DNA of 64,000 nucleotides from Brachybacterium sillae (GCF_025028335.1 NZ_JAFEUW010000001.1:930001-994000); one strand, 5' to 3'; positions 1 through 64,000 are shown, numbered from the stretch's first letter. Program-made: numbers and translations. Notes: generated by a model from the sequence alone, not told the origin.

Positions 1-15
1 CGGCCACGACGGAAA

Positions 16-41
16 AGCCCGGATGCGCAGGCATCCGGGCT
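16..41 (-). terminator. Rho-independent terminator, probably of the POT transporter
   Basis: A perfect 11-bp stem (16-26 with 31-41) has a 4-nt loop. Read on the minus strand it is followed by TTTT (plus-strand AAAA at 13-16). It lies about 210 nt past the transporter stop. The stretch 42-249 between them shows no convincing gene. Confidence 0.6.
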
Positions 42-249
42 CGGCCTCGGCGCGTCGACGGACGACGCCCACGGGGCGGTATCGGGTCACCTGCGCAGGC
101 CGTTCCCTCGGGGACTCCTTCGGTCGCACCCGGTGGCGGGCACGACGACCGGCGGTCTTCGGTAGCGACCACTGTACCGGCGCGGGCGCGGGGGCCGCCA
201 CCGACCCCCGCGCGAGCTGCCTCACAGCACGGGCCCGCCCCGCGGGCGT

Positions 250-1923
250 TCAGTGCTGGTGCTCCAGCTCCTCCTCGAGACGGGCGCCCTCACGCTCCGA
301 CGGTCGACGTCGTCCATGTTCCGCTGGATCCATGGGCCGATCAGGAACATCACCAGAGCCACCAGCAGGGTGACCGCACCCAGGCCGTAGTAATACAGCC
401 CATCGCCGAGTCCCTCGGTCAGGCTGATCACCACGGAGGTGAGGCCCAGGCCCACCGCGGGGGCCAGGAACCACAGCGTCATGGTCTGGGAGGCGAAGTG
501 CCGCGGGGCCAGTTTCGTGGTCACCGACAGACCCACCGGGTTGAGGAACAGCTCCGCGATCGTCTGCACGAAGAACACCGCGATGAGGTACCAGAACGGC
601 GCGAGCGCCCCGGCGCCACCGGGCCAGGTGGTGAAGCCGTAACCCATCATCATGGCCGACAACGCGATGATCACCAGGGAGATCGCGAACTCGCGGCGGT
701 GTTCGGGAACCGACCCGCCCGGCGCGCGAACAGGGCGCCGATCAGCGGCGCCAACAGCAGCAAGAACAACGGGTTGAAGGACTGGTACTGAGCGGCACTG
801 AGCTCGACCAGGCCGCCCACGGAGCGGTCGGTGTTCTCCGCGGCGAAGGTGGCCATCTTCCCCGCGGCCTGTTCGAAGATCAGCACGAACAGCACGCTGC
901 CCACCCACAGCGGGGCAAAGGCCCGCAGGTGCACGCGCTCCTGGCTGGTGACCCGGGGACTGCGCGCCATGGTGAGGAAGTACCCGAGGGAGGTCACGAG
1001 GGCGAAGAGGAACAGCGACCACGCGATCGAATTCACCCACGCCTCGGAGGACTCCGCCCCGGCGAACACCAGGAAGCGGAACAGGCTGATGAGGGTGGTG
1101 GCGAGGGCGATGATGCCGAGGGCCAACAGGACCAGACGTTTGCCGTCCCCGGGCTGCAGCGGGTTCGGGATGGTGTAGGCGAAGCGGCCCAGCTTGTGCC
1201 GGTCGTACGCGAAGGACACCAGGGCCAGAGCCATACCGATGGCAGCGGAAATGAACGCGACGTGGTACCCGAAGTGGTCCTTCAGGAAACCGGTGACCAA
1301 GGGCGCCACGAGCGAGCCGACGTTCACCGACATGTAGAAGTATTGGAAGCCCTGATCACGACGAGGATCGTCGGCGTCATACAGACCGCTGACGACCGTG
1401 GCAAGGTTCGGCTTGATGAACCCGGTGCCCAGGGCGATGAGGATCAGACCCACCCAGGACGTGACGACCAGCGGGATGGCGAGCACCACGTGACCGGCCA
1501 TGATGATGCAGCCCCCGATGAGGGTCGAGATCCACGGCCCGAGGATGCGGTCGGCGAAGATGCCGCCGGGGATGGTCATGAGCAGACAGCGGCGCCGTAC
1601 GCGGAGACCACCACCTGGCCGGTGTTGGTGCTGAGGCCCAGACCCCCGTTGGCGAGGGTGTCGACCAGGAAGTACAGCAGGATCGCGCGCATGCCGAACC
1701 AGGAGAAGCGCTCCCACATCTCCACCTGCAGCATCCACGGCAGCCCGCCCGGGTGACCGATAAAAGCGCGGTCCTCCAGAGACGGGCCCGTGCGCAGACC
1801 CTTCGGCACGTACAGGGAGCTGCGTGCCCCTTCGGGCACCGGGTCTCCGGGGCCGGGGGTCCCGTCGGTGGGCACCGGGTCCAGAGATGTCGAACCGGGG
1901 GTCCGCTCCGCATCGTGCGACAT
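250..1923 (-). pseudogene. POT/PTR-family peptide MFS transporter, frameshifted three times
   Basis: This encodes a proton-coupled oligopeptide transporter of the POT (PTR2) family, an inner-membrane protein. The N-terminus holds the family hallmark MWERFSWFGMRA and the middle holds GTGFIKPNLATVVSGL; many hydrophobic segments follow. The start is ATG 1923 behind GAGAGG. Three single missing bases break the frame, near 1580 (after SAYGAAV), near 705 (after RRAGRFPNTA, continuing as REFAIS) and near 300 (after NMDDVD, continuing as SEREGARLEEELEHQH). Restoring three bases gives about 558 aa, a normal family length. The gene is either decaying or carries sequencing errors; the deacetylase at 14221 has a similar defect. 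Confidence 0.85.
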
Positions 1924-2370
1924 GATGCGTGTCCTCTCGCGTGTGCGGCCAGCATCCTCGCCGACCGGGGTTCTGGGGTGCTCCCAGCGTGCGCTCAGGA
2001 ATCCGGGACCGAGGGCCGAAAGGGCCCGCGGGCGCTTCCGGACGGACCCTGCGTCCGGGCTCTCGGACCCGGGGCGGACGGTCGGGCCTTGGGTCCCCCG
2101 CGATCACAGGGGCGGGCGGCGGGCGGGCGCGGCGGACGCGGAGGGCGCGGAGCGCGACCGTGGGCGCGGGGTGGCCGACGGGGCACTCCGCCGTGACGTG
2201 CCGTTTCCGTTCCAGAAATGGGAACAGAGGCAGCACGTCACGGGAACAGGCACAGCACGACACCGGACCGCAACCGCACCCAAGGACGCCGGGAGCGCGG
2301 GCGAGTAAGGATCCGCCACAGCGCTCCGGCGTCCGGCTACTGAGCAGGGAGAACGCCAGAAGGACGAACA
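1924..2370. other. Intergenic region without a recognisable gene
   Basis: These bases separate the transporter start from the rplA terminator. Open frames here are low-complexity Pro/Arg/Gly translations typical of GC-rich non-coding DNA. The stretch presumably holds the transporter promoter, but I see no clear promoter elements. Confidence 0.5.
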
Positions 2371-2407
2371 ACGGCGCCCCTGCTCCACAGTCGAGCAGGG
2401 GCGCCGT
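2371..2407 (-). terminator. Terminator of the rplK-rplA operon
   Basis: A perfect 15-bp stem (2371-2385 with 2393-2407) with a 7-nt loop starts 21 nt after the rplA stop. On the minus strand it is followed by a T-rich tract (TTGTTCG...). This is a strong intrinsic terminator at the expected place. Confidence 0.85.
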
Positions 2408-2427
2408 GTCGTCAGACTGCTGGCCGG

Positions 2428-3147
2428 TCAGGCCTCGTCGGTGTCCTCGGTGAGGTTGCGCGTACGGTTCACGTCGACCGGGATGCCCGGGCCCATGGTG
2501 GTGGACACGGTGATCTTGGTGATGTACCGACCCTTGGAAGAGGCCGGCTTCAGGCGCAGGATCTCCTCGAGGGCCGCCACGTAGTTCTCCACCAGCTGCT
2601 GGTCGGAGAAGGACGTCTTGCCGATGATGTAGTGGAGGTTCGCGGCGCGATCGGTGCGGAACTCGATCTTGCCGCCCTTGATGTCCTCCACCGCCTTGGC
2701 GGTGTCCATGGTGACGGTGCCGGTCTTCGGGTTCGGCATGAGGCCGCGGGGGCCGAGCACGCGGCCCAGCTTGCCGACCTTGCCCATGAGGTTCGGGGTG
2801 GCGACGGCCGCGTCGAAGTCGGTCCAGCCACCCTCGACCTTGGCGATCAGGTCGTCGTCGCCGACCTCATCGGCGCCCGCCGCACGAGCCGCCTCGGCCT
2901 GCGGGCCGGTGGCGAACACGATCACGCGGGCGGTCTTACCGGTGCCGTTGGGCAGGTTGACGGTGCCGCGCACCATCTGATCGGCCTTGCGCGGGTCCAC
3001 ACCCAGGCGCATGGCCACCTCGACGGAGGCGTCGAACTTCGTGGTGCTGGTCTTCTGCGCCAGACGGACCGCGTCGAGCGGGGAGTACAGACGCCCCTCC
3101 TCGATCTTCGCCGCGCCGTCCTTGTACGCCTTGCTGCGGAATGCCAT
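2428..3147 (-). CDS. rplA: 50S ribosomal protein L1
   Basis: L1 (uL1) of the large subunit forms the L1 stalk, binds 23S rRNA and represses its own operon in many bacteria. The 239-aa product is full length. It carries the family stretch [17 protein letters not shown] and the usual N-terminus [11 protein letters not shown]. It follows rplK with a 4-nt gap, so the two are cotranscribed and probably translationally coupled, and it ends just before a strong terminator. Confidence 0.98.
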
Positions 3148-3151
3148 GTCG

Positions 3152-3583
3152 TCAGTCCTCCACCGTGATGCCCATGGAACGAGCGGTGCCCGCGACGATC
3201 TTCGCGGCCGTCTCGATGTCGTTCGCGTTCAGGTCAGGCATCTTGGTCTCCGCGATCTCGCGGACCTGAGCCTGGGTCAGCTTCCCGACCTTGACCGTGT
3301 GCGGGGTGGCCGAGCCCTTCTGCAGGCCTGCGGCCTTCTTGATGAGCTCCGCCGCCGGCGGGGTCTTGGTGATGAAGGTGAAGGAGCGGTCCTCGTAGAC
3401 CGTGATCTCCACGGGGACGATGTTGCCCCGCTGGGCCGCCGTGGCGTCGTTGTACGCCTTGACGAACTCCATCATGTTGACGCCCGCGGCACCCAGCGCC
3501 GGACCCACCGGCGGGGCAGGGGTGGCCTGCCCGGCCTGGATCTGGAGCTTGATGATCCGCGAGACCTTCTTCTTCGCAGCCAT
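3152..3583 (-). CDS. rplK: 50S ribosomal protein L11
   Basis: L11 (uL11) sits at the GTPase-associated centre of the large subunit and is needed for RelA-type stringent activation in other bacteria. The 143-aa product has the family signature [21 protein letters not shown] near the N-terminus, split here as [10 protein letters not shown] then [11 protein letters not shown]. The ATG is preceded by GAAAGAGGAAAGC, a good ribosome site. It lies 152 nt after nusG and immediately before rplA. Confidence 0.98.
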
Positions 3584-3610
3584 GCTTTCCTCTTTCTCCG
3601 TGGTCTAGGC

Positions 3611-3672
3611 GGGCATCCCGGCAGGATGCCCTCCCACTGCGGGACCCGCCGCGCGCTCGGCGCGGCGGGCCC
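3611..3672 (-). other. Two hairpins in the nusG-rplK spacer
   Basis: An 8-bp stem (3611-3618/3624-3631) and a very GC-rich stem (3641-3654/3660-3672, one bulged base) fill most of the spacer. Neither has a downstream T-run, so they are more likely leader or processing structures of the rplK-rplA mRNA than full terminators. Confidence 0.35.
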
Positions 3673-3735
3673 GAAGCGACGCTACCTGGGCGCCGCGACG
3701 ACGTCGACCCGGGGCCGACGTGATCTTCGCTTCGC

Positions 3736-4623
3736 TCAGATCTTGGCGACCTGGTCGAAGGCCAGCTCCACCGGGGTCTCGCGTCCGAAGATGGACACGA
3801 GCACCTGGAGCTTCTGATGCTCGGTGTCGATCTCGTGGATCGTCGCCGGCATGGTCTCGAAGGGACCGTCCATGACGGTCACCGACTCCCCGACCTCGAA
3901 GGCCGGCACCGCGGCGGGCGCGGAGGACTTCGAGGAGCCGCCGGAGCTGCGCTTCTTCTCGGGCAGGCCCACGCTCGGCGCCAGCATGGAGAACACCTCG
4001 TCGGTGCTCAGCGGCGTCGGGTCGGTGGCGTTGCCGACGAAGCCGGTCACGCCCGGGGTGTCCCGGACCACTCGCCACGACTCGTCGGTGAGGTCCATGC
4101 GCACCAGCACGTAACCGGGGATCCGCACGCGACGGACGATCTTCTTCTGGCCGTTCTTCACCTCGGCCGCGTCCTCCATCGGGACCTCGACCTGGAAGAT
4201 CTGCTCCTCCATGTCCTGGGTCTCGATGCGAGTGGTCAGCTGGGTGCGCACGCGGTTCTCGTGGCCGGAGTAGGAGTGGATGACGTACCACTCGCCGGGG
4301 GCGACCAGCAGGTGGCGGCGCAGCTGCTCGAGAGCATCGTCCTCCGCGGAGGCGGCGTCGGCCTGCTCGTCGGCCTGCTCATCGTCCTGTGCGGCGGCCA
4401 CCTGAGCGGGTGCCTCCGCCGGGGTCGCGTCCGCCGGCTCGACCGACGCGTCGAGGTCCTCGCCCTCCGGGTCGACCGCGGTCACGTCCTCCGTCGGCGC
4501 ATCCACGGTTTCGTCGGCCTGCGGCGCGTGGAACGGATCGGTGGACGGCTGCGACGCGGAGAAGGAGAGGCTGTCGTCGACGTCCGCGTAGGAATCCTGG
4601 GGAGCGTTCTGCTCGTCGGACAC
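3736..4623 (-). CDS. nusG: Transcription termination/antitermination factor NusG
   Basis: NusG binds RNA polymerase and couples transcription to Rho and to the ribosome. The NGN domain runs from [15 protein letters not shown] (about residue 112) to GFVGNA. A C-terminal KOW domain follows ([19 protein letters not shown]). The 295-aa length reflects a roughly 105-residue acidic, Ala/Glu/Asp-rich N-terminal extension that other phyla lack but actinobacterial NusG often has. It follows secE by 54 nt in the conserved secE-nusG-rplK-rplA order. Confidence 0.97.
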
Positions 4624-4677
4624 CGGGGCACCTGCTTTCTGCTCGAACGGGGCCGCGCTCAGCGCGGCGGGCGGATC

Positions 4678-4950
4678 TCAGCCGGCGCGCTGCGCGTCGG
4701 AGAACGTGAGCTCCGACAGCCACCCGAAGGCGAGATCCAGGGCGAAGATGAGGACGATCATGAACGCCACGAAGGCGAGCACGGTGATCGTGAACGCCAC
4801 CAGCTCACCACCGGTGGGGACGTGGACCTTCCGCAGCTCGGCGATGACCTGGCGGATGAACAGGCCGATCGCGACGAACGGGTTGCGGCTCGAGCCGGGG
4901 CGGTCGCGGTCCTCCTCGGAGGAGGTCGGGACACTGGGCTGAGAGCTCAC
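4678..4950 (-). CDS. secE: Preprotein translocase subunit SecE
   Basis: SecE is the small essential subunit of the SecYEG translocon. The 90-aa protein has a hydrophilic N-terminus, the amphipathic motif FIRQVIAELRKVHVPT and one transmembrane segment (FTITVLAFVAFMIVLIFAL). It lies between tRNA-Trp and nusG, the usual actinobacterial arrangement. It starts at GTG or ATG around 4950, 65 nt after the tRNA 3' end. Confidence 0.95.
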   Translation of the reverse strand: MSSQPSVPTSSEEDRDRPGSSRNPFVAIGLFIRQVIAELRKVHVPTGGELVAFTITVLAFVAFMIVLIFALDLAFGWLSELTFSDAQRAG

Positions 4951-4979
4951 GGTGAGGCGATCCGATCAGGTCGGGGTCA

Positions 4980-5000
4980 TCGGCCGTCCTGGACGGCCGA
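4980..5000 (-). other. Hairpin between tRNA-Trp and secE
   Basis: The 10-nt arms 4980-4989 and 4991-5000 are perfectly complementary around one base, so a stable short hairpin can form. There is no T-run. It could be a processing or partial-termination signal separating the tRNA from the secE mRNA. Confidence 0.4.
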
Positions 5001-5014
5001 GCCGACCGGACGAG

Positions 5015-5087
5015 CAGGGTAGACAGGACTCGAACCTGCAACCTGCGGTTTTGGAGACCGCTGCGCTACCAATTGCGCCACTACCCT
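5015..5087 (-). tRNA. tRNA-Trp (anticodon CCA)
   Basis: The minus strand folds into a complete 73-nt cloverleaf: acceptor AGGGTAG/CTACCCT with G discriminator, D arm GCGC/GCGC, anticodon stem GCGGT/ACCGC with loop CTCCAAA (anticodon CCA), and T arm with TTCGAGT. The CCA tail is not encoded. It precedes secE on the same strand. Confidence 0.97.
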
Positions 5088-5211
5088 TCGCGGGTGGACC
5101 CGCGCGGCCCACACCATGACACCCCGCAGTGGGGCGTCTCGGCGGTAAGGGCCACGGGACAGCATACCCAGTCCTCGCAGGCCGTGCGACTTCCGTGGGA
5201 CCATAGGGGGC

Positions 5212-6453
5212 GTGAGCAACGACACCACCGCCGCGACCCCACCCTCCCAGACCCCTGCCGGCCGCCGGATCTCCCGGCGCGTCGGCGCCATCGCCGAGTC
5301 CGCCACCCTGGCCGTGGATGCGAAGGCCAAGGCCCTCAAGGCCGCCGGACGGCCCGTGATCGGCTTCGGCGCCGGGGAGCCGGACTTCCCCACCCCCGCG
5401 CACATCGTCGAGGCCGCCCAGCAGGCCTGCGCCGAGCTCCGCAACCACCGGTACACCGCCACGTCCGGTCTGGCCGAGCTGCGCGAGGCGATCGCCGCCG
5501 CCACCGCTGAGATCGACCGGATCAGCGTGGATCCGGTGCAGGTCCTCGTGACCAACGGCGGCAAGCAGTCCGTCTACCAGACCTTCGCCACCCTGCTGGA
5601 TCCGGGCGATGAGGTGATCCTCCCCGCCCCCTACTGGACCACCTACCCGGAGGCCATCCGCCTCGCCGGCGGCCGGGAGGTGCCGGTGCTCGCAGGCGCC
5701 GACCAGGGCTACCTGCCGACCGTGGAGCAACTCGAGGCCGCTCGCACCGACCGCACCCGCGCAATCGTGATCTGCTCCCCCTCCAACCCCACCGGCGCCG
5801 TGATGGACGCTCAGCTCCTGGCTCGCATCGGCCACTGGGCCCTGGAGCACGGCCTGTGGGTCATCTCCGACGAGATCTATCAGCACCTCACCTACGACGG
5901 GGTGGAGTTCACCTCGGTGCTGGCGGCGGTGCCGGACCTCGCCGACTCCACGGTGCTGCTCAACGGCGTCGCGAAGACCTTCGCCATGACCGGCTGGCGC
6001 GTGGGCTGGACCATCGGCCCGCGCGACGTGATCGCCGCGGCCTCGAACCTGCAGTCGCACCTCACCTCGAACGTGAACAACGTGGCGCAGCGCGCGGCGA
6101 TCGCGGCGCTGACCGGGCCGCGCGACGCCGTCAACGAGATGCGCACCGCTTTCGACCGGCGCCGCCGCACCATCGTCAAGAAGCTCGCGGCCATCCCCGG
6201 GTTCACGGTGCCCACCCCCACCGGTGCCTTCTACGCCTTCCCCGACGTGACCGGGGTGATCGGCCAAGAGGTCGCCGGCAGCACCGTCGAGTCGTCCTCG
6301 CAGCTGGCACAGATCATCCTGGAGCAGGCGGAGGTCGCGGCCGTGCCCGGCGAGGCCTTCGGCGCCCCCGGTCATCTGCGCTTCTCCTACGCCCTGGCCG
6401 ACGCCGACCTCGAGGAGGGCATCGACCGCGTGGCCACCCTGCTGTCCCGGTGA
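5212..6453 (+). CDS. PLP-dependent aminotransferase, aspartate aminotransferase class I
   Basis: A fold-type I aminotransferase, probably aspartate:2-oxoglutarate, acting in the cytosol. The 413-aa product has the PLP-binding lysine in [13 protein letters not shown], the motif SNPTGAV, and substrate-carboxylate arginines near the C-terminus (HLRFSYA). The start is GTG 5212 behind an AGGGGG tract. Its TGA overlaps the GTG of the downstream adenosine deaminase (GTGA), so the two are translationally coupled. Substrate preference cannot be fixed from sequence. Confidence 0.9.
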
Positions 6454-7523
6454 GCCCCGCGGCCGCGGCGGTGAGCTCCGAGGAGTCCACGGCACCGCGC
6501 CGGGATCTGGCGGCGCTGCCGAAGGCGCACCTGCACCTGCACTTCACCGGTTCGATGCGGGTGGCGACCCTGCAGGACCTCGCCGCCCACCGCGGGATCC
6601 GGCTGCCGTCCTCCCTCACCGATGATGTGGCGCTGCGGGTCGAGCCGACCGCACGCGGCTGGTTCCGCTTTCAGCGGCAGTACGACGCCGCCCGCCAGGT
6701 GGTGCGTGATGAGGAGGCCCTGCGCCGCACCATGCGCGAGGCCGTCGAGGACGACGCCGCGGAGGGCTCGGGCCGCCTCGAGCTGCAGGTGGACCCCACC
6801 AGCTACGCCCCGCACGTCGGCGGCCTCACACCGGCGCTGGAGATCATCCTCGATGAGGCCGCGGCGGCGGAGCGCGACACCGGGGTGAGCGTCGGCCTCA
6901 TCGTCGCGGCCTCCCGGATCCGGCATCCGCTGGATGCCCGCACCCTCGCCCGGCTGGCGGTGCGTCATGCGGGGCGGGTGGTCGGCTTCGGCCTGTCGAA
7001 CGACGAGCGCCGCGGCATCACCGAGGAGTTCGCCCCTGCGTTCCGCATCGCCCGCGCCGCGGGCCTGGCCTCCGTGCCGCACGGTGGGGAGCTGCTCGGC
7101 CCCGCCCACGTGCAGGAGGTCCTGCGGACCCTGCGACCGGATCGTCTCGGCCACGGAGTGCGGGCGGCCGAGGACCCGCAGCTGCTGACCCGGATCGTCG
7201 AGGCGGGCGTCGCCCTCGAGGTGTGCCCCGCCTCCAACGCGTCGCTCGGGGTCTACCCGACGGCGCAGGACGTCCCGTTGCGGACCCTCCTCGATGCGGG
7301 CGCCACGATCGCGCTGGGCGCCGACGATCCGCTGCTGTTCGGCTCGCGGCTGGTGGCACAGTACGAGACCGCCCGGGCGATGGGCCTCAGCGACGACGAG
7401 CTCGCCGATCTCGCCGCCGGCAGCGTCCGCGCCTCCCGCGCCCCGCACGATGTGGTGGCTCGTCTGCTCGACGGCATCGAGCAGTGGCGGCGCACTCCCC
7501 CGGGTTCGACCTCCCCGGACTGA
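6450..7523 (+). CDS. Adenosine deaminase family protein
   Basis: This amidohydrolase-fold enzyme likely deaminates adenosine or a related purine in salvage. Visible zinc and catalytic motifs in order are HLHLHFTGS (metal-binding His pair), SVPHGGE (His/Glu), [17 protein letters not shown] and GADDPLLF (metal Asp). At 357 aa it has family length. The proposed start GTG 6450 overlaps the upstream stop as GTGA; GTG 6471 is an alternative. It converges on galK with only 4 nt between stops. Adenine deaminase-like specificity cannot be excluded. Confidence 0.88.
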
Positions 7524-7527
7524 CCCC

Positions 7528-8784
7528 TCAGAGGTCCCGGCCCGCGCCGTCCCCCGGCAGCGCCAGGAAGAAGTGCGGGGCCGGCAGCCCTCGGGTCTCC
7601 GCGGCCCGGGCGATCTCCTCGGCGACAGCCTCCGCCCGGTCATGCTCGACCAGCGCGATGGTGCTGCCCCCGAAACCACCACCGGTCATGCGTGCCCCAT
7701 GGGCTCCGGCCGCCCGGGCGGCGTCCACGGCGCTGTCGAGGGCGGGCACCGTCACCTCGTAGTCATCCCGCAGAGAGTCGTGGGAGGCATCCATCAGCGC
7801 GGCGATCTGATCGAGCTGCCCGCGCACGCTCCCCGCCTCGAGCAGAGCCCCGACGCGCCGCACCCGCTCGATCTCGGTGATGATGTGCCGGGCGCGCCGC
7901 CGCACCGTCTCGTCCGCGATCGCCTCGAGGGCCCCCGGCAGACCGGCGGGGTCCACATCCCGCAGCGTCCCCACCCCGAGGGCCTCGGCGGCCTGCTCGC
8001 TCTGTCGGCGCCGCTCGGCGTACTCGCCGCCGACGAGGGAGTGCTCGGCGCGGGTGTCGGTGATGAGCAGCGCGAGGCCCTGGGCGGCGAGATCCCACGG
8101 CACGGGCTCGACGGAGAAGTCCCGGCAGTCCAGCAGCAGCGCGTGACCGCGACGGCCGAGCACCGCAGCGGACTGGTCGAGCCCGCCGGTCGCGGCGCCC
8201 ACGAAGTCGTTCTCGGCGCGGATCGCGGCGCGGATGCGCTCCACCGGCTCCGTGCCCAGGGTGAACAGGTCCTCCAGGGCCGCGGCGACCGCGCACTCCA
8301 GGGCGGCGGAGGACGACAACCCCGCCCCCAGCGGCACCTGCCCGTCGACCACCAGATCCAGGCCCCACGGCTCACCCCCGGAGAGGTGACCGCGCAGCGC
8401 CCACAGGACGCCCGCGACGTACGCCGGCCAGCCGGCGACCGTGCCGGGTTCGAGGTCCTTCGCGGACAGCTCCACCACGCCCTCGGCCTGGGCGGAGCGC
8501 AACCGCACCCGATCGGTGGGGGTCCGGGCCGCCGCCACGTAGGTGCGGTGCTCCAGCGCCATGGGCAGGCACAGCCCATCCTGGTAGTCCACGTGCTCAC
8601 CGATGAGGTTCACCCGGCCGGGCGCGGACCAGACCCCGTCGGGCGCGTACCCCCAGGCGTCCTGGAACAGCTCGGCGGTGCGGCGGGCACGGAGCTCCCG
8701 GTCCGGGGCGCTGGCCAGGCGAGGGCCTGGCGCGGCGTCAGCGGCGGTCGGGGCGGGTGTGGGCTGATCGGAGGGGTGGCTCAT
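7528..8784 (-). CDS. galK: Galactokinase
   Basis: A GHMP-family kinase that phosphorylates galactose at C1, the first committed step of the Leloir pathway. The 418-aa product shows the galactokinase signature GRVNLIGEHVDYQDG near residue 55, the ATP loop PLGAGLSSSAALE and the C-terminal MTGGGFGGSTIAL. No galT or galE is adjacent. A -10-like TAGACT at 8812-8817 on the minus strand lies about 28 nt upstream of the ATG. Confidence 0.95.
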   Translation of the reverse strand: MSHPSDQPTPAPTAADAAPGPRLASAPDRELRARRTAELFQDAWGYAPDGVWSAPGRVNLIGEHVDYQDGLCLPMALEHRTYVAAARTPTDRVRLRSAQAEGVVELSAKDLEPGTVAGWPAYVAGVLWALRGHLSGGEPWGLDLVVDGQVPLGAGLSSSAALECAVAAALEDLFTLGTEPVERIRAAIRAENDFVGAATGGLDQSAAVLGRRGHALLLDCRDFSVEPVPWDLAAQGLALLITDTRAEHSLVGGEYAERRRQSEQAAEALGVGTLRDVDPAGLPGALEAIADETVRRRARHIITEIERVRRVGALLEAGSVRGQLDQIAALMDASHDSLRDDYEVTVPALDSAVDAARAAGAHGARMTGGGFGGSTIALVEHDRAEAVAEEIARAAETRGLPAPHFFLALPGDGAGRDL

Positions 8785-8884
8785 CGCGTTCTCGGGTCCG
8801 GGGACGCCCCGAGTCTACGGGGGCGCCGCCGCGTCCTTCGGGACCGCCGGCTCACCCCCGGGCCGCGGGGGCGGCGAGGTGGGG

Positions 8885-9922
8885 TCAGGGACGCGGGGCG
8901 ATGCAGGTGACCGACGGGGAGGGGAAGGGGTCGGCCACGACGCGCAGCCGATCACCGTTCCACGCGAGCACGTCGATGCGGTCACCCTCCTGGGCCGCGA
9001 CCAGCGTCAGCTCCCCCACGCGGGTGAAGTGCCGCGGATGCGCCCCCACCTCGATCTCGTCGATGATCGTCGGACGCATCTGCCCCAGTGACAGCGCCGC
9101 CAGGGTGTCCGGGCCGCGGTTGGCCACCAGCAGGTTGTTCTCGTGCCGGGTGATCTCGATGTGCGAGGGGGCGCAGTCGCCGTCGTGGCGGGTGGAACGC
9201 ACGGAGCCGCGGCTCACCCAGCTGATCTCCCCCGTCTCGGGGTTCCGGCGGCGCACGGCGGTGGTGACGGTCCCGTCGAGCTCGCAGGCCAGGTGCAGCT
9301 CGGCGGCCTCGTGGTCGGTGGCGAGGTGGCGCGGCCCGCTGCCCCGCGGGAACATCACCTGGCCCTGGAGATCGAGCGACCCCCACGGCGACTGCTCGTA
9401 GAGGAACACGGCGTCGAGACCGAGATCGGTCACTGCCAGCAGCGACGTCCCGGGCAGCGCCGTCACCTGATGCGGGTGCGGGTCCCGGAAGCGGCGGCGG
9501 CCGTCGGCTCGGCCGTGGTCGTCGAGGTCGATGAGCTCGGCCAGCAACCCCTCCTCGGACAGCGCGATGGTCTCGACCGAGCCGCTGCCGTAATTGGCGA
9601 CCACGAGCGTGCGTCCGCGGGCGCCGAGCGCGATGTGGCACCCGCCACTGCCGCGCAGCGTGAGGTCGGCGACGACCTCGGCCTCGGTGCCGTCGGCGCT
9701 GACCCGCAGGGTGCTCACCCGGGTCGGGTCGGTCTCGTGCACCACGTGCAGGAGAGTGCCGTCGGCGCTCCACACCACGAACGACGGGTCCTCCAGCGGC
9801 ACCTGGGTGAGGCGCCGCACGGCCCCCTGCTCCGTCACCGCGAGCAGGTCGACACCCGTGCCGCGCCCGCGTTCCTCGCTCGTGTACGAGCCGGTGGCGA
9901 CGATGATCTCGGATGTGGTCAC
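8885..9922 (-). CDS. Lactonase-family beta-propeller protein
   Basis: It resembles the 7-bladed Pgl/YkgB 6-phosphogluconolactonase-like family (PF10282), with repeated blades such as GRTLVVANYGSGSVETI, DPHPHQVTALPG and ENNLLVANRGPDTLAALSL. The 345 aa match family length. The start GTG 9922 overlaps the stop of the upstream exporter gene (GTGA) and has GGAGGG upstream, so it is coupled to that gene. Whether it truly hydrolyses 6-phosphogluconolactone is not shown by the sequence. Confidence 0.8.
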   Translation of the reverse strand: MTTSEIIVATGSYTSEERGRGTGVDLLAVTEQGAVRRLTQVPLEDPSFVVWSADGTLLHVVHETDPTRVSTLRVSADGTEAEVVADLTLRGSGGCHIALGARGRTLVVANYGSGSVETIALSEEGLLAELIDLDDHGRADGRRRFRDPHPHQVTALPGTSLLAVTDLGLDAVFLYEQSPWGSLDLQGQVMFPRGSGPRHLATDHEAAELHLACELDGTVTTAVRRRNPETGEISWVSRGSVRSTRHDGDCAPSHIEITRHENNLLVANRGPDTLAALSLGQMRPTIIDEIEVGAHPRHFTRVGELTLVAAQEGDRIDVLAWNGDRLRVVADPFPSPSVTCIAPRP

Positions 9923-11385
9923 CGCTGGCCCTCCTTCCCCTCGGGCTGTGTCGGATCCCCGCTGCTCGCGAGGTCCAGGAGATGCGGCGCCACTGCCGCC
10001 ATCTCCCCCGTCATCGTAGAGGGCTCCAGGGTGGCCGTCGCCCGTCGGCGCCGACGCTTCGGCCGGTCCACCAGACGTCGGCGTCGCAGCGTCGAGAACG
10101 GCGCCGCGATCACCGGGGTGAACGCCGCGGCGGCCCGGCTCGTCGGACGCAGCAGGCGTGAGGCGACCAGCTGGCCGAAGACCGCCCCGGCGGCGATGAC
10201 GATCGCGATCTCCGCCGCGGCGAACAGCTCCGTGACGCCGGTGATGACGTCATCCCCCACGGCCAGCAGTCCGCGATAGATACGACTGCCCGGCACCAGA
10301 GGGATCAAGCCCACCATGGCGAAGATCAGCGCGGGGGCGTGCACCCGGCGGGCCGCGATCACGCTGATCACCCCGACCGCCATCGAGGCGACACCCACCG
10401 CCGCGAGCCGGTCGAGCACCGAGGACGCCAGGTGCGCGATGACGCTGGAGCCCGCCGCGACCAGCGCGGTGTGCGCCAGCAGGCGGGCAGGCACCTGCGT
10501 CCCCACTCCGTATCCGAGGCCGACGAGCAGACCGGAGACGGTCACCACCAGCACGGAGGAGAGGGACAGCGGGATCTGCGCGGTGACGGCGATGTCCGCA
10601 CCCAGGGCGTTCGCCGCGACGATCCCCGTGCGCACCCCGATCACCAGTCCGACCGTGAGCATGATCGTCTCCAGCACCCGCGCGGAGGCGGTGATGTACC
10701 AGCCCGTGACGGCATCCTGCACGGCACCGATGCTGGTGAGACCGGACAGCACGATGATGATGCAGGCCACCACCACGATCGACGAGTTCACACTGGGGTC
10801 GATGCTGTGCGCCACCACCGCGCCGAGCGCCCCCACCAGGCCCGAGGCCACCTGGGCGTAGAACAGGGGGATCCCCCACCGCAACAGATACTCGATGACG
10901 AGGTTCAGCACCCCGGCACTGAGGGTCGCGACGATCACCACGAGGCTGCCGGCCCCGAAACCGAGGGCCGCTCCACCCCCCATCAGGGCCAGGCCCATGG
11001 TGATCAGCCACAGCGGGTAGATCCGGCCGCGCCGGGCGATGCGCCGCACCTCCTCGCTGGCGGCCTCCAGGCTCACCCCGCCGTCGATGTAACGCTCGGT
11101 GATCACCTCATACTCCGCCAGCCGCGCGAAGTCCTGCACGCGGGGGCCCGACAGCCGCATCCGGGTGATGGGGGTGGTGGCCCCCTCGGGGTGGTAGGAC
11201 AGGGAGACCTCGTCGAAGGTCACCTGCACGGCCACCGAACGGATGCCGGAGGCGGAGACCACGCGCAGCACGGTGGCGGAGACCTCGGAGGCGGCGGCAC
11301 CGGCGCCCAACATCCCCACCCCGATGCGCTGGGCCAGGTCGAACACGGAGTTCAGGCGTTCGAGATCGGTGGGCACGCTCGGCAT
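9919..11385 (-). CDS. Threonine/serine exporter family protein (ThrE-like)
   Basis: The 488-aa membrane protein matches the actinobacterial ThrE architecture: a cytosolic N-terminal part (about 130 aa) and roughly ten membrane segments in two halves (DUF1212 then a ThrE_2-like half). Glycine-rich helices such as LALMGGGAALGFGAGSLVVIV are typical. The family exports threonine and serine by proton antiport. ATG 11385 (MPSVPTDLERL) is chosen because upstream in-frame sequence is non-protein-like and a CAGTGT element lies 6 nt upstream. It overlaps the downstream lactonase gene by 4 nt. Confidence 0.88.
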   Translation of the reverse strand: MPSVPTDLERLNSVFDLAQRIGVGMLGAGAAASEVSATVLRVVSASGIRSVAVQVTFDEVSLSYHPEGATTPITRMRLSGPRVQDFARLAEYEVITERYIDGGVSLEAASEEVRRIARRGRIYPLWLITMGLALMGGGAALGFGAGSLVVIVATLSAGVLNLVIEYLLRWGIPLFYAQVASGLVGALGAVVAHSIDPSVNSSIVVVACIIIVLSGLTSIGAVQDAVTGWYITASARVLETIMLTVGLVIGVRTGIVAANALGADIAVTAQIPLSLSSVLVVTVSGLLVGLGYGVGTQVPARLLAHTALVAAGSSVIAHLASSVLDRLAAVGVASMAVGVISVIAARRVHAPALIFAMVGLIPLVPGSRIYRGLLAVGDDVITGVTELFAAAEIAIVIAAGAVFGQLVASRLLRPTSRAAAAFTPVIAAPFSTLRRRRLVDRPKRRRRRATATLEPSTMTGEMAAVAPHLLDLASSGDPTQPEGKEGQR

Positions 11386-11442
11386 CGTGTCACACTGGGC
11401 CCGCACGCGCACCCTCACGCCGCCCGACCCCAGGAGGCCCCC

Positions 11443-12057
11443 ATGCTCTGGCCCGTCCCCGATGAGCACCACGCCGTCGCACTGCGCCGACTGTGGGACG
11501 GCAACGCCCGCTTCGTCGCCGGCCACCCCGAGCGTCCCCATCAGGATCCGGCCTTCCGCACCCGCCTGGACCGGGGCCAGGCACCCTTCGCCGCGGTGCT
11601 GGGCTGCTCCGACTCCCGGGTGCCGGTGGAGATGCTGTTCGACCAGGGGTTCGGGGATCTGTTCGTGATCCGCAACGCCGGGCATGTGCCGGGGTCCTCC
11701 ACGCTCGCCTCGGTGGAGTTCGCGGTGGCGGAGCTCGGGGTGGACGTGGTGATGGTGCTGGGGCACGAGTCGTGCGGCGCGGTGGCCGCGACGGTGTCGG
11801 CGATGCGGGAGGGTACCGAGCTGCCGGCGGGCATCCCCGTGCTGGTGGACCTGGTGCGGCCGCATCTGTCCGAGGACGGCAGTGGCGATCCGGTGGTCCG
11901 GCACGTGTGCGGGACGATCGAGGATCTCCTGGAGCGTTCCCCGCTGGTGCGCACGGCCCTGGAACGGGGCGAGATCGCGGTGGCAGGAGCGGTCTACGCC
12001 CTAGACGACGGCACGGTGCGCCCCGTGTGGAGCCAGGATCGCGGCGCCCTCGAGTGA
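11443..12057 (+). CDS. Beta-class carbonic anhydrase
   Basis: It interconverts CO2 and bicarbonate in the cytosol. The zinc and catalytic residues of the beta class are all present: C55-S-D57-S-R59 and H108-E-S-C111-G. The 204-aa length is usual. ATG 11443 is supported by AGGAGG ten bases upstream. It diverges from the ThrE-like gene and converges on the DUF3017 gene. Confidence 0.93.
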   Translation: MLWPVPDEHHAVALRRLWDGNARFVAGHPERPHQDPAFRTRLDRGQAPFAAVLGCSDSRVPVEMLFDQGFGDLFVIRNAGHVPGSSTLASVEFAVAELGVDVVMVLGHESCGAVAATVSAMREGTELPAGIPVLVDLVRPHLSEDGSGDPVVRHVCGTIEDLLERSPLVRTALERGEIAVAGAVYALDDGTVRPVWSQDRGALE

Positions 12058-12144
12058 GCACCACACGATGCCACGCGGCGGCCGACACAACCATCCGGAA
12101 CCCCGGACGACAGTCGGGCGGTCTCCGACCGGGGAGGCTCTGAC

Positions 12145-12435
12145 TCAGAGGTTGGGGGTGCCGGACAGCACGACCAGCCCCGCCGCCAGCACCACCATCA
12201 CCATCACGTCGAGCACCCGACTGCGCACGGCCAGCGCCCCCACCCGCGCCGTCGGTGCGACCAGTCGGATCACCGCGGCGTAGACCAACACGGCGGCGAG
12301 GATCAGCCCCCCGGCGGGAGCCCGTCCCGTCAGCGCCACCGCCACCGCCAGGGCCACCCCCACCAGGACCGACAGCAGCGCGGCCTGACGCCGCACGGCG
12401 GCGCCGAGGCTGCGAGGGTCACGGGTGGGTCGCAC
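12145..12435 (-). CDS. DUF3017-type small membrane protein
   Basis: The 96-aa product has three hydrophobic segments (LLSVLVGVALAVAVALT, LILAAVLVYAAVIRL, VMVMVVLAAGLVVLSG) and an Arg-rich N-terminus. This fits the small actinobacterial DUF3017 family of unknown function. GTG 12435 is preferred because a TACGAT -10 element sits exactly 6 nt upstream, which predicts a leaderless mRNA. Family assignment is from memory of its layout. Confidence 0.65.
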   Translation of the reverse strand: MRPTRDPRSLGAAVRRQAALLSVLVGVALAVAVALTGRAPAGGLILAAVLVYAAVIRLVAPTARVGALAVRSRVLDVMVMVVLAAGLVVLSGTPNL

Positions 12436-12441
12436 CGGACC

Positions 12442-12447
12442 ATCGTA
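12442..12447 (-). promoter_or_regulatory. -10 element of the DUF3017 gene, leaderless
   Basis: TACGAT on the minus strand ends 6 nt before GTG 12435, so transcription should begin at or next to the start codon. It fixes the chosen start. Confidence 0.5.
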
Positions 12448-12525
12448 GGGGCGGAGCCCGGCGCGGCTAGGCTGGCGACGGCCGTCGACGACGACGCACT
12501 CATCTCGCCAGGAGGACACCCCGCC

Positions 12526-14049
<1,524 letters not shown>

Positions 14050-14220
14050 TCCGGGCATCAGGGACGCCCGTCGTGTGACGTGGTCGGCGCCCCACCGCGT
14101 GCCGCCCCGCTCCCCCCTGCCCTGAGGTCTACGGTGAGATTCGCGCGTCTCGCCGTCGATGGGGAACGGGAGGACGGGGCGGGCACCAGGGGGAACCGAC
14201 GACATCTCAAGGAGTGGATC

Positions 14221-15938
14221 GTGGCCGCAGGCGACGAGTTCGACATGATCGTGCACGGCGAGCAGGGTGGTGGCCGGCAGCATCAGCAGGGGGAGGCACC
14301 GCAGGGTCGCCGCACCGAGCGCCGACCGGAGCGGCCGGGGCGCCGCCTGCTGCTCGGAGGGTCGGCCCTGGCCGTGATCGGCGTCGGGAGCTTCGCCGCC
14401 TGCCAGGCTGTCGGTGCTGGGGGCGGCGGATCCTCCGACGCCGGGGGCGGGCGACGGCGCGGCCGCACTGCGAAGGCCCCCGCGGCCACCACCCCGCCCC
14501 CGCCGGAGGTGGCGGCACTGACCGCTCTCACCGATGTCTCCGCGCAGGTTCCGGACGCCGGCAGCGTGGACCTGAGCGAGAGGCTCGGTCTTCCCCTGTC
14601 GATCCCGCAGGTGCCCGGTGCCCGCGGGCTCGATGCGGCCCTCGACATCTGCGTCTCCAAACTGCTGCGCGAGCGGCATGCCGCCGAGGGCCAGCCGGAT
14701 CTGAAGGTCTCCGGCCGGATCGTCGCCTCCGGGCCGGGTCTGCTCGGCGCCCTCCTCGATGTCACCACCCCGGAGGGTTCCGCCCCGATCCTGGTGTGGC
14801 ATCGCGCCGAGGGGGACCGGGCGTCACTCTCCCCCGCCCTGATCGCCGACGACCAGTGGGGGCCCTGCGCGACGCAGCCGTCGCGGCGGGCGCCTCCGTC
14901 TCCGGGCTGGACACGGCAGCACTCGACGGTTACCTGCAGCAGCAGCCGCGACCCTTCGGCAACGGCCCGACGATCATCCCGGTGAAGGACGGTTCCCTCA
15001 CCCTGTTCTTCCCCGCCGCCGCGGTCTCCGGCTCCCGTGTGCCGAAGGTCGTCCGGATCGGGAAGGACGCCGCCGCCCCGCTGCTGTCCGACCTGGGCCG
15101 GGCCGCGATCGCGGCGCTCGCCACCCCGGCGGCGTGGGATCCGGCGGCGGTGACCGTTCCCGAGCCCGACTCCGTCAAGGGTGACCCAGTCTACGAGGTG
15201 CCCTCGGAGATCGGGCCGGGGGAACGGGCTCGCGAGAGCGACGGTGCCGGCCCGGCCCTGCAGCTGGCACCGCTCAGCGGCTCCGGTGTGGCGCCCTCGG
15301 CGGTCGTCGCCCCCGACGCCCGGCTGCTGCGCGCCGTCGCCCTGACCTATGACGACGGCCCCGCCCGCGGGTTGAACGAGGAGCTGCGCGGCCACCTCGA
15401 CGAGCATCACGCGGCCGCGACGTTCTTCCTCATCGGCAACATCGTGCCGGGGCAGGAGGATCTGGTGGCCGCGACCTCCGCCGACGGACACGAGGTCGGC
15501 TGCCACTCCTGGACCCACCGCGACCTCGCGCGCACCGGCTCCGAGAAGCTGGAGAAGGAGATCGGGCACACCACCGAGGTGATCCGCGACGCGCTGGGCC
15601 GCCGCCCGCTGGTGATGCGCCCGCCGTACGGCGCCCGGGACAAGCAGGTCGACGAGCGCGCCGGTCAGGACGGGCAGAGCGTGCAGCTGTGGGATGTCGA
15701 CACCCTCGACTGGCAGCACAAGAACGGTGACAAGACGCTACACGCCGTCACCTCGCAGACCCGTCGCGGCTCCATCATCCTCATGCATGAGATCCACCAG
15801 GCCTCGGTGGACGCCACCCCGCGGGTGCTGCAGTGGCTCGACGAGAACGACTACACCCTGCTCACCTGCTCCGAACTGGGGCAGAACCAGATGTGGGCGG
15901 GCAAGCACTACACCCACGGCCTGATCCGCGAGGCCTGA
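14221..15938 (+). pseudogene. Polysaccharide deacetylase (NodB family), one frameshift
   Basis: An exported carbohydrate deacetylase. After GTG 14221 (AAGGAG upstream) comes a basic N-terminus, a twin-arginine hydrophobic segment (GRRLLLGGSALAVIGVGSFAAC) with a lipobox-like end, then a long linker domain. The NodB domain follows, with TYDDGP, HSWTH, MRPPYG and the final ILMHEIH motifs. The frame breaks at the G run near 14862-14866: one extra G would read DDQWGALRDAAVAAG and restore a 572-aa protein. Everything else is intact, so this may be a recent mutation, slippage or a sequencing error. Confidence 0.85.
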
Positions 15939-15954
15939 GGCCGGCCACCCACGC

Positions 15955-15999
15955 ACGCAGCGGGGGCTGAGGGGAGACACCCCTCCGCCCCCGCTGCGT
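15955..15999. terminator. Bidirectional terminator
   Basis: A 13-bp GC-rich stem (15955-15967 with 15987-15999) encloses a second 6-bp stem. It separates the convergent deacetylase gene and ppk2 and can act on both. Confidence 0.8.
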
Positions 16000-16038
16000 A
16001 TAGACCGGAACGCGTTCAGACGGGAACGCCCAGCCGGC

Positions 16039-16944
16039 TCACTCGTCGGCCTCTTCCTTCTTGCCGCGCATGACGAGCTTCGGGTCGGGGGAGCCGACGA
16101 CCTCGTGGTCCTTGCCCTCGTACTCGAACTGGCTGAGGAAGTAGCGCATCGCGTTGATGCGGGCGCGCTTCTTGTCGTTGGAGCGGATGATCGTCCACGG
16201 CGCGTACTTCTTGTCGGTCCGCCGGAACATCTCCTCCTTCGCCGCGGTGTACGCCTCCCACCGGTCGAGGGATTCGAGGTCCATCGGGGACAGCTTCCAC
16301 TGACGCACCGGGTCGAGCTGGCGGATGGCGAAGCGGGTGCGCTGCTCCTTCTGGGACACCGAGAACCAGAACTTCGTGAGGTGGATGCCCGAGTCGACGA
16401 GCATGCGTTCGAAGTGGGGCACCTGGGTCATGAAGGTCTCGTACTGCTCGTCGTCGACGAAGCCCATGACGCGCTCCACCCCGGCGCGGTTGTACCAGGA
16501 GCGGTCGAACAGCACCATCTCCCCGGCGGTGGGCAGGTGCTGCACGTAGCGCTGGAAGTACCACTGGCCGCGCTCCCTGTCGCTGGGCTTGTTCAGGGCC
16601 ACCACGCGGGCGGTGCGCGGGTTCAGGTGCTCGGTGAAGCGCTTGATGGTGCCGCCCTTCCCGGCGGCGTCACGGCCCTCGAAGATGATGACGGCCTTCT
16701 GGTCGTTGTCCTCCAGCCAGTACTGGAACTTCAGCAGCTCCACCTGCAGGCGGTACTTCTCCAACTCGTACTCCTCGCGGTCCATGCGCGTCTCGTACGG
16801 GTACCCCTCCTGCCAGGTGTACACCGGGTTGCCCTGCGGGTCGATGAGGTCGGGGTCCGGGGTGTGCCCGTCCTGCACCGAGTACCCCTCCTCGCGCAGG
16901 TGCTCGATGTACTCGCGCAGTGACTGGTTGTCGGGGATCTTCAC
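16039..16944 (-). CDS. ppk2: Polyphosphate kinase 2 family protein
   Basis: PPK2 enzymes transfer phosphate between polyphosphate and nucleotides. The 301-aa protein shows Walker A EGRDAAGKGG, Walker B/lid FDRSWYNRAGVE and the downstream SNDKKRARINAMRYFL region. GTG 16944 (VKIPDNQSLREY) is chosen because AAGGAG lies 6 nt upstream; a longer in-frame start at 17019 lacks support. The gene ends 40 nt before a shared terminator. Confidence 0.92.
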   Translation of the reverse strand: MKIPDNQSLREYIEHLREEGYSVQDGHTPDPDLIDPQGNPVYTWQEGYPYETRMDREEYELEKYRLQVELLKFQYWLEDNDQKAVIIFEGRDAAGKGGTIKRFTEHLNPRTARVVALNKPSDRERGQWYFQRYVQHLPTAGEMVLFDRSWYNRAGVERVMGFVDDEQYETFMTQVPHFERMLVDSGIHLTKFWFSVSQKEQRTRFAIRQLDPVRQWKLSPMDLESLDRWEAYTAAKEEMFRRTDKKYAPWTIIRSNDKKRARINAMRYFLSQFEYEGKDHEVVGSPDPKLVMRGKKEEADE

Positions 16945-17067
16945 GGGGCGCTCCTTCGGGTCTCGAGCGGCAGACCGATGCCGCTTCTCCAGGGTACGAG
17001 GCGGCCCCTGGGTCCGCACGGGGCCCAGGGGCCCGTCACCGTCGCCCGGTGATTCCCCCGTCGAGGC

Positions 17068-18795
17068 TCAGTGGGCGAAGTGGCGCGCCCCCGTGAGATA
17101 CATGGTCACCCCGGCCGCGCGGCAGGCCTCGATCACCTCGTCGTCACGGATCGACCCGCCGGGCTGCACCACGGCCCGCACCCCGGCATCGAGCAGGATC
17201 TGCAGCCCGTCGGCGAAGGGGAAGAAGGCATCGGAGGCGGCCACTGCTCCGCGGGCGCGCTCGGCGCCGTCCTCGGCAAGGCTGTTGGCGCGCTCGACCG
17301 CGAGGCGGCAGGAGTCCACACGGTTCACCTGGCCCATGCCGACGCCGACGGCGGCACCGTCGGAGGCCAGCAGGATGGCGTTGGACTTCACCGCCCGCAC
17401 GCTGCGCCAGGCGAACTCGAGGTCGGCGAGGGTCTGCGCGTCGGCGGGTTCCCCCGCCGCCAGGGTCCACTGCGCGGGGTCATCGCCCTCGGCCTGGTAG
17501 TGGTCGACGTCCTGGATCAGGGTTCCGCCCCAGATCTCCCGGATCAGCACCGGCGAGTCGGGCCGGCCCGTCACCTGCAGGATGCGCAGGTTCTTCTTCG
17601 CCTGCAGCACCTCGAGGGCACCGTCCTCGTACCCGGGGGCGGCGATCACCTCCGTGAACACCGGCGCCACCTGCTGTGCCATGGCGACACTCACCGGTCG
17701 GTTCACGGCGATCACCCCGCCGTACGCCGAGACCGGATCGGTGGCATGCGCCTTGGCGTGGGCGACGGCCACGTCCTCACCGTCGCGCGCGATCGCCAGG
17801 CCGCAGGGATTGTTGTGCTTGACCACCGCCACGCACGGCTGCGGGTGGTCGAACACGGCCCGCAGCGCGGCATCGGCGTCGACGTAGTTGTTGTAGCTCA
17901 TCGGTTTGCCGCCCAGCTGCTCGGCACCCGCCAGCCCGGCGGCGCGGTCGTCGACGACGGCCAGGCGGGCCCGCTGGTGGGGGTTCTCCCCGTACCGCAG
18001 CGTGGCGGCGAAGCCCATCAGCTCGGCCTCGTCTTCGGGCAGGTCCAGCGGGTTGAGCTCCTCGAGGGCGCCGTCGTCGAGCTCGTCGTCCTCCACCTCG
18101 TCGGCATCGTCGACGAGGTGGTCCTCGTCGGCCCCGCCGTGCAGGGCCCCAAGGATCGCCAGCCGCGCCTGCGTCTCCTCCTCGCCCTCCTCGAGGGCCG
18201 ACGCCGCCGAGGATTCGAGGGTCCACTCGGCGATGGCGTCGTCGTACCCGGCGATGCGGTCGAAGGCCACAGCCGACAGCAGCCGTCGCTCAGCCAGGGT
18301 GAAGCCACCGCGGGCGGCCGCCTCACCGGCGAGGGCGTAGTGGGCGGCATGCACCACCACGGCGCAGGAGGCGAAGTTCTTCGCGGCCGAGCGCACCATG
18401 GCGGGGCCACCGATGTCGATCTTCTCGATGATCTCCGCATCGGTGCCGCCGGCGGCGACGGTCTCCTCGAAGGGGTAGAGGTTCACCACCACCAGATCGA
18501 TGGGGGCGATGCCGTGCTGCTCCAGCTGCTGGACGTGGGCCTCCTTGGTGCGGTCGGCGAGGATGCCGCCGTGGATGACGGGGTGGAGGGTCTTCACCCG
18601 CCCGTCGAGCATCTCCGGGAATCCGGTGGCTGCGGAGACGTCGGTGACGGGGATCCCGAGCTCGCGGATCGTCGCGGCGGTGGACCCGGTGGAGAGGATC
18701 TCCGCCCCGGCGCCGTGCAGGGCGCGGGCGAGATCCTCCAGGCCGGTCTTGTCGTAGACGGAGACGAGGGCACGGCGGATGGGCTGGCGGGACAT
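17068..18795 (-). CDS. purH: Bifunctional AICAR formyltransferase / IMP cyclohydrolase
   Basis: PurH carries out the last two steps of de novo IMP synthesis. The N-terminal cyclohydrolase domain begins [17 protein letters not shown]. The C-terminal formyltransferase domain starts near LRYGENPHQ and contains [12 protein letters not shown] 18795 is preceded by GAGGAGG. At 575 aa it exceeds the usual 510-530; the excess is an acidic segment (about residues 195-262, rich in Asp/Glu) at the domain junction. It follows purN on the same strand, 141 nt downstream. Confidence 0.96.
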
Positions 18796-18936
18796 GGTCC
18801 TCCTCGATCGGCGGTCGCGGCGCACCCAGGCGGACGATGCGCCGACGTGGTCACTCCCTGGTGGTCCTCCACCGTCGCCAGTCGTGTCCCCCCAGGGTAG
18901 CGGGAGCGGGGATCGGTCCGTGCGGTGCGACGGTTC

Positions 18937-19521
18937 TCAGGGGGTCGCGCCCAGGCGACGGGCGAGGGTGTCGACGGTGGCGGGGAGCAGCTCCCGTTCG
19001 ACCTGTTTGATGCGTTCGTGGAGGCTCTCCTCGGTGTCGTCCTCGGCGACCTCCACCGCCCGCTGCGCGAGGATCCGACCGGTGTCCACCCCGGCGTCGA
19101 CCTCGATCACCGTGGCCCCGGTGACCTTCACCCCGTGGGCGAGGGCGTCCCGCACCGCGTGGGCACCGGGGAACGACGGCAGCAGCGCGGGGTGCGTGTT
19201 GAGGAGCCGCCCGGGATGGGCCTCCAGCAGCGGCGCCCCGACCAGCCGCATGAACCCGGCGAGCACCACCAGCTGCGGATCATGCCGGGCGACCTCCGCG
19301 GCGAGCGCCCGGTCCCAGGCCGCACGGTCGGGATGGTCGGTCAGGCGCACCACCGCGGTGGGCAGGCCGGCCCGGCGGGCGTGCTCCAGGCCGGGGGCAT
19401 CGACGTCGGCCACCACGGCCACCACCTCGTAGGCGGCGTCGGGTCGGCGGGAGTCGGCCAGCAGCGCGGCGAGGTTGCTGCCGGTGCCGGAGATCAGGAC
19501 GGTCACACGGGTTCTGCTCAC
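18937..19521 (-). CDS. purN: Phosphoribosylglycinamide formyltransferase
   Basis: PurN transfers the formyl group from 10-formyl-THF to GAR in purine synthesis. The 194-aa product has the N-terminal ISGTGSNLAAL loop, NTHPALLPSFPGAHA with catalytic Asn/His, and GATVIEVDAGVDTG. GTG 19521 is fixed by a TATGCT element 6 nt upstream, predicting a leaderless transcript. purH lies downstream. Confidence 0.95.
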   Translation of the reverse strand: MSRTRVTVLISGTGSNLAALLADSRRPDAAYEVVAVVADVDAPGLEHARRAGLPTAVVRLTDHPDRAAWDRALAAEVARHDPQLVVLAGFMRLVGAPLLEAHPGRLLNTHPALLPSFPGAHAVRDALAHGVKVTGATVIEVDAGVDTGRILAQRAVEVAEDDTEESLHERIKQVERELLPATVDTLARRLGATP

Positions 19522-19527
19522 ACCCGG

Positions 19528-19533
19528 AGCATA
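19528..19533 (-). promoter_or_regulatory. -10 element of purN, leaderless
   Basis: TATGCT on the minus strand is separated from GTG 19521 by exactly 6 nt. Confidence 0.5.
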
Positions 19534-19717
19534 CGAGCGGGCCGCGGTCCCCCGGCACCCACCCCCTGGGTGTCCGCCGCGTAACCTGGTCGTGACGGGC
19601 GGCCGAACACTGCGCGACCTGTGCCCGCCGGGTCCGTTCCCCGTACCAGGCCGTTCCTACAGTGACGACAGACCCCCCACCACGACTCACCCGACCGGAC
19701 GAGGTGCACGGCACGAC

Positions 19718-21037
19718 ATGAGAGTCAGCGTCATCGGCTGCGGATACCTGGGAGCGGTGCACGCCGCGTGCATGGCGGAGAACGGCCACGAGGTGGTGGG
19801 GGTCGATGTGGATCCTGCCCGCATCGAGCGCCTGGCCGCCGGGCGGGCCCCCTTCGTCGAGCCCGGTCTGCCGGAGCTGCTCGCCACCCACGTGGGTTCG
19901 GGGCGTCTGCGGTTCACCACCCGGATGGAGGACGCCGCCGACGCCGAGGTGCATTTCCTCGGGGTGGGCACCCCTCAGCGGGCCGACGGCGCCGCCGCCG
20001 ATCTGAGCTACCTGGAGGCGGCGGTGAGGTCGCTGATCGACGCCGTCGCCGAGCGACCGGGGACACGGCCGCTGGTGGTGGGGAAGTCGACGGTGCCGGT
20101 GGGGACCGCGCGGCAGGTCGGGGAGCGGTTGCGCGCCCGCGGCATGACTCTGCTGTGGAATCCGGAGTTCCTGCGGGAGGGTCGCGCCGTGCAGGACACC
20201 CTCGCCCCGGATCGTCTGGTGTACGGGGTGCTGGAGCCGGGGCAGCAGGACGAGGCAGTGGCGATCCTCGACGCCGTCTACGCCCGGCAGCTGGCCGACG
20301 GGACCCCGCGGATCGTCACCGGGGCGGAGACCTCCGAGCTGGTGAAGGTCGCCGCCAACTCGTTCCTCGCCACCAAGATCTCCTTCATCAATGCGATGGC
20401 GGAACTGTGCGACCGCACCGGGGCCGACGTCACCGTCCTAGCTGACGCCATCGGCATCGACGAGCGCATCGGGCGGAAGTTCCTCCATGCCGGCATCGGC
20501 TTCGGCGGCGGGTGCCTGCCCAAGGACATCCGGGCGTTCATGGCCCGCGCCGGGGAGCTCGGCGCCAGCGACTCCCTGTCGTTCCTGCGGGAGATCGACC
20601 TGATCAACGCCCGTGCCCGGCAGCATGCCGCCGACCGGGTCTCCCGTGCCCTGGAGGGTGTCCTCACCGGGCGCACCATCGCCGTGCTGGGGGCGGCCTT
20701 CAAACCGCTGTCGGATGACATCCGTGACTCCCCCGCCCTGGCGGTGGCCAACAAACTGGCGCTGCGGGGTGCGACGGTGCGGGTGACCGACCCGGCCGCG
20801 ATGGACCACGTGCGTCGGGAGTTCCCGGTGCTGCGCGCCGTGGACGATGTCGAGGAGGCCGTGCGCGGTGCCGACCTGGTGTTCCTGGGGACGGAGTGGC
20901 CGCAGTTCGTGCAGCTGGACCCGGTGGCGACCCGTGAGCTCGTCGCGCAGCCGATCGTGGTGGACGGTCGCAACGCCCTGGACCCGCGCACCTGGCGGGA
21001 TGCCGGGTGGGAGTACATCGGCACCGGTCGTCCCTGA
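19718..21037 (+). CDS. ugd: UDP-glucose 6-dehydrogenase
   Basis: It oxidises UDP-glucose to UDP-glucuronate for surface polysaccharides. The N-terminal Rossmann motif is VIGCGYLGAVHAACMA, the catalytic cysteine is in GFGGGCLPKDIRAF, and the C-terminal binding domain has GAAFKPLSDDIRDSPAL. The 439-aa length is normal. ATG 19718 begins exactly at the Rossmann strand; longer in-frame starts are not protein-like. The gene is divergent from purN and, with the next gene, sits between perM and purN. Confidence 0.94.
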   Translation: MRVSVIGCGYLGAVHAACMAENGHEVVGVDVDPARIERLAAGRAPFVEPGLPELLATHVGSGRLRFTTRMEDAADAEVHFLGVGTPQRADGAAADLSYLEAAVRSLIDAVAERPGTRPLVVGKSTVPVGTARQVGERLRARGMTLLWNPEFLREGRAVQDTLAPDRLVYGVLEPGQQDEAVAILDAVYARQLADGTPRIVTGAETSELVKVAANSFLATKISFINAMAELCDRTGADVTVLADAIGIDERIGRKFLHAGIGFGGGCLPKDIRAFMARAGELGASDSLSFLREIDLINARARQHAADRVSRALEGVLTGRTIAVLGAAFKPLSDDIRDSPALAVANKLALRGATVRVTDPAAMDHVRREFPVLRAVDDVEEAVRGADLVFLGTEWPQFVQLDPVATRELVAQPIVVDGRNALDPRTWRDAGWEYIGTGRP

Positions 21038-21086
21038 GATCCCGTCCCTGACAGCGCCCGCGCGACCGCGGGGGACAATGGAGGGC

Positions 21087-21506
21087 ATGAGCCCCTCCGA
21101 GCCCGCATCCCACCCTGTCCGTGACGACTCCGTGCCGCGGTCGCGGGGCACGCTGCGGCTGCTGTCGGTGCTGCTGCTGGCCGCATGGGTGAGCATGCTG
21201 CTGCCGCTGCCGTATTCGCTGCTCGCGGGTCTGATCGGCCTGGCCGCGCTGGTCGTCATGATCATCGCGGTGGTGCAGACCTGGCGGGAGGGCCGCCGGC
21301 CCCTCGCCACACTGACGGCGCTGCTCGGGGTGCCGGTGTGCTTCATGCTGCTGGCGGGGTCGGCCCTCAGCATCGCGTTCTACAGCCCGATGAAGGAGCT
21401 GGAGGACTGCCGCGCGGAGGCGCTCACGGAACAGGCCCGCACGCAGTGCGATGAGCAGGCCCGGGAGAGTTCAGCGCAGTGGGTCGGTCGTCTCCTCGGC
21501 GGCTGA
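21087..21506 (+). CDS. Small membrane protein of unknown function
   Basis: The 139-aa product has three hydrophobic segments (LLSVLLLAAWVSMLLPL; LLAGLIGLAALVVMIIAVV; LTALLGVPVCFMLLAGSAL) and a soluble C-terminus with two cysteines. I recognise no family. ATG 21087 follows a GACAAT element by 7 nt, suggesting a leaderless start. Its last 36 bases overlap the convergent perM-like gene. Confidence 0.7.
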   Translation: MSPSEPASHPVRDDSVPRSRGTLRLLSVLLLAAWVSMLLPLPYSLLAGLIGLAALVVMIIAVVQTWREGRRPLATLTALLGVPVCFMLLAGSALSIAFYSPMKELEDCRAEALTEQARTQCDEQARESSAQWVGRLLGG

Positions 21507-22802
21507 TCCCTGGTCGCGCGGCGGCTGCCCGCCGCGCTCGATCTGCTCGGCCCGTTCCACGCGCCGCCGCAGATCCTCCAGCCCCGCCCGGCCGCGGTCC
21601 ACGAGGCCCAGCCGGTCAACGGCGATGACCGCCACCGTCGGCAGCACACACACCGCGAGCACTGGCAGCACCAGGTCGGTGGCCCGCGGGCCCACCTCGG
21701 CGAGGCGGCCGGCGCCGATGCTGCCGGCCGACAATCCCGCCAGCAGCTGGATCCCCAGGGCCAGCAGCAGCGGGTAGGCCACCCAGGCACCCCACCGCTC
21801 CCGAGGTTCCAGGTCGCGGGTCTGCCGCACCAGCAGCACCGCCCCGAGCGCCACCACTGCGGCGGGCAGCAGCACCAGGGCGCGCACCGCCAGGGGGTGC
21901 TCGCCCGGGTCCGGCACCGCGGCCAGGAGCGGCAGAGCGGGCATCACCCCCGTGCTGGAGGCGCCCAGCGTCTGCAGGGTGCCGGTGCCGAGCGTCACCG
22001 ACCCGCCGCACAGCACCACCAGCGCCCACACGCCGAGCGTGGGCAGCAGCGCCAGCTGCAGCAGGATCAGGACCACCCCGCCCACCGGCCCGGGGGCCAG
22101 GGCGTCCGTGAGGGCCACCACGCGGGGCGCCGCCACCAGCAGCAGCACCGCCATGGTGAGCATGCCCAGGGCCGTGAGTCCGGCGGCGCCGACGGCGAGC
22201 GCCCGCGCGACCGCCCCGACGGGGGTGGGCAGCAGCGCCGGAGTGGCCGGGGCCGCACGGCCGTCGCGGCGCGGCCGCGCCAGGGCCAGACCGATCCCGG
22301 CCAGACCGCCGACCACGGCCACCAGTGCGCCACTGACGACGGCGGACAACACCACCGGCCGCACCAGCGGATGCTGAGCCACGGAGGCGATCGCACCGAG
22401 CAGCCCCGCATACACCGCGGTGTACCCGGTGAGGGCCGCCCCGGCGTCACGCAGCGCATGGGGGCGCAGGTGACCGCCCTCGACCAGCCCCAGCGCACGG
22501 CCCAACCGCAGCAGCCGCTCCGCGCTCACCGCCAGCATCACCGCGGTGAGCCCGAAGGGCGTGAGGGTCATGGCGCCGTCCACCACACCGGTGGAGACGA
22601 CGAGCCCGCCGCCGTGCCCGAGGATCGTCGCGTGGATGCCGAGCAGCAGGGCGTCCAGCACGGTGGCGGTGGAGCGGCTGCCGGCGATCTGCGCCGCCAG
22701 CGCCGGCACCACCGTCAGGGCGAGCACCGTGGCCACTGCGATGAGCGCCGAGACGGCGCCCTGCATCAGCGGGGACGCACTGTGGGGGACGTTGCGGTTC
22801 AC
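21471..22802 (-). CDS. perM: DUF6350 / PerM-like integral membrane protein
   Basis: A 443-aa protein with about ten hydrophobic helices and a charged C-terminal tail. Layout and composition match the DUF6350 family, whose M. tuberculosis member PerM (Rv0955) is linked to cell division and lies beside purN-purH. GTG 22802 (VNRNVPHSASPLMQG) has GGAGG 5 nt upstream; ATG 22853 is an alternative. Here ugd and a small gene, on the opposite strand, separate it from purN. The symbol rests on neighbourhood plus topology. Confidence 0.65.
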   Translation of the reverse strand: MNRNVPHSASPLMQGAVSALIAVATVLALTVVPALAAQIAGSRSTATVLDALLLGIHATILGHGGGLVVSTGVVDGAMTLTPFGLTAVMLAVSAERLLRLGRALGLVEGGHLRPHALRDAGAALTGYTAVYAGLLGAIASVAQHPLVRPVVLSAVVSGALVAVVGGLAGIGLALARPRRDGRAAPATPALLPTPVGAVARALAVGAAGLTALGMLTMAVLLLVAAPRVVALTDALAPGPVGGVVLILLQLALLPTLGVWALVVLCGGSVTLGTGTLQTLGASSTGVMPALPLLAAVPDPGEHPLAVRALVLLPAAVVALGAVLLVRQTRDLEPRERWGAWVAYPLLLALGIQLLAGLSAGSIGAGRLAEVGPRATDLVLPVLAVCVLPTVAVIAVDRLGLVDRGRAGLEDLRRRVERAEQIERGGQPPRDQGSAAEETTDPLR

Positions 22803-22924
22803 CAGGCCTCCGTGCACGGGGAGATCCCGGGGGAGCCCGGGACCGCATCCCATGCTCGCACCCGAGGGCACCGAGGGCGGGTGCAGGCGCGCCGGGGCGG
22901 GGCAGGTGCGGCACAATGGTAACG

Positions 22925-24199
22925 ATGCCCGCGCCCGCCTCCGCCCCGTCCTCCCCGCCGATGCTGCACGTGCGCACGGTGCGCCTCGAGGCACCGGTCG
23001 CCCTGCGTGAGCGGATCCCCGCCGACCCCAGCGGCGTGTGGCTGCACCAGGGTGAGGGGCTGCTCGCCGTCGGCGCCGCCGCCGAACTCACCGCCACCGG
23101 TCCCCAGCGTGCCGGCCGCCTGGCCGAGGACTTCCGCGCCCTCGCCGCACGGGCACGGGTCGAGGACGCGATGCGAGTGCGCGGCAGCGGCCTGGTGGCC
23201 CTCGGGTCCCTCAGTTATGCGGCCACCTCGCCGCGCCCGTCGCGCCTGGTGGTGCCGCGAGCTCTGCTGGGGGTGCGCGACGGGGAGGGGTTCCTCACGG
23301 TGATCTCGACCGACGGCCCGGTCACGCAGATGCCACCGGTGGACCGGGTGTTCCCGGTGCGCGCGGTCGCCGCCGACGCCGAGCGCCTCATCGACCTGGA
23401 GCCGCACCTGACCCCCGATGAGTACCAGTCGGTGATCGCCGAGGCCATCGAGCGGATCCGCGCGGGCGCGGTGCAGAAGGTGGTGCTGTCGGCGACGATG
23501 TCGGCCCGCAGCCGGTGCCCGATCGTCCTGGGTGATGTGCTGGCGCGCCTGGCTGATCGTTTCCCCTCCACCTGGGTGTACCGGGTGGGCGATGTGCTGG
23601 GGGCGAGCCCGGAGATGCTCGCCGCTACCGAGGCCGGCGCCCTGCGCAGCCGGGTCCTGGCGGGCTCGCGACCCGTGGAGGACGACGCGCCGCTGGCGGA
23701 GGCCGACCGGCGCGCGTTCCGCCACGACGCCAAGGAGCGTGCCGAGCATGCCTTCGCCGTGGCCTCCGTGGTGGAGTCGCTGGAGCGCATCGCCGTCGAG
23801 GTGCAGGCCCCGGCGGAGCCGTTCGTGCTGCGTCTGCCGGGTATCGAGCACCTGGCCTCCGATGTCACCGCCCGCCTGCCGCAGCACGTCTCCAGCCTCG
23901 AGGCAGCAGGGGTGCTGCATCCCTCCGCGGCGGTGTGCGGGACCCCGCGGGCCGCGGCGGAAGAGGTCATCTCCGCCCTGGAGGGTCTGGATCGCGGCGG
24001 GTATGCGGCGCCGGTCGGGTGGATGGATGCCCGCGGTGACGGCCAGTGGGCGATCGCGCTGCGGATGGGGCATGTGGTCGATGCGCACACCCTGCGCCTG
24101 CAGGCCGGCGGCGGGGTGGTCGCGGCCTCCGATCCCGTGAGTGAGCATGCAGAGGCGCTGGCCAAGATGCGGCCGGTGCTGCGGGCACTGCGCGACTGA
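22925..24199 (+). CDS. menF: Isochorismate synthase
   Basis: It converts chorismate to isochorismate, the entry to menaquinone synthesis. The chorismate-binding domain shows QKVVLSATM, SPEMLAATEAG, VLAGSRP, HPSAAVCGTPRAAAEE and GWMDARGDGQWAIALR. The product is about 424 aa. A CACAAT -10-like element ends 7 nt before ATG 22925, favouring that start over ATG 22916. An entC-like siderophore role is conceivable, but menD, menC and menB are next to it. Confidence 0.92.
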   Translation: MPAPASAPSSPPMLHVRTVRLEAPVALRERIPADPSGVWLHQGEGLLAVGAAAELTATGPQRAGRLAEDFRALAARARVEDAMRVRGSGLVALGSLSYAATSPRPSRLVVPRALLGVRDGEGFLTVISTDGPVTQMPPVDRVFPVRAVAADAERLIDLEPHLTPDEYQSVIAEAIERIRAGAVQKVVLSATMSARSRCPIVLGDVLARLADRFPSTWVYRVGDVLGASPEMLAATEAGALRSRVLAGSRPVEDDAPLAEADRRAFRHDAKERAEHAFAVASVVESLERIAVEVQAPAEPFVLRLPGIEHLASDVTARLPQHVSSLEAAGVLHPSAAVCGTPRAAAEEVISALEGLDRGGYAAPVGWMDARGDGQWAIALRMGHVVDAHTLRLQAGGGVVAASDPVSEHAEALAKMRPVLRALRD

Positions 24200-24214
24200 C
24201 GGGGCACGCCTGAC

Positions 24215-24231
24215 GCGCGTCTGAGACGCGC
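24215..24231. terminator. Short hairpin between convergent menF and htrA-like gene
   Basis: A 7-bp stem GCGCGTC/GACGCGC with a 3-nt loop lies in the 45-nt gap between the two stops. There is no T-run; it is the only terminator-like structure there. Confidence 0.4.
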
Positions 24232-24244
24232 CCGACCCTCGGGG

Positions 24245-25456
24245 TCAGCCGTCGGCCCCGAGCCTGACGGGGAGTTCCTGGACCTCGCCGTCGCGCACCA
24301 GCGTGAGCCGGTGGTCGCTGTCCGGGGTCATGCCGCGGATCACACCGGTGAGGGCTGCGGCGCCGTCGACCGGGACGTCATCGACCCGCAGGATCACATC
24401 GCCCTGTCGCACCCCCGCCGCGGCGGCGGCCTGCCCGTCCTCCACGGTCCGCACCCGGGCGCCGCGCGCCCCGGCCCCGCCCACGGTGGTCTCGGCATCC
24501 TCGGCGACGACCCCCAGTCGGGCATGCCGCGCAGGGCCCCCGGCGATCAACTGATCGGCGATGCTGAGGGCCGTGGCGGAGGGGATGGCGAACCCGAGGC
24601 CGATGGACCCGGCACGCTGCTGCTCGTCGGCGAACGAGGCGATGGAGGAGTTGATGCCGATGACGGCCCCGGTGGCGTCGACCAGCGGCCCGCCGGAGTT
24701 GCCGGGGTTGATGGCGGCATCGGTCTGGATCGCGGAGGTGTAAGCGGTGGCGTCCCGCTCCCCCGTCACCACGGGGCGGTGGAGGGCGGAGACGATGCCG
24801 GTGGTGACGGTGTTCTGCAGTCCCAGCGGGGTGCCGACGGCCATCACCGGCTGCCCGACCTGCACGGCGTCGGAGTCACCGAAGGTGGCGACGGTGAGGT
24901 CCGACGGCGGGTCCTCCAGACGCAGCACGGCGATGTCGGTGGAGGGGTCCTGGCCGACGATGCGCGCCTGATAGATGCGGCCGTCGGCGAGGGACACCGC
25001 GACCTCACGGGCCCCGTCCACGACGTGGTTGTTGGTGACGATGTTCCCCTGGTCGTCACGGATCACCCCGGTGCCCTGGCTGGTGCCCTGCGGCAGCTCG
25101 GCGGTGATCGCCACGGTGCTGGCGGACACCTCGGCGGCGACCTGCTGCCAGTCGGGGTCGGTGGTGGTCCCGTCGGCGGGACGGGAGGCGGTGTCGGCGG
25201 TGCGTTCGTCGCTGCGGTCCGCCGCACGGTCCCCGGTGGGGGCCTCGGCGGTGGTCCCGGGCAGCAAGCGCTCGACGGCGGTGTCCCCGACCAGGGTGAG
25301 CCCGGAGCCGAGCAGGGCCGCGGCCAGGGCGAGGGCTCCGGCGCCGCACCACCCGGGGCCGCGGCGGGTGGGGGCCGGAGCCTCAGGGGCGGGACGCAGC
25401 AGATGGATGTCGTGGGGCTCCTGACCGGGACCGGGGGCGGGGTACGGGGCGCTCAT
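24245..25456 (-). CDS. HtrA/DegP-like membrane-anchored serine protease
   Basis: A 403-aa S1C protease. A cytosolic Pro-rich N-terminus and one membrane anchor (GALALAAALLGSGLTLVG) come first. The trypsin-like domain has the triad in NNHVVDG (His), STDIAVLRLE (Asp) and NPGNSGGPLVD (Ser), and a C-terminal PDZ domain follows (GVRQGDVILRVDDVPV). It probably acts in extracytoplasmic protein quality control. ATG 25456 overlaps the menD stop as ATGA, with GGGAGG upstream, so it is expressed with menD. Confidence 0.92.
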   Translation of the reverse strand: MSAPYPAPGPGQEPHDIHLLRPAPEAPAPTRRGPGWCGAGALALAAALLGSGLTLVGDTAVERLLPGTTAEAPTGDRAADRSDERTADTASRPADGTTTDPDWQQVAAEVSASTVAITAELPQGTSQGTGVIRDDQGNIVTNNHVVDGAREVAVSLADGRIYQARIVGQDPSTDIAVLRLEDPPSDLTVATFGDSDAVQVGQPVMAVGTPLGLQNTVTTGIVSALHRPVVTGERDATAYTSAIQTDAAINPGNSGGPLVDATGAVIGINSSIASFADEQQRAGSIGLGFAIPSATALSIADQLIAGGPARHARLGVVAEDAETTVGGAGARGARVRTVEDGQAAAAAGVRQGDVILRVDDVPVDGAAALTGVIRGMTPDSDHRLTLVRDGEVQELPVRLGADG

Positions 25457-27120
25457 GAATCCTCCCTGACGCAGAGCAGTCGGCGGCGCGGCGCGGGGTC
25501 GGTGAGCGCAGCGGGCAGGTCGGTGGCACGCAGCGTGCGGGACGGGACCCCGAGGGCCTGCGCCGCCGCGGCGATGTCCGTGCCGTGGGGGGTGGTGAAG
25601 AAGCGGCGCACCAGGGCGGCGGGGGCGGCGGCGTGTTCGAGGCCGGCGAAGATCCGGCCCCCGTCGTCGTCGACCACGATCACGTCGAGAGGTGGCTGCT
25701 CCTCGTCGGGGCCGATGATCAGCCCGGTGAGGTCGTGCAGGGCGGTGAGGTCCCCGACGAGCACATGCACCCGTCCGGGGGCGTCGCGACGGGCGAGTGC
25801 CACTCCGGTGGCGGTGCTGAGCAGGCCGTCGATCCCGGCGACACCACGGTTGGCGAGGACGGTGGCTCTCGTGGGTCCGGCGCTGCGTTCGAGGTCGCGC
25901 ACCAGGCTGCTGGAGCCGAGCACCAGCACGTCCTCCGGCCCTGCGGCCTCCCACACGGCGAGGGCCGCCTGAGCCTGCCACGGCAGGGACCCCGGGCCGG
26001 TCCCGTCGGCGGCGAGCCGCCGCCACTGCTGTGCGAAGTCCCGCTGCGCCTGCGCCATCTGAGAGCCGGGGGCGACGGGCTCCACGGCGGGCGCCACCAG
26101 GCGGGCGCGTCGGGCGGCATCGGGCCACGGGCCGGTCGGGTCGACCACCACCACGTCGACCCGCGGATCGCCGAGGAGTCCCGACACCACGGGCCGCGAG
26201 AGGGTGGGGCGACCGAGCACGAGCACCCGGTCGGGGCGGGCCGGGTGCTCCTCCCCCGCCAGGACCTGCGGCAGCAGGGTCGGGTAGGTGGGGATCAGGG
26301 CCGCTCCTCGGCGGGCACCCGAGGCGGGTTCGGCCAGCAGCGGGAGGTCGTGGGCCTCGGCCAGACGGGCGGCCTCGACCCCGGCGCCATCACCGGCGAC
26401 CAGGACGGTGCGGCCGGTCACCTCCACCGGCACCGGCTCGGGCGCGGAGGCGGGGATCCGGCGCGTGAGGGTGAGGGCGGGTGCCGACGGGTCGTCGGCA
26501 CCGACGGGCGCGGACGGCACCAGGGGGTCGCGGAAACCGAGGTTCAGGTGCACCGGCCCGGCCGCGGCGCCGATCTCGCCGCGCGCAGCGGCCACCGCTC
26601 GCGCGGCGGTGCCGACGACGGTGCGCAGGTGTGCCGCCTCGGCGCGGTCGGCGGCGGGGGCCGGCAGATCGGCGGCGAACCGCACGGCGTCGCCGTACAG
26701 GCCCACCTGGTGGACGGTCTGGTTGGCACCGGTGTCGCGCAGCTCCGCAGGACGATCGGCGGTGAGGGCGAGCAGCGGCACGCGAGCGTGGTGGGCCTCG
26801 AGGATCGCGGCGTGCAGGTGCGCAGTGGCGGTGCCCGAGGTCGTCACCACCGCCGCGGGATGCTGCGGCGCCCCGCGGGAGAGCCCCAGGGCGGTGAAAG
26901 AGGCGGCGCGTTCATCGATCCGCACGTGCACCCGCAGATCCCGGGCGAGGTCGGGGGCGGCGAGCGCATGCACCAGCGGGGCCGAGCGGGAGCCCGGGGA
27001 CAGCACCACGTCGCGCACCCCCAGACCGATCAGCGCCCGCCACAGCACGATCGCGGCGTCGACCGCCCCGGAACCGGTGGGGGCGGCGGGGCGGATGGTC
27101 TCGGGTGGGGCGGCGGTCAC
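25453..27120 (-). CDS. menD: SEPHCHC synthase (MenD)
   Basis: The ThDP-dependent enzyme joins isochorismate and 2-oxoglutarate in menaquinone synthesis. The 555-aa protein has the N-terminal SPGSRSAPLVHALA, the acidic IDERAASFTALGLSRG containing the ThDP-activating Glu, and the cofactor-binding GDLTALHDLTG through VVDDDGGRIF. GTG 27120 lies 4 nt after the menC stop. It overlaps the protease gene by 4 nt. Confidence 0.96.
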   Translation of the reverse strand: MTAAPPETIRPAAPTGSGAVDAAIVLWRALIGLGVRDVVLSPGSRSAPLVHALAAPDLARDLRVHVRIDERAASFTALGLSRGAPQHPAAVVTTSGTATAHLHAAILEAHHARVPLLALTADRPAELRDTGANQTVHQVGLYGDAVRFAADLPAPAADRAEAAHLRTVVGTAARAVAAARGEIGAAAGPVHLNLGFRDPLVPSAPVGADDPSAPALTLTRRIPASAPEPVPVEVTGRTVLVAGDGAGVEAARLAEAHDLPLLAEPASGARRGAALIPTYPTLLPQVLAGEEHPARPDRVLVLGRPTLSRPVVSGLLGDPRVDVVVVDPTGPWPDAARRARLVAPAVEPVAPGSQMAQAQRDFAQQWRRLAADGTGPGSLPWQAQAALAVWEAAGPEDVLVLGSSSLVRDLERSAGPTRATVLANRGVAGIDGLLSTATGVALARRDAPGRVHVLVGDLTALHDLTGLIIGPDEEQPPLDVIVVDDDGGRIFAGLEHAAAPAALVRRFFTTPHGTDIAAAAQALGVPSRTLRATDLPAALTDPAPRRRLLCVREDS

Positions 27121-27124
27121 GTGC

Positions 27125-28108
27125 TCAGGCTAACCGGGCGGCGCAGTCGGTGAGGCGGTGCTGCCAGTACTGGCCCACCTCCGGGTCGGTCGGAGACTCG
27201 ACGGTCTCCGGTGCGAGGGGGGGCCGGGTGACCGGCAGCTCCCCCGCGGTGGGGACGAGCCGGTCGTCGGTGGCGACGACATCCGTGGTGAGCAGACTGC
27301 CGGTGCCGAGACCACAGGCGTACGGCAGCTCGGGCAGGGCGGCGGCGAGCGCCAGTCCGGCCGACAGCCCGATGCTGGTCTCCACGGCACTGGAGACGAC
27401 GACGGGCAGGCCGGCCTCGGCGGCGAGGTCCAGGCAGCGCTGCACTCCGCCGAGGGGCTGCACCTTCAGCACCAGCACGTCGGCGGCGCGGGCGCGGGCC
27501 ACCCGGAGCGGGTCCTCGGCGCGCCGCACCAGTTCATCGGCGGCCACGGGCACGTCCAGCCGGGAGCGCAGCTCGGCGAGGTCCTCCAGCGCCGCGACGG
27601 GCTGCTCGACGTATTCGAGACCCCCGGCGGCGCGGTCCAGCACGGGCACCGCCCGCAACGCCTCCTCGAGGGTCCAGGCGGCGTTGGCGTCGATGCGCAC
27701 CCGGCCTCCGGGGCCGAGGGCGTCCCGCACGGCGGCGACGCGCTCGACGTCGGCCTCCAGAGAGGACCCGGGGTCGGCGACCTTCACCTTGGCGGTGCGG
27801 GCGCCGGACTCGCGGACGATCCGCTGGGCGCGCTGCGGGTCGACCACGGGGATGGTGGCGTTGACGGGGATCGTGGTGCGGCGCGCCGCCGGCCGGGCCG
27901 TGGTCGCGTCCTCGAGGGCGGCGCGCAGCCAGGCGGCGGATTCGCCGGCGTCGTAGTCGCGGAACGGGGAGAACTCCGCCCAGCCCGCGGGGCCGTGCAG
28001 GAGCACGCCCTCGCGCACGTCGATCCGCCGGAAGCGGGTGGTCATCGGGATCGAGAACGCGACGGCGCGGTCGATGCCCCGGTCGCGCAGCGGAGCGGGA
28101 ATGCGCAT
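27125..28108 (-). CDS. menC: o-Succinylbenzoate synthase
   Basis: An enolase-superfamily dehydratase that makes OSB from SHCHC. The catalytic set is visible: TAKVKVAD (KxK), VRIDANAAW (metal Asp), YVEQPV (Glu), AADE (metal) and VVSSAVETSIG. The 327-aa length is usual. ATG 28108 follows a GACAAT -10 by exactly 6 nt. It is divergent from menB and leads the menC-menD-protease transcript. Confidence 0.94.
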   Translation of the reverse strand: MRIPAPLRDRGIDRAVAFSIPMTTRFRRIDVREGVLLHGPAGWAEFSPFRDYDAGESAAWLRAALEDATTARPAARRTTIPVNATIPVVDPQRAQRIVRESGARTAKVKVADPGSSLEADVERVAAVRDALGPGGRVRIDANAAWTLEEALRAVPVLDRAAGGLEYVEQPVAALEDLAELRSRLDVPVAADELVRRAEDPLRVARARAADVLVLKVQPLGGVQRCLDLAAEAGLPVVVSSAVETSIGLSAGLALAAALPELPYACGLGTGSLLTTDVVATDDRLVPTAGELPVTRPPLAPETVESPTDPEVGQYWQHRLTDCAARLA

Positions 28109-28114
28109 GGTCCC

Positions 28115-28120
28115 ATTGTC
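28115..28120 (-). promoter_or_regulatory. -10 element of menC, leaderless
   Basis: GACAAT on the minus strand lies 6 nt from ATG 28108. It is divergent to the menB element 37 nt away. Confidence 0.55.
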
Positions 28121-28157
28121 GCGTCGGGCCGGTCTCCTGCGCGGTCGGGTCCGCCGC

Positions 28158-28163
28158 TAGCCT
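28158..28163 (+). promoter_or_regulatory. -10 element of menB, leaderless
   Basis: TAGCCT is followed after 6 nt (GACGGC) by ATG 28170. The same TAGCCT with the same spacing precedes menE. Confidence 0.6.
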
Positions 28164-28169
28164 GACGGC

Positions 28170-29105
28170 ATGAGTGAGCACAGCGCACCCCGGATCTCCG
28201 ACACCTTCGACCCCGCTGCGTGGCGGGAGGTCAGTCCGGGTGAGTACGGCGGGGAGCCGTTCACCGACGTCACCTACCACCGCGCGGTGGACGTGCCCGC
28301 GGTGCGCATCGCCTTCGACCGTCCCGAGGTGCGCAACGCGTTCCGTCCCCGCACCGTGGATGAGCTGTACCGGGCGCTGGATCACGCCCGCCTGGACACC
28401 ACCGTCGGCACGATCCTTCTCACCGGCAACGGCCCCTCCCCCAAGGACGGCGGTTACGCCTTCTGCTCCGGCGGGGACCAGCGCATCCGCGGCAGGAGCG
28501 GCTACGAGTACTCCGAACAGGAGGATTCGGCCGATGTGCGGCAGCGCTCCGCGGGCCGTCTGCACATCCTCGAGGTGCAGCGCCTGATGCGCACCATGCC
28601 GAAGGTCGTCATCGCCGTGGTCAACGGCTGGGCGGCCGGGGGCGGCCATTCCATGCATGTGGTGGCGGACCTGTCGATCGCCTCCCGGCAGCACGCCCGC
28701 TTCAAGCAGACCGACGCGAACGTGGGCTCCTTCGACGGCGGCTACGGTTCCGCGTACCTCGCGAAGCAGGTGGGACAGAAGCGGGCCCGCGAGATCTTCT
28801 TCCTCGCCGAGGAGTACTCCGCGCAGGAGGCCTACGACTGGGGCGCCGTGAACCGCGTGGTGGACCACGACCACCTGGAGCAGGAGGCGCTGGCGATGGC
28901 CGCGACGATCGCCACCAAGTCCCCGCAGGCGATCCGCATGCTGAAGTTCGCCTTCAACCTGGCCGATGACGGCCTCATGGGACAGCAGGTGTTCGCCGGG
29001 GAGGCGACCCGTCTGGCCTACATGACGGAGGAGGCGCAGGAGGGCCGCGACGCGTTCCTCGCCAAGCGCGAGCCCGATTGGAGCGCGTTCCCCCACCCCC
29101 AGTGA
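28170..29105 (+). CDS. menB: 1,4-Dihydroxy-2-naphthoyl-CoA synthase
   Basis: The crotonase-fold enzyme cyclises OSB-CoA to DHNA-CoA. The 311-aa product has AFCSGGDQRIRG (oxyanion loop), VNGWAAGGGHSMHVVADLS, and the MenB-typical TDANVGSFDGGYGSAYLAKQVGQKRAREIFFL. It is the last intact men gene before the island. A terminator follows 35 nt after the stop. Confidence 0.97.
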   Translation: MSEHSAPRISDTFDPAAWREVSPGEYGGEPFTDVTYHRAVDVPAVRIAFDRPEVRNAFRPRTVDELYRALDHARLDTTVGTILLTGNGPSPKDGGYAFCSGGDQRIRGRSGYEYSEQEDSADVRQRSAGRLHILEVQRLMRTMPKVVIAVVNGWAAGGGHSMHVVADLSIASRQHARFKQTDANVGSFDGGYGSAYLAKQVGQKRAREIFFLAEEYSAQEAYDWGAVNRVVDHDHLEQEALAMAATIATKSPQAIRMLKFAFNLADDGLMGQQVFAGEATRLAYMTEEAQEGRDAFLAKREPDWSAFPHPQ

Positions 29106-29140
29106 CGGTCACCCCGGTGCGGGTGCGCACCGGGCGGTGT

Positions 29141-29176
29141 GTCGGAGACGCGGTTCCCCGGATCCGCGTCTCCGAC
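29141..29176 (+). terminator. Terminator of menB
   Basis: A perfect 13-bp stem (29141-29153 with 29164-29176) with a 10-nt loop is followed by TTTCGTC. It isolates menB from the exported-protein gene. Confidence 0.8.
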
Positions 29177-29282
29177 TTTCGTCGGGGGTGCCGTCGCTTC
29201 CGATCCGGGCCGTCCGACAACAAGGCGGTCGATCGACTCCGCAGTAAGACGTGCTGACCTGCAGCTTCGGCAAACGCTCGTT

Positions 29283-29294
29283 GAGTGATCACTC
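29283..29294. promoter_or_regulatory. Perfect 12-bp palindrome upstream of the exported-protein gene
   Basis: GAGTGATCACTC, followed by a related half GTGGTGAGTG at 29305-29314, lies in the 286-nt region before the gene at 29463. It could be an operator. Nothing else in 29177-29450 looks like a gene. Confidence 0.3.
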
Positions 29295-29462
29295 CACCAC
29301 CCCTGTGGTGAGTGACGCCCTTCACACGCACTGCGCGATGGTTGATCTCATCCTTTCGCACCAGTACGGTGTGCGCATCGCCGCAGATGTCTGTTTTGGG
29401 CTTAATGCCCCCTTCTCGTGGAGTCGGCGAGGCCTCCACGAGGCAGGCACCGAGGAGGAGCC

Positions 29463-29830
29463 GTGCACACCGAGACCACCCCCACCATCAGCCGCCGCGC
29501 CATCGCCCGCGGCGTCGCCTGGGCCGCCCCCACCGCGCTGATGGCCACGGCCGCTCCCGCGCTCGCCGCCTCCCGTCCGACGGCCACCACCGTGACCCCT
29601 CACAGCTACGAGTTCCGCTACTTCTGGGAGTCCGGCACCTCGCTCTCCTGCCGCACCTCCGGCGGGTACATCAACACCGAGGCCTGCACGCCGAGCGGTG
29701 GCCCCACCACCACCCTCGGGAAGAAGGACGGCGACTGCCGCCGCGACCCCAACACCTCCATCGGGATCTGGTTCGAGGCGGCCACCAGCGCGACCGTGCG
29801 TGTGGAGTCGGTGACGGTCACCTACACCTT
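29463..29830 (+). pseudogene. Tat-exported protein of unknown function, 5' half (interrupted by the island)
   Basis: GTG 29463 (AGGAGGAG upstream) opens a product with a twin-arginine signal: SRRAIARGVAWAAPTALMATAAPALAAS, cleaved near ALA-AS. The mature part is Thr/Ser-rich with paired cysteines and no recognised domain. After VTVTYT (codon 122) the frame runs into IS sequence at 29831. The missing C-terminal 118 codons are at 52051-52407, and joining the halves after removing a 4-bp target copy gives an in-frame 240-aa protein. Confidence 0.8.
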
Positions 29831-29913
29831 TGGGCTGACCCCGTTTCGTAGGTCCAGTCGTTATGAGAGTCGTCCTGTTGCCCGCGGTCGCGGGCAGGGA
29901 GACTGGTCAGATC

Positions 29914-30198
29914 ATGACGAACAGCAGGAAGCGTCACACCCCCGAGCAGGTCGTCCGTAAGCTCGGGCAGGCCGACAGGATGCTCGCCGATGGTCAGGAC
30001 GTCTCGGCGGTGTGCCGGGAGCTCGGGGTGTCCGAGCAGACGTACTACCGGTGGCGGAACCAGTACGGCGGCCTCAAGGCCGACGACGCAAAGCGCCTGA
30101 AGGAGCTGGAGAAGCAGAACGCGACCCTGAAGCGTCTGCTCGCGGAAGCAGAGCTGGAGAAGGCCGCGCTCAAGGAGCTGGCTGAGGGAAACTTCTAA
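29914..30198 (+). CDS. IS3-family transposase OrfA (copy A1)
   Basis: A 94-aa DNA-binding OrfA: a helix-turn-helix (TPEQVVRKLGQADRMLADG, VCRELGVSEQTYYRWRNQYGG) followed by a leucine-zipper-like coiled coil (LKELEKQNATLKRLLAEAELEK). It ends at a GGGAAAC stretch where IS3 elements make the OrfAB fusion by -1 frameshifting. The partner OrfB is truncated, so this copy cannot transpose by itself. Confidence 0.88.
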   Translation: MTNSRKRHTPEQVVRKLGQADRMLADGQDVSAVCRELGVSEQTYYRWRNQYGGLKADDAKRLKELEKQNATLKRLLAEAELEKAALKELAEGNF

Positions 30199-30613
30199 GC
30201 CCGGACAGGCGCCGCGCCGCCGTCGATCACCTCAAGCGCAAGGTGCGGGTGAGCGAACGGATGGCGTGCCGTCTGGTCGGGCTGAGCCGCTGCGCGTACC
30301 GGCGACCGCTCAAGGGCGACACGGTCGCGGACCCGGATCGGGCGCTCAGGGAGTGGCTGCGTGCCTGGGCGAAGGACCATCCCCGCTACGGGTATCGGCG
30401 GGCGTATCACGACGCCCGCGCCGAGGGGTGGGTGGTGAACCACAAGAAGATCCAACGCCTGTGGCGTGACGAAGGGCTCCGGGTCCCGCAGCGGCGTCGA
30501 CGCAAGCGCGTCGGGTCCTCGACCGTCGACGCGCCGACGGCGGACGCGCCGAACGTGGTGTGGGCGGTGGACTTCCAGTTCGACGCCGACGAGCACGGAC
30601 GACCGATCAAGAT
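30198..30613 (+). pseudogene. IS3-family transposase OrfB, truncated (copy A1)
   Basis: The N-terminal half of OrfB (MACRLVGLSRCAYRR through VVWAVDFQFDADEHGRPIK) is present in the -1 frame relative to OrfA. It includes the first catalytic Asp (AVDFQFD). The IS256-family element interrupts it; the catalytic core continues only in the remnant at 51744-52048. Confidence 0.85.
30605..30613. repeat. 9-bp target duplication of the IS256-family element, left copy
   Basis: GATCAAGAT here and at 32042-32050 flanks the element directly. The undisturbed target is seen in copy A2 at 45725-45733. Confidence 0.85.
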
Positions 30614-32041
30614 AGTTGAGTCCCGGATAGTGGTGTAACCCTCCCCGGTGGCCACGACCATCTTCGAGACGGACGCGGTCACCGTGGGAGCCTTCGAGCG
30701 AACCTTCCACAGCACTCTCGAAAGGACATCACCACGATGACCGCTCCTCATATTGTCGACCCTGAACGGCTGCTGCGCGAAGCTCTCGGGGAGGCCTCTC
30801 CCGATCTGTTGCGCCACCTGCTGCAGACCGTGATCAACGCACTGCTCTCCGCCGACGCTGACGCGGTCTGCGGGGCCGAGTACGGCAAGCCCTCCGAACA
30901 CCGGACAGCGCAGCGCAACGGCTACCGCCACCGACCCCTGGACACCCGCGCCGGCACGATCGATGTGGCCATCCCCAAACTCCGGGCCGGCACGTACTTC
31001 CCCGAATGGCTCCTCGAGCGCCGCAAACGGGCCGAGTCCGCGTTGATCACCGTGGTCGCGGACTGCTACCTGGCCGGGGTCTCGACCCGGCGCATGGACA
31101 AGCTCGTACGTCAGCTCGGCATCGACTCGCTCTCGAAGTCCCAGGTCAGCCGGATGGCACAGGAGTTGGACGAGCACATCGAGGCTTTCCGTCACCGGCC
31201 GCTGGGCGAGGCCGGCCCGTTCGTGTTCCTCGCCGCCGACGCCCTGACCATGAAGGTGCGTGAGGGCGGGCGTGTGGTCAACGCGGTGGCCATGGTCGCC
31301 ACCGGGGTCAACGCGGACGGGCGCCGCGAGGTCCTCGGGCTGAGGGTGGCCACCACGGAGTCCGGGGCGGGGTGGAACGAGTTCTTCGCGGACCTGGTGG
31401 CCCGGGGGCTGGCCGGGGTGGCACTGGTGACCTCGGACTCCCATCGCGGCCTCGTGGAAGCAGTGGCGGCGAACCTGCCCGGGGCCGTGTGGCAACGCTG
31501 CCGCACCCATGACGCGGCGAATCTGATGGCCGTGACCCCGAAGAGCATGTGGCCGGCGGTGAAGGCCATGCTGCACAGCGTGTACGACCAGCCCGACGGG
31601 CCGGCCGTGCACGCCCAGTTCGAGCGCCTGTTGGACTACGTGCAGGACAGGTTGCCCGCGGTGGCTGGGCACCTCGATGCAGCACGGGAGGACATCCTCG
31701 CGTTCACCTCGTTCCCGAGGGACGTGTGGTCCCAGATCTGGTCGAACAACCCTGCCGAGCGGCTGAACCGGGAGGTCCGGCGCCGCACGGACTCGGTGGG
31801 CATCTTCCCGAACCGGGATGCCGTGGTGCGTCTGGTCGGGGCTGTGTTGGCCGAGCAGACCGATGAACGGGCCGAAGGCCGCCGGTATCTCGGCCTGGAA
31901 CTGCTCGCCCGGTGCCGTGAGCCCCTGACCACGGAGCAAGAGACCGTGATGAGCACGGAGGTGATGCCGACCCTGCAGACCTGACAGGTACAAGCCCCCT
32001 ACAACCTCGAAGACGGTTACACCACTTCCAGGGACTTGACC
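30614..32041 (+). mobile_element. Complete IS256-family element (1,428 bp)
   Basis: Imperfect terminal inverted repeats (AGTTGAGTCCCGGATAGTGG at the left, with a complementary GGTCAAGTCCCTGGAAGTGG at the right) bound one transposase gene. A 9-bp target duplication flanks it. It inserted inside OrfB of IS copy A1. Confidence 0.9.
30737..31984 (+). CDS. IS256-family (mutator-type) transposase
   Basis: The 415-aa MULE-type DDE transposase has catalytic Asp in [13 protein letters not shown], Asp in VTSDSHRGL followed by the [15 protein letters not shown] region, and Glu in [14 protein letters not shown]. It is full length with intact ends, so it may be active. ATG 30737 is preceded by GAAAGGACATCACC. 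Confidence 0.93.
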
Positions 32042-32050
32042 GATCAAGAT
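32042..32050. repeat. 9-bp target duplication, right copy
   Basis: GATCAAGAT repeats the sequence at 30605-30613. The next IS begins after a single base at 32052. Confidence 0.85.
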
Positions 32051-32092
32051 CGGGACTGCTGAAGGTTCGGTTGACACTTCGGGTGTGGTGGT

Positions 32093-32965
32093 TCAGGCCG
32101 CTTTCGTCGGCCAGTAGATGGTCTCAAACTCGACCGGTGTCGTCTTTCCAAGGGCGCGCTGCCGGCGTCGGCGGTGGTAGGTCCGTTCGATCCAGGTGAC
32201 GATCGCCAGCCGCAGCTCAGCGCGGCTGCTCCACCGGCGGCTGTTCAGGACGTTCTTCTGCAGGAGGGCGAAGAAGGACTCCATCGCGGCGTTGTCCGCG
32301 CTGGAGGCCACCCGTCCCATCGACCCGACCAGTCCGGCCCGGTGCAAGGCGGTGACGTAGGGCCGAGCACGGAACTGGCTGCCCCTATCGGCGTGCACCA
32401 CGCAGCCGGTGACCTCGCCCGGGCCGCGGCGGGCGACGGCCATCTCGAGGGCGTCAACCGCGAGGGCGGCCGGCATCCGGTCGTCGATCGAGTAGCCGAC
32501 GATCCGGCGCGCCCACACGTCCTTGACCGCGCACAGGTACAGCTTCCCCTCGGCGGTGGCGTGCTCGGTGATGTCGGTCAGCCACAACCGGTTCGGGCCT
32601 GTCGCGGTGAAGTCCCGCTCGACGAGGTCATCGTGCACGGGCGGGCCCGGCTTCTTCCACCGGCCACGAGTGCGGGCGTGGGCGGAGACGATCTGTGCTT
32701 GGGAGCAGATCTTCCACACCCGCCGCTCCGAGATCTCGTGCCCGGCCGCGGCGAGCTCGTCGGCGATGAACCGGTACCCGAACCCAGGGTCGTCACGGTG
32801 GACCTCGAACGCGGCGTTCATCGCGTAGGCGTCGACCAGGTCCCGCTCGCTGACCGGGTCGGCGCACCAGGCATAGAACGCCTGGGTCGAGAACTTCAGC
32901 ACCCGGCAGGTCACCGTCACGGGGATCCCGTCGACGGCAAGGTCACGGACCAGCGGGTAGGTCAT
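32093..32965 (-). CDS. IS3-family transposase OrfB (copy B1)
   Basis: The 290-aa integrase-core protein has all three DDE residues: LTDITEH (Asp), HADRGSQF (Asp) and NAAMESFFALLQKN (Glu). It starts at ATG 32965, overlapping orfA by 4 nt in the -1 frame. It is intact. Confidence 0.93.
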   Translation of the reverse strand: MTYPLVRDLAVDGIPVTVTCRVLKFSTQAFYAWCADPVSERDLVDAYAMNAAFEVHRDDPGFGYRFIADELAAAGHEISERRVWKICSQAQIVSAHARTRGRWKKPGPPVHDDLVERDFTATGPNRLWLTDITEHATAEGKLYLCAVKDVWARRIVGYSIDDRMPAALAVDALEMAVARRGPGEVTGCVVHADRGSQFRARPYVTALHRAGLVGSMGRVASSADNAAMESFFALLQKNVLNSRRWSSRAELRLAIVTWIERTYHRRRRQRALGKTTPVEFETIYWPTKAA

Positions 32966-33261
32966 TTTGGGCTCTGACCCAGCCTCAAGTTCGCCTGCGA
33001 CAGGTACGCCGCGGCGCGGCGCAGGACCTCGTTCTCCTGCTCCAGTAAGCGGATCTTCTTCCGCGCCTCGCGCAGCTGCTCGTTCTCGGCCTTGGTCACG
33101 CCGGGACGGTGGCCGTCCTCGACATCGGCCTGATGGAGCCAGTTGCGTAGGCAGGACTCGGAGATCCCGAAGTCCTTGGCGAGCTGAGCGATCGGGGCCT
33201 CGCCACGACGGGCGACCGCGACCACGTCGTCACGGAACTCCTTGGGGTGTGCTGCAGGCAT
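32962..33261 (-). CDS. IS3-family transposase OrfA (copy B1)
   Basis: The 99-aa product has an HTH (IAQLAKDFGISESCLRNWLHQAD) and a coiled coil (KKIRLLEQENEVLRRAAAYL). Its ATGA overlap with orfB is typical of IS3 elements. Confidence 0.92.
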   Translation of the reverse strand: MPAAHPKEFRDDVVAVARRGEAPIAQLAKDFGISESCLRNWLHQADVEDGHRPGVTKAENEQLREARKKIRLLEQENEVLRRAAAYLSQANLRLGQSPK

Positions 33262-33330
33262 GTCGACATCCTTCCAGCGGGGACCTCATGTCCCCACAGA
33301 TCAGGTGTCAACCGAACCTTCAGCAGTCCC

Positions 33331-33480
33331 CTCATGCGGCGATGAACGCCGCCGCCGCGGAATCGGCAGCGGGCAGGCTCCGACCTGCCGACGCTCCCCG
33401 CTTCATCAACGCCACCCTGGCCCCGGCATTCGCCGCCACAGACTGACCTCGGCCAGCCGGGGCGGCGAATCTTAGCCCTG
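33331..33480 (+). pseudogene. Possible 3' gene fragment plus hairpin beside copy B1
   Basis: An open frame ends with NATLAPAFAATD and a TGA at 33444-33446; it looks like the C-terminus of a gene cut by the IS, unrecognised. A 10-bp stem (33428-33437/33461-33470) with an inner stem follows, next to the MFS stop at 33481, and may be a terminator for either strand. Confidence 0.35.
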
Positions 33481-34836
33481 TTAGACGGGGCGGACGCAGG
33501 AGCACTGCCCAGCGATGAGAGTTCCCTCTGCCGCCGTGTCACTCCCACTAGGTGATGGTGCTCCGGCAGGCTGCAAAACAGCAGTGCGGCCGGTGTCTGC
33601 ATCGACGTGATGCTCGGGCGGGGTGGCCATGTCGGTCGCTGGGGTCGGCTCACCTCGCCAGAGCAGTGGTGCTGCGATCGCGCCGATGAGGGCAAGGGCA
33701 CCGAGGGTGATCCAGGCGGGTCCGAGGCCGGAAGCGGTGCCGATCCACCCGGCGATCGGATAGGTGATGAGCCAGGCCAGGTGCGACAGGGAGAACTGCG
33801 CCGCGAACGCGGCCGGCAGGGCCGGGGCGTCCACCGAGGCGCGAATGACCCTGCCGGTGGGGGTGATGATCAGTGCCATGCCTGCGCCGATGAGCACCCA
33901 GATCGGTGCAGTGACCGCCCACGAGACGATGCCCACCAGGGTCATGGTGATCGCGGCAAGTACGCCGACGACGAGTACGGTGGCGCCGGTGAGCATGACC
34001 GGTCGGTCGGAGATGCGGTCGAGGACCTTCGGCAGAGTCAGGGCGACGATGAGGGTGCCACCGCCTGAGGCGGCGAGCATCCAGGCGACCTCGGATTCGG
34101 AGCCGCCGAGCACATCGCGGACGTAGTTGACGGTGTTGACGACCACGATCGACCCGGCCGCAGCCACCACGAGATTCAGGGCGAGCACTCCGCGGAGCCG
34201 GGGTGTGGCGCCGAAGGTGCGGATGCCCGAGGAGATGCGGTCCCAGACGCGGGTCTGCCCGCTCGGGGACGCATTCGGGATCCGAGTGGACAGCACCAGC
34301 CCAGCGGAGACGATGAACCCGACCGCGGTCCCGACGAACAGCCAGTTGAACGTCATGAACGTCAGTGCGACGGCAGCGAGCACGGGACTGAGCAGACTCT
34401 CCATGGTCGAGGCGACCTGAGATGCCGACAGCGCGCGCGTGTACTGGGACTCCTCGGTGACGATATCGGGGATGACGGCCTGGAACGTCGGGGTGAACGC
34501 CGCAGACGCCGCCTGGAGCACCCCGACGAGGACGTAGATCTGCCACACCTCGGTCACGAACGACAGCACCAGCACGACTCCGGCACGCACGATGTCGAGC
34601 AAAGTCAGGAAGGCCCGCCTGGGCAGCCGATCCGCGTAGGCCCCGGCGATAGGGGCGATGACGACGTACATCACCATCTTGATCGTCAACGCGGTCGCCA
34701 GCACCGCACCCGCGCTGGGGCCGGCGAGCTCGTAGGCGAGCAGGCCAAGCGCGACGGTCGCAAGCCCGGTGCCGAACAGAGCGATGATCTGCGCACCGAA
34801 CAGGTGCCGGTAGTCGCGAATCGCGAAGAGTTTCAT
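33481..34836 (-). CDS. MFS transporter (EntS/MFS_3-like)
   Basis: A 451-aa, roughly 12-helix major facilitator protein starting MKLFAIRDYRHLFGAQIIALFGTG, with the loop-2/3 motif GAYADRLPRRAFL. This layout resembles the EntS/macrolide-type drug exporter group. The C-terminus ends in a Ser/Thr-rich tail with a Cys pair (QCSCVRPV). ATG 34836 has GGGAGG upstream. It lies 131 nt downstream of a CopZ gene on the same strand and is probably cotranscribed with it. Substrate unknown; a copper role rests only on context. Confidence 0.8.
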   Translation of the reverse strand: MKLFAIRDYRHLFGAQIIALFGTGLATVALGLLAYELAGPSAGAVLATALTIKMVMYVVIAPIAGAYADRLPRRAFLTLLDIVRAGVVLVLSFVTEVWQIYVLVGVLQAASAAFTPTFQAVIPDIVTEESQYTRALSASQVASTMESLLSPVLAAVALTFMTFNWLFVGTAVGFIVSAGLVLSTRIPNASPSGQTRVWDRISSGIRTFGATPRLRGVLALNLVVAAAGSIVVVNTVNYVRDVLGGSESEVAWMLAASGGGTLIVALTLPKVLDRISDRPVMLTGATVLVVGVLAAITMTLVGIVSWAVTAPIWVLIGAGMALIITPTGRVIRASVDAPALPAAFAAQFSLSHLAWLITYPIAGWIGTASGLGPAWITLGALALIGAIAAPLLWRGEPTPATDMATPPEHHVDADTGRTAVLQPAGAPSPSGSDTAAEGTLIAGQCSCVRPV

Positions 34837-34967
34837 GGGGTGCCTCCCAGGCGTGTGATCGTTGCTCGTGCTCCACTCACCAGACTTTGTTGTGGTCGGG
34901 TGACGTGCCGCGCCCCGGCCGCGCAAGGATTTGGGTGGTCGCGGGCCGGGGCGCGGAGGAGCGCGGG

Positions 34968-35177
34968 TCAGGAAGCGGCGAGCTTGTAGCCCGCCTGTTC
35001 GACCGCCGTCTTCACGGCGTCATCGCTGACCGGGGTGTCCGCGCTCAGGGTGATGCCACCGGTGGCCAGATCGACATCGACGTCGGTGACGCCAGGAATC
35101 TGCTCGACCTGACTGGTGACCTTGCCGGCGCAGCCGCCACAAGTCATTCCTTCAACGGTGTAGGTGCTCGTGCTCAT
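34968..35177 (-). CDS. copZ: CopZ-type heavy-metal-associated domain chaperone
   Basis: A 69-aa single HMA domain with the Cu(I)-binding motif GMTCGGCAGKV and the ferredoxin-like fold pattern VTDVDVDLATGGITL...AGYKL. ATG 35177 has GAGGAG upstream. It is transcribed divergently from the ferredoxin operon, sharing the intergenic region that holds a CsoR-like operator. Confidence 0.92.
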   Translation of the reverse strand: MSTSTYTVEGMTCGGCAGKVTSQVEQIPGVTDVDVDLATGGITLSADTPVSDDAVKTAVEQAGYKLAAS

Positions 35178-35375
35178 GAGATGCGACTCCTCGTCTCGTT
35201 CCTTCTGCATCCCTGCGGACGGGCGTCCGCAGGTGTCCCACCGCGAGGGCGGGGCCAGGCGCCTCCGTGACGGAGGCGCCTGGCGTCGTGGGGTGAATCC
35301 CACGCTGGTGGGGCTCGTCGCACCGGCCAGGTCGCCGCCCTCACGTCAACCTGTACTCTCGTGCGCGAATTCCAC

Positions 35376-35405
35376 TTGACAACAAGCTATACCCCTGTAG
35401 GGTAT
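35376..35405 (+). promoter_or_regulatory. Promoter with CsoR-type operator before the ferredoxin operon
   Basis: A TTGACA -35 (35376-35381) and TAGGGT -10 (35398-35403) are 16 nt apart. The near-palindrome ATACCCCTGTAGGGTAT (35389-35405) overlaps the spacer and the -10, so a bound repressor would block RNA polymerase. The sequence matches the general A/T-flanked poly-C/poly-G form of copper-sensing CsoR sites and resembles the site at 37355. The divergent copZ may also be affected. Confidence 0.75.
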
Positions 35406-35459
35406 CAGTCAAGTCGTACATCGATGATGCAGTTGTGTTGGTGAGTGGAAGGAGTGGCC

Positions 35460-35669
35460 GTGCGAGTGGAAGTGGATCGTCAACGGTGTGAGTCCAACGG
35501 TCTGTGCGTGCTCAGCGCTCCGGAGGTCTTCGACCTCGACGACGATGGGGTGCTCCATGTCGCTTCGTTCCCCGATGAGTCGTTGCGTGCTGATGTCGAA
35601 GACGCGGTGAGCGCCTGCCCCGTCCAGGCCCTCACTCTCCATGACGACCCCGCGGGAGGAGCACCGTGA
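35460..35669 (+). CDS. Ferredoxin, 3Fe-4S P450-type
   Basis: A 69-aa small ferredoxin. The cluster ligands visible are C10 and C16 (CESNGLC) and C53 (ACPVQAL); the position between the first pair that would hold a fourth ligand is Asn, so a [3Fe-4S] cluster is likely. GTG 35460 is chosen for AAGGAG 5 nt upstream; GTG 35445 and 35454 are alternatives. Its stop overlaps the reductase start (GTGA). It is the first gene of the CsoR-controlled redox operon and the presumed electron partner of the reductase. Confidence 0.85.
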   Translation: MRVEVDRQRCESNGLCVLSAPEVFDLDDDGVLHVASFPDESLRADVEDAVSACPVQALTLHDDPAGGAP

Positions 35670-36937
35670 GGTCGAGTACTGGGCAGCATGTGGTGGTCGC
35701 CGGTGGCGGCCTGGCCGGGATCCGCACGGTCGCCGCCCTTCGCGATGCCGGTTTTGATGGCCGAGTGACGATGCTCGACCGAGACCCCGAGTGCGATCAC
35801 GACCGGCCACCGCTGAGCAAAGGATTCCTGACCGGCACCCACTCCGAGGCCGACATACGCCTTCCTCGTGCCGCCGAACTGGATGCCGATGAGCGCGTCA
35901 CCGCCGAGGCGGCAGGACTGTCGGCGCGAGAGCGGGTCCTGCATCTGCGCGGCGGTGTCTCGCTGGGGTTCGATGGACTCGTCATCGCCACCGGGCTGCG
36001 CGCCCGGACTCTACCGGGTTCCGTGCGGGTGCCGACGATCCGCTCGATCCACGACGCCCGACGACTCCGGGCAGCACTGACGGGGCGTGCCGGGCGCCTG
36101 GTGGTCATCGGTGCCGGTTTCATCGGCACCGAGCTCGCTGCCTCAGCCCGCGAGCTCGGCTGGCAGGTCACCCTCATCGCCCGCGAATCGAACCCGCTGA
36201 CACGCGCCCTGGGGCAGACGATGGGCCGCTTCGTGGCCGACCTCCACTGGCGGCACGGTGTCGATGTCCGGGCCGGTCAGGGTGCACATGAGGTCACCGA
36301 TACCCCTGATGGATATCGGGTGAGGCTGGCGGGCGGGGAAGTCATCGAGGCCGACCTCGTGGTCGCTGCCATCGGAGCCATCCCCAACACCGAATGGCTC
36401 GACGACACTGAAATTCTCACCGGCGACGGCGTCCACACTGATGCTGGCCTTCGCGTGCTCGACCGGGCGAGGGTCCCTGTGTCGGGAATCGTCGCAGCAG
36501 GAGACGTGGCCCGCTCCCCACACCCCTTGTTCCCCGTCGAGTCCGTCCGGGTCGAGCACTGGTCGAACGCCAACGAGCACGCCAAGACCGCCGCCGCAAC
36601 GCTGCTCGCCGACCTCAGCAACACGGCTCCCGTGGTTCGGCATGCTGCGGTGCCGTCGTTCTGGTCCGATCAGTACGACCAGAAGATCCTCGCCGTGGGC
36701 CTGCCGCACCTGGCCGATTACGCCACCGTCGTCGAAGGCGACCCTTCCGAGGGACGCTTCCTCATCGCCTACACCCGCAACCAGCAGACGGTGGGCGCGG
36801 CCGGAGTCGGCACCACTCGGAGCCTAGCCCGCTACCGCCGCGCCATCGCCACGGCCACGCAACGTGAGAACCCACCCCAGGCCATCACCGATGGCGGCGG
36901 CCCGAGCGCCGTGTCAACCACGCAGGAGGAGACATGA
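35666..36937 (+). CDS. FAD-dependent ferredoxin reductase-type oxidoreductase
   Basis: The 423-aa protein has two dinucleotide-binding motifs, VVAGGGLAGIRTVAAL (FAD) and VVIGAGFIGTELAASA (NAD(P)H). The FAD-ribityl region is SGIVAAGDVA and a C-terminal reductase domain contains FWSDQYDQKILAVG. It resembles BphA4/rhodocoxin-type ferredoxin reductases. GTG 35666 overlaps the ferredoxin stop by 4 nt and its own stop overlaps the CDGSH start (ATGA). It probably passes electrons from NAD(P)H to the adjacent ferredoxin; the final acceptor is unknown. Confidence 0.9.
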   Translation: MRSSTGQHVVVAGGGLAGIRTVAALRDAGFDGRVTMLDRDPECDHDRPPLSKGFLTGTHSEADIRLPRAAELDADERVTAEAAGLSARERVLHLRGGVSLGFDGLVIATGLRARTLPGSVRVPTIRSIHDARRLRAALTGRAGRLVVIGAGFIGTELAASARELGWQVTLIARESNPLTRALGQTMGRFVADLHWRHGVDVRAGQGAHEVTDTPDGYRVRLAGGEVIEADLVVAAIGAIPNTEWLDDTEILTGDGVHTDAGLRVLDRARVPVSGIVAAGDVARSPHPLFPVESVRVEHWSNANEHAKTAAATLLADLSNTAPVVRHAAVPSFWSDQYDQKILAVGLPHLADYATVVEGDPSEGRFLIAYTRNQQTVGAAGVGTTRSLARYRRAIATATQRENPPQAITDGGGPSAVSTTQEET

Positions 36938-37188
36938 CCACCAGCACCCCAGGATCCGAGCAGACTCAGCAGCCTCAGGCGACGATCAAGACCGTCGATG
37001 ACGGCCCCCTGCAGATCAAGGGCTCCTTCCAGGTCGTCGACCACAACGGCGACGCCTACGACTTCCCTGGGCGCACCGCGTTCCTGTGTCGCTGCGGGCA
37101 CTCGGCCACGAAACCGTTCTGCGACGGCAGCCACAAACGCGAAGGCTTCACCGCCACCGGACGCGCCAGCGACCAGGAGACCACATGA
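36934..37188 (+). CDS. CDGSH iron-sulfur domain protein
   Basis: An 84-aa protein with one complete CDGSH motif: C52-R-C54-G...K-P-F-C63-D-G-S-H67. Three Cys and one His bind a redox-active, labile [2Fe-2S] cluster in this family. The N-terminus is a Thr/Gln-rich tail. It is coupled by ATGA overlaps to the reductase before it and the 56-aa gene after it. In this copper-controlled context it may be an Fe-S sensor, donor or electron acceptor; that is inference. Confidence 0.92.
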   Translation: MTTSTPGSEQTQQPQATIKTVDDGPLQIKGSFQVVDHNGDAYDFPGRTAFLCRCGHSATKPFCDGSHKREGFTATGRASDQETT

Positions 37189-37355
37189 GCCACCTGCGAA
37201 CAGCACTCGCCCACACGAGCCAATCACCAATGGTCCGGACGGGACTGCGCTGCCTGCTCGGATGCGCCACCGCGGCGCTTCACCACGCCCTGACTAAGCG
37301 CCTGGACCGCGCGAAGCCGACCCGGGCGGAATATCCCCGCACACCCTACTGTTAA
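37185..37355 (+). CDS. 56-aa protein of unknown function
   Basis: The last gene of the redox operon starts at ATG 37185, overlapping the CDGSH stop (ATGA). The product is basic, has a weakly hydrophobic middle (GLRCLLGCATAALHHAL) with a CxxxC pair and a His pair, and ends YC. Its TAA stop directly abuts the second CsoR-type operator at 37355. I recognise no family. Cys/His content would allow metal binding, but this is speculative. Confidence 0.6.
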   Translation: MSHLRTALAHTSQSPMVRTGLRCLLGCATAALHHALTKRLDRAKPTRAEYPRTPYC

Positions 37356-37374
37356 TACCCCTAGGGGGTATAGT
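37355..37374 (+). promoter_or_regulatory. Second CsoR-type operator, before copZ-copA
   Basis: ATACCCCTAGGGGGTAT (37355-37371) is a near-perfect palindrome of the CsoR type. A TATAGT -10 (37369-37374) overlaps its right arm. It lies 28 nt before copZ and matches the arms of the site at 35389. Confidence 0.8.
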
Positions 37375-37401
37375 TGTACGTATCGAGAGAGGACAAGGAC
37401 G

Positions 37402-37611
37402 ATGAACACGAACACGTACGCCGTGACCGGGATGAGCTGCAGCCATTGCGAGGTCGCGATCCGCACGGAGGTCGAGCAGATCGCTGGGGTCACCGGCATC
37501 GAGGTCAGCGCCAACGACGGGCACCTGGCGGTCACCGCCGAGGGCCCGATCGATGACGCGGCGGTCCTGGCCGCGGTCGATGAGGCCGGGTATGAGGCGG
37601 TGCGGACCTGA
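37402..37611 (+). CDS. copZ: Copper chaperone CopZ (HMA domain)
   Basis: A 69-aa HMA domain with GMSCSHCEVAI as the Cu(I)-binding loop; the added His in CSHC differs from CGGC of the other copy. It is first in the copZ-exported protein-copA transcript. Its TGA overlaps the next ATG by one base (TGATG). It would carry Cu(I) to the ATPase. Confidence 0.94.
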   Translation: MNTNTYAVTGMSCSHCEVAIRTEVEQIAGVTGIEVSANDGHLAVTAEGPIDDAAVLAAVDEAGYEAVRT

Positions 37612-38621
37612 TGCGGACCCCTCTGAAACTGAGCTTGTTCGGGCTGGGCCTGGCCGCAGTGTTCGCCACGGCGGCGGTGACCGCGAACACGGTCGTGCCC
37701 CAGTCCACCGTGGACAACTGGAGCACTCCCGCTGGTCATGCGGGCATGAACGAGAACGAGACGACAGGAGAAGGCGATATGGAAGGCATGGATCACTCAG
37801 GCAGCGGAGCGTCCGCGCTCGGCCTGGCTCAGGCGGAGAACGGGTTCGCCCTCACCGATGTGAGTGCACCGGCCCAGGTTGGTGAGACAGGTGAGCTGAG
37901 CCTGGTCGTGCGCGACGATGACGGTCAGGCGGTGACCGATTTCGATCTGGAGCATGAGAAGGAGCTGCACCTGATCGTGGTGCGCGCCGATGGTCAGCAG
38001 TTCCGTCACGTCCACCCCGAACGGGCTGCTGACGGCACGTGGTCGATTCCCTGGGAGTGGGCCGAGGCCGGCTCCTACCGAGTGTTCGCAGACTTCGTCC
38101 CCGGAGCCACCGGTGAGGGCCTGACCTTGTCGACCACAGTGAGTGTCTCCGGCGAGGTCGAGGCCCAGCCTGCGACCGGCCCGGTCACTGAGGTTGAGGT
38201 CGATGGGTACACCGTGACGGTGACCGGTGACCTGGTGGCCGGTGAGGGGTCGCCGTTGACACTGTCGGTGTCTCGTGACGGTGAGCCGGTCACAGAGTTG
38301 GAGCCGTATCTGGGGGCGTTTGGTCACCTGGTCGCGCTGCGCGATGGGGACCTGGCCTACCTGCACGTGCACCCGCACGGTGACGCGCCGGCCGCGGGCG
38401 AGACCTCGGGGCCGGAGGTGGTGTTCGAGGCGACCATCCCGAACCCGGGCCGCTACCTGCTGTATTTCGACTTCCAGGTTGATGGGCAGGTCCATAGCGC
38501 CCCGTTGGTCCTCGAGACCACCGGTGGTTCTACGACGTCCGGATCCTCAGATTCGTCGGGATCCGGTGAGGGCGAGGAGTCCGAGCCACAGGAGGAAGGT
38601 GGCGATCATGAGCACGGCTGA
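37611..38621 (+). CDS. Exported His/Met-rich, probably copper-binding protein
   Basis: A 336-aa protein with an N-terminal signal or anchor ([23 protein letters not shown]). A Met/His/Glu-rich linker follows ([10 protein letters not shown]...DMEGMDHSG), then two beta-rich domains containing QFRHVHPE and [10 protein letters not shown], and a Ser/Glu linker ending DHEHG. Such His clusters suggest extracytoplasmic copper binding. It sits between copZ and copA, with a 14-nt overlap into copA. The family is not certain; proteins of this layout recur beside actinobacterial copA genes. Confidence 0.75.
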
Positions 38622-40941
38622 GACCACAACGAGCGCGGCCGGTAGCAGTGTGGAGTTGCAGATCGGGGGCATGACGTGCGCGTCGTGCGCGAACCGGATC
38701 GAGAAGAAGCTCAACAAGCTCGACGGCATCACCGCGAGCGTGAACTACGCGACCGAGAAGGCCAGCGTCACCGCCCCCGACGGCTACGACCCGCAGCTGC
38801 TCATCGCCGAGGTCGAGAAGACCGGCTACACCGCCGCCCTCCCCGCCCCGAAGAACCAGGCAGGCGCGGGCAGCAGCGACGGTGAGGGTGAGTCGGCCGA
38901 GGACGCCGAGCTGCGTACCCTGCGGACCCGGCTGATCGTCTCGGCAGTGCTCGCGGTGCCGGTGATCGCGCTGGCGATGGTCCCGGCGTTGCAGTTCGAC
39001 TATTGGGGATTCGCTTCCCTGGTGCTGGCTGCGCCGGTGGTGGTGTGGGCGGGTTGGCCGTTCCATCGGGCGGCGTGGATGAACCTCAAGCACGGCACCG
39101 CGACCATGGACACCCTCATCTCGGTGGGCACCACTGCGGCGCTGTTGTGGTCGCTGGTGGCGCTGTTCTTCGGCACCGCCGGAGACCGCGGCATGACGCA
39201 CGCGTTCGAGTTCACCATCGCCCGCACCGACGGATTGTCCTCGATCTATCTGGAGGTCGCGGCCGGGGTGATCACCTTCATCCTGCTCGGCCGCTACTTC
39301 GAGAAGCGCTCCAAGCGTCGTGCCGGGGCCGCGCTGCGGGCCCTGTTGGAGCTTGGTGCGAAAGAGGTCGCGATCCTCCGCGACGGTGTCGAGACGCGGG
39401 TGCCGATCGAGGAACTGTCGGTCGGGGATGAGTTCGTGGTCCGTCCTGGTGAGAAGATCGCCACCGACGGGGTCATCACCTCCGGGTCCTCTGCGATTGA
39501 CGCCTCCATGCTCACCGGCGAATCCGTGCCTGTTGAGGTCGCCGTCGGCGACAACGTCACCGGAGCCACCGTGAACGCCGGCGGCCGGTTGGTCATCAAG
39601 GCCACCCGCGTCGGCTCGGACACGCAGCTGGCGCAGATGGCCAAGCTCGTCGAGGACGCCCAGTCCGGCAAGGCCGAGGTCCAGCGCCTGGCCGACAAGG
39701 TCTCCGGCGTGTTCGTACCGATCGCGATCGCGATCTCCGTCGCCACCCTGGGCGCGTGGATCGGTGCCGGGTTCCCGCTCGCGGCCGGGTTCACCGCCGC
39801 CGTGGCGGTGCTCATCATCGCCTGCCCCTGCGCCCTCGGCCTCGCCACGCCGACCGCGCTGCTGGTCGGCACCGGACGCGGCGCGCAGATGGGCGTGCTC
39901 ATCAAGGGCCCCGAAGTCCTGGAATCCACCCGCAAGGTCGACACGATTGTGCTGGACAAGACCGGCACCGTGACCACCGGCAAGATGACCCTCACCGATG
40001 TCATCACCGCCGACGGAGTCGACCGGGCCGAGTTGCTGCGACTGGCAGGCGGGTTGGAGGACGCTTCCGAGCACCCCATCGCCCAGGCCATCGCCGCCGG
40101 GGCCACTGCCGAGGTCGGCGAACTGCCCACCCCGGAATCCTTCGAGAACATCGAAGGCAAGGGCGTGCAGGGCGTCATCGACGGCCACGCCGTGCTTGCC
40201 GGACGCGAGTCCCTGCTTGCCGACTGGTCTCAGCACCTGGACGAGGAACTGCGGGCCGCGAAGCAGGCCGCCGAGGCCGAGGGCAAGACTGCGATCGCCA
40301 TCGGCTGGGACGGCCAGGCGCGTGGGGTGCTGGTGGTCTCGGACCGGATCAAGCCCACCAGCGCGCAGGCGATCGCGCAGTTCAAGGAGCTGGGGCTGAC
40401 CCCGGTGCTGTTGACCGGGGACAACCAGACCGTGGCCGAGCAGGTGGCCGCCGAAGTTGGCATCGATCAGGTGTATGCCGAGGTCCTGCCGAAGGACAAG
40501 GTCGATGTCGTCACCGAACTCCAGAGCCAGGGCAAGGTCGTGGCGATGGTCGGCGACGGCGTCAACGACGCCCCCGCCCTCGCTCAGGCCGATCTCGGCC
40601 TGGCGATGGGTACCGGCACCGACGTCGCGATCGAGGCCGCCGACATCACCCTGGTCCGCGGCGACCTGCGGGCTGCTGCTGACGCCATCCGGTTGTCGCG
40701 GAAAACTTTGGGCACGATCAAGACGAACCTGTTCTGGGCCTTCGCCTACAACTCCGCCGCGATCCCGCTGGCGGCGTTCGGGCTGCTCAACCCCATGCTC
40801 GCCGGTGCCGCGATGGCACTGTCCAGCGTGTTCGTCGTCTCCAACAGCCTCAGGCTGCGCACCTTCAAAGCCCGCGCCGACGACAGCGGAGACGCCGGCC
40901 CTGCTCAGGCCGCGCCCGAACGCGAACCCGCGATGGCCTGA
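38608..40941 (+). CDS. copA: Cu(I)-exporting P1B-type ATPase
   Basis: A 777-aa copper pump. The N-terminal HMA domain has C24-A-S-C27. The actuator TGES motif is in [11 protein letters not shown], the membrane metal site is C406-P-C408, the phosphorylated Asp is D450-K-T-G-T, and the ATP-binding [10 protein letters not shown] hinge and C-terminal membrane residues YNSAAIP follow. CPC with YN and the MxxSS region ([16 protein letters not shown]) indicate Cu(I) specificity. ATG 38608 has AGGAGG upstream and overlaps the previous gene by 14 nt. Confidence 0.97.
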
Positions 40942-40976
40942 ACCCCACGCACATCGATCCGAAAGGGACTTCTTCA

Positions 40977-41549
40977 ATGAACAAACGACTCGCGACACTG
41001 GCCACTATGGGCGTCATCGGCGGGGCCGTGCTGCTGGCCGGCTGTGCCACCAGCGATCCGCTCGCCGATCCCTCGCCGACACAGAGCCAAGAGGCCTCCG
41101 GTGGTCACGGGGACATGGACCACCCGACCGATGGCGGCCCCGTGCCTGAGGGCATGACGGATGCCACCGACCCGGCCTACCCGGTCGGCACCGAGGTGAT
41201 CCTCACCGCCGATCACATGGACGGCATGAACGGGGCGAGAGCGACCGTGGTGGGCGCCTACGACACCTACGCCTACTCCGTGGACTACACGCCCACCACC
41301 GGCGGCGCACCGGTCACCGACCACAAGTGGGTCGTCCACGAGGAGCTCGGCGGCGTCGAGGACGCGCGGCTGCCGGACGGCAGCACGGTGACCCTCGCGG
41401 CCGACCATATGGACGGCATGAACGGAGCTGAGGCCACGATCGCCTCGTCAACCGACGAGACCGTCTACGTCGTCGACTACGAAGCCGACGGCATGACCAT
41501 GACCAACCACAAATGGGTCACCGAGAGCGAGATGCAGCCCACCTCCTAA
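40977..41549 (+). CDS. YdhK/DUF1541-family lipoprotein
   Basis: The 190-aa product has a lipoprotein signal ending LLAGC, a His/Asp-rich linker and two DUF1541 repeats. Each repeat contains ADHMDGMNGA and ends in a (D/N)HKWV motif. The repeats are common in copper and metal islands; the function is unknown, but the HMDGM clusters suggest metal binding outside the membrane. It lies 35 nt after copA. Confidence 0.88.
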   Translation: MNKRLATLATMGVIGGAVLLAGCATSDPLADPSPTQSQEASGGHGDMDHPTDGGPVPEGMTDATDPAYPVGTEVILTADHMDGMNGARATVVGAYDTYAYSVDYTPTTGGAPVTDHKWVVHEELGGVEDARLPDGSTVTLAADHMDGMNGAEATIASSTDETVYVVDYEADGMTMTNHKWVTESEMQPTS

Positions 41550-41573
41550 CCGGACAACGGCCGTCCCACCCTC

Positions 41574-41630
41574 ATCGCCCCGTTCACCTGCTGAACCGCG
41601 TCCTCGCGGCAGGTAGGTCAACGGGGCGAT
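41574..41630 (+). terminator. Hairpin between the YdhK-like gene and csoR
   Basis: An 11-bp stem (41574-41584/41620-41630) encloses a second stem ACCTGC/GCAGGT. There is no long T-run, so it may only partly separate csoR from the upstream transcript. Confidence 0.5.
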
Positions 41631-41686
41631 CTGACCATCGCGCAGCCGGCACCGAGACGCCGACGCTTTCAGAGAAAGACACCACC

Positions 41687-41983
41687 ATGACCACGACACC
41701 GGCGTTTGGCTACATCAACGACAAGAGCCGCTACCTGGCAAGGATGAAGCGCATCGAGGGACAAACCCGCGGGATCCATCGGATGGTCGAACAAGACGCC
41801 TACTGCATCGACATCCTCACCCAGATCAGTGCGATCACCGCAGCACTCGAAGGCGTCGCGCTCGGGCTCCTCAACGACCACCTCAAACACTGCGTCGCCG
41901 AGGCGATCCAGAACGGGTCCGACGAAGTGGACCAGAAGCTCACCGAGTCCTTCGCCGCCATCAGCCGACTCGTGAAGTCCTAG
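41687..41983 (+). CDS. csoR: Copper-sensing repressor CsoR
   Basis: A 98-aa all-helical DUF156 repressor. The Cu(I) ligands of CsoR are complete: C40, then H65 and C69 with the family spacing C-x24-H-x3-C. The DNA-binding helix region RMKRIEGQTRGIHRM is present. It probably represses both operons through the sites at 35389 and 37355 and releases DNA on Cu(I) binding. It ends 12 nt before IS copy B2. Confidence 0.94.
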   Translation: MTTTPAFGYINDKSRYLARMKRIEGQTRGIHRMVEQDAYCIDILTQISAITAALEGVALGLLNDHLKHCVAEAIQNGSDEVDQKLTESFAAISRLVKS

Positions 41984-42064
41984 GCGTCGCGGGCAGGGAC
42001 TGCTGAAGGTTCGGTTGACACCTGATCTGTGGGGACATGAGGTCCCCGCTGGAAGGATGTCGAC

Positions 42065-42364
42065 ATGCCTGCAGCACACCCCAAGGAGTTCCGTGACGAC
42101 GTGGTCGCGGTCGCCCGTCGTGGCGAGGCCCCGATCGCTCAGCTCGCCAAGGACTTCGGGATCTCCGAGTCCTGCCTACGCAACTGGCTCCATCAGGCCG
42201 ATGTCGAGGACGGCCACCGTCCCGGCGTGACCAAGGCCGAGAACGAGCAGCTGCGCGAGGCGCGGAAGAAGATCCGCTTACTGGAGCAGGAGAACGAGGT
42301 CCTGCGCCGCGCCGCGGCGTACCTGTCGCAGGCGAACTTGAGGCTGGGTCAGAGCCCAAAATGA
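42065..42364 (+). CDS. IS3-family transposase OrfA (copy B2)
   Basis: The 99-aa HTH/coiled-coil protein is identical to the product at 32962-33261. It overlaps orfB by 4 nt. Confidence 0.92.
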   Translation: MPAAHPKEFRDDVVAVARRGEAPIAQLAKDFGISESCLRNWLHQADVEDGHRPGVTKAENEQLREARKKIRLLEQENEVLRRAAAYLSQANLRLGQSPK

Positions 42365-43233
42365 CCTACCCGCTGGTCCGTGACCTTGCCGTCGACGGGA
42401 TCCCCGTGACGGTGACCTGCCGGGTGCTGAAGTTCTCGACCCAGGCGTTCTATGCCTGGTGCGCCGACCCGGTCAGCGAGCGGGACCTGGTCGACGCCTA
42501 CGCGATGAACGCCGCGTTCGAGGTCCACCGTGACGACCCTGGGTTCGGGTACCGGTTCATCGCCGACGAGCTCGCCGCGGCCGGGCACGAGATCTCGGAG
42601 CGGCGGGTGTGGAAGATCTGCTCCCAAGCACAGATCGTCTCCGCCCACGCCCGCACTCGTGGCCGGTGGAAGAAGCCGGGCCCGCCCGTGCACGATGACC
42701 TCGTCGAGCGGGACTTCACCGCGACAGGCCCGAACCGGTTGTGGCTGACCGACATCACCGAGCACGCCACCGCCGAGGGGAAGCTGTACCTGTGCGCGGT
42801 CAAGGACGTGTGGGCGCGCCGGATCGTCGGCTACTCGATCGACGACCGGATGCCGGCCGCCCTCGCGGTTGACGCCCTCGAGATGGCCGTCGCCCGCCGC
42901 GGCCCGGGCGAGGTCACCGGCTGCGTGGTGCACGCCGATAGGGGCAGCCAGTTCCGTGCTCGGCCCTACGTCACCGCCTTGCACCGGGCCGGACTGGTCG
43001 GGTCGATGGGACGGGTGGCCTCCAGCGCGGACAACGCCGCGATGGAGTCCTTCTTCGCCCTCCTGCAGAAGAACGTCCTGAACAGCCGCCGGTGGAGCAG
43101 CCGCGCTGAGCTGCGGCTGGCGATCGTCACCTGGATCGAACGGACCTACCACCGCCGACGCCGGCAGCGCGCCCTTGGAAAGACGACACCGGTCGAGTTT
43201 GAGACCATCTACTGGCCGACGAAAGCGGCCTGA
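42361..43233 (+). CDS. IS3-family transposase OrfB (copy B2)
   Basis: The 290-aa DDE integrase-core protein is identical to the product at 32093-32965, with catalytic residues intact. Confidence 0.93.
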   Translation: MTYPLVRDLAVDGIPVTVTCRVLKFSTQAFYAWCADPVSERDLVDAYAMNAAFEVHRDDPGFGYRFIADELAAAGHEISERRVWKICSQAQIVSAHARTRGRWKKPGPPVHDDLVERDFTATGPNRLWLTDITEHATAEGKLYLCAVKDVWARRIVGYSIDDRMPAALAVDALEMAVARRGPGEVTGCVVHADRGSQFRARPYVTALHRAGLVGSMGRVASSADNAAMESFFALLQKNVLNSRRWSSRAELRLAIVTWIERTYHRRRRQRALGKTTPVEFETIYWPTKAA

Positions 43234-43274
43234 ACCACCACACCCGAAGTGTCAACCGAACCTTCAGCAGTCCC

Positions 43275-43335
43275 TCGTTCCTGACGAGGACTGAATGGTT
43301 TTTTGAGGAGATCCCCCCATGAGCAGTGCCAAGAA
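43275..43335 (+). pseudogene. Spacer with the 5' stub of an interrupted gene
   Basis: GAGGAG followed by ATG 43319 opens MSSAKNE, after which IS element C begins. It looks like a real ribosome site and start codon whose gene has been cut off. A T6 run precedes it. The original gene is unknown. Confidence 0.35.
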
Positions 43336-43362
43336 TGAAGCGTCCCGGGTTTCGTGCCGCTC

Positions 43363-44298
43363 CTATGTGGGTGCCAGCTCTCGGTTGAGGGCGGCGTAGT
43401 AGGCAGTCTCGTACTCGGCCGGGGTGGTCATAGCCAGGGACGAGTGGAGCCTTCGATTGTTGTACCACTCGACCCATCCGGCGGTGGCGTACTCGACGTC
43501 GGCGATGGTCTTGTACGGGCCGTTGTGGAAGATCGTGGTGGTGATGCACTCGGTCTTGTACAAACCGATGACGCATTCCATGAGCGCGTTGTCATACGCA
43601 TCGGCGACGGTCCCGATGGACGCGGCGATGCCCTCGGCGGCCAGGTGCTCGGCGAAGCGAAGGCTCGTGTACTGCGACCCGGCATCGCTGTGCGCGATCA
43701 GCTCGCCGGGCTGCACAGGGTGCCCGTGCCGGTCACGGTCCCACAACGCGATCCGCAGCGGGGTCAGGACCAGCGGGGTCGTCTTGGCCGTCGCGGCATG
43801 CCAGGCGAGGATTCTCTGCGAGTAGCAGTCCAGCACGAACGCGACGTATACGAAGCCCGCCCACGTGCGCACATAGGTGAAGTCCGCGACCCACTTCGTG
43901 TTCGGCGCGGCCGCGGTGAAGTCTCGATTGAGCAGGTCACCGGCACGGCAGCCGTCCTTGGCCGGGACGGTGGTGCGCACTGGCCTGCCTCGACGCACAC
44001 CGTTCATCCCCGCAACCCGCATGAGCCGGTCCACACGACCGGCGCCGACCTGGTGACCTTGTCGACGCAGCCACGCGGTCATCTTCCGACGCCCGTACAG
44101 CCCTTCCGGGGTGCCGACAAGGTCGTGCAGGACGTTGAGCAGGACCGCGTCGGACGTGTCACGAGCCGACGCGCTGCGGCGGCGCCACGCCCGGTAGGTG
44201 CGTGCGGCGATCTGACAGCCCTCCTGACGGAGCACCCTGCAGATCGACTCGACCGCATGCCCCTTGGCGCGCATCTGATCGATGAATCCCATGATCAT
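43363..44298 (-). CDS. IS3-family transposase OrfB (element C)
   Basis: A 311-aa integrase-core protein with KWVADFTYV (Asp), AHSDAGSQYTS (Asp) and NALMECVIGLYKTE (Glu). It is different in sequence from elements A, B and D. It overlaps orfA by 4 nt and is intact. Confidence 0.93.
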   Translation of the reverse strand: MIMGFIDQMRAKGHAVESICRVLRQEGCQIAARTYRAWRRRSASARDTSDAVLLNVLHDLVGTPEGLYGRRKMTAWLRRQGHQVGAGRVDRLMRVAGMNGVRRGRPVRTTVPAKDGCRAGDLLNRDFTAAAPNTKWVADFTYVRTWAGFVYVAFVLDCYSQRILAWHAATAKTTPLVLTPLRIALWDRDRHGHPVQPGELIAHSDAGSQYTSLRFAEHLAAEGIAASIGTVADAYDNALMECVIGLYKTECITTTIFHNGPYKTIADVEYATAGWVEWYNNRRLHSSLAMTTPAEYETAYYAALNRELAPT

Positions 44299-44606
44299 CG
44301 GTTGCGGGGGTCGAGCTCCCCCGCGAAGAAAATCGAGGCCTTGCGCAGGATCTCGTTGTCCTCCCGCAATCGTTTGACCTCGCCGCGCAGGCGCTTGAGC
44401 TCGGCCAGGTCATCGCTGGTCGGCCCGTCCTTGAGGCCGGCGTCGACGCGGTGCTGACAGACCCAGCGGCGCAAGGTCTCGCGCCCCACGTCGACCTTCG
44501 GCGACACCAAAGCCACGGCCTTCGTGACTGACCCGGCTTCCTCGACACGGTCCAGGACCATCCGCACCGCGCGGTCCTTCACCTCGGGATCGAACTTCTT
44601 CGGCAT
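44295..44606 (-). CDS. IS3-family transposase OrfA (element C)
   Basis: A 103-aa protein starting MPKKFDPEVKDRAVRMVLDRV, with an HTH and the coiled coil LRGEVKRLREDNEILRKASIFFAG. ATG 44606 is preferred over an upstream ATG because the family N-terminus begins there. Confidence 0.9.
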   Translation of the reverse strand: MPKKFDPEVKDRAVRMVLDRVEEAGSVTKAVALVSPKVDVGRETLRRWVCQHRVDAGLKDGPTSDDLAELKRLRGEVKRLREDNEILRKASIFFAGELDPRNR

Positions 44607-44660
44607 GAACAACATCCTCTCGAACTCGAAAGGAAGCGGCATCACACCCGGGACGCTTCA

Positions 44661-44777
44661 ATGTCCCTTTCGAGAGTGCTGTGGAAGGTTCACTCGAAGG
44701 CTCCCACGGTGACCGCGTCCATGCTGGGGACGGTGTTGGCGGCCGGGGAGGGTTACACCACTATCAGGGACTCAACT
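44661..44777 (-). mobile_element. Orphan left end of an IS256-family element
   Basis: Read on the minus strand, these 117 nt match the left end of the element at 30614 (AGTTGAGTCCC..., the promoter-proximal leader and ACAGCACTCTCGAAAGG), with internal differences. The transposase gene is absent; IS element C starts where it should continue. Confidence 0.75.
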
Positions 44778-44852
44778 CCGTCAGGCCGACGCGTTGGTGA
44801 TCACCACGCTGAACTGTCTGGAACGCTCCACCCTCAAGAGTGGATGCAATAG

Positions 44853-44900
44853 TGGAACGGGCCGACGGGGACCATGACATCCCGGCGTCGGCCCGTTCCA
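44853..44900. terminator. Strong hairpin in an IS-scarred spacer
   Basis: A perfect 15-bp stem (44853-44867/44886-44900) has an 18-nt loop. It follows a short open stretch (DALVITTLNCLERSTLK) that may be the tail of a lost gene. Neither strand has a T-run, so termination is likely but not certain. The rest of 44778-44950 shows nothing recognisable. Confidence 0.5.
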
Positions 44901-45033
44901 ATCGGTGACGGCCCAGTCCCTGGTCCTGGGTCAGACCGCGAACCACTCATTGGGCTGACCCCGTTTCGTAGGTCCAGTCGTTATGAGAGTCGTCCTGTTG
45001 CCCGCGGTCGCGGGCAGGGAGACTGGTCAGATC

Positions 45034-45318
45034 ATGACGAACAGCAGGAAGCGTCACACCCCGGAGCAGGTCGTCCGTAAGCTCGGGCAGGCCGACAGGA
45101 TGCTCACCGATGGTCAGGACGTCGCGGCGGTGTGCCGGGAGCTGGGGGTGTCCGAGCAGACGTACTACCGGTGGCGGAACCAGTACGGCGGCCTCAAGGC
45201 CGACGACGCAAAGCGCCTGAAGGAGCTGGAGAAGCAGAACGCGACCCTGAAGCGTCTGCTCGCGGAAGCGGAGCTGGAGAAGGCCGCGCTCAAGGAGCTG
45301 GCTGAGGGAAACTTCTAA
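45034..45318 (+). CDS. IS3-family transposase OrfA (copy A2)
   Basis: A 94-aa protein nearly identical to A1 OrfA; visible changes are LADG to LTDG and VSAV to VAAV. It ends at the GGGAAAC frameshift site. Confidence 0.92.
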   Translation: MTNSRKRHTPEQVVRKLGQADRMLTDGQDVAAVCRELGVSEQTYYRWRNQYGGLKADDAKRLKELEKQNATLKRLLAEAELEKAALKELAEGNF

Positions 45319-45362
45319 GCCCGGACAGGCGCCGCGCCGCCGTCGATCACCTCAAGCGCAAG

Positions 45363-46184
45363 TTGCGGGTGAGCGAACGGATGGCGTGCCGTCTGGTCGG
45401 GCTGAGCCGCTGCGCGTACCGGCGACCGCTCAAGGGCGACACGGTCACGGACCCGGATCGGGCGCTCAGGGAGTGGCTGCGCGCCTGGGCGAAGGACCAT
45501 CCCCGCTACGGGTATCGGCGGGCGTATCACGACGCCCGCGCCGAGGGGTGGGTGGTGAACCACAAGAAGATCCAACGCCTGTGGCGTGACGAAGGGCTCC
45601 GGGGCCCGCAGCGGCGTCGACGCAAGCGCGTCGGGTCCTCGACCGTCGACGCGCCGACGGCGGACGCGCCGAACGTGGTGTGGGCGGTGGACTTCCAGTT
45701 CGACGCCGACGAGCACGGACGATTGATCAAGATCTGCTCGATCGTCGACGAACACACCCGGGAGTGCATCGGCGGGCTCGTGGAGCGCTCGATTACCGCC
45801 GACCGACTCACCGCCCACCTCGAGGACCTCGTCGCCGCCCGGGGCGCCCCGGCGGTGCTCAGGTCGGACAGCGGGCCGGAGTTCATCAGCGAGGCGATGG
45901 CCGACTGGGCTGGCACCCGCACCGGCCTGTCCTACATCCCTCCGGGCTCGCCGTGGCGCAACGGGTACGTCGAGTCGTTCAACAGCCGGATCCGCGACGA
46001 GTGCCTCAACATCAACAGCTTCTACTCGCTGCTGCACGCACAGGTCATCATCGGCGACTGGAAGGACGAGTACAACCACCACCGCCGGCACTCCTCGCTC
46101 GGCTACCTAACCCCAGCCGAGTACGCTCGGCAGTGCACCCATCAAATGGAAACCGACGACTCACAGAACGTCCGGACCGAATGA
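45363..46184 (+). CDS. IS3-family transposase OrfB (copy A2)
   Basis: The 273-aa integrase core has AVDFQFD (Asp), LRSDSGPEFIS (Asp) and NGYVESFNSRIRDE (Glu). The TTG at 45363 is only the first permissive codon. The open frame continues upstream through SPDRRRAAVDHLKRK, and the natural product is probably the OrfAB fusion made by -1 frameshifting near 45310. Confidence 0.92.
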   Translation: MRVSERMACRLVGLSRCAYRRPLKGDTVTDPDRALREWLRAWAKDHPRYGYRRAYHDARAEGWVVNHKKIQRLWRDEGLRGPQRRRRKRVGSSTVDAPTADAPNVVWAVDFQFDADEHGRLIKICSIVDEHTRECIGGLVERSITADRLTAHLEDLVAARGAPAVLRSDSGPEFISEAMADWAGTRTGLSYIPPGSPWRNGYVESFNSRIRDECLNINSFYSLLHAQVIIGDWKDEYNHHRRHSSLGYLTPAEYARQCTHQMETDDSQNVRTE

Positions 46185-46197
46185 AGGGGGCGGCTCA

Positions 46198-47501
46198 GAA
46201 GTGCTATGAGCCAGACCATCGAGATGATCGATCCTGTGACGGGAGAGATCATCGATGAACAACAGATCGCCGAGCAGCTGCTTGCGCAGGCGAAGGAGCA
46301 GGGCGTCAGCCTCGTCGGGCCGGGAGGCCTGCTGGGCGGTCTGACGAAGACCGTGCTCGAGACCGCGCTCGACGCGGAGATGACCGAGCATCTTGGCTAT
46401 GAGAAGCACGCGTCATCGAACGGCGAGAACGCGCGCAACGGGACCCGGCCCAAGACCGTGTTCACCGAGGTCGGTGCCGTCGAGATCGACGTGCCGAGAG
46501 ATCGTGACGGGTCGTTCCAGCCGAAGATCGTGCGCAAGCGGCAGCGGCGGTTGGACGGGATCGACGAGATTGTCCTATCGCTGACCGCGCGCGGGCTGAC
46601 GACGGGTGAGGTCGCGGCGCACTTCGACGACGTCTACGGCGCGAGCGTCAGCAAGGACACGATCTCGAAGATCACCGACAAGGTGATCGAGGAGATGACC
46701 GAGTGGCAGAATCGTCCACTGGACCGGGTCTACCCGGTGGTGTTCATCGACGCGATCGTGGTGAAGGTCCGGGACGGGCAGGTGCGCAACAAGCCGTTCT
46801 ACGTCGCCGTCGGCGTCACCACGGCCGGGGAACGCGACATCCTCGGGATCTGGGCCGGCGACGGCGGCGAGGGCGCGAAGTTCTGGCTGGGGGTGCTCAC
46901 CGAGCTGAAGAACCGCGGCGTCGAGGACGTGTGCATCGTGGTCTGCGACGGTCTGAAGGGCTTGCCGGAGTCGATCACCACGACGTGGGAACTCGCGGTC
47001 GTGCAGACGTGCATCATCCATCTGATCCGCAATACGTTCAAGTTCGCGTCGCGCAAGTACTGGGACCAGATCGCCCGTGACCTGCGCCCGGTCTACACCG
47101 CGCCGACCGAGGCTGCGGCCAGAGCACGCTTCGAGGAGTTCGCCGAGAAGTGGTGCACGATGTATCCGGCGATCCGCAAGCTGTGGGAGAACGCCTGGAC
47201 GGAATTCATCCCGTTCCTGGACTACGACGTCGAGATCCGCCGCATCATCTGCAGCACCAACGCGATCGAGTCCCTGAACGCCCGCTACCGCCGCGCCGTG
47301 CGCGCCCGAGGGCACTTCCCGAACGACGCCGCCGCATTGAAGTACTTGTATCTCGTGACGCGGTCGCTTGACCCTACCGGCCGAGGTCGGGCACGCTGGG
47401 TGACGAGGTGGAAGCCCGCACTCAACGCCTTCGCGATCACCTTCGAAGGCCGAATCAACTGAAATGCGCCAGACCAGATCCACCGTTAATCTGACAGACC
47501 C
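46198..47501 (+). mobile_element. IS256-family element, left end lost
   Basis: A different IS256 type from the one at 30614. The right end (complement GGGTCTGTCAGATTAACGG) is present. On the left, IS copy A2 stops 8 nt before the transposase ATG, so the left inverted repeat and promoter are gone and the element is immobile by itself. Confidence 0.8.
46206..47462 (+). CDS. IS256-family transposase
   Basis: A 418-aa mutator-type transposase with FIDAIVVKVRDG (Asp), VVCDGLKGLPESI (Asp), the VQTCIIHLIRNTFKF C/H motif and STNAIESLNARYRRA (Glu). The reading frame is intact; expression would depend on read-through from copy A2. Confidence 0.94.
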   Translation: MSQTIEMIDPVTGEIIDEQQIAEQLLAQAKEQGVSLVGPGGLLGGLTKTVLETALDAEMTEHLGYEKHASSNGENARNGTRPKTVFTEVGAVEIDVPRDRDGSFQPKIVRKRQRRLDGIDEIVLSLTARGLTTGEVAAHFDDVYGASVSKDTISKITDKVIEEMTEWQNRPLDRVYPVVFIDAIVVKVRDGQVRNKPFYVAVGVTTAGERDILGIWAGDGGEGAKFWLGVLTELKNRGVEDVCIVVCDGLKGLPESITTTWELAVVQTCIIHLIRNTFKFASRKYWDQIARDLRPVYTAPTEAAARARFEEFAEKWCTMYPAIRKLWENAWTEFIPFLDYDVEIRRIICSTNAIESLNARYRRAVRARGHFPNDAAALKYLYLVTRSLDPTGRGRARWVTRWKPALNAFAITFEGRIN

Positions 47502-47506
47502 GATCC

Positions 47507-47676
47507 CAGCGTCGCCGCCCGGTTGCGAGGTCGATGTACTTGCGCGGGATGCCGCCGTCGAGCGCCTCCTTGACGTAGGGCAGGACGAGGTCGGGGTCAC
47601 CCCAGGCTCGAGCCGAGGAGATCTTGCGCAGCGGTGTGGCGTCGGGCGGGAACTCGTAGTCAGGCGGCTTCGGCAT
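47507..47676 (-). pseudogene. Small conserved-looking gene, 3' end cut by the IS256 element
   Basis: ATG 47676 opens MPKPPDYEFPPDATPLRKISSARAW, continuing to GRRRWD, after which the frame runs into the IS right end and stops at 47455. The composition looks genuinely coding. I do not recognise the family. Roughly 57 native residues remain. Confidence 0.5.
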
Positions 47677-47798
47677 GGCATCGAGTCTCCAGGGCGAAGA
47701 CGTCGTTCTGAAGGGCTCGGCGCGGTGCTGTTTCCGCACGTGTGAGCGGCTGTTGGTGCGATGGGCGCAGGTTGCCGGCGTCATCATTCGCACCATGT

Positions 47799-47831
47799 CT
47801 GTATGACAGTGCTACGCTTGGCGTCATACAG
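47799..47831. promoter_or_regulatory. Inverted repeat upstream of the RHH-YfbU gene
   Basis: The 9-nt arms CTGTATGAC (47799-47807) and GTCATACAG (47823-47831) are perfect inverses 15 nt apart. They end 17 nt before the start codon. This fits an operator for the ribbon-helix-helix domain encoded directly downstream. Confidence 0.6.
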
Positions 47832-47848
47832 TCTTACAGGAGGTCGAG

Positions 47849-48619
47849 ATGGCTGTTCTGAACATCCGCGTGGACGACCGGGTCCGCGACCAGCTCAAGG
47901 AGATGGCGGACGACGAGGGAGTGACCCTCAGCGAGTTCGTCCGCGACCTGCTCATGGAGGCCGTCGTCCCCGTGTACGACGACGAGGACCGGGGGCGGCG
48001 GCGCAGTGAGGAGCCCGCCCCGGAGAGCATGAGGCTCGTCGACCGTCAGATGCTCTCGCTGCTGCACAGGATCCTCGCGCGGGTCCTGCCCGAGGACGCG
48101 AACGACGTCGATGGCGACCGCGAGTACCAGCTGATGCGGGCACAGATCCTCGAGGACGGCTTCACCTCGGAGTACTCCTACGAGGTGGCCGGCTTCCGGA
48201 CCGAGCTGTCGCGGCGCGACTGCCGCCGGGTGATCGACATCCTGCAGATGTTCTGGATCCTCACCTACAGCATCGATCACCTGGTGAAGGAGGGCACGCC
48301 GGTCGACGAGGAACTGGCTCGGGCGCTGGAGTTCCAGGGATTCGACTTCAACGACTCGCTGGAGGGCCACATGGCCGACTACGTCGCGTTCCAGATGCGC
48401 GACGGCGACCGCTGGACCGAGCTGCAGCCCCAGATTGAGCGCCACGACAACGGGAACTCGCACTCCCCGATGCTTGACACCTACATGCGGATGCTGACCG
48501 AGTACCGCCGCATCATGGACAGCCGGGACCAGGGCAGCTTCGACAGGCTCGACTACCTCCTTTCCGCCGAGGAGCTGCAGCAGATCCGCGACGCCCGGGT
48601 CCACCCGTCGCGGCGATAG
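47849..48619 (+). CDS. RHH-YfbU fusion protein
   Basis: A 256-aa protein. Residues 1-40 form a ribbon-helix-helix (VLNIRVDDRVRDQLKEMADD, VTLSEFVRDLLMEAV). The rest matches the YfbU family: CRRVIDILQMFWIL, FQGFDFNDSLEGHMADYVAF, RWTELQPQIERHDNGNSHSPML, LSAEELQQI. YfbU itself has no firmly established role, though E. coli YfbU has been linked to cell death and stress. AGGAGG precedes ATG 47849. The RHH and upstream repeat suggest autoregulation. Confidence 0.85.
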   Translation: MAVLNIRVDDRVRDQLKEMADDEGVTLSEFVRDLLMEAVVPVYDDEDRGRRRSEEPAPESMRLVDRQMLSLLHRILARVLPEDANDVDGDREYQLMRAQILEDGFTSEYSYEVAGFRTELSRRDCRRVIDILQMFWILTYSIDHLVKEGTPVDEELARALEFQGFDFNDSLEGHMADYVAFQMRDGDRWTELQPQIERHDNGNSHSPMLDTYMRMLTEYRRIMDSRDQGSFDRLDYLLSAEELQQIRDARVHPSRR

Positions 48620-48681
48620 CGGCGGGGGCTGCCGCATGTGCGCGGACCGAAACTGTCGGCGGGTCGCGGTTGAATCGCCTC

Positions 48682-49473
48682 GTGACCGACGAGCCCACTG
48701 CCCTGACCGAGGAGCAGGTGTCGGCGAAGTGGCTCGAGATCGCGCCCCTCATCGACAAGCTGAACGACCGGACCGACGACAAGGACGACTTCTCTGTCCT
48801 GGCTCGTTCCCCGCTGGCGCGTGACGACGAGTGGGCTGATCCGTACCAGGTCTCGCACGCGGTGAAGGCGTGCATCGTCGCCGGGGTCGACCACCTGCAC
48901 GCCGTGAAGGTGCTGATCATCGATGCGCAGAAGCTCCATGTCGCTGCACCCGCGTCGCTGGTGCGCGGTGCCCTGGAGAATATGGCCACGGCGTACTGGA
49001 TCCTCCATCCGGCGTCCCGGGCAGAGCGCGTGACCAGGTGCCTGCGGTGGCACTGGAAGAACGCGACCGACCAGCACCGGGCGATCGAGCCGCTGGGCCT
49101 CACGGGCTACAGGCCCCAGGAGCAGCGCCTCGCGAGGATCCTGGAGATCGCGGGGCGCAACCCTGGCGTCGACGTGGCGGCCGTGAGGCGCGGGTACACG
49201 AGCACTGCGACAGTGACGTACGCCGACGCCCACTCCGGCTCACGTCTCGGCGTTCTCCTCCCCTGGCAGCTCTGCTCCGGCTTCGCCCACGGGCGGCCGT
49301 GGGCGAGTCTCTCGTTCTCTGAGCGAGAGTCGTACCCGACCGCGGACCCCAACGTCATGGCGGTGCGGTTCTCGACGGACCTGACGCGGGCGCTCTACCT
49401 GGTCTGGGCGGCGATGAACCTGACGCAGGACTTGCTCAAGCTGCACGAGCAGCGCTCGCGCCCGCCGTACTGA
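48682..49473 (+). CDS. Uncharacterised helical protein
   Basis: A 263-aa, largely helical product with conserved-looking segments SLVRGALENMATAYWILHP, WQLCSGFAHGRPWASL and an N-terminal DPYQVSHAVKACIVAG. I cannot name a family. An all-helical layout with R..EN and SG.AHG motifs is seen in several uncharacterised actinobacterial proteins. GTG 48682 is preferred; TTG 48670 is an alternative. It follows the YfbU gene by 62 nt and converges on the DUF4268 gene, 6 nt apart. Confidence 0.6.
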   Translation: MTDEPTALTEEQVSAKWLEIAPLIDKLNDRTDDKDDFSVLARSPLARDDEWADPYQVSHAVKACIVAGVDHLHAVKVLIIDAQKLHVAAPASLVRGALENMATAYWILHPASRAERVTRCLRWHWKNATDQHRAIEPLGLTGYRPQEQRLARILEIAGRNPGVDVAAVRRGYTSTATVTYADAHSGSRLGVLLPWQLCSGFAHGRPWASLSFSERESYPTADPNVMAVRFSTDLTRALYLVWAAMNLTQDLLKLHEQRSRPPY

Positions 49474-49479
49474 GACGCC

Positions 49480-50406
49480 CTACAGGTACGGCGGGAAGAC
49501 CTGAGCGAACTTGTCGACCGTGGCGACCACCCACTCGCGGAGTTCCCCGCGCAGCAGCTCGTCGCGGAAGTCCCCGTCCCTCTTCACCAGGATCCGGCTC
49601 GCGGTCTTCGTCGGCAGCTCCTGCCAGTCGCAGGCCATCCCGAGCTGCTCGTCGATGACCGCGCGGTGGGCCTCGAGCGCGTAGTAGGTCTCCTTGGTGT
49701 TGGCATAGAACTCGACGCCGACATAAGTCTTCTGCGAGTTCAGGGTGATCGAGATCTGTCCCTTCCCCGAGCCGACACGCACGTCGTACCAGTGCTGCGG
49801 GGTCGGCTTGGCCCAGCTCTTCACATGCGGAGCCCCGTCCACGCCCGCGGCCCGGATTTCCTCGAAGAACGCCTGCTGCTGGAGCTTCAGGTCGCTGACC
49901 GAGCCGGCGGTGGTGCTCTGCTTGACGACCTTCAGCCAGTCGTTGGGCTTGGCGATGACGTTGAAGCGCGGAGCCGGTATCGAGTCCCCGATGCGCCACG
50001 CCTCGATCTGGATCAGGAACAGGTGGATCGAGTCGTCGGTGTGCTCGTTGAGCCAGTTGACCGCGTTCTCGTGCTCCTCACGGGCATCCTTGACGATCCA
50101 CACCAGCACCTCGGCCTGCTTGCCCGCGCCGTAGGTGAGGATCTTTCCCAGGTGGTCGTGGTCGGTCTGCTCGAGCTGGTTCTCGATGACGACGACGCGG
50201 TCCTCGGAGTCGACGGCGAGGATGTCGGCCTTGTAGGTGCCGACGTTGACCTCGGTGTCGGTCACGGTGAGCGACCCGCCCCCGAGGATCACCTCTGCGA
50301 GCAGGTCGATGTTGTCCGGCATCGCGAGCCACTGGGTGAAGTCGGAGGCCTCGTGCTTCCAGACCTCGCGCAGCGGCACCTGCTCCAGCTTGCCCAGCAC
50401 AGTCAT
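49480..50406 (-). CDS. DUF4268 protein with PD-(D/E)XK nuclease-like core
   Basis: The 308-aa product contains YKADILAVDSEDRVVVIENQLEQTDHDHLGKILTYGAG, split here as YKADILAVDSEDR and VVVIENQLEQTDHDH. This Asp...Glu-x-Gln arrangement is that of PD-(D/E)XK-like nucleases. A C-terminal DUF4268 domain follows (YDVRVGSGKGQISITLNSQK). Such proteins often occur in variable regions and are suspected of nucleic-acid or defence roles; function is unproven. ATG 50406 is used. Confidence 0.8.
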   Translation of the reverse strand: MTVLGKLEQVPLREVWKHEASDFTQWLAMPDNIDLLAEVILGGGSLTVTDTEVNVGTYKADILAVDSEDRVVVIENQLEQTDHDHLGKILTYGAGKQAEVLVWIVKDAREEHENAVNWLNEHTDDSIHLFLIQIEAWRIGDSIPAPRFNVIAKPNDWLKVVKQSTTAGSVSDLKLQQQAFFEEIRAAGVDGAPHVKSWAKPTPQHWYDVRVGSGKGQISITLNSQKTYVGVEFYANTKETYYALEAHRAVIDEQLGMACDWQELPTKTASRILVKRDGDFRDELLRGELREWVVATVDKFAQVFPPYL

Positions 50407-50514
50407 CTGTTGCCTCTCACCAGTCCAGCCATGGCGTAGACACTAGGAGCGTGGGTCAGTAACACGCCAGCCCCGGTCCGCGGCTGAGGGCACGGCAGCC
50501 GGGAGAATCTGGTC

Positions 50515-50590
50515 ATGAGCGGTGAGGAGTTGTTCGACGGTGAGGCCTTCCGGCGACCGGCACCGGAGCCTGCAACCGGCGAGGGGGCCC
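50515..50590 (+). pseudogene. 5' stub of a gene interrupted by IS element D
   Basis: ATG 50515 opens MSGEELFDGEAFRRPAPEPATGEG before IS D begins at 50591. Acidic, coding-like codons suggest a real N-terminus. No counterpart continues after the IS. The stretch 50407-50514 has no visible gene. Confidence 0.4.
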
Positions 50591-50653
50591 TGACCCCGGA
50601 GGGTGGACACGCCGAACCCAGCACTGGCTGGAGGAAGCGAGAAGATCTACACC

Positions 50654-50986
50654 ATGCCCAGGAAGAACTACACCGATGAGTTCCGGCGTGAGGCGGTCGA
50701 GCTGTACGAGCACACCCCGGGCGCCACGTTGAGAGGGGTCGCTGCCGATCTCGGCGTCTCCCGCGGCACGCTGGCGACCTGGCGGCGCGAGCAGGGGTAC
50801 ACCGGCCCCAGGACCGAAGCCTCCGACCCGCACAGCGACGCGCCCGAGGGTGAGTCCCCACAGGCCCGGATCGCCCGCCTGGAGGCCCAGGTACGTCGCC
50901 TGGAGGACGACAAGCGGATGCTGGCGACCGAGCGCGACATCCTGCGCAAGGCAGCCAAGTATTTCGCCGGGGAGACGAACTGGTGA
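50654..50986 (+). CDS. IS3-family transposase OrfA (element D)
   Basis: A 110-aa protein: MPRKNYTDEFRREAVELY, the HTH GVAADLGVSRGTLATWRREQG, then a coiled coil RIARLEAQVRRLEDDKRMLATE. GTGA overlap with orfB. Confidence 0.9.
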   Translation: MPRKNYTDEFRREAVELYEHTPGATLRGVAADLGVSRGTLATWRREQGYTGPRTEASDPHSDAPEGESPQARIARLEAQVRRLEDDKRMLATERDILRKAAKYFAGETNW

Positions 50987-51459
50987 GCCGCTTCCAGTTC
51001 GTCGCCGACCACCGAGACACCTACGAGGTGAAGCGGCTGTGCCAGGTGCTGGAGATCAACCGGTCCTCGTTCTACGCCTGGGTCGAGGCTGCCCCTGCCC
51101 GGGAGCAGCGGGCCGTCGACGACCAGGTGCTCGCCGACCGGATCCGGGCGGTGCAGAAGGACGACCCGGCCTACGGGGCACCACGGGTGACTGCCGAGCT
51201 CAACGACGGCGTCGACCCCGATGAGCGGGTGAACCACAAACGGGTGGCCCGGGTCATGCGCGAGCATCACCTGCCCGGGCTGCGGCTGCGTCGCCGGGTG
51301 CGGACCACGATCCCGGCCCCTGCCGACCAGGACGTCCCGGACCTGATCAAGCGGGACTTCACCGCCGAGGCAACGAACCGCAAGTACGTCGGCGACATCA
51401 CCTACCTGCCGATCGCCACCGGCGGGTTCCTCTACCTGGCCCTGGCCATCCCTGCGTAA
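50983..51459 (+). pseudogene. IS3-family transposase OrfB, C-terminally deleted (element D)
   Basis: The N-terminal 150 residues are normal (FVADHRDTYEVKRLCQVLEINRSSFYAWV, KYVGDITYLPIATGGFLYLA) and include the first catalytic Asp. The frame then ends in AIPA at the deletion joint; the second Asp and the Glu are absent. Confidence 0.85.
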
Positions 51460-51490
51460 CCACCACCCCCGTGTCCACCACCAGGGGTCA

Positions 51491-51743
51491 AGGCCCAGGG
51501 TCTTCCCGAGTCGCTTGATCTCCGGGATCGGGCAGCTCGCCGAGCCCGACGAGCAGGTCGCAACGCGAGCAGTAGTCGGTGTGGTCATGGCAGCGCGCAG
51601 CGATGTGCGCCGTAGGCTCAGACAACGTCGAGGCCTTCCGGACAGGGTGCTTGGTCGCTCCCGATCTTGGAGGCCTCGACCCCTCTCACCCGGGCATCAC
51701 GACACCGGCGCGCCGCTCACCCCCACCGGAACTCGGAAGAGCC
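51491..51743 (-). pseudogene. Possible ISL3-type transposase remnant
   Basis: On the minus strand a short frame contains CPIPEIKRLGKTLG, reminiscent of the C-terminal region of ISL3 transposases (the usual form is CPxPEIxRLGxTL). No complete gene or ends are visible; the remainder of this 253-nt spacer is unassigned. Confidence 0.3.
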
Positions 51744-52048
51744 GGCGATGGCCGACTGGGCTGGCACCCGCACCGGCCTGTCCTACATCCCTCCGGGCTC
51801 GCCGTGGCGCAACGGGTACGTCGAGTCGTTCAACAGCCGGATCCGCGACGAGTGCCTCAACATCAACAGCTTCTACTCGCTGCTGCACGCCCAGGTCATC
51901 ATCGGCGACTGGAAGGACGAGTACAACCATCAGCGTCGGCACTCCTCGCTCGGCTACCTACCCCCGGCCGAGTACGCTCGGCAGTGCACCCATCAAATGG
52001 AAACCGACGACTCACAGAACGTCCGGACCGAATGAAGGGGGCGGCTCA
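51744..52048 (+). mobile_element. IS3-family element A, right part (A3)
   Basis: It matches copy A2 at 45893-46197 with a handful of substitutions (for example YNHQRRH for YNHHRRH, and YLPPAEY for YLTPAEY). It encodes the end of OrfB including the catalytic Glu (GYVESFNSR), with its stop at 52035, and supplies the right inverted repeat. With A1 it frames the whole island. Confidence 0.88.
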
Positions 52049-52050
52049 CC

Positions 52051-52407
52051 ATCTCCGAGCCCCTGCGCATCGACACCTGCCCCGATGGCAGTTACAACAC
52101 CCTCGGCTCCACCCGCTGGACCCGATGCACGACCCTGAACGGCTGGAGCATGAACCTCTCGGCCGACGGCAGGACGCTGACGATGACGTGGAACACCCCC
52201 ACGCTGCTCGAGACCTCCACCTCGACGGCGGGTTCCGGCACCTCGTTGCCCGGGTACTTCATCAACTTCAGCCGCGTGACCAACCGCTGTAACTACAGCC
52301 TCACGCCGACAGTCTCGAAGACCACGACCATCACCTACTCGACGTCCACGCTCACCAACGAGACCACGACCAAGACCACCACCGGCTCCCCGATCGGCTC
52401 GTCGTGA
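52051..52407 (+). pseudogene. Tat-exported protein, 3' half (continues 29463-29830)
   Basis: The frame ISEPLRIDTCPDGSYNTLG through TGSPIGSS ends at TGA 52407. It is Thr/Ser-rich with paired cysteines and beta-strand-like stretches, as in the 5' half. Taking one copy of the 4-bp target (CCAT) joins TYT directly to ISEPLR in frame. The reconstructed protein has 240 aa. No start codon or promoter remains here. Confidence 0.78.
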
Positions 52408-52447
52408 TCCACCCGGGGGGGCGGCGATCAACCGCCCCACCGGCCAC

Positions 52448-52453
52448 TAGCCT
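52448..52453 (+). promoter_or_regulatory. -10 element of menE, leaderless
   Basis: TAGCCT, then 6 nt (GGCGGT), then ATG 52460, the same layout as menB. It means menE-menA keep a promoter despite the island upstream. Confidence 0.6.
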
Positions 52454-52459
52454 GGCGGT

Positions 52460-53767
52460 ATGCCCAGCACCCGCCTCGACTGGATCACTCCCCCGCCGTT
52501 CGACGGCACCCCCCGGTCCCTTGCCGCCCACGTGGCGGCGCTCGGTGCTCTGGAGCGGGGCGAGGCCTCGGTGTGGTTGGGGCCGCCGTCCCTCGATCCG
52601 CCCGCCACGATCCGGGCCGACCTCACCGAACCCGTGCTGGTGGTCCCCACCTCCGGCTCCACCGGACAGCCCCGTGCGGTGCTCCTCACCCGCAGCGCGC
52701 TCATGGCCTCGCAGGACGCGACCGCCGAGGTGCTCGGCGGCCACGGCGCCTGGCTGCCGCTGCTGCCACCCACCCACATCGCGGGGGTGCAGGTCATCGC
52801 CCGCGCCTGGCACACCGCCCTCCGGGGAGACTGCGAGGAACCCCCGGCAGCCGTCGACACTCCCTGGACCCTTCCGGTGCTCCCGGACCTCAGCACCCAC
52901 TTCGACGCGGACGCCTTCGTCGCCGCCGCCGAGCCGTTCCTCGCCTCCGTGCCCGACGGCGTCCCGCGGCTCACCTCTCTGGTGCCCACCCAGCTGCAGC
53001 GTCTGGTCACCGGTGCCACCGGGACCGCCGCCCGCGCCCGCTCCCTGCTCACCCGCTTCGATGCGGTGCTGGTGGGCGGCGCCGCCACCGCCCCCGATCT
53101 GCTGGCCCGCGCCCGCGCGGCCCGCGTGCGGGTGCGCACCACCTACGGCTCCTCGGAGACCGCCGGAGGTTGTGTCTATGACGGCCGTGCTCTGCCGGGT
53201 GTGCGGCTGCGGATCGAGGATCCCGACCATGACGGCAGCGGCCGCCTGCTCATCGCCTCCCCCACCTTGCTCACCGGCCACCTGGGCCCCGAGGGTGTGA
53301 TCGATCGCAGTGCCCTGGTCGACGATCCCGGCGGCCCCTGGCTGCGCACCTCCGACCTCGCGAACCTGTCGGCGGGGCATGAGCCGACGCTGCGGGTGCT
53401 CGGCCGCGCCGATGACGTCATCACCACCGGGGGTCGCAAGGTGCAGCCGCAGGACGTGGAGCGCGCCATCGAACGGTCCCTCATGCTGCGCGGCATGGTC
53501 ACCGGCAGCGTCGTCGTGGGGGTGCCGGATGCGGAATGGGGGGAACGGGTGGAGGCGCTGGTGACCCTGGCCCCCGGGGTGGATCCCGCGGAGGCTTCCG
53601 CCCTGGTGCGGGCGGCGCTGCGCACCACCGAGGTGCCCTCCCACCGGATCCCCCGGCGGGTGCATGTGGTCCAGGAGCTGCCGCTGCTGGGCATCGGTAA
53701 GATCGATCGGTCCGCCGCCCGCCGCCTGGCACAGCGGGCCGATGATCCCGCCCAAGGAGAGGACTGA
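52460..53767 (+). CDS. menE: o-Succinylbenzoate--CoA ligase
   Basis: An AMP-binding-superfamily ligase that activates OSB with CoA. Motifs are VVPTSGSTGQPRAVLLT (P-loop), TYGSSETAGG (A5), LRTSDLA, LGRADDVITTGGRKVQPQDVE and the catalytic Lys in GIGKIDRSAARRL. The 435-aa length is on the short side but usual for actinobacterial MenE. It is followed after 2 nt by menA. Confidence 0.94.
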   Translation: MPSTRLDWITPPPFDGTPRSLAAHVAALGALERGEASVWLGPPSLDPPATIRADLTEPVLVVPTSGSTGQPRAVLLTRSALMASQDATAEVLGGHGAWLPLLPPTHIAGVQVIARAWHTALRGDCEEPPAAVDTPWTLPVLPDLSTHFDADAFVAAAEPFLASVPDGVPRLTSLVPTQLQRLVTGATGTAARARSLLTRFDAVLVGGAATAPDLLARARAARVRVRTTYGSSETAGGCVYDGRALPGVRLRIEDPDHDGSGRLLIASPTLLTGHLGPEGVIDRSALVDDPGGPWLRTSDLANLSAGHEPTLRVLGRADDVITTGGRKVQPQDVERAIERSLMLRGMVTGSVVVGVPDAEWGERVEALVTLAPGVDPAEASALVRAALRTTEVPSHRIPRRVHVVQELPLLGIGKIDRSAARRLAQRADDPAQGED

Positions 53768-53769
53768 GC

Positions 53770-54651
53770 GTGGCGACCCTTTCGCAGTGGGTGCAGGGCG
53801 CCCGCCCCCGCACCCTTCCCGCCGCTGTGGCCCCGGTGGCCGTCGGCACCGGCGCCGCCCTGGAGCACGGCGGGGTGGATGCCGCCACCGTGATCTCCCG
53901 GGCGCTGCTCGCGCTGGTGGTGGCGCTCGCCCTGCAGGTGGGCGTCAACTTTGCCAACGACTTCTCCGACGGGGTGCGCGGCACCGACGATGACCGCGTC
54001 GGGCCGCTGCGACTGACCGGCTCCGGTCTCGCCCGCCCCTCGGCGGTGAAGGCCGCCGCCATCGGTGCCCTCGCCGTCGGGGGGCTCGCCGGGGTGCTGC
54101 TGGTGGCGATCGCCGGGATCTGGTGGACCCTTGTGATCGGCGCGGCCGCCATCGCCGCCGCCTGGTTCTACACCGGTGGGAAACGCCCCTACGGGTACAT
54201 GGGCCTCGGCGAGGTGTTCGTCTTCGTGTTCTTCGGCCTGGTGGCGGTGTGCGGCACCACCTACGCCATCACCGGCACCGTCACCCTCATCAGCCTGCTG
54301 GGGGCGGTGGCGATCGGCCTGCTCGCCGTCGCGATCCTGGTGGCGAACAATCTGCGGGACATCCCGGGTGACACGGTGGCCGGGAAGCGCACCCTGGCGG
54401 TGCGGCTCGGGGACCCGCGCACCCGCGTCCTGTTCCTCGCCTGCCTGGCGGTGCCGGCACTGCTGGCGGTGGTGATCGGCGCCCTGCATCTTCCGGCGCT
54501 GCTGGCCCTGCTGTCACTGCCGCTGGCCCTGCCGGCGGTGCGGGCGGTGCGCCGCGGCGATCAGGGCCGCGACCTCATCCCGGCGATCGGCTCCATCGGC
54601 CGCCTGGAACTGGTCTACGCGCTCCTGTTGCTGCTCGGGCTGGCGCTCTGA
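53770..54651 (+). CDS. menA: 1,4-Dihydroxy-2-naphthoate polyprenyltransferase
   Basis: A UbiA-superfamily membrane prenyltransferase that attaches the isoprenoid tail to DHNA. The Asp-rich motifs are NDFSDGVRGTDDDRVGP and NNLRDIPGDTVAGKRTLAVRLG; about eight helices surround them. The start at 53770 (GTG) is just after the menE stop, so they are cotranscribed. Its 3' end overlaps the convergent DUF4229 gene by 37 nt. Confidence 0.95.
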   Translation: MATLSQWVQGARPRTLPAAVAPVAVGTGAALEHGGVDAATVISRALLALVVALALQVGVNFANDFSDGVRGTDDDRVGPLRLTGSGLARPSAVKAAAIGALAVGGLAGVLLVAIAGIWWTLVIGAAAIAAAWFYTGGKRPYGYMGLGEVFVFVFFGLVAVCGTTYAITGTVTLISLLGAVAIGLLAVAILVANNLRDIPGDTVAGKRTLAVRLGDPRTRVLFLACLAVPALLAVVIGALHLPALLALLSLPLALPAVRAVRRGDQGRDLIPAIGSIGRLELVYALLLLLGLAL

Positions 54652-54932
54652 GATCCGGCGCCGGGCGTCCGGCCGTCGAGCAGGTCGTCCTCGGCGTCGG
54701 CGTCCTCGTCGCGCACCTCCCCGCGGCGCTCCCGCCGACGCTCATCGGCCGCCTGCCACGCCCGGGCCGCGGCCTCCCGCTGCCGGCCCAGCGCCAGGAT
54801 CGACACCAGCATCGCCACCACCGCGGCGGCGATGCCCGCCAGCCCTAGCCCCAGTCCGGCCAGGTGCAGCAGCCACCACAGCAGCCCGAACAGGGCCAGG
54901 CGCAGCACGGAGTAGACGAGGACGGAACGCAT
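54615..54932 (-). CDS. DUF4229 membrane protein
   Basis: A 105-aa protein with two hydrophobic helices (YSVLRLALFGLLWWLLHLAG; LAGIAAAVVAMLVSILAL) and a charged coiled tail (REAAARAWQAADERRRERRGE). Size, topology and position beside menA fit the actinobacterial DUF4229 family of unknown function. ATG 54932 (MRSVLVYSVLRL) is chosen; an upstream in-frame start would overlap the next gene more deeply. Confidence 0.7.
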   Translation of the reverse strand: MRSVLVYSVLRLALFGLLWWLLHLAGLGLGLAGIAAAVVAMLVSILALGRQREAAARAWQAADERRRERRGEVRDEDADAEDDLLDGRTPGAGSQSASPSSNRSA

Positions 54933-54936
54933 GGGG

Positions 54937-55266
54937 TCAACCTCGGGGGTGGGGATCATCGGGGGTGTCGGGGTCCTGGCCGCGCTCACGGTCGCGCCGC
55001 TCCCGGCGGATCTGCTCGTCCAGGCGGCGCAGGAACTCCGGGTCGTCGTCGGGGGCGAGCGCTCGCGGAGGCTCCGGCCGCCGCACGGTCGCGGTGCGGC
55101 CGATGAGCAGCCACAGCAGCGGGCCGACGATCGGCAGCAGCAGGATCACCACCACCCACACCCACCGCGGCCCCAAAGCCTCCCGGGAGCGCGGGCTCTG
55201 CAGGCAGTCGCTCAACGCGTAGAGCGCGAGCGCCAGGGCGATGACGGCGAGGACGACGCGGGGCAT
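54937..55266 (-). CDS. PLDc_N-domain membrane protein
   Basis: A 109-aa protein with two helices (VVLAVIALALALYALSDCLQS; WVWVVVILLLPIVGPLLWLLIG). The spacing W...PIVGPLLWL is the PLD-nuclease N-terminal (PLDc_N) pattern. A charged tail follows. It carries no phospholipase catalytic domain. It lies 7 nt after ccsB and 4 nt before the DUF4229 gene. Confidence 0.8.
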   Translation of the reverse strand: MPRVVLAVIALALALYALSDCLQSPRSREALGPRWVWVVVILLLPIVGPLLWLLIGRTATVRRPEPPRALAPDDDPEFLRRLDEQIRRERRDRERGQDPDTPDDPHPRG

Positions 55267-55273
55267 GGCCGGA

Positions 55274-56341
55274 TCAGGTCAGGCCCGAGTAGGAATGCAT
55301 GCCGTTGATCACCGTGTTCACGATGGTGAAGTTCACGATGATGCAGGCGAACCCGGCCAGCGCGAACCAGGCGGCGCGGTTGCCGCGGAACCCCTGGGTG
55401 GCGCGGGCGTGGAGGTACGCGGCGTAGACCACCCAGATCACGAAGGTCCACACCTCCTTGGGGTCCCAGTTCCAGGGGCGCCCCCAGGCGTAGTTCGCCC
55501 AGATGGCACCGGCGATCAGGGTGAAGGTCCAGCCGACGAACGCGATGGCATGGATGCGGAAGCTCAGGGCCTCGAGCTCGCGGGACCCGGGCAGGCGGTC
55601 GAGCACCGCCCCGAAGCGGCCCCAGTGCGCGGCGCGACCGGCGGCGAGCGCCGCCTCATGGCGGGAGGCGGCCAGCTGCAGGGCCGCGACCACCGCCCCC
55701 AGGGTGAACAGGGCGGAGGACAGGATCGCCACCAGCACGTGGATCACCAGCCAGTGCGAGTTCTGCAGGCTCGGCGTGAGCTGCGCGGCGGGGACGATCC
55801 AGAGGGTCTGCGCCAGGAACATCAGCACCAACGCCGGGCCCATGACGAACACGGCGAGTTCCTGCAGTTCCCGGCGGCGGGCGCTGAGCAGAAGGAACAG
55901 GACGACGACGACGGCGCTGCCCGTCATCGCGAACTCGTACATGTTGCCCCACGGCACGCGGGAGGTCGCCACCCCTCGCAGCACCATGCCGAGCAGGTGC
56001 AGCACCACGCCGAGCGTGGCCATGAGCACCCCGAACTGGCGGGCGGAGAGCCCGCCCGGCTGCGCGGGCGCCGCCACGGCGGGGGCCTTCCCGGGGCCGT
56101 CCCCGTCACCCTCCGTCGGCCGCTCCAGGGTGAGGGTGCCGGTGCCCCCGCTCCCGGAAGTCACGACATGGGCGGCACCGCTGCGCGCGCCGACCCGCTC
56201 CCGGGCCGCGAGCCGGGCGTCGCTGCGCACCTGGGTGGTGCGGGCCAGGTCCGCGGTGAAGCCGATGAGAGCCAGGACATACAGCACGATGGCGATGACC
56301 ACCGACAGGTTCGACAGGTCGGCCAGCTGATCAGGGTTCAC
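55274..56341 (-). CDS. ccsB: Cytochrome c biogenesis protein CcsB/ResC
   Basis: A 355-aa, eight-helix heme-handling protein of the System II cytochrome c maturation pathway. The conserved tryptophan-rich heme-binding segment WGRPWNWDPKEVWTFVIW is intact, with His residues in flanking helices. GTG 56341 has GGAGG upstream and overlaps the resB stop. It works with ResB to move and ligate heme outside the membrane. Confidence 0.94.
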   Translation of the reverse strand: MNPDQLADLSNLSVVIAIVLYVLALIGFTADLARTTQVRSDARLAARERVGARSGAAHVVTSGSGGTGTLTLERPTEGDGDGPGKAPAVAAPAQPGGLSARQFGVLMATLGVVLHLLGMVLRGVATSRVPWGNMYEFAMTGSAVVVVLFLLLSARRRELQELAVFVMGPALVLMFLAQTLWIVPAAQLTPSLQNSHWLVIHVLVAILSSALFTLGAVVAALQLAASRHEAALAAGRAAHWGRFGAVLDRLPGSRELEALSFRIHAIAFVGWTFTLIAGAIWANYAWGRPWNWDPKEVWTFVIWVVYAAYLHARATQGFRGNRAAWFALAGFACIIVNFTIVNTVINGMHSYSGLT

Positions 56342-57941
56342 GGGGTCCTCCGGTGGGGGCACGGTCCGCTCCGGCCGTGGTGGTGTCCGATTCTGCCTCT
56401 TGCGGCACCAGACGATCCAGGAGGCGGGTCACGTCGTCGGCGAGGGACGGGTCCTCGCTGCGGGCCAGACCCGCGACCTCCATCACCATGCGGTCACCGC
56501 GCGGCACCACCCGCACCCATACGCGGCGGCGGGGCACGAACAGTGACAGCGTCAGCCCGGCGAGGGCCAGCAGGGACATCACCAGGGTGAGCGGCTGGAA
56601 GGGGTCATGGCGGATGTCGAAGGCCGCGAAGCGGCGCACTCCGGTGAAGGCGAGGGTCGAGCCGTCGGGCAGCTCCACCTGCTCCCCCGGCCGCAGCTGC
56701 ACCAGCAGCGGTGAGCCGTCCTCCTGGGTGACCTGCTGCAGGGTGCTGACGTCGATCTCGTAGACGTTCTGCGGCACCCCCTCGTCGAGGCCGAGGTCAC
56801 CGTGGTAGACGGTCAGGGCGAGTGCCGGGTCCACCAGGTCCGGGTACAGCGAGTGCGGGCCGCGCTCGTCGATCTTCGCGGTGGGCATGAACAGGCCGAC
56901 GACGGCGGTCTGCTCGGGCCGGGCGTCGGGGGCCTTCAGCACCACCTGGGAGGTGTACCCGGTGTCCATCGGGAGGGCGATCACGGGACCGTCGGCCACC
57001 ACGGTGCCCTGCGGGTCGGTAAGGGTGAGCTCGGGGGCGTAGCCGTTGCCCAGCAGGAACATATCGGCGCCCGGCACCTGCAGCGGCTGGTTCACGCGCA
57101 CCGTGCGGGAGTACTCCTCCTGGGGGGTCTGCACGGAGACGTCGGCCTCGAACATGCGGGGCTGACCGAAGGTGTGCTCCCCGGGGGTGGTGTCGTATTC
57201 GGCGCGGAAATCCTCCAGCGTGAAACGGAAGTCCGGCAGGCGGCTGGGGTCGTACCAGGGCCCCGGGGTGAAGGAGTCGTAGTGGGTGAGGGAGTTGGAG
57301 AACCCCTCCCCCTCCACCACGGTGATCTGCCCGCGGTACTGGGTGAGGTGCCCGGCGGCCACGCCGATCAGCACCCCCAGCAGGGCCAGGTGGAACAGCA
57401 GGTTGCCGGTCTCCCGCAGGTAGCCGCGCTCGGCGCTCACGGACCGGGTGTCGTCGTCGCGGCGCAGCCGGTAGCGGCGACGGCGCAGCAGCGCCCGGGC
57501 GGCCTCGAGCTCCGCGGTCCCGTCGGACCCGGCGGGCAGGTCCCGCTGCTGGTGGCCGACGAAGCGCCCCAGACGGGCCGGGGTGCGCGGCGGCTGCGCG
57601 CGCAGCTGCTGCAGGTGCTGCCGCAGGCGCGGCACCACGCAGCCGATCAGGGAGAGGAACAGCAGCAGGTAGATCGCCGAGAACCACGGCGAGGAGAACA
57701 CGTCGAAGAAACCCAGGCGGTCGAGGATCTCCGCCCAGCGGCCGTTGTTGGCGAGGTACTGCTCCGTCAGACCCGGGTTCACGTTCCGCTGCGGGTACAG
57801 CGAACCGGGCACCGCCGCGATCGCCAGCAGCATCAGCAGGAACAGGGCGGTCTGCATGCTCGTCAGCTGCCGCCACAGGAAGCGCAGCCAGCCCAGGGGC
57901 CCCAGGGCGGGCAGTGTCGCGTCGGTTCCCCTGCGCGCCAT
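56331..57941 (-). CDS. resB: Cytochrome c biogenesis protein ResB
   Basis: A 536-aa System II partner of CcsB: three N-terminal helices (TALFLLMLLAIAAVPG..., SAIYLLLFLSLIGCVVPR, LLFHLALLGVLIGVAAGH), a large extracytoplasmic domain and a last helix (LVMSLLALAGLTLSLFVP). ATG 57941 overlaps the ccdA stop by one base (TGATG). Confidence 0.93.
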   Translation of the reverse strand: MARRGTDATLPALGPLGWLRFLWRQLTSMQTALFLLMLLAIAAVPGSLYPQRNVNPGLTEQYLANNGRWAEILDRLGFFDVFSSPWFSAIYLLLFLSLIGCVVPRLRQHLQQLRAQPPRTPARLGRFVGHQQRDLPAGSDGTAELEAARALLRRRRYRLRRDDDTRSVSAERGYLRETGNLLFHLALLGVLIGVAAGHLTQYRGQITVVEGEGFSNSLTHYDSFTPGPWYDPSRLPDFRFTLEDFRAEYDTTPGEHTFGQPRMFEADVSVQTPQEEYSRTVRVNQPLQVPGADMFLLGNGYAPELTLTDPQGTVVADGPVIALPMDTGYTSQVVLKAPDARPEQTAVVGLFMPTAKIDERGPHSLYPDLVDPALALTVYHGDLGLDEGVPQNVYEIDVSTLQQVTQEDGSPLLVQLRPGEQVELPDGSTLAFTGVRRFAAFDIRHDPFQPLTLVMSLLALAGLTLSLFVPRRRVWVRVVPRGDRMVMEVAGLARSEDPSLADDVTRLLDRLVPQEAESDTTTAGADRAPTGGPREP

Positions 57942-58714
57942 CACACCACCGTCTCGAAACCGGCGGCGTACCCCTGCAGGTGCGCCATCCACGCGGCCCA
58001 CTGGCCGGTCATCAACAGCACCCCGATGGCGATCAGCAGGGCACCGGAGAGCAGGGCGATGGTGCGGCGGTGCCGCGCCAGGGCGCGGCTGGCCCCCAGG
58101 GCCCGGTCGAACAACAGCGCGAACAGCAGGAAGGGGATGCCCAGGCCCAGGGAGTACGCGAGCGCCAGCAGCGCCCCGCGGCCCACGGAGGCGCTGTCCA
58201 GCGACAGCGCCATGACGGCCGCGTAGGTCGGCCCCATGCAGGGCGTCCAGGACAGGCCGAAGATCGCCCCCATCAGCGGGGCGCCCCACAGACCGGCATC
58301 GGGCCGCTGTGCCGGGCGCCGCTCCCCGGTCAGGCTCGGGAACACCCCCAGGAACACCAGGCCCATGAGGATCACGATCGCCCCGGCGATACGGTTCACC
58401 CACACCTGGTGGGCCAGGAGCAGATGCCCGAGAGCGCCGACGAATCCGCCGAGCACCATGAACACGGCGGCGAACCCGAGCACGAACAGGGCACTGCCGG
58501 CCAGCAGACGGCCGCTGCGGCCCCGGCGTCGGGAGCCCTCGGCGCCGGTGTCCCCGCTGAGGCCGGAGACGTACCCGAGGTATCCGGGGACCACCGGCAG
58601 CACGCACGGGGACAGGAAGGCGACGAGTCCGGCTGCCGCCGACACCGCCAGGGCGATGAGCAGGGGGCCGGAGACCACGGCCGCGGAGAACGCGGAGCCG
58701 ACGTCAGCGAGCAT
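57941..58714 (-). CDS. ccdA: Thiol-disulfide transporter CcdA
   Basis: A 257-aa six-helix DsbD-family protein. The redox cysteines are in FLSPCVLPVVPGYLGYVSG and LSWTPCMGPTYAAVM. It passes reducing equivalents from cytosolic thioredoxin to the TlpA/ResA-like protein encoded upstream, keeping apocytochrome c cysteines reduced. It follows that gene by 6 nt. Confidence 0.95.
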   Translation of the reverse strand: MLADVGSAFSAAVVSGPLLIALAVSAAAGLVAFLSPCVLPVVPGYLGYVSGLSGDTGAEGSRRRGRSGRLLAGSALFVLGFAAVFMVLGGFVGALGHLLLAHQVWVNRIAGAIVILMGLVFLGVFPSLTGERRPAQRPDAGLWGAPLMGAIFGLSWTPCMGPTYAAVMALSLDSASVGRGALLALAYSLGLGIPFLLFALLFDRALGASRALARHRRTIALLSGALLIAIGVLLMTGQWAAWMAHLQGYAAGFETVV

Positions 58715-58720
58715 CCGACC

Positions 58721-59299
58721 TCACTCCGCCACGACCCGGTCGAGCATGGCCCGCAGCACCGAGGGATCGATGGCGCCGGAGATCCGTGCGGCCACACGTC
58801 CCTGGGCATCGAGCACCAGCGTCGACGGCACCGCGTTCGGGGCCACCTGGCCGCGCAGGGCATACATGATCGTGGCGTCCAGGTCGGGCAGCGAGGGGTA
58901 CGGGATGTGGTGGGCCTTCTCGAAGGCCTGCGCCGGCCCGGCCTCGTCACGGACGTTGACCCCGATGAAGCCGACCCCCTGCGGGGCGTACTCCTCGTGG
59001 ATCGCCACCAGGTCCGGGGCCTCCTTGCGACAGGGCGGGCAGGCGGCGTACCAGACGTTGACGACGAGCGGCGCACCCCGCAGCCGGGAGCTGTCGAAGG
59101 CCTCCCCCGCGTAGGTGGTGCCCTGGAAGCTCAGCGGCTCGCCGCGCTGGTCGGCGGGGATCTCGGTGGTGACGCCGTCCCCGGCGACGTACCCGGTGTC
59201 GTAGCGCTGGGAGGTGTCGGTGCCGCAGGCGGCGAGGGCCAGGGAGGCGAGTCCGCCACCGGTGGTGGCGAGCAGGCGGCGACGGGTCACGGTGGTCAC
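58721..59299 (-). CDS. TlpA/ResA-like thioredoxin-fold lipoprotein
   Basis: A 192-aa protein with an N-terminal RRR and lipobox LALAAC, then a thioredoxin fold with active site VWYAACPPCRKEAPDL and cis-Pro region NAVPSTLVLD. It is the expected extracytoplasmic reductase for cytochrome c maturation, fed by CcdA. GTG 59299 overlaps the upstream stop (GTGA). Confidence 0.92.
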   Translation of the reverse strand: MTTVTRRRLLATTGGGLASLALAACGTDTSQRYDTGYVAGDGVTTEIPADQRGEPLSFQGTTYAGEAFDSSRLRGAPLVVNVWYAACPPCRKEAPDLVAIHEEYAPQGVGFIGVNVRDEAGPAQAFEKAHHIPYPSLPDLDATIMYALRGQVAPNAVPSTLVLDAQGRVAARISGAIDPSVLRAMLDRVVAE

Positions 59300-59943
59300 G
59301 TCAGTCTCCCTCCGGTGGCATCGACGGCCCCGGCCAGGAGGGGCGCGGCGGGTTCAGCGTAGTCGACCCCGGCCAGGCGCGCACCGTCGAAGCGCAGGCT
59401 GGTGACGGAGCACAGGGCGCATTCGCGACGGCGGGGGTCGTGCACCAGGGGGCGGCCCTCGGCGCTGCGGCGGGTGAGCCAGATCGGCAGCTGGTGCATG
59501 ACCAGCACGGCCTCGTGGCCCTCGGCGGCGGCGCGGGCGTCGCGCACCGCGGCGATCACGCGGCGCACCTGGTCCCGGTAGGGCTCACCCCAGGAGGGGC
59601 GCAGCGGGTCGGCGAACCAGCGCCAGTTGCGGGGGTCGGTGAAGCGGGCATCCCCGTGGCCCATGCGCTGCCCCTCGAAGTGGTTCCAGGCCTCGATCAC
59701 CCGGTCCTCGGTACCGACCTCCAGGCCGTGGGCGGCGGCGATGGGCGCGGCGGTCTGCTGCGCGCGCAGCAGCGGCGAGGCCCGCACCAGCACCACGTCG
59801 CGGTCGGCGAGGTGATCGGCGGCCATCTGGGCCATCTGCCGGCCGCGCTCGGAGAGCCGGTACCCGGGCAGGCGGCCGTAGAGGATCTTCTCCGGGTTGT
59901 GGACCTCGCCGTGGCGGACGAGGTGCACGGTGGTGGTGCTCAT
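59296..59943 (-). CDS. Histidine phosphatase family protein
   Basis: A 215-aa phosphoglycerate mutase-like phosphatase with the catalytic LVRHGEVHNPEK, a second core region SPLLRAQQTA and late His in VLVMHQLPIW. Substrate unknown. It leads the TlpA-ccdA-resB-ccsB operon, as is usual in actinobacteria. ATG 59943 has GAGAGG upstream. Confidence 0.9.
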   Translation of the reverse strand: MSTTTVHLVRHGEVHNPEKILYGRLPGYRLSERGRQMAQMAADHLADRDVVLVRASPLLRAQQTAAPIAAAHGLEVGTEDRVIEAWNHFEGQRMGHGDARFTDPRNWRWFADPLRPSWGEPYRDQVRRVIAAVRDARAAAEGHEAVLVMHQLPIWLTRRSAEGRPLVHDPRRRECALCSVTSLRFDGARLAGVDYAEPAAPLLAGAVDATGGRLT

Positions 59944-60053
59944 GCGGTGCGGTCCTCTCGCGTCACGGCCGGTGTCGACCCGGGGCGTCGTGGTCAGCCC
60001 GCCACGCTACCAATCCCGGCTGGGCGGTGGGGTGGCGGGCGGCGATGCGTCGG

Positions 60054-60599
60054 TCACCCGCGCCGGTCCGCGGCAGGGTTCTCGGGCGGCATCACATCGA
60101 GCTCCTCCGGCAGGGTGGAGCGCAGGATCCGTCCGAGGGTGAGGAAGTCCTCACGGCCCACCACGTCCAGCAGTTCGGCGCGGACGGAGGCGACGTGTCG
60201 CGGCGCGGCGGCCCGCAGGAGCGCCAGGCCCGCCGGGGTCAGCACGGCCTCGCGCCCACGGCCGTCCGCCTGACAGCGCTCCCGGTCCACCAGTCCGCGC
60301 TTCTCCAGCCGCGCCACGGTGTGGCTGAGGCGGGAGCGCGAGTGCACCAGGTGGTCGGCCAGTTCGGACATGCGCAGACGCCCGGTCTCGGACTCGCTCA
60401 GGCGCACGAGGATCTCGTACTCGGCGAGACTGAGATCGATCTCCGGGTCCTGCTCGAGGGCGTCGGAGATGCGCTCGGTGAGGGTGAAGACGGCGTGAAG
60501 GAAGGTGCGCCAGGCGAGCTGCTCGTCCCGGTCGAGCCACTGCGCGGTGGCCGCGGAGGGGGCGGGGCTGTCGTGGCGGATGTCGGCATCGGTGGTCAT
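60054..60599 (-). CDS. MarR-family transcriptional regulator
   Basis: A 181-aa winged-helix regulator: LSLAEYEILVRLSESETGRLRMSELADHLVHSRSRLSHTVARLEKRGLVDRERCQADGRG is the full HTH and wing, described here by its key parts LAEYEILVRLSE, LADHLVHSRSRLSHTVARLE and the wing ERCQADGRGREAVLT. It is divergent from yceI with an AT-rich inverted repeat between them, so it likely controls both. Confidence 0.92.
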   Translation of the reverse strand: MTTDADIRHDSPAPSAATAQWLDRDEQLAWRTFLHAVFTLTERISDALEQDPEIDLSLAEYEILVRLSESETGRLRMSELADHLVHSRSRLSHTVARLEKRGLVDRERCQADGRGREAVLTPAGLALLRAAAPRHVASVRAELLDVVGREDFLTLGRILRSTLPEELDVMPPENPAADRRG

Positions 60600-60688
60600 G
60601 CTGTGGTCCTCGGATCCTGCGACGAGCAGGTCGGTCGGCGTGGTTCGGAACGTGTCGCCCCGCGGATTTGCCAGACGACACGACGCTA

Positions 60689-60703
60689 GTTTACATTTCA
60701 AAC
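60689..60703. promoter_or_regulatory. MarR-type operator between the marR-like gene and yceI
   Basis: GTTTACATTTCAAAC is an imperfect palindrome and the most AT-rich stretch of this otherwise GC-rich 157-nt divergent region. The GTTT...AAAC half-sites fit MarR-type binding. Confidence 0.55.
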
Positions 60704-60756
60704 AAGCGCGGCGCCACCACCGGGCCGCGAACCCTCCGACCGAAAGGACGACCCCC

Positions 60757-61299
60757 ATGACCGCACTGCCCGAGGGCCTCACCGCCGGCACCTGGAACCT
60801 CGATCCTGCCCACACCGACGCCACCTTCACCGTCCGCCACGCGGGCATCTCGAAGGTCCGCGGCCAGTTCACCACGGTGAGCGGCAGCCTGCAGGTGGGC
60901 GACTCCCTGGAGGATCTGCGCTTCGAGTCCGTGCTCGAGGTCGCGTCCATCTCCACCGGCAACGCCGACCGCGACAACCACCTCAAGAGCGAGGACTTCT
61001 TCGGTGCCGCCGAGCACCCGGAAATCCGCTTCGTCTCCACCAAGGTCGAGGGCGACACCCTGCACGGTGACCTCACCATCAAGGGTGTCACCAAGCCGGT
61101 GGCCCTGGACTTCTCCTACGAGGGCGCCACCACCGATCCCTTCGGCGTGTTCCGCGCCGGCTTCTCCGGGGAGACCAAGATCTCCCGCAAGGAGTTCGGG
61201 CTGACCTGGAACGCCGCGCTCGAGACCGGCGGCGTGCTGGTGTCCGACGAGGTGCGCATCTCCATTGACGCGCAGTTCGTGGCTCCGACCGCGGCCTGA
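60757..61299 (+). CDS. YceI-family protein
   Basis: A 180-aa lipocalin-like beta-barrel protein that binds long isoprenoids in known relatives. Motifs: TWNLDPAHTDATFTVRHAGISKVRGQF (start), RDNHLKSEDFF, LTIKGVTKPVALDFSYEG. No signal peptide is present, so it is cytosolic as in many actinobacteria. GAAAGGA precedes ATG 60757. The link to quinone or isoprenoid metabolism is suggestive given the nearby men genes. Confidence 0.92.
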   Translation: MTALPEGLTAGTWNLDPAHTDATFTVRHAGISKVRGQFTTVSGSLQVGDSLEDLRFESVLEVASISTGNADRDNHLKSEDFFGAAEHPEIRFVSTKVEGDTLHGDLTIKGVTKPVALDFSYEGATTDPFGVFRAGFSGETKISRKEFGLTWNAALETGGVLVSDEVRISIDAQFVAPTAA

Positions 61300-61338
61300 T
61301 CCCGCTCCGGTGATCCCGCTCCGGCCGACCCCGGTGCG

Positions 61339-61344
61339 TAGGCT
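61339..61344 (+). promoter_or_regulatory. -10 element of the glutaredoxin-like gene, leaderless
   Basis: TAGGCT lies 6 nt before ATG 61351, as for menB and menE. Confidence 0.55.
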
Positions 61345-61350
61345 GGGCCG

Positions 61351-61644
61351 ATGAGTTCGCTCCCCCGCCCCCAGGACCCGGATGCTCGCGTGCTGGTGCT
61401 CAGCCGCGACGGCTGCCACCTGTGCGAGGAGGCGCTGCCGACCGTGCGGGCCGAGGCCGACCGCGCCGGCACCCGGGTGGAGGTGGTCGACATCGACACC
61501 GACCCCGCCCTGCGGGAGCGGTTCACCTACGACGTGCCTGTGGTGATCGTCGACGGCCGCCTGCTCGCCCGCTACCGGGTCGAGGCCGAGGCACTGCGGG
61601 GCGCTCTGCGACGACCCCGCTGGCTCGCGCGGCTGCGCCGCTGA
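61351..61644 (+). CDS. Glutaredoxin-like protein (DUF836)
   Basis: A 97-aa thioredoxin-fold protein with the CxxC site SRDGCHLCEEAL and cis-Pro YDVPVVIVDGR. The leaderless -10 supports ATG 61351. It ends just before a strong terminator shared with bS22. Confidence 0.88.
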   Translation: MSSLPRPQDPDARVLVLSRDGCHLCEEALPTVRAEADRAGTRVEVVDIDTDPALRERFTYDVPVVIVDGRLLARYRVEAEALRGALRRPRWLARLRR

Positions 61645-61671
61645 CGCCCAGCGCCGCCTCCCGCTCATGCC

Positions 61672-61710
61672 ACAGCGCCCCCGACACCAGACCGGTGTCG
61701 GGGGCGCTGT
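61672..61710. terminator. Bidirectional terminator
   Basis: A perfect 17-bp stem (61672-61688 with 61694-61710) and a 5-nt loop lie between the convergent glutaredoxin-like and bS22 genes. Confidence 0.88.
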
Positions 61711-61738
61711 GCTGTCGGAGGCTCGGTGCCTCAGCGAC

Positions 61739-61837
61739 TCACTTCTTGTTGCGACGCTGGTGGCGCGTCTTGCGCAGCAGCTTGCGGTGCTTCTTCTTCG
61801 ACATGCGCTTGCGGCGCTTCTTGATCACGGAACCCAT
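61739..61837 (-). CDS. 30S ribosomal protein bS22 (AURKAIP1/COX24 domain)
   Basis: A 32-aa, extremely basic protein beginning [19 protein letters not shown] and ending RRNKK. This matches the short actinobacterial ribosomal protein bS22, found near the decoding centre in mycobacterial ribosomes. ATG 61837 has AGAGGC upstream. The stop is TGA 61739. Confidence 0.93.
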
Positions 61838-62008
61838 CGGTGCCTCTGTTTCTGCAGGCACGCGGGCCTGCGCTCGTCGGGATGATCAGCTGCACGCGCC
61901 CGCTCGCCGGGCCTGCGCCATGCGGCGGACCACCGGCCAGGCGGTGCCGCGGCGCACCGGGCGTGCCCGGGCCGTGCCACAGTCAGGGGTCGAGTCTACT
62001 ACGCAGCC

Positions 62009-63691
62009 TCAGCGACGCTCCCCCCGGGCGGTCGAGAGATCGGTCGCAGTATCGGCGCCGCGGTCCAGCACATCCTCCACCGGCTCGACCACATGCGTGC
62101 GGGCGACGTCCCGGACCCTCTCCCGCAGGATCCGCACCGCCCGGCGGCGATGATGCGCCGCCGCCAGGCCTGCCGCGAACACCGAGGCCACGCTGAACAG
62201 CACGCCCGCCAGGAGTCCGAGGGCCACCAGGGCCGTCGGCAACGGGATCGGCACCCACAGCTCACGGATCATCGGCATGGGCGGCGGGGGCACCTGGAAG
62301 TACAGCAGCACCGCGTTCAGCGCCAGCCAGCCGAGCCCCACCACCGCACACAGCAGCGCCAGCCACTGCAGCACATCGAGCACCGGCCACCACCAGCCGC
62401 CCTCGCGGGCGCGCAGGTCGGCACCGGCCACGGCCTGATCCAGGGCGTCGGGCAGCTCGTCCTCGCGGGAGCGGGCGGCACGGCGCACCTCGGCACGCCA
62501 CGGGTCCCCGGCCCCCGCACTGCTGGCATCGGCGAACCCCCGCACCCCGGCCGAGGCACGGGCCCGGGTGGCGGCATCGGGTTCCGGCAGGGACGTGCGG
62601 GAGAGGCCCTCGGGGGCGCGCTCCTGCCCGATGTTCCAGCGTCGCAGCGGATCGGGGCGCAGCCGCGCCATCCATCGCAGCAGCGGCCAGCCGGTGCGGG
62701 CCGAGGCCCGGTGCCGATAGGAGGCCCCGACCGCGCGGCCCACCTGGTCCACCCGGGCGGCTGCGGCGAGGTCCTCCACCAGGGCGTCGACATCCCCGGG
62801 ACGCACCTGCTGCGGCAGGCCCGCGGGGGAGGCGACATGGTCGAGGCGCTCCGCGGCCTCCCGCACATCGGCCTTCTGTCTCTGCGCGGCGGCGTCGTGC
62901 CCACGGGAGATGTCCAGCAGGGCACGGCGCAGGTCGTCGAGACCCTCCCCCGTCTGTGCGGAGACCGCATGCACGGGGGCGGATTCGAGGCCGTCACGAC
63001 GCACCAGCTGGGTGAGGGACGCGACGACGCCCTTGCGCTCCGTGGGGCGGATCCGATCCAGCTGGTTCAGCACCACCATCGTCACCGCGTCGTGCCCGGC
63101 GAAGGGTGTGACGAAGTCGTGATGCAGCACGTCATCGGCGTACTTCTGCGGGTCCGTGACCCACACCAGCACGTCGACCAGACCCGTCATGCGCTCGGCG
63201 ACCTCGCGGTTGGCGAGCTCCACCGAGTCCATGTCGGGCAGGTCCAGCAGCAGCAGTCCGGGCAGGGTGTCGGCGTCCTCTCCCCGACGGCGGCTGCGAC
63301 CGCGACGGTGCGCCTCCTCCAGCGGGGTGCCGGTGCCATCGAGCACGTGCCGCTCCGAGACCTCCAGCCAGTCCAACAGCGGTTCGCTGTCGGGCCCGCC
63401 GAGCACCGCGGCCACCGGCTGCGCCGTGGTGGGCCGGCGCACTGCCGCCCGCGTGATCTCCCGCCCGACCAGGGCGTTCACCAGCGAGGACTTGCCGGAG
63501 CCGGTGGCTCCGAAGAACCCGATCACGGTGTGCTCCGCGGACAGCGCCCGGCGCCGGTCGATCCGATCGAGGACGTCCTCGGCGTGCTGCAGCTCCGCCT
63601 CGGGCGCCACGCCGTGCAGGGCCGCGCGGGCACGGTCGAGGGCATCGAGGCGTTCGACCAGGGTGGGGGTGCGTCGGCCGCCGAGCCTCAT
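62009..63691 (-). CDS. Dynamin-like/YfjP-type membrane GTPase
   Basis: A 560-aa protein with the P-loop G61-ATGSGKSS, switch motif LLDLPDMDSVE and specificity motif NQLD. A long helical region follows, then two C-terminal membrane helices (VLQWLALLCAVVGLGWLALNAVL and TALVALGLLAGVLFSVASVFAAGLAAA). This is the second of a typical actinobacterial pair of large GTPases; role unknown, possibly in membrane or division processes. ATG 63691 overlaps the upstream stop (ATGA). Confidence 0.88.
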   Translation of the reverse strand: MRLGGRRTPTLVERLDALDRARAALHGVAPEAELQHAEDVLDRIDRRRALSAEHTVIGFFGATGSGKSSLVNALVGREITRAAVRRPTTAQPVAAVLGGPDSEPLLDWLEVSERHVLDGTGTPLEEAHRRGRSRRRGEDADTLPGLLLLDLPDMDSVELANREVAERMTGLVDVLVWVTDPQKYADDVLHHDFVTPFAGHDAVTMVVLNQLDRIRPTERKGVVASLTQLVRRDGLESAPVHAVSAQTGEGLDDLRRALLDISRGHDAAAQRQKADVREAAERLDHVASPAGLPQQVRPGDVDALVEDLAAAARVDQVGRAVGASYRHRASARTGWPLLRWMARLRPDPLRRWNIGQERAPEGLSRTSLPEPDAATRARASAGVRGFADASSAGAGDPWRAEVRRAARSREDELPDALDQAVAGADLRAREGGWWWPVLDVLQWLALLCAVVGLGWLALNAVLLYFQVPPPPMPMIRELWVPIPLPTALVALGLLAGVLFSVASVFAAGLAAAHHRRRAVRILRERVRDVARTHVVEPVEDVLDRGADTATDLSTARGERR

Positions 63692-64000
63692 CGGGTCTCC
63701 TCGGTCGCGGTCTCGTCGGTCGCGGTCTCGCCGGTCGCGGTCTCGTCGGACAGCGCGCGGCGGGCCTGGGCGCGGATCGACCCGGCGAGATCGCGCAGGT
63801 CGGCGGCGTCGGCCCGCAGCTCCTCGGCGGTGGTGCCTCCGGCGACGACGTCGAGCCGCTCATGGAACGGGGCGGAGCGCTGCGCCACCAGGCGGTCCAG
63901 ACGCGTGGCCAGGCGGTCCTTCGCGATCTTCGCGAGCCGTCGGACGGCGTCCTCCCCGAAGATCGCCTCCAGCAGACGCTGCCCGGCGATGGCGGTGGCC
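63688..64000 (-). CDS. C-terminal end of an upstream dynamin-family GTPase (partial)
   Basis: Only the last 103 codons are in the window; the gene continues past 64000. The visible part is helical (GQRLLEAIFGEDAVRRLAKIAKDRL, HERLDVVAGGTTAEEL) and ends in a repetitive tail ETATG-ETATD-ETATE encoded by three 15-nt repeats. GTPase identity is inferred from the coupled downstream GTPase and the usual gene pair. The reading is open to the window edge. Confidence 0.6.
   Translation of the reverse strand, partial: ATAIAGQRLLEAIFGEDAVRRLAKIAKDRLATRLDRLVAQRSAPFHERLDVVAGGTTAEELRADAADLRDLAGSIRAQARRALSDETATGETATDETATEETR
63702..63746. repeat. Three 15-nt tandem repeats in coding sequence
   Basis: The unit TCGGTCGCGGTCTCG occurs at 63702, 63717 and (one mismatch) 63732. 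It encodes the acidic tail repeats of the partial GTPase. Confidence 0.8.

Follow-up and report, generated by a model that had tools for sequence, protein, structure and literature searches.

The window, a 64-kb stretch of an actinobacterial genome of 2.67 Mb (G000), contains a copper cassette bracketed by two copies of an IS3-type element of 1290 bp (32052–33341, minus strand, and 41985–43274, plus strand), which form a 100% identical inverted repeat. The plus strand of the cassette encodes, in this order, a single-cluster ferredoxin (fdx, 35460–35669), an FAD-dependent ferredoxin reductase (fdr, 35666–36937), a type 4 CDGSH protein (cdgsh, 36934–37188), a small protein (p56, 37185–37355), a CopZ-like copper chaperone with an HMA domain (37402–37611; Pfam and NCBIfam), a secreted MG2-like protein containing His and Met (37611–38621), the Cu(I) P1B-ATPase CopA (38608–40941; Pfam and NCBIfam), a YdhK-like lipoprotein with two DUF1541 domains (40977–41549; Pfam) and a CsoR/RicR-type copper repressor (41687–41983). 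The minus strand carries a divergent CopZ-like chaperone (34968–35177; Pfam and NCBIfam), which has an equivalent position in a locus of Brevibacterium sp. XM4083 (L032), and, 3′ of it, an MFS transporter (33481–34836) with 72% identity to its L032 counterpart and 62% to that of a further copper locus (L212). The MG2-like protein has no confident family (weak Pfam MG2 match, 0.011); copper loci repeatedly encode it between copZ and copA, with homologues of 40–62% identity in L032, L064, L145, L152 and L205–L214 and also in Rhodococcus-type loci. At the outer borders of the two inverted IS copies we saw no short target duplication that matched, and we therefore make no claim that the cassette as a whole is mobile. 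Beside the left copy, at 33331–33445, the sequence HAAMNAAAAESAAGRL... resembles by eye the C-terminus of the TetR protein next to the MFS gene of L032; tblastn with that TetR gave no match for a tetR remnant at this position. An ALIL pseudoknot (RF01497, 53.4 bits; 44203–44337, minus strand) lies inside a second IS3-family element and is consistent with programmed frameshifting of the transposase of that element.

The first four plus-strand genes are joined by GTGA (35666–35669) and ATGA (36934–36937 and 37185–37188) overlaps, and by this layout they clearly read as a single transcription unit. The start of fdx is most likely GTG 35460, which follows AGGAG by six bases. Upstream lies a predicted sigma-70-type promoter, TTGACA-16-TAGGGT (35377–35404, plus strand), and the putative CsoR-type operator ATACCCCTGTAGGGTAT (35389–35405) overlaps its spacer and its −10 element (TAGGGT), so that repressor binding there would block RNA polymerase. 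The same palindrome type, ATACCCCTAGGGGGTAT (37355–37371), occurs with zero mismatches upstream of copZ, its TAC-N9-GTA ending 31 nt before the copZ ATG. The repressor gene that closes the cassette encodes a complete Cys-His-Cys copper site (C40/H65/C69) and matches Pfam Trns_repr_metal at 1.9e-29; its top NCBIfam match is RicR at 5.5e-38, yet below the cut-off of that model. CsoR is a repressor that is released by Cu(I), and we infer that a putative switch of this type controls fdx-fdr-cdgsh-p56. Overlaps, promoter, both palindromes and the complete repressor had been described in the initial annotation, and the coordinates and domains found here agree with it.

The specificity of the two operators was assessed by pattern scans. 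Allowing up to two mismatches, the window gave 10 matches against 0.4 expected, a number attained in none of 100 shuffles, and zero-mismatch matches within the 64 kb were confined to 35389–35405 and 37355–37371. A strict scan (TAC-N9-GTA plus C/G tracts) returned two sites in the window, both in the cassette, against an average of 0.275 in mononucleotide shuffles of the window, and no site in 44 control loci (751,663 bp). CsoR of S. lividans requires TAC-N9-GTA flanking G/C tracts, with the consensus ATATACCCCTNAGGGGTATAT (PMC3902906), and both cassette operators, TACCCCTGTAGGGTA and TACCCCTAGGGGGTA, satisfy this type-2 rule (TAC-N9-GTA plus G/C tracts; PMC3902906). The promoter layout is repeated in relatives, where a TTGNNN −35 element is combined with TAGGGT within the box at spacers of 17–18 nt (fdx of L032, CDGSH of L150 and L151).

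The ferredoxin was identified by Pfam (Fer4_15, 2.6e-13; Fer4_19, 5.4e-8; also Fer4_13). It has three cysteines (CxxxxxC...CP) and probably holds a [3Fe-4S] cluster; its closest solved chain is 8amp, a 'possible ferredoxin', and in the PDB comparison a P450 51 chain (6mcw/7snm) was seen to carry a similar domain. Such three-Cys ferredoxins are common partners of P450s. The reductase (Pfam Pyr_redox_2, 2e-49; Reductase_C, 1.1e-12) is of the oxygenase/P450 type, with 6tuk, BphA4 and putidaredoxin reductase as PDB relatives and a resemblance to AndAa and HcaD. These likenesses would suit ordinary redox partners of a P450 or a Rieske oxygenase, placed next to copper genes by chance. No match to the P450 family (PF00067) was found in the window genome, while the same search detected a P450 in 7 of 14 control genomes; the usual client of a ferredoxin/reductase pair is therefore removed, and a P450 redox-partner operon was ruled out. 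The operon has no joined oxygenase gene either, and a chance association explains neither the operator nor why the genes recur in copper loci. The oxygenase-partner explanation is thus largely refuted, and we regard it as very improbable. A MerA-like metal reductase was ruled out as well, since the redox-active CxxxxC is absent from the window reductase, which has a single Cys; the related reductases of L095 and L212 have none.

The CDGSH protein (Pfam zf-CDGSH, 1.1e-17; best solved relative 3tbm) contains the type 4 motif hydrophobic-CxCxx(S/T)xxxP-hydrophobic-CDG(S/T/A)H as LCRCGHSATKPFCDGSH (rule from PMC3174974), with C52, C54, C63 and H67 as ligands. It also has an N-terminal P-motif, GPLQI (rule: GP followed by hydrophobic-x-hydrophobic), and a K following the His ligand, and it is predicted to be a redox-active [2Fe-2S] homodimer. 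In a tree of 56 sequences the seven closest CDGSH proteins formed one clade (support 95/87), consisting of the window protein and those of L032, L064 (Prescottella equi plasmid p1-WH99), L145 (genome G757), L150 (G944), L151 (G981) and L152 (G1035). No locus was picked for copper: the reductase as query led to L032, the CDGSH protein as query against plasmids to L064, and a CDGSH profile run against genomes to the other four. The clade has a signature of its own (V21, Q27, K29, H37, Y42 and F50), with GPLQI in all seven members and His37 in six; the [2Fe-2S] ligands are invariant (7/7), and the residue following the His ligand is K or R in two members (window and L032) and A or V in five. Among the seven sequences compared, no conserved Cys or Met has been gained. 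With the ligands kept and no new Cys or Met, a cluster or electron carrier fits better than a copper sponge.

The genomic context of the clade was compared with that of other CDGSH genes. In all seven loci copZ lies close by the CDGSH gene, in five copA does too, and a CsoR-type box lies upstream of CDGSH or of the operon-leading fdx in every case. The csoR gene itself was within the examined stretch in three loci and was not seen in the other four, where regulation in trans would therefore be needed. By comparison, copA, copZ, csoR and a box were all absent from each of the 33 further actinobacterial CDGSH loci that were compared with wide flanks. With the window left out the contrast is 6/6 versus 0/33 (p ∼ 3e-7), the seven clade members sharing ancestry and so not being independent events. 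The clade is rare, occurring in 2 of 396 genomes of the order, 3 of 351 Mycobacteriaceae-type genomes and 1 of 57 in the genus of L032. Judged by gene neighbourhood, it is a conserved CDGSH clade linked to copper loci; a distribution mainly away from copper genes, which would have spoken against the initial annotation, was found neither for CDGSH nor for p56. An MFS transporter of another, DHA2-like kind is encoded behind CsoR-type boxes, beside CDGSH or p56, in L145, L152, L064, L150 and L213.

The small protein p56 had no match in Pfam or NCBIfam, and a first search with the single sequence against 297 genomes of the order matched the window only. When 301 genomes were searched with a profile, 13 of them had matches at E ≤ 2.1e-4, in 12 cases at a copper locus; in the remaining one the match sits on a 3.3-kb contig whose context is not readable. 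Homologues were located in 13 further copper loci, usually in the order copA-p56-csoR (Mycobacteriaceae loci), and also 3′ of CDGSH in G944 and G981 and 3′ of the MFS gene in Prescottella; weaker matches in two more copper loci, of G999 and G926, are plausible members. On Rhodococcus plasmids the gene is unannotated or listed as 'hypothetical protein'. R22, C23, C27 and A28 are invariant in ten members, P15 is nearly so, and most members end in a C-terminal Cys, as p56 does. The AlphaFold model shows only helix and is of low confidence (mean pLDDT 68.5, pTM 0.32). An orphan or spurious reading frame was ruled out by the homologues behind CDGSH (G944/G981) and between copA and csoR (Mycobacteriaceae). 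As far as conservation and context go, p56 is a real, copper-linked family (PxxRxxxRCxxxCA) that is unnamed by Pfam and NCBIfam. From the Cys pattern, its members may bind Cu(I).

The complete four-gene order, for which a neighbourhood search had been proposed, was found in the window only. L032 has fdx, reductase and CDGSH behind a CsoR-type box (54–65% identity), together with copZ, an MG2-like gene and copA, and neither p56 nor csoR nearby; other loci hold subsets. In L064 a frameshifted fdx and CDGSH follow a CsoR-type box, again with copZ, an MG2-like gene and copA; unlike the window, this locus has no reductase and possesses an MFS gene followed by p52. Its ferredoxin (11623–11826), which is unannotated and located between csoR and CDGSH, appears to be broken by two compensating frameshifts. 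The ferredoxin/reductase pair is complete in only two of the seven clade loci (window and L032), and the four loci besides L064 have neither gene. With one or both genes missing or broken in five of seven loci, the electron chain is therefore not obligatory. A fixed four-gene unit was rejected, because the order is rare and the ferredoxin and reductase are optional while CDGSH and p56 recur. On the loci compared, the four-gene unit is a minority form; what recurs is p56 and the CDGSH protein of the copper clade. The initial proposal of a copper-stress module thus stands for the membership in a CsoR-type copper system (7/7 clade loci, operators), and falls for a reductase-ferredoxin-CDGSH wire as a general design; Cu(II), damaged clusters and a quinone, the acceptors it names, are candidates.

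Relatives of the reductase were also found on their own. Lone reductases with 36% and 40% identity lie directly behind CsoR-type boxes in two copper loci, L095 (G014, the genus of the window) and L212 (G999), both with copZ and copA nearby; in L212 the box is 12 nt before the reductase ATG. By eye, the neighbours of the reductase in that locus are a protein rich in Cys, which resembles copper-storage proteins (L212 3597–4022), and one of DUF305-like type (L212 2538–3224). Eleven further loci of the reductase family had no box and no copper gene, save for one weak match (25%) to a P-type ATPase. The superfamily as a whole occurs mostly away from copper genes, and some standalone reductases may have a job unrelated to the copper role.

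Taken together, the assignment of fdx-fdr-cdgsh-p56 to the copper response is well supported by layout, operators and neighbourhood, and the biochemical role would be either the upkeep of Fe-S clusters or the reduction of Cu(II) or another acceptor. According to the second possibility, electrons from NAD(P)H would pass via reductase, ferredoxin and CDGSH to Cu(II), or would keep copper as Cu(I), for CopZ and CopA. Precedents exist in CcoG and the [2Fe-2S] CopZ of Archaeoglobus fulgidus, Fe-S proteins that reduce Cu(II) and whose physiological electron donors are listed as unknown (PMC7558416). Lone reductases under CsoR boxes (L095, L212) fit an electron supply without a cluster donor, and slightly favour copper reduction over Fe-S upkeep. 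The CDGSH clade has acquired no further conserved Cys or Met that could bind copper (there is one clade-typical His37, 6/7), which slightly favours the opposite; moreover, the cytosol is reducing already, CsoR is described as Cu(I)-responsive, and four to five loci have CDGSH without a reductase. Copper reduction is the main rival reading, and we consider it rather unlikely.

The conserved cysteines of p56 allow for still another role, in which CDGSH and p56 would buffer Cu(I) in the cytosol or serve as co-chaperones, either copper-bound or sacrificial, with the ferredoxin pair as baggage of a mobile cassette. The invariant RCxxxCA, the mostly present C-terminal Cys and the position between copA and csoR in Mycobacteriaceae would agree with this, as would the frameshifted fdx of Prescottella, which indicates that fdx can be lost. 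The invariant [2Fe-2S] ligands and the lack of extra copper ligands in the CDGSH clade speak against buffering; the reductase, in turn, is found again in two unrelated loci, each time behind a CsoR box, and is therefore not simple baggage. This role is improbable.

The reading that we prefer is that of a CsoR-controlled accessory arm of the actinobacterial copper-resistance cassette which limits copper damage to Fe-S metabolism, to which we assign a probability of roughly 0.5. It is established that copper attacks Fe-S dehydratases, as Macomber and Imlay reportedly found in 2009 (cited in PMC4801387). Apo-CsoR would sit on the operator and shut the promoter, which Cu(I) would release. The reductase would then hand electrons from NAD(P)H to the ferredoxin and, directly or via the ferredoxin, to the [2Fe-2S] CDGSH protein, the redox state of which would set whether its cluster is kept or donated. 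Fe-S enzymes damaged by Cu(I) could thus be re-supplied, CopZ and CopA meanwhile clearing the metal, and p56 would probably bind Cu(I) through CxxxC and the C-terminal Cys, or aid CopA or CsoR. In loci without fdx and reductase, CDGSH would depend on housekeeping reductants for its reduction. Human NEET proteins donate their cluster to apo-acceptors in the oxidised form and hold it in the reduced form (PMC8463382); for type 4 CDGSH proteins no description of cluster donation was found in the literature covered, the transfer data being those of human NEETs. In type 7 CISDs a DUF1271 ferredoxin-like domain is fused to CDGSH (PMC3174974), which hints that ferredoxin and CDGSH work together. The DUF1271 domain we take to be Fer4_19. 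A bolder reading, which we put forward tentatively, is a dedicated copper-induced Fe-S defence of Actinobacteria. In it a CDGSH protein of the copper clade, in some cases supplied by a reductase and ferredoxin of its own, would mend Fe-S enzymes or supply them anew (or reduce copper) during copper stress, complemented by p56 as a new family of small three-Cys proteins that bind Cu(I).

The cassette shares features with several known systems. With the actinobacterial CsoR/RicR copper regulons, namely those of S. lividans CsoR (csoR, copZA1, copZA2) and M. tuberculosis RicR (mymT, mmcO, lpqS, socAB, Rv2963, ricR), it has in common the operator type and rule, a CsoR/RicR-like repressor, copZ-copA targets and small accessory proteins; in the literature covered, neither a CDGSH protein nor a ferredoxin or its reductase is among the described members of these regulons. 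With type 4 CDGSH proteins (Ralstonia RsCISD; PDB 3tbm) the window protein has the full motif, the single domain and the P-motif in common, but its clade is set apart by its own signature and the copper-locus context. Type 7 CISDs pair a ferredoxin-like domain with CDGSH, as is the case here; the window proteins do not belong to this type, since they are encoded by separate genes and are not fused. A. fulgidus CopZ and Rhodobacter CcoG are, like the proposed unit, Fe-S electron carriers in copper handling, but the former is a fusion, the latter a membrane protein with two tetranuclear clusters, and their folds are unrelated to those of the window proteins. The open-licence literature contained nothing relevant on CDGSH proteins together with copper, CsoR or copper resistance, and no account of the CDGSH protein or of p56 as a component of a copper system; the initial annotation had not recognised the four-gene unit as a described copper system.

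Actinobacteria commonly have type 4 CDGSH proteins, and according to a survey the function of CISD proteins is yet to be understood (PMC3174974). Relatives of two of the genes recur in copper-resistance clusters of distant actinobacteria, which points to an arm of bacterial copper defence not yet described. One CDGSH clade is now tied to a named regulator and stress, which makes its function directly testable, and the p56 family offers a second, very small test object from the same loci. The system is a candidate answer to how Fe-S enzymes, a main target of copper toxicity, are protected or restored under copper. It is also a candidate source of the electrons for copper reduction, the physiological donors of which are listed as unknown (PMC7558416). 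The dedicated Fe-S defence, if true, would give a bacterial type 4 CDGSH protein its first physiological role.
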